This document shows, piece by piece, positions 1 to 13,546 of a stretch of 13,546 nucleotides of DNA. The DNA lies in NCBI GenBank assembly GCA_020061125.1, contig JAGUYV010000167.1:1-13546 (forward strand), read 5' to 3'. The notes below the pieces were generated by a model. That model was given only the letters and a program-made list of their open reading frames with translations, searched no databases and had not been told where the DNA came from. The translations under genes and the position numbers were made by a program. How positions within the stretch are numbered: the stretch's first letter is position 1; the number at the start of each line of letters is the position of its first letter. This stretch comes from a bacterium. GTDB taxonomy: Bacteria; UBP15; UBA6099; DSWB01.

Positions 1-216
1 TCCGTGGCCGCGGCCGCGGCGTGCGTTGCGGGCGCTCACGCCGCCGGGCTGCTGCTTGGGCCAGGGCATGCGCTGGACGGCCTGGGCCGTCTCATCCTTA
101 TACTGGGACTGAAAGGCGCCGCAGGAACCCTCTGCGCTCTGGCCGTGTTCCTGTTGCTGCGCACGCGCGAGGTTTTTGATGCGATCGTCTTCTTGAGAAG
201 GGCGGCGGGCAAGTGA
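1..216 (+). CDS. C-terminal fragment of a polytopic membrane protein, possibly a polysaccharide flippase (5' end outside window)
   Basis: The reading frame is open from the first base of the window and stops at TGA 214-216, giving about 71 residues of what is probably a longer protein. A GTG at position 4 could serve as a start, but nothing resembling a ribosome site can be judged there. The fragment is very hydrophobic, with two likely membrane segments (about residues 2-17 and 27-52). It ends in a short basic, amphipathic tail containing RTREVFDAIVFLRR. That arrangement is common at the C-terminus of MATE/Wzx/MurJ-type lipid-linked sugar flippases, and the radical SAM and methyltransferase genes downstream fit an envelope-polysaccharide cluster. 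The stop codon overlaps the GTG start of the next gene (GTGA), so the two are probably translationally coupled. The family call is inference; another multi-pass transporter is possible. Confidence 0.5.
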   Translation, partial: SVAAAAACVAGAHAAGLLLGPGHALDGLGRLILILGLKGAAGTLCALAVFLLLRTREVFDAIVFLRRAAGK

Positions 217-1187
217 AGAATCCCGTGAAAAAACTCGTTGGCGGAGCGCGCCGCGCCGTCTATCTGGTGCCGCGCCGCCCCGAGTTCGCGCAATTCGAGA
301 TCACCAACCGCTGCAACCTCAACTGCGCCATGTGCCCGCGCACCAAATTCTATAAAGTCAAGATCGCGGACATGCCGTATGAGGTTTACGAGCAGGCGCT
401 GAACAAGCTGCTGCCCCTGCGCCTGGCCACGCTCACGGGCTGGGGCGAACCCCTGTTGCACAAGCGGCTATACGACATGATCCGCCTGGCGCGCGCCCGC
501 GGCGTGCCCAGCGTGGCCATCACCACCAACGGCGTGCTGCTGAACGATGAGCACATCGAGAATTTGCTCGAAAGCGGACTCACCGCCCTGCGCGTGTCCG
601 TGGACGACCTGGCCGAACCCGGCGGCGCGGAAACGGCCGGGCACGGCGGCGGCGCGGAGATTATGAACAAAGTCGCGCGCCTGCTGGAGCGCCGCAAGGG
701 CGCATCCCCGCAGGTGGCGTTGGCCGTGACCATTTCTCCGGAAAACCGCGCCGATGTGTTCCGGCTCATTGACCGCGCCGCCGGGATCGGCATGGATATG
801 GTGGCGCTCATGCGCCTCAACGACCGCTTCGACGAGTCGCTGAAACGATACACATTCGAGGAAGAAAGGCAGGTCTGCGCGGAGTATGAGTCGCACGCGG
901 CCAGGGCCGGAATCAAAATCGGCACCCCGCGCCAGATGTTCGACGGCATCCGCAGCCTGCTCTACCGCGGCGGCGAAAAATGCCCGGTTACTTACGACAG
1001 CGTGTATGTCACAACCGAGGGCAAAATCACGCCGTGCTGCGCGCTTCCCAAGCTCGTGATGGGCGACATTCTCACGCAGGATATTGCGGACATCTGGAAC
1101 AGCGAAAAATTCAAACGGTTCCGCAGGGATCAGCGCAAGGTATGCGCGCACTGCGACCTGCTGGACAAGCGCTACAAGGCGCGCTGA
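213..1187 (+). CDS. Radical SAM/SPASM domain protein (first of a tandem pair)
   Basis: This is a 324-residue enzyme. Its N-terminal half is a radical SAM core with the 4Fe-4S cluster motif CNLNCAMC (Cys34, Cys38, Cys41), which binds S-adenosylmethionine and generates the 5'-deoxyadenosyl radical. The GWGEPLLH segment just downstream matches the conserved GGEP-type SAM-binding strand. The C-terminus carries a SPASM-type auxiliary-cluster region with Cys257, Cys275-Cys276, Cys311 and Cys314 and the usual IxDIWNSEKF helix. The GTG start at 213 overlaps the upstream stop codon and follows a GAGAAGGG ribosome site at 195-202. Known SPASM enzymes mature peptides, oxidise sulfatases or modify small molecules and sugars. 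No precursor peptide or sulfatase lies here, so the substrate is unknown. The Gly-rich stretch near residues 135-150 looks like a loop insertion. Confidence 0.9.
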   Translation: MKNPVKKLVGGARRAVYLVPRRPEFAQFEITNRCNLNCAMCPRTKFYKVKIADMPYEVYEQALNKLLPLRLATLTGWGEPLLHKRLYDMIRLARARGVPSVAITTNGVLLNDEHIENLLESGLTALRVSVDDLAEPGGAETAGHGGGAEIMNKVARLLERRKGASPQVALAVTISPENRADVFRLIDRAAGIGMDMVALMRLNDRFDESLKRYTFEEERQVCAEYESHAARAGIKIGTPRQMFDGIRSLLYRGGEKCPVTYDSVYVTTEGKITPCCALPKLVMGDILTQDIADIWNSEKFKRFRRDQRKVCAHCDLLDKRYKAR

Positions 1188-1209
1188 AGGGAACGGAACG
1201 GCTTTCTTC

Positions 1210-2253
1210 ATGCTGCCAAAAGGCTACCGGTACATCTATCACTACAACGCGGGGTCCGCGCGCCTGCCGCACCCCCCAATGTTGCTGTGGGTCGAGCCGA
1301 CCAACCGCTGCAACCTGCGCTGCACCATGTGCCCCAACAGCCTGTCCGGAAAAAGCCGCGAGCACGGCGACATGTCCCTGGATACCTTTGACGCCATCGT
1401 GAGCCAGGCCCGGGGCTGGGTGGACATCATATACCTGTTCCTGGCCGGGGAATCCATGCTGCACAGGGATCTCCCGGAAATGATCCGGCGCGCATCGAGC
1501 GCGGGCATACGCGTGGTGCTGCACACCAATGGCTGCCTGGTCAACGAAGAGCGCGCCGCGGCGCTTATTGACGCGGGCCTGCACGAAATCAGTTTCAGCT
1601 TCGACGCTCTGGATCCTGCGGAATACGAGCAGCGGCGTGCGGGCGCAAACTATGAGAAAACTCTGGGCAACATCATTCGCTTCCTCGAAATCAAGAAACA
1701 GAAAAATGCAAAGCGGCCGAAGGTTGACATTCAGTGTATTGATTTCCGGGCGCAGGCCTCGCGCGAAAGCGTGCGCGAATTCAAATCCCGGTTCAAGGGC
1801 CTGCCCGTGGACGCCGTGAAAGTGATTCCCGCGCACACCTGGGCCGGAACATTCAAGGACGACGCCAGCCTGCACGCCGCGCCCGGCGGCCGCGTGTACT
1901 GGCCCTGCAAATTCCCCTGGGCGTCCATGGCCATCGCGTGGAACGGCGATGTGGTGGCGTGCTGCAACGACCTGTTCGGCGAAGTCCGTCTCGGCAATGT
2001 CAATGAAACGCCCCTGCGCGAGATATGGAACGCGAAACCCATGCAGCGGTTCCGCGAGGCGCTGCTCGCGCAGCATTTTTCCGAGTATCCCGTGTGCAAG
2101 AACTGCGATGTGCCGTACAACCACAACAACGCGCGCCTGCCCGTGCGTTGGGCGCGTTCCCTGCCGAACCGCGCCCTGGCCGGAACCTTTGGCCTGGGCA
2201 TCGAACTGGCGCGCCGCGCCGCGGCGTCCATCAAGCAGGCCGTGAAAAAGTAA
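1210..2253 (+). CDS. Radical SAM/SPASM domain protein (second of a tandem pair)
   Basis: This 347-residue protein parallels its upstream neighbour. It has a radical SAM core with CNLRCTMC (Cys34, Cys38, Cys41, the same positions as in the first enzyme), a LAGESMLH SAM-binding strand, and a C-terminal SPASM-like region with Cys233, Cys251-Cys252, Cys296 and Cys299 around an LREIWNAKPMQRF helix. The frame stays open upstream to an ATG at 1084, but that stretch lies inside the previous gene and translates to low-complexity sequence. The ATG at 1210 is preferred because it aligns the N-terminus with the paralogue and leaves a 22-base spacer. The ribosome site is weak (AAGGGAACGG from 1188). The last 40 residues form a basic, Ala-rich extension that could be an amphipathic membrane-associating helix. 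The substrate is unknown. Divergence from the paralogue suggests successive or different reactions rather than redundancy. Confidence 0.9.
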   Translation: MLPKGYRYIYHYNAGSARLPHPPMLLWVEPTNRCNLRCTMCPNSLSGKSREHGDMSLDTFDAIVSQARGWVDIIYLFLAGESMLHRDLPEMIRRASSAGIRVVLHTNGCLVNEERAAALIDAGLHEISFSFDALDPAEYEQRRAGANYEKTLGNIIRFLEIKKQKNAKRPKVDIQCIDFRAQASRESVREFKSRFKGLPVDAVKVIPAHTWAGTFKDDASLHAAPGGRVYWPCKFPWASMAIAWNGDVVACCNDLFGEVRLGNVNETPLREIWNAKPMQRFREALLAQHFSEYPVCKNCDVPYNHNNARLPVRWARSLPNRALAGTFGLGIELARRAAASIKQAVKK

Positions 2254-2268
2254 CGGAGCCGAACGCCC

Positions 2269-3174
2269 ATGCCGGAAACCGTGGATTGCTCTCTGTGCGG
2301 ACCCGCGCCCTCGCGACTGCTGTACACGACCCGCCCGCGCGAGCCGTACAAGCCTCTGCCCGCGGACGACATCCTGCCCGAGCGCAACTGGCGGCTCTGC
2401 GCGGAGTGCGGGCTGATTTATCTTTCTCCGCGCCTCACCCCCGCGGAAGCCTCAACCCTCTACGACAACGACTACCACGATGTGCACCACGAAGAACTGC
2501 GCACCTGGGAGTTTCACAAGAAAAAGGAATTCATCGAGCGGCAGACGCGCGGCGGCCGCCTGCTTGACATCGGCTGCGGATACGGATATTTCCAGTACCG
2601 GCTCGGAGACAACTGGCAGGCTACGGGACTGGAAATCTCCGCCGCCGCGGTGAGCAAAGGTCGCGAGCGCCTGGGCGTGGACATCCGGCAGGGGACGCTG
2701 GAACAGGCCGCATTCGAAGACGATTCCTTTGATGCGGTCACCATGTGGGATGTGCTGGAGCATCTTCCGGACCCGGTGGCGGAACTGCGCCGCGCGTATC
2801 GCGTGCTGCGTCCCGGGGGCGTCATCGGCATCTCGACCTGCGACGCATCAGCCCTGGCCCCGCGCCTGGCGCGTTCCTACTGGTACTGCATCAACACCCC
2901 CGACCATCAGTATGCTTTCACCCTGGAATGGCTCAAGAAGGCGTTCGCCGCCACAGGATTCGAATACCGCGAGGCGTTGATTCACAACAAGGGATTTGAT
3001 TTCTTCACGCCGTTCGCGCGCCGTCTGGCCCTGGAGGGCGTGAAGGCCTCGATCGCCGCGGCCGCCGCAGTCACCCGCGCGCCGCGCCTTAAGGAATTCC
3101 TCGCGCGCAAGGCCCCGCCCCTGGTTCCCATGTTCCGGGACATCGTCATGATCTCCGCCATAAAAACGGCATAA
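2269..3174 (+). CDS. Class I SAM-dependent methyltransferase with N-terminal zinc-ribbon-like motif
   Basis: This 301-residue protein begins with a CxxC...CxxC pair (Cys7/Cys10 and Cys44/Cys47, the latter within CAECGLIYLSPR). This layout is typical of methyltransferases found in polysaccharide and secondary-metabolite clusters, where the cysteines are thought to bind zinc. The Rossmann methyltransferase fold follows: motif I LLDIGCGYGYF (about residues 98-108), an acidic LEIS strand end, the DDSFDAVTMWDVLEHLPDP post-motif region, and LRPGGVIGIST. These are hallmarks of the Methyltransf_11/23 group. The start has a GGAG ribosome site at 2255-2258 and lies 15 bases behind the second radical SAM gene, so the three genes are probably co-transcribed. 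The acceptor is unknown; a sugar or lipid-linked intermediate is inferred from context. This is the last gene of the + strand operon and converges on relA. Confidence 0.88.
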   Translation: MPETVDCSLCGPAPSRLLYTTRPREPYKPLPADDILPERNWRLCAECGLIYLSPRLTPAEASTLYDNDYHDVHHEELRTWEFHKKKEFIERQTRGGRLLDIGCGYGYFQYRLGDNWQATGLEISAAAVSKGRERLGVDIRQGTLEQAAFEDDSFDAVTMWDVLEHLPDPVAELRRAYRVLRPGGVIGISTCDASALAPRLARSYWYCINTPDHQYAFTLEWLKKAFAATGFEYREALIHNKGFDFFTPFARRLALEGVKASIAAAAAVTRAPRLKEFLARKAPPLVPMFRDIVMISAIKTA

Positions 3175-3185
3175 CGCAGCAGCAG

Positions 3186-3212
3186 CGCCGCCGTGTGTCA
3201 AATCATGCGGCG
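3186..3212. terminator. Hairpin in the convergent gap between methyltransferase and relA
   Basis: CGCCGC (3186-3191) and GCGGCG (3207-3212) can form a six-base-pair stem with a 15-base loop inside the 51-base gap between the two convergent genes. On the + strand, a T-run (ATTTTTCTCT, from 3229) starts about 17 bases after the stem, inside the last codons of relA. That is too far for a textbook intrinsic terminator. No T-run follows on the minus strand. It may help end transcription in one or both directions, but the stem is short. Confidence 0.3.
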
Positions 3213-3225
3213 TGCGCCGGTTCGG

Positions 3226-5400
3226 TCAGATTTTTCTCTGCGCGGAAATTACATCGTCGAGGCGATTAATGCGTGAGACGATGTCCGCGGCCTGTTCGGC
3301 GTCCGCGACTTCGACCCACAGATTGGTGAGGCGTGAAAGGTCTTTGAGGACTTTGCTCTGCATGTTGCTGATCTGCATCTTTGCGCCGCTCACCGCGGCC
3401 ATGATCTGGTGGAGCATTTCCGCGCTGTTCAGCGAGTGGATCACGATGTGCGCCAGGTAGGTGCTTTTGAAGGCCTCGCCGCCCCATTGCACGGACACGA
3501 TAGGACTTTTTTCTTTGGGCGTTTTTTTGAGGGTCTCGCAGTTTGCGCGGTGGATGTAAATGCCTTTGCCGCTGGACACCTGGCCCACGATGGCGTCTCC
3601 TGGCAGGGGGCAACAGCACTTCGAGAAATTCACGAGCACATCGCTCAAGCCGTCCACGATCACATCTTTTTTCTTGCGGCGCACGGACGGGGCGGCGCGT
3701 GTCACGGGCTTGTCGCGCTCTTCAGTTTGCAGCAGGTCGCGGTACTTTTTCCTGATGCGGTTGACCACGCCCTCGACATTGATGTCGCCGCAGCCGATGG
3801 CCGCGTACAGATCGTTTTCGGTTTTGAGGTTCGTGATTTTGAGGGAATCCTGCAGCCCGATTCTGTCAATGAGATCCTTGCGGCGCAGGCCCGCGCGGTC
3901 CAGTTCGTGCTGGAGCATTTCCTTGCCCTGGGCGATGTTTTCCACGCGGTTGGACTGCTTGAACCAGGTGCGGATTTTCTGGCGCGCGCCCGCGCTTCGC
4001 ACGAACTGGAGCCAGTCGCGGCTGGGGCGTGAAGTTTTGCTGGTTTTGATCTCTATGACATCGCCGTTGTGCAGGGGCGTGTCCAGTGTGGCGATGCGGC
4101 CGTTGACCATGGCGCCGATGCAGCGGTGCCCGATTTCCGTGTGGATGCGGTAGGCGGCGTCCACGGGAGTCGCGCCTTTGGGCAGGGTCACCACGCGGCC
4201 CTTGGGGGTGAGCACGAAGACCTTGTCTTCGAACGGGTCCAGAGTGATCTGTTCGAGGAAGTGGCGCGGGTCCGTGGTTTCGGAACCGTGGTCCACCACG
4301 CGGCGGATCCATGTGGCGGCGGTGTCGGCCACGCGGCCGCCGCCCACTTCCTCTTTATACGCCCAGTGCGCGGCCACGCCGTACTCCGCGGTCTGGTGCA
4401 TTTCCCAGGTGCGGATCTGCGCCTCCACAGGCAACTTGTTCGGACCCACCACCACTGTGTGCAGGGACTGGTATCCGTTGTCTTTCGGCTCCTGAATGTA
4501 ATCGTCGAAGGTGCCGGGCACGGGTGTCCAGTTGGTGTGCAGCAGGCTCAACACGCGGTAGCACTGCTCTTCGGTTTCCACGATGATCCGCACGGCCAGG
4601 ATGTCGAACAGTTCCGACACCTGGATTCCCTGCCGCAGCATTTTCTTGTACATGCTGTAGTAGTGCTTCTGGCGGCCGGTGATGTGGATGTCCACGCCGT
4701 TGTCCCGGCAAAGTTTCTTGATTTCACGGATGGAGAGCTGGAGGGTTTCCTCGCGCTCGGTGGCCAGGGCCTGGACGCTGTCGCGCAAGTAGGCGTATTC
4801 CGCGGGTGAAGTCCACTTGAAGGCCAGGTCCTCGATCTCGGATTTCATCTGGCTCAAGCCGAGCCGGTGCGCCAGGGGTGCGAAAATCTCCATGGTTTCG
4901 AGGGCGTAGGCCTCGCGTTCCTGTTCCGGGAACAGGTCCAGATGCCGCATGATTTCCAGGCGGTTGGCGAGCTTGACCACGATGGTGTGGACCTTGCGGG
5001 CCATGGCGATGAACATCTGTCGGAGCTGCTGGGCCTGCTCTTTTTCGTCCGTGGAAAAGCGCAGAACATTCAGGGACGAGAGCAGCTCAAGCATTTCGAA
5101 GAGTTCATCGCCCAGGAGTTTCTTGAGTTCGGCGGTGTCCCGCTTTGATGGGAGCAGTTCGTGGAGAAGGCCCGCGGCGATGGTCTGCGGGTCCAGGGGA
5201 TATTCGGCGAGAATGCAGGCTACATTGAGGCAGTGCTGGAGCAGGGGTCTGCCCCCGGCCACATTGCGGCCGCGATAGGCCTCGCTGGCAAGAGCGAAGG
5301 CGGTGTCCAGGAGCGCGATGTCCTCGCCCTGGTTCTGGAGCGCCACCCTGCGCTTGAGCGTATCGAAGGTGCAGAGATTTGTGTCCTGCGGTGTGTTCAT
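3226..5400 (-). CDS. relA: RelA/SpoT homologue: (p)ppGpp synthetase with degenerate hydrolase domain
   Basis: This 724-residue cytoplasmic long RSH transfers pyrophosphate from ATP to GDP/GTP, making the stringent-response alarmone. Domains in order are: HD hydrolase-like (about 30-190), synthetase (about 230-350), TGS (about 389-450), a zinc-finger/conserved-cysteine region (Cys595-597, HRANC) and a C-terminal ACT domain (about 645-724). The synthetase keeps GRQKHYYS (Arg243), FDILAVR (Asp266), NGYQSLHT (Tyr310) and VEAQIRT (Glu326). The loop that reads RxKD in bifunctional Rel/SpoT and ExDD in RelA reads TFDD (297-300), so it is RelA-like. The hydrolase site is eroded: HD has become His80-Glu81, the following ED is replaced by Pro-Ser, and the later catalytic Asp (LADRL) is Asn146. 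Hydrolysis is therefore probably lost. The ATG has no evident Shine-Dalgarno sequence and lies 58 bases behind apt, beyond two GC-rich hairpins. Confidence 0.95.
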   Translation of the reverse strand: MNTPQDTNLCTFDTLKRRVALQNQGEDIALLDTAFALASEAYRGRNVAGGRPLLQHCLNVACILAEYPLDPQTIAAGLLHELLPSKRDTAELKKLLGDELFEMLELLSSLNVLRFSTDEKEQAQQLRQMFIAMARKVHTIVVKLANRLEIMRHLDLFPEQEREAYALETMEIFAPLAHRLGLSQMKSEIEDLAFKWTSPAEYAYLRDSVQALATEREETLQLSIREIKKLCRDNGVDIHITGRQKHYYSMYKKMLRQGIQVSELFDILAVRIIVETEEQCYRVLSLLHTNWTPVPGTFDDYIQEPKDNGYQSLHTVVVGPNKLPVEAQIRTWEMHQTAEYGVAAHWAYKEEVGGGRVADTAATWIRRVVDHGSETTDPRHFLEQITLDPFEDKVFVLTPKGRVVTLPKGATPVDAAYRIHTEIGHRCIGAMVNGRIATLDTPLHNGDVIEIKTSKTSRPSRDWLQFVRSAGARQKIRTWFKQSNRVENIAQGKEMLQHELDRAGLRRKDLIDRIGLQDSLKITNLKTENDLYAAIGCGDINVEGVVNRIRKKYRDLLQTEERDKPVTRAAPSVRRKKKDVIVDGLSDVLVNFSKCCCPLPGDAIVGQVSSGKGIYIHRANCETLKKTPKEKSPIVSVQWGGEAFKSTYLAHIVIHSLNSAEMLHQIMAAVSGAKMQISNMQSKVLKDLSRLTNLWVEVADAEQAADIVSRINRLDDVISAQRKI

Positions 5401-5411
5401 GCCGAAAGGGT

Positions 5412-5436
5412 CCGGGGCGCGCGGGCGTGCCCCCGG
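5412..5436 (-). other. GC-rich hairpin just upstream of the relA start
   Basis: CCGGGG (5412-5417) pairs with CCCCGG (5431-5436) around a 13-base GC-rich loop that could pair further. The stem ends 12 bases before the relA ATG, where the ribosome would bind, and no AGGAG-like site is visible there. It may restrict relA translation or couple it to apt. It may also simply reflect the high GC content. Confidence 0.35.
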
Positions 5437-5458
5437 CCGCCGGAAACGCGTCCGGCGG
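5437..5458 (-). other. Stem-loop directly after the apt stop codon
   Basis: CCGCCGG (5437-5443) and CCGGCGG (5452-5458) form a perfect seven-base-pair stem with an eight-base loop. It abuts the apt TGA (5459-5461) with no spacing. No T-tract follows in the direction of transcription, so it is not a standard intrinsic terminator. It could act as an mRNA 3' stabiliser or partial attenuator between apt and relA. Confidence 0.4.
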
Positions 5459-5971
5459 TCAGTAATGGATCAGGGTGAAGATGTCCTGATCCTTGAGTTT
5501 TTCGCGGCCGTTGAGCGCGTCCAGTTCGATGAGGAATGCGATGCCCGCCACGGCCGCGTTCTGGGTCGTGACCAGGCGGCAAGCGGCTTCCATGGTGCCG
5601 CCGGTGGCCAGCAGGTCGTCCACGAGCAGAACTTTCATGTCCGGAGTTACGGCATCCTTGTGCATCTGGATGCTGTCGGTTCCGTATTCGAGGCTGTACT
5701 CGGCGCTCACGGTTTCCGCGGGCAGCTTGCCGGGTTTGCGGATGAGGATGAAGGGAATGTTCATCTTGAGCGCCAGGGGCGCGGCGAAGATGAAGCCGCG
5801 GGATTCGATGCCGGCCACGGCGTCTATGCCCTTGTCCTTGAAGTGCTCGTGCATGCCGTCAATGGCTTGGGCGAAGGCGTCGGGACGCAGCAGCATGGTC
5901 GAGATGTCGCGGAAAAGAATCCCGGGCTTGGGAAAATCCGGGATGGCGCGAATGGTGTCCTGGATGTTCAT
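5459..5971 (-). CDS. apt: Adenine phosphoribosyltransferase
   Basis: This 170-residue cytoplasmic enzyme condenses adenine with PRPP to give AMP and pyrophosphate (purine salvage). The length is typical of the family. Signature features are the N-terminal IPDFPKPGILFRDIS, the AGIESRGFIFAAPLA segment (53-67), the RKPGKLP flexible-loop start, and the PRPP-binding motif VLLVDDLLATGGT (114-126). The start is ATG 5971 behind a good ribosome site (AAGGAG, about nine bases upstream). It lies 34 bases after recJ and 58 bases before relA on the same strand. The recJ-apt-rel order is well known in bacteria and links purine nucleotide supply to alarmone synthesis. A promoter-like sequence containing a palindrome lies just upstream (5992-6020), so apt and relA may also be transcribed separately from recJ. 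Confidence 0.96.
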   Translation of the reverse strand: MNIQDTIRAIPDFPKPGILFRDISTMLLRPDAFAQAIDGMHEHFKDKGIDAVAGIESRGFIFAAPLALKMNIPFILIRKPGKLPAETVSAEYSLEYGTDSIQMHKDAVTPDMKVLLVDDLLATGGTMEAACRLVTTQNAAVAGIAFLIELDALNGREKLKDQDIFTLIHY

Positions 5972-5991
5972 GTGTTCTGGCTCCTTCGCAT

Positions 5992-6020
5992 AGTATACAT
6001 CACAGTCAGGACTGTGACAG
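5992..6020 (-). promoter_or_regulatory. Candidate sigma-70-type promoter for apt-relA with an internal palindrome
   Basis: On the minus strand, CTGTCA (6015-6020) and TATACT (5992-5997) are separated by 17 bases, a fair match to -35/-10 boxes. The perfect inverted repeat TCACAGTC-N2-GACTGTGA (6000-6017) fills most of the spacer, overlaps the -35 box and covers the recJ stop codon. The predicted transcript would have a leader of about 14 bases that still includes AAGGAG. Which regulator would bind, if any, is unknown. The -35 match is only four of six. Confidence 0.4.
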
Positions 6021-7769
6021 CCTGATGTCCATGAGGTTGAGCTTTACCGAGCGCTTGCCGCGGAAATTGTCTTCCTTGAGATTGAAGGCGGCGTCAATGG
6101 CGGCGCCGTGGAATTCGGCGGGATTGAAGCGATGGGCCAGATTGAAGCCGATGGCGTCCGCGATGGCGTTGTTCTGGCCCAGGCGCATGAGCAGGTGTCT
6201 GCCGTCCGCGCCGCAGGGCCTGGTTTCGAGCACATTGAGGTTTGTGGCCGCGAACAGGGGCTTGGAGTTTCCCGCGCCGCAGGGTTCCATGAGCTGGGTC
6301 TGCTTGAGGAAATCCATGGTGATTTCATCGAGCCGGAGCACGCCGTCAATTGCCAGCGAAGGCGAATAGCGGCCGCGCGGGGTGAGGCCGTTGAGGATCT
6401 CGTTGAAACGGGCGCGCAGCGCGGGAATGTCGCGCTCGTAGATTTTGATGCCCGCGGCCATGGCGTGGCCGCCGTAGGTGATGAGCAGGTCCTCGCACTG
6501 GGTGAGCAGGGCGTGGATGTCCACCTCGCGGATGCTGCGCGCCGATCCCTGGCACACGCGCCCTTTTTCGGGGTGCGGGTTGCTCTTGTCGTCGGGCCTG
6601 CCGGATACGGTCATGAGAATCACGGGCCGGTAGTGCCGCTCCAGGAGTTTGGAAGCCACGATGCCCACGATGCCGATGTTCCAGTCTTCGTGGAACAGGA
6701 GGATGGCCTTGTCTTTTTCGAGGATGCCGGAGCCGCGCAGCATATCCTGCGCGGTTTCGAGAATGAGCGCTTCCTCGCGGATGCGGGCGCGGTTGTGGAA
6801 ATCGAGCTTGCGGGCGATTTTGTCGGCGCGGTCCGGGGCGTCGGCCAGGAGCAGCTCCACGCCCGCGCGGGGTTTCCACACGCGGCCCGCGGCATTGATG
6901 CGCGGGGCCAGGCCGAAGCTGACCAGAAAGGTGTCGGGCCGGTCCTCTTCGTTGTAGCGTGACACATCAATGAGATAGCGCAGGCCCAGGTTGCCGGTGT
7001 TGGCCATGTGTTCGAGGCCGGTGCGCACGAGCGCGCGGTTTTCGTCAACCAGAGTGACCAGGTCGGCCACGGTGCCCAAGGCCACGAGTTCGGCGTAGCC
7101 GTCCATCATGTCGCGGATGCCGATGCCGCGGGTCTGTCCCAGGGCGCAGCAGAACTTGAAGGCCACGCCCACGCCGGCCAGATCGCGGAAGGGATAGGAG
7201 CAGTCCTCGCGCTTTGGGTTCAGCAGCGCGGCGGCGCGGGGCAGGGCCTGTGGCGGCTCGTGGTGGTCTATGATGATCATGTCCAGGCCCAGGGTGCGGG
7301 CCACATCGGCTTCGTGCGTTGCGCTCACGCCCGAGTCCACGGTGATGATGAGGTTGTATCCGGCCTTTCTTGATTTGCGAACCACATCCTCGCTCAAGCC
7401 GTAGCCTTCGGTTTCGCGGTCCGGGATGTAGTAATTGACATTGCCGCCCAGCCGCCGCAGGAAGGATACCAGCAGGGCGGTGCCGGAGATCCCGTCCACA
7501 TCGTAGTCGCCCAGAACCAGGATTCGTTCCTTGTTCTGGAGAGCGGCCGTGGCGCGGTCCACGGCCCTGCGCATGTCCGTCATTAAAAACGGGTCATGCA
7601 GGGAGGCTTCGGATGGAAGCAGGAAAGCGCGCGCGGCGTCCATGGACTGGATGCCGCGATTGACGAGTGCGCGGGCGATATGCTGGGAAATATCGAGCGC
7701 CGCGGCCATGTCGGATACAATGGCCGTGTCCGGACCCGGGAATTGCCAGTTGCTGCGAGTGTCTTTCAT
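6006..7769 (-). CDS. recJ: Single-stranded-DNA-specific exonuclease RecJ
   Basis: This 587-residue DHH-family nuclease degrades single-stranded DNA 5' to 3' in RecFOR recombination and mismatch or base-excision repair. The length is usual for the family. Metal-binding motifs are visible: LVLGDYDVDGISGTA (Asp88, Asp90, Asp92), ITVDSGVS (Asp145), IIIDHHEPP (DHH 168-170) and NPKREDCSYPFRDLAGVGVAFK. The DHHA1 domain has the YGGHAMAAG signature (around residue 435). The ATG at 7769 gives the expected N-terminus, with the family's typical DISQHIARALVNRGI helix. Only a poor ribosome site precedes it (GCGCTCCT). The 147-base gap after secF contains a GC stem-loop and no convincing promoter, so recJ is probably read through from secDF. 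Confidence 0.96.
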   Translation of the reverse strand: MKDTRSNWQFPGPDTAIVSDMAAALDISQHIARALVNRGIQSMDAARAFLLPSEASLHDPFLMTDMRRAVDRATAALQNKERILVLGDYDVDGISGTALLVSFLRRLGGNVNYYIPDRETEGYGLSEDVVRKSRKAGYNLIITVDSGVSATHEADVARTLGLDMIIIDHHEPPQALPRAAALLNPKREDCSYPFRDLAGVGVAFKFCCALGQTRGIGIRDMMDGYAELVALGTVADLVTLVDENRALVRTGLEHMANTGNLGLRYLIDVSRYNEEDRPDTFLVSFGLAPRINAAGRVWKPRAGVELLLADAPDRADKIARKLDFHNRARIREEALILETAQDMLRGSGILEKDKAILLFHEDWNIGIVGIVASKLLERHYRPVILMTVSGRPDDKSNPHPEKGRVCQGSARSIREVDIHALLTQCEDLLITYGGHAMAAGIKIYERDIPALRARFNEILNGLTPRGRYSPSLAIDGVLRLDEITMDFLKQTQLMEPCGAGNSKPLFAATNLNVLETRPCGADGRHLLMRLGQNNAIADAIGFNLAHRFNPAEFHGAAIDAAFNLKEDNFRGKRSVKLNLMDIRLSQS

Positions 7770-7823
7770 AGGAGCGCGGCAATCAATTCCGGCGAGGCGC
7801 TGGAAAAGCGGCGCGGCATTGCA

Positions 7824-7841
7824 GCGGGCGATTGCGCCCGC
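7824..7841 (-). other. GC stem-loop between secF and recJ
   Basis: GCGGGCG (7824-7830) and CGCCCGC (7835-7841) form a perfect seven-base-pair stem with a four-base loop, midway in the 147-base secF-recJ gap. No T-run follows in the direction of transcription. It could reduce read-through or protect the secDF mRNA. The rest of the gap (7770-7916) shows no gene or clear promoter. Confidence 0.4.
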
Positions 7842-7916
7842 GGGTCCGCCGGATCAACAAAGCAGTTTCCAATATTGTGACACGCGAAGTGCGATATTAC
7901 GACGGGTGCGCCGGAA

Positions 7917-9287
7917 TCAGCGGCGGCGCTGTTTTTTGGACTTCTTTTTGGCTGCGGCCGCGGCTTGCGAATCCTTGTCGGGGTCCGCGGCGCTGGCTGT
8001 TGCGCCATCCGCTTTGGGCGTGGCTTTTTTGGGCTGGGCGGAAGCCTGCTCGGCGGCCCTGGCTTTTTCCTTCTTTTTGGCGCGCGCCGCAGGGTGCTGG
8101 GCCTGCGCCGGCTCGGTTTCTCCGCGCAAGCTTTTGAACAGATATGCAAGGGGCGCGGCCACGAAGATTGACGAATACGCGCCCGTGAGGATGCCGATGA
8201 AGATGCCGAGCGCGAAGTCCCGGATGGTCACGCCGCCGAAGAAGATGATGGCCAGCAGAGTAAGCTGCGTGGTCAGAACCGTGTTGATGGAGCGCGGCAT
8301 GGTTTCCCACAGACTCGCGTTCATCACGGCCGCCAGAGGCGCTTTGCGGTCCTTGCGCGTGTTCTCGCGGATCCGGTCGAATATCACGATGGTATCGTTG
8401 ATGGAGTAACCGAACACCGTGAGAATTACGGCCACGAAGGTTGCGTTGATTTCAATCTGCAGCACGGAATACGCGCCGATGGTGAACAGGCAGTCGTGCA
8501 CCAGGGCAATGATGGCCGCCACGGCAAACCACATCTCGAACCGGATCCACACATAGATGAGAATGCCGATTACGGCGATGATAAGAGCCTTGAGCGCGTT
8601 GGAGAACAGAACCGAACTGAACACCGGGGACACTTCTTCGGTGCGGGACTCTGCGCTCGGCTCGTAGCCTCCGAATTCCTTGTACAGCGCCGTGGCGGCT
8701 TCGGTGAAGGCTTGTGCGGATTCCGCGCCCTTGACGCCCACCCGGAGGTTGAAACTTGCGGCCTCGCCTTCACGCACCGGGTTGTTCTCGATCTCGAAGG
8801 TCTTGATCGAATATTTGCCCTGGAAATTCTTCTGTAGGAACTGCTCGATTTTTCCGCGCGTGACTTCTGCGCCCACATACTTGAATTCCGTGACAGGGGC
8901 TTTGAGATCCGTCATTTCCAGGCGGAACCGGATCTTGAGGTCGCGCATGCGCTCCTCGAAGAGCTTCTGCTCGTCCTTGTCGTAGCCCTCGGTGCGGACC
9001 AGGAAGCCGGTGACTTTCTGGGACATGCGGTCGCGCGTGATTTGCACGGGCTGGTGCTTGATGCCGGATTTTTCGATAATGTCTCCCACTTTGGCCGGGG
9101 TGATGTCCTGGCGCGAAGTGGGGTACTGGATGATGTAGCCGCCGGTGAAATCAATGCCGATGTTGAAGCCGCGGGGCGGAACGAACAGAGAACCAAGCCC
9201 GATGCCGACCACCAGAATGAGCGATATGGCGAACCATGTGTTGCGCTTGCCGATTATGTCCCGCCAGCCAGTGAATTCCTTAGACAA
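7917..9287 (-). CDS. secF: Protein translocase subunit SecF with long basic C-terminal tail
   Basis: SecF, with SecD, uses the proton-motive force to assist late steps of Sec-dependent export from the trans side of the membrane. The 456 residues show TM1 (about 18-36), the FNIGIDFTGG motif (41-50), a periplasmic domain (about 55-225), TM2-TM6 (about 231-384) and the signature GYSINDTIVIFDRIREN (293-309). The start codon is TTG at 9285-9287, supported by an AGGAGG ribosome site nine bases upstream and by the normal SecF N-terminus. Residues 385-456 are an additional Ala/Lys/Pro-rich tail ending KKKSKKQRRR, making the protein longer than usual SecF (about 300-400). The tail is cytoplasmic by topology and predicted disordered. 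The gene lies 44 bases behind secD, an operon arrangement found in many bacteria. Confidence 0.96.
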   Translation of the reverse strand: MSKEFTGWRDIIGKRNTWFAISLILVVGIGLGSLFVPPRGFNIGIDFTGGYIIQYPTSRQDITPAKVGDIIEKSGIKHQPVQITRDRMSQKVTGFLVRTEGYDKDEQKLFEERMRDLKIRFRLEMTDLKAPVTEFKYVGAEVTRGKIEQFLQKNFQGKYSIKTFEIENNPVREGEAASFNLRVGVKGAESAQAFTEAATALYKEFGGYEPSAESRTEEVSPVFSSVLFSNALKALIIAVIGILIYVWIRFEMWFAVAAIIALVHDCLFTIGAYSVLQIEINATFVAVILTVFGYSINDTIVIFDRIRENTRKDRKAPLAAVMNASLWETMPRSINTVLTTQLTLLAIIFFGGVTIRDFALGIFIGILTGAYSSIFVAAPLAYLFKSLRGETEPAQAQHPAARAKKKEKARAAEQASAQPKKATPKADGATASAADPDKDSQAAAAAKKKSKKQRRR

Positions 9288-9331
9288 AGTTCTGCGCCTC
9301 CTGTGTCAGAAACTGAAGCCTTGCGGCCGGA

Positions 9332-10861
9332 TTAAGCGTTGTTGCCCTGCGTGAGGCCGAAGCCGTACAGGGACAGATTGGGATTTTTGGACCCTTTTGC
9401 GATGATGAGCATGATGACGCGTGTGATCATGACGGCCGAGAACATGCTGGCCAGGATGCCGAGGCTCAAGGTTACGGCGAACCCGCGGATGGGGCCGGTG
9501 CCGAACCCGTAGAGTACGGCGGTGGCGATGAGCGTGGTCACATTCGCGTCAAGAATGGCGGTGATCGCGCGGTTGAACCCGGCTTCCACGGCCGCGTACA
9601 GGGTCTTGCCCAGTTTCAATTCTTCCTTGATGCGCTCGAAGATGATGACATTGGCGTCCACGGCCATGCCGATGGACAGCACGAAGCCCGCGATGCCGGG
9701 CAGGGTGAGCACAGCGTTAATCATGCTCATGGCGCCGAACATGATGATGATGTAAAGAAGCAGCGCCACGCTGGCGACCACTCCGGGCAGGCGGTAGTAT
9801 CCTATCATGAATACCACGACCGCGCCCAGGCCCAGAAGACCGGCGAAGAAGCTCTTGGACAGGCTGTCCTTGCCCAGAGTGGGGCTGACCGCGCGCATCT
9901 CGGCCACGCGGACCTCGAGGGGCAGGGCGCCGGAGTTGAGCCAGTCCACCAGGTTCTTGACTTCCTCGCGGGTGAAACTGCCGGTGATTTCGCCGCTGCC
10001 GTTGGGGATGCCGCTGTTGATGCTCGGGCAGGAAATGATGCGCCCGTCAATGGCGATGGCCAGGTAGTGGTTGCGCCCGGTCTGTTCGCTGCTCACATGG
10101 CGGCGGGTGAATTCATAGAACCGCTCCGCGGCCTCTTTCTGCAAAGTGAAGGAAACCGAAGGGCGGCCCGAGGAAAAGCCCGGGGACGCTTTCTTCAGCC
10201 CTGCGCCGTCAATGACCACGCACCGGTCGTTGGAGCGCGCGCGCGGATCGCACGGCTTGTCCCGCCATTCCTGCGGCACTTCGAACCCTTCCTCCAGATA
10301 CTCGTCGCCGGAATACAGGAATTCGAGCTTGGCCACCTGGCCGAGGCTCTGGCGCACTTTTTCGGGGTCTTTTTCGCCGGGGATGTCAATGCTGATGAAC
10401 TGAACGCCCTGCTTCTGGATATTGACTTCGCGCACGCCCTGGGGGTCGAGCCTCGCGCGCATGACCTTGATTACGCCCTCGACCTCTTCGGCCTTGGGCG
10501 CCGTGTCGCCCTTGCGCGGTATGGCTTCCATGACGATGTGCACGCCGCCCTTGAGGTCCAGCCCCATATTGATGGGCAGCCCGCGCGTTTTGATGACTTT
10601 CTTTTTCTTTTGAATCTGCAGGACTTTTTCGCCCTTGGCCAGATCCAGCATTTCTGGGCTGTCCGGCGCGGAGAGGGTTTCCACGGTGCGGGTCTCGGGT
10701 GCGCCGGACTTTTTGGCGTCCCCGGCTTTCTGGATCTGGGTCTCGTAATAAACGAACGAGGTTTCCTCGTAATTGCTGTAGTAGCGGTACGCGCTCCAGC
10801 CCGCGCACAGGCCCACCACCGCGATCACGATTAAAAACTGCGCCACAATGTTTTTGTGCAT
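9332..10861 (-). CDS. secD: Protein translocase subunit SecD
   Basis: This inner-membrane protein partners SecF in Sec-dependent secretion. It has 509 residues: TM1 (about 5-24), the conserved NMGLDLKGGVHIVME (98-112), periplasmic P1 and head domains (including LDPQGVREVNIQKQG, 138-152), then five TM segments (about 337-490) with the family signature VDANVIIFERIKEEL (401-415). The frame is open to an ATG at 10903. The ATG at 10861 is preferred because AAAGGA lies just upstream and the protein then begins directly with the first membrane segment. The periplasmic part contains a charged insert (about 186-215) with two cysteines (204 and 214), plus a Lys-rich linker (about 84-92). A promoter candidate sits about 60-90 bases upstream of the start. 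Confidence 0.96.
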   Translation of the reverse strand: MHKNIVAQFLIVIAVVGLCAGWSAYRYYSNYEETSFVYYETQIQKAGDAKKSGAPETRTVETLSAPDSPEMLDLAKGEKVLQIQKKKKVIKTRGLPINMGLDLKGGVHIVMEAIPRKGDTAPKAEEVEGVIKVMRARLDPQGVREVNIQKQGVQFISIDIPGEKDPEKVRQSLGQVAKLEFLYSGDEYLEEGFEVPQEWRDKPCDPRARSNDRCVVIDGAGLKKASPGFSSGRPSVSFTLQKEAAERFYEFTRRHVSSEQTGRNHYLAIAIDGRIISCPSINSGIPNGSGEITGSFTREEVKNLVDWLNSGALPLEVRVAEMRAVSPTLGKDSLSKSFFAGLLGLGAVVVFMIGYYRLPGVVASVALLLYIIIMFGAMSMINAVLTLPGIAGFVLSIGMAVDANVIIFERIKEELKLGKTLYAAVEAGFNRAITAILDANVTTLIATAVLYGFGTGPIRGFAVTLSLGILASMFSAVMITRVIMLIIAKGSKNPNLSLYGFGLTQGNNA

Positions 10862-10921
10862 GAATCCTTTTCTCCCAAAAAGCAACATCGAACGCGGGCG
10901 CATTCGCCCGGCATCCGGGGC

Positions 10922-10950
10922 ATTTTAGTATATCCTCAAATCACTTGCAA
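10922..10950 (-). promoter_or_regulatory. Candidate promoter of the secD-secF-recJ block
   Basis: On the minus strand, TTGCAA (10945-10950) and TAAAAT (10922-10927) are 17 bases apart, matching four of six and five of six of the sigma-70 consensus. Transcription would start near 10915, giving a leader of about 50 bases before the secD ATG at 10861. No terminator-like sequence lies between. The organism's sigma-factor preference is unknown. Confidence 0.5.
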
Positions 10951-11001
10951 CCGGAGCGCAGCGCACCGGCACTCAAACGCCTTCTAAAATATACTCGTAT
11001 A

Positions 11002-11029
11002 ATTATGTAGATAATTTCTCATTTATCAA
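11002..11029 (-). promoter_or_regulatory. Second promoter-like sequence in an AT-rich patch upstream of secD
   Basis: On the minus strand, TTGATA (11024-11029) and CATAAT (11002-11007) are 16 bases apart, five of six matches each to sigma-70 boxes. They lie in the AT-rich patch 10981-11037, which stands out against the GC-rich surroundings. They could form a distal promoter for secD, but chance matches are common in AT-rich DNA. Confidence 0.3.
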
Positions 11030-11038
11030 AAGAAATTG

Positions 11039-11130
11039 CGAGTAACGAGTAGCGAGTAGCGTGTAGCGAGTACGCAGTAGGGCAAGGCAAAGGCAGGGTG
11101 CAGCGGGTAGGGTGCAGGGTGCAGGGGAAA
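11039..11130. repeat. Composite short tandem repeats: CGAGTAG heptads, GGCAA(A) units, GGGTGCA heptads
   Basis: Three families follow each other on the + strand. CGAGTAG-like units cover 11039-11080 (cgagtaa, cgagtag, cgagtag, cgtgtag and two degenerate units). A short GGCAAGGCAAAGGCA run covers 11081-11095. GGGTGCA-like heptads cover 11096-11123 (gggtgca, gcgggta, gggtgca, gggtgca), followed by GGGGAAA. The same families recur, in another order, at 13385-13544 on the other side of lepA. No protein is supported here. Confidence 0.85.
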
Positions 11131-11207
11131 TCCGGGAGACAGGAGACGGTGCTACAGTTTCGTGATTGATTTGCAAGTTTATCACGCGGTCACAGAGTCC
11201 AAATAAG

Positions 11208-11228
11208 AGCGCGGCCCGCGGCCGCGCT
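11208..11228 (-). terminator. Strong GC hairpin, possible lepA terminator
   Basis: AGCGCGGCC (11208-11216) and GGCCGCGCT (11220-11228) form a perfect nine-base-pair stem with a three-base loop. On the minus strand it is followed by CTTATTTGG, a modest U-rich stretch. It lies about 240 bases beyond the lepA stop and is the only strong hairpin found between lepA and secD. A terminator this far from the stop is plausible but weakly supported, because the U-tract is broken. Confidence 0.4.
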
Positions 11229-11238
11229 TTCCATTAGG

Positions 11239-11273
11239 CTCCGTGTTCTCCGAGTCTCCGCATTCTCCGTGTC
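11239..11273. repeat. CTCCGNGT tandem units (first cluster)
   Basis: Four units starting with CTCCG occur at 11239, 11248, 11256 and 11265, with a period of eight or nine bases and variable ends (tgtt, agt, catt, tgtc). The cluster lies in the non-coding lepA-secD spacer and is a separate family from the G-rich heptads. Confidence 0.65.
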
Positions 11274-11372
11274 AGGTTTTCCGCACATTGCATTACCAGC
11301 GCCCTATTTCCCCAGCCCCGCCAATTCCCCGAAAAGCGGCGCAGCCGCACCACATAATAACTCCGGGCATTC

Positions 11373-11417
11373 CTCTGCGGCTCCGCGTCTCCGAGGTGAC
11401 CTTTGGCCTTTGCCTTG
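11373..11417. repeat. CTCCGNGN octamers followed by inverted GGCAAA-type units
   Basis: Three octamers (ctctgcgg 11373-11380, ctccgcgt 11381-11388, ctccgagg 11389-11396) precede CCTTTGGCCTTTGCCTTG at 11400-11417. The latter is the reverse complement of the GGCAAA/GGCAAGG family seen at 11081-11095 and 13449-13544. Between 11274 and 11372 I see no gene or site. Confidence 0.6.
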
Positions 11418-11469
11418 CTATTCTTATTCTTTTGCTTTACCGGAAGACGGGAGCCGGAAACCCCCTGCC

Positions 11470-13281
11470 TCAACTGTCCTTCTTGATTTCAAGCACGGAC
11501 AGGAACGCTTCCTGGGGGATTTCCACATTGCCCACATTTTTCATCCGGCGCTTGCCTTCCTTCTGCTTTTCCCACAGCTTGCGCTTGCGCGTGATGTCGC
11601 CGCCGTAGCACTTGGCGGTGACATTTTTCTTGAGCGCGGGGATGGTTTCGCGGGCGATGATGCGGCCTCCGATGGCCGCCTGCAGGGGCACATCGAACAT
11701 ATGCCGCGGAATGAGCTTGCGCAGCTTCTCAACAATGCGCTTGCCGCGGTAATACGCCTGGTCCCGGTGCACGATCATGCTCAAGGAATCCACGGCGCGC
11801 CCGCCCACAAGCACATTCAGCTTCACAAGATCCGATTCCCTGAACCCTTCATATTCATAGTCCAGTGACGCGTATCCGCGGCTGCACGATTTGAGTTTGT
11901 CGAAGTAGTCGAAAATGATTTCGCTCAAGGGGATGTAGTACACCAGCTTCACGCGCTGATCCGAGATGTAGTCCATGCTGTCGAACACGCCGCGCTTTTC
12001 CTGGCTCAACTCCATGACCGCGCCCATGTATTCTTCGGGCGTGATTATGGACGCGCGCACGAATGGTTCCTCGACCTTGAGCACCTTGCGGTTTTCCGGG
12101 AATTCGCTCGGGTTCTTGATTTCCCTGACATCGGTTTCGTTGTAATGGATGCGGTAAACGACCGTGGGCGCGGTGGCCACCAGCGAGATGCCGTGCTCGC
12201 GCTCCAGCCGCTCCTGAATGATTTCCATGTGGAACAGGCCCAGGAACCCGCAGCGGAACCCGAAGCCGAGCACGGACGAGGATTCGGCTTCAAAAATGAG
12301 GGCGGCGTCGTTCAGGGCCAACTTTTCCAGGGCGTCGCGCAGGTCCTCGTAGTTTTCCGCCTCGGCCGCGAAAAACGCGCAATAGACCATGGGCTTGATG
12401 GGGCGGTACCCCGGCAGGCGTTCGGGCGCCGGGTTGTCGCGGCAGGTGATGGTGTCTCCGACACGCAACTGCTTGATGTCCTTGATGCCTGCGGTGAGGT
12501 AGCCCACTTCACCCGGCCCCAGGCGTTTGGCCGGGGTCATCTCGGGTGAGAAAGTGCCGATTTCGGCGATGTCGAACCGGCGCTTTTCTGCCATGAGCAT
12601 GATGGGCATGCCCGTCTCCAGATATCCCGACACCACGCGAACATAGGCGACCACGCCGAGATAGGTGTCGTAATGGGAGTCGAAGACCAGGGCGCGCGTT
12701 GGCGGGGGCAGGCTCGCGGGCGGCGGGATGCGCTTCACGATGGCCTCGAGCACTTCGCGGATGCCTATGCCTTCCTTGGCGCTGACCTCGATCGCGTGTT
12801 CGCTTTCGAGGTCCAGGATGAGTTCGAGTTCGTCGCGCACGCGGGCCGGGTCGGCCGTGGGCAGGTCCACCTTGTTCAGCACGGGGATGACAAACAGCCC
12901 GGCGTCTTGCGCAAGGAAGAAATTGGCCATGGTCTGCGCTTCCACACCCTGGGCCGCGTCCACTACCAGCAGCACGCCTTCGCACGCATTGAGGCTGCGG
13001 GAGACTTCGTAGGAGAAATCCACATGGCCCGGGGTGTCTATGAGGTTCAGCACATAGTTCTGACCGTCGTTCGCCGTGTAATTGATGCGCACAGCCTGCA
13101 TTTTCACGGTCACGCCGCGCTCGCGCTCGACATCAAGCCGGTCCAGGTACTGGGGTTTGAAGTCGCGTTCGGCTATGGACCCGGTGAGCTGCAGGATACG
13201 GTCGGCCAGCGTGCTCTTTCCGTGGTCCACATGGGCGATGATGGAAAAGTTCCGGATGCGATCCGGGTTCGTCGTGTCCAT
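11470..13281 (-). CDS. lepA: Elongation factor 4 (LepA), ribosome-associated GTPase
   Basis: This 603-residue translational GTPase binds the ribosome and is implicated in back-translocation, initiation and subunit assembly under stress. GTPase motifs are AHVDHGKST (16-24), the RERGVTVK switch region, DTPGHVDF (82-89) and NKVDL (136-140). The EF4-specific C-terminus is complete, with [39 protein letters not shown] and the final [12 protein letters not shown]. The frame extends to a GTG at 13317. The ATG at 13281 is chosen because it gives the family's usual length and start ([15 protein letters not shown]), and because the GTG would lie directly against the promoter -10 box. The ribosome site is weak (GGAAACC). 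lepA is transcribed alone or toward secD; the 600-base spacer and hairpin argue for a separate unit. It is not next to lepB here. Confidence 0.97.
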
Positions 13282-13292
13282 GGTTTCCAATT

Positions 13293-13313
13293 GGCGCGCA
13301 TGCGGCGCGCATG
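13293..13313. repeat. 10-bp direct repeat in the lepA leader
   Basis: GGCGCGCATG occurs at 13293-13302 and again at 13304-13313, separated by one base. It falls between the predicted transcription start (about 13311) and the lepA ATG. It may be an operator-like site, or a chance duplication in GC-rich DNA. Confidence 0.4.
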
Positions 13314-13317
13314 TCAC

Positions 13318-13345
13318 ATTGTAGCGGCGCGGAGCGGATAATCAA
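13318..13345 (-). promoter_or_regulatory. Candidate lepA promoter
   Basis: On the minus strand, TTGATT (13340-13345) and TACAAT (13318-13323) are 16 bases apart, matching four of six and five of six consensus positions. The start of transcription would be near 13311, leaving a leader of about 30 bases before ATG 13281. This placement supports the ATG over the GTG at 13317 as the true start. Confidence 0.55.
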
Positions 13346-13384
13346 GAAAATCGAGGGGGCAGGGCGGAGGAAAAGGCAAAACTA

Positions 13385-13448
13385 GGGGGCAGGGTGCAGC
13401 GGGCAGGGTGCAGGGGAAAGGCGAGTAGCGTGTAGCGTGTTGCGCGTA
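13385..13448. repeat. Composite repeats: GGGTGCA heptads then CGAGTAG/CGTGTAG heptads
   Basis: On the + strand, GGGTGCA-like heptads run from 13385 to 13412 (ggggGca, gggtgca, gcgggca, gggtgca). GGGGAAA follows at 13413-13419, then CGAGTAG-like heptads at 13422-13448 (cgagtag, cgtgtag, cgtgttg, then cgcgtag, whose last base opens the GGCAAA array). A partial G-rich unit also occurs at 13355-13369. These are the same families as at 11039-11130 in a different order. No gene is supported between 13346 and the window end. Confidence 0.85.
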
Positions 13449-13544
13449 GGCAAAGGCAAAGGCAAAGGCAAAGGCAAAGGCAAAGGCAAAGGCAAAGGCA
13501 AAGGCAAAGGCAAAGGCAAAGGCAAAGGCAAAGGCAAAGGCAAA
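13449..13544. repeat. Perfect hexanucleotide array, 16 copies of GGCAAA
   Basis: Sixteen uninterrupted GGCAAA units run from 13449 to 13544, two bases before the window edge, where CA breaks or ends the pattern. There is no mismatch in 96 bases, which implies recent expansion or ongoing slippage. Shorter, imperfect versions occur at 11081-11095 and, inverted, at 11400-11417. Confidence 0.97.
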
Positions 13545-13546
13545 CA

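Follow-up and report, generated by a model that had tools for sequence, protein, structure and literature searches.

Introduction

In the usual picture of the stringent response, a bacterium carries either one bifunctional Rel or, in beta- and gamma-proteobacteria, RelA together with a SpoT that is still bifunctional. A complete split of the two activities has been described for Moraxellaceae only (PMC3153485, PMC9974481); literature coverage here is partial and earlier reports may exist. Acinetobacter SpoT was established by experiment as a hydrolase-only long RSH with a pseudo-synthetase (PMC9974481). A dead domain used as scaffold is also found in E. coli RelA, Acinetobacter SpoT being the reverse case (PMC9974481). 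Bacteroidia have been reported to carry RshB, an additional long RSH whose HD domain has diverged (PMC3153485).

The window analysed here (the whole stretch of 13,546 nucleotides) carries one long RSH gene, A, and a second one, B, is encoded elsewhere in the same genome. Like the synthetase-only [hS] RelA of beta- and gamma-proteobacteria (E. coli RelA), A is a long RSH with a pseudo-hydrolase, an intact synthetase and an EXDD-like motif; it also keeps the ribosome-sensing TGS histidine and the ZFD, and its HD domain is similarly relaxed. Unlike RelA, A falls outside the RelA clade in the best tree, lies in a secDF-recJ-apt-rel operon and has a partner, B, that the best tree leaves out of the SpoT clade; some A proteins of the order retain more metal-site residues. 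B resembles the hydrolase-only [Hs] SpoT of Moraxellaceae (A. baumannii SpoT, PDB 7qpr) in combining an active hydrolase (predicted in B) with a dead pseudo-synthetase and in having a RelA-type [hS] partner, but it differs in being set apart from SpoT by the best tree, in its strongly diverged CTD and in its linkage to thpR. With the ancestral bifunctional [HS] Rel (B. subtilis Rel), A shares operon position, domain order and closest sequence matches, whereas its hydrolase site is lost. RshB is comparable in being an additional long RSH whose HD domain has diverged, but it belongs to another lineage and was reported as a second [HS] copy rather than as one member of a reciprocal pair.

Gene A and its locus

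The open reading frame of A is intact, starts with ATG and ends exactly at the limits given in Table 1. Its product is composed of a pseudo-hydrolase, an active-looking synthetase, TGS, ZFD and ACT, and TIGR00691 covers residues 34-721, in keeping with the HD-SYNTH-TGS-HEL-ZFD-ACT architecture of long RSHs. The nearest solved structures are B. subtilis Rel (6yxa), a RelA-named long RSH (8fr8) and E. coli RelA. With the NCBIfam RelA equivalog NF008124, A scores 480 bits, below the 728-bit cut-off.

The order secD-secF-recJ-apt-rel is kept around A in those relatives of the order with enough contig. Ordinary Rel genes often share these neighbours, recJ being present in 50 of 79 loci and apt in 34 of 79. 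Since parts of secD-secF-recJ-apt surround many ordinary Rel genes, A appears to hold the ancestral place in the rel operon. On the other side of A, the plus strand of the window (213-3174) carries two overlapping radical-SAM-like open reading frames (213-1187 and 1084-2253) and a methyltransferase-like one (2269-3174), convergent to A; these found no matches within the A loci of relatives.

Table 1. Features of the A locus, genes beside B and further RSH pairs
Feature	Position or locus	Strand	Basis or remark
Gene A, long RSH, RelA-like [hS], 724 aa	3226..5400	-	ORF; TIGR00691 644 bits; best PDB match Rel 6yxa
Pseudo-HD domain of A, ~residues 25-195, catalytic site eroded	4816..5328	-	residue alignment; predicted fold
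H80-E81-L-L-P84-S85 (bifunctional counterpart H-D-x-x-E-D)	5146..5163	-	alignment
N146 codon, where Bacillus Rel has the metal ligand D144 (Asp)	4963..4965	-	alignment
Synthetase domain of A, ~residues 205-345, tested catalytic residues all present	4364..4788	-	alignment
TFDD discriminator motif, residues 297-300	4501..4512	-	alignment
H420 codon, corresponding to H432 of E. coli RelA	4141..4143	-	retained by A, not by B
apt, directly upstream of A	5459..5971	-	ORF and neighbourhood comparison
recJ	6006..7769	-	ORF and neighbourhood comparison
secF	7917..9287	-	ORF and neighbourhood comparison
secD	9332..10903	-	ORF and neighbourhood comparison
ThpR/LigT-type gene beside B	L036:6881-7462	-	
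ThpR/LigT-type gene beside B	L037:134-715	-	
ThpR/LigT-type gene beside B	L041:7459-8088	+	
ThpR/LigT-type gene beside B	L038:5900-6643	-	
Pseudomonadota group, hydrolase-dead Rel and shorter long RSH with dead synthetase	L203-L208 with L209-L213, L190-L192		
[hS]+[Hs] pair	L220/L230		G099 (family f95)
[hS]+[Hs] pair	L223/L229		G366 (family f95)
[hS]+[Hs] pair	L228/L233		G226
[hS]+[Hs] pair	L224/L235		G355

Hydrolase and synthetase sites of A

Aligned to B. subtilis Rel, the HD domain of the window A reads V47 at R44, H56 at H53, H80 at H77, E81 at D78, P84 at E81, a gap or S85 at D82, N146 at D144, E149 at H147, I150 at N148 and H153 at T151. Of the metal site, H56 and H80 alone remain, and the nucleotide-binding arginine of RxSGEP (the R44 equivalent) is lost. 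Across many phyla, 151 bifunctional long RSHs were compared: R44, H53, H77, D78, E81, D82, D144, N148 and T151 are each present in 151 of 151 proteins; as this set was picked by H53, H77, D78, D144 and three synthetase residues, invariance at these four hydrolase positions is by selection, and that at R44, E81, D82, N148 and T151 is independent of it. Because the compared positions are invariant in the bifunctional enzymes, the losses in A are not chance variation.

The synthetase residues R243, K245, D266, K306, N308, Y310, H314 and E326 are all present in the window A, and the synthetase set is complete in all readable A proteins of the order. The first-pass annotation, which had described intact synthetase residues, HD changed to HE at 80-81, the ED pair replaced by Pro-Ser and the Asp of LADRL by Asn146, is confirmed on each of these points by the alignment. 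Its general picture of a hydrolase-eroded RelA homologue in the usual rel locus agrees with both the comparison to the 151 bifunctional enzymes and the operon context. By its residues, A would thus combine an inactive hydrolase with an intact synthetase, as in RelA [hS].

Erosion of the HD site differs by genus among the A proteins of the order. R44, the ED pair, D144, N148 and T151 are lost in all readable ones. In G001, H53, H77 and D78 are kept, E81 and D82 are lost (E81 to Ser) and D144 is Ala; in G002-G004, the positions H53, H77, D78 and D144 read H, M, G and S, HD having become MG. In the AlphaFold model of A, the HD domain is mostly at pLDDT 80-93 per 10-residue block, with 67-71 near residues 110-140, and the domain is predicted to fold still, as would be expected of a pseudo-domain kept for scaffold.

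The TFDD discriminator had been read earlier as a sign of monofunctional RelA. The motif itself stands, but the argument drawn from it is weak: EFDD occurs in L139-L141 (family f79), where the HD site is intact, and RFKD in hydrolase-dead [hS] proteins. EXDD was therefore rejected as a sign of monofunctionality.

A hydrolase-type partner throughout the order

Gene B lies at G000:C41:23433-25601 on the minus strand of the window genome. Its hydrolase set is complete, R44 and the ED motif included, and all seven B proteins of the order combine, as judged from their residues, an intact HD domain with a dead SYNTH domain: every one of them has Lys at Y308 and Glu at H312 and lacks D264 and E324. 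HD_4, TGS and ACT_4 match B above cut-off and RelA_SpoT below it, and TIGR00691 gives 366 bits against a cut-off of 499. The CTD is strongly diverged; the H432-equivalent histidine and one ZFD cysteine are lost. Since the B profile scores 959-1314 bits within the order and at most 441 bits elsewhere among the 386 genomes searched, the B clade is, as far as this sample goes, specific to the order.

A gene for a LigT/ThpR-type 2H phosphoesterase overlaps or abuts the 3′ end of B in every genome of the order with enough contig (the G006 contig is truncated). Within flanks of about 1 kb, no ThpR/LigT gene was found beside hydrolase-only RSHs of other lineages.

Orthologues of both A and B are present in all seven genomes of the order (that of the window and six others), and their open reading frames are intact wherever the contig allows, which argues against pseudogene decay. 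The window genome is a MAG of 4.1 Mb in 513 contigs, 79% complete; relatives of the order at 92-97% completeness agree with it. Each of the seven genomes encodes exactly two HD_4 proteins, A and B. A small alarmone hydrolase, considered as the missing hydrolase, was discarded, the HD_4 search having found none in these genomes. It had been anticipated from A alone that a separate (p)ppGpp hydrolase would be needed elsewhere, to be sought as a second long RSH, a small alarmone hydrolase or SpoT; the search returned B, with its intact hydrolase and dead synthetase, in seven of seven genomes.

For the synthetase family (PF04607), A is the only match in six of the seven genomes. The window genome has one extra, a 363-aa RelA_SpoT protein with a C-terminal extension (L002:834-1925, minus strand, on G000:C19), which within the order occurs there only and matches the PADLOC candidate PDC-S33; it may be a small alarmone synthetase of a defence or toxin type. 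Leaving this gene aside, and within genomes that are incomplete, the order displays a complete [hS]+[Hs] split with no other synthetase or hydrolase.

Proposed division of labour between A and B

We propose, with a probability of roughly 87%, that A is a ribosome-associated synthetase-only [hS] enzyme and B a hydrolase-only [Hs] one, the two jointly splitting the activities of the ancestral Rel. This reading is supported by the reciprocal loss of invariant residues, in HD for A and in SYNTH for B. The mean ratio of HD to SYNTH identity goes the same way, with 0.69 for A, 0.73 for beta/gamma RelA, 1.07 for bifunctional controls (range 0.79-1.38) and 1.95 for B. A also keeps both ZFD cysteines and the TGS histidine that corresponds to H432 of E. 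coli RelA, a residue that intercalates or stacks at the tRNA CCA end (PMC4974054).

From such features we infer the enzyme activities, the ribosome dependence and the action of B on (p)ppGpp. A, located in the ancestral rel operon, would respond to deacylated tRNA arriving in the ribosomal A site by making (p)ppGpp, its dead domain being retained as scaffold, and B, encoded elsewhere in the genome, would remove (p)ppGpp independently of the ribosome. As the CTD of B is so strongly diverged, its regulation is a matter of guesswork. The split itself is real and well supported, and would be of an ordinary mechanism, a RelA-like synthetase with a SpoT-like hydrolase; it is unusual in its completeness, its lineage and its apparent recurrence.

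Origin of the pair and alternative explanations

A might be an orthologue of beta/gamma RelA, horizontally acquired or of shared descent, with the loss of hydrolase being the same event. In the SYNTH+CTD tree, A forms one clade (100/100), near but outside beta/gamma RelA and in the same weakly supported part; the AU test does not reject A and RelA as a single clade (p = 0.063 with SYNTH+CTD and 0.42 with the CTD alone), and EXDD-like motifs are found in both. Against a shared origin, the best SYNTH+CTD tree places L139 and L140, with their intact HD, next to RelA to the exclusion of A (support 87/89), A is located in a generic rel operon, and some A proteins of the order retain H53, H77 and D78, which E. 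coli RelA has lost. B, too, stands outside the SpoT clade in the best trees: whether built from HD+CTD or from the CTD only, they unite all B proteins (support 100) at the end of a long branch, and because of this long branch a joint clade with SpoT is not rejected (p = 0.276). A common origin with RelA thus seems doubtful to us. A and B as sisters from one duplication inside the order are not rejected either (p = 0.33). We describe the pair, on its sequences, as a convergent-looking case of the known RelA/SpoT-type split.

The diverged CTD of B and its stable linkage to a 2H phosphoesterase gene could also mean that its substrate is not (p)ppGpp but some other pyrophosphorylated nucleotide such as pppApp. 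This we hold to be improbable, given that all (p)ppGpp hydrolase residues are kept, including R44 and the ED motif, and that B is the sole HD_4 enzyme available to balance A.

It is improbable, too, that a modified metal site made of H56, H80, E81 and N146 leaves A with some hydrolase activity. Two His ligands and a conservative D-to-E change at 81 in the window A, in a fold predicted to be intact, would be in its favour, but in the alignment, by which alternative ligands were judged, A lacks the catalytic ED pair, D144, N148 and T151 as well as R44, which binds the base, sister A proteins have lost additional ligands, constraint on the HD domain is relaxed as in RelA, and a dedicated hydrolase is always present.

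Finally, faulty metagenome binning or errors in sequencing could be thought of as the source of the pair, most genomes of the order being fragmented assemblies (such as the 513 contigs of the window genome), but such an artefact is practically negligible when seven genomes from three families all contribute to two orthologous clades, A and B, each supported at 100/100 and each consistent in branching order and synteny.

Reciprocal pairs in other lineages

The split into A and B is not the only one in our sample. In Pseudomonadota, a second RSH of 620-720 aa is present in 10 of 40 genomes; six out of the six that were read have an intact HD with a dead SYNTH, and the first RSH copies read from those genomes are [hS] with RFKD. 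This group, outside beta/gamma, probably corresponds to Alphaproteobacteria. Further [hS]+[Hs] pairs were found in four genomes (Table 1); in one of them, G366, the hydrolase copy contains an in-frame TAG. Other combinations exist as well: G237 has [HS]+[Hs], and a bifunctional Rel stands in tandem with an EFDD-type hydrolase-dead [hS] RSH on one contig of G336 (C63:1700-6001, L226/L232).

On a tree of 76 sequences, the [hS] state requires 6 changes. A single [hS] origin was rejected both for the A proteins of the order with the Pseudomonadota [hS] group (p = 3e-5) and for A with the [hS] proteins of f95, G226 and G355 (p = 1e-6). We consider it likely that the complete reciprocal split of Rel is a recurrent convergent outcome, reached in this order, in the non-beta/gamma Pseudomonadota group and in one more lineage at least, and is not a peculiarity of Moraxellaceae.

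Implications

A complete split thus marks each of the seven genomes of this uncultured order, and separate pairs exist elsewhere. For annotation, these cases are a warning that matches to the "RelA/SpoT family" and the EXDD/RXKD motif do not reveal the activity of a protein. The split also makes it testable which parts of a long RSH serve intramolecular switching only: the dead pseudo-domains persist, and the residues that read the ribosome are gone from B.
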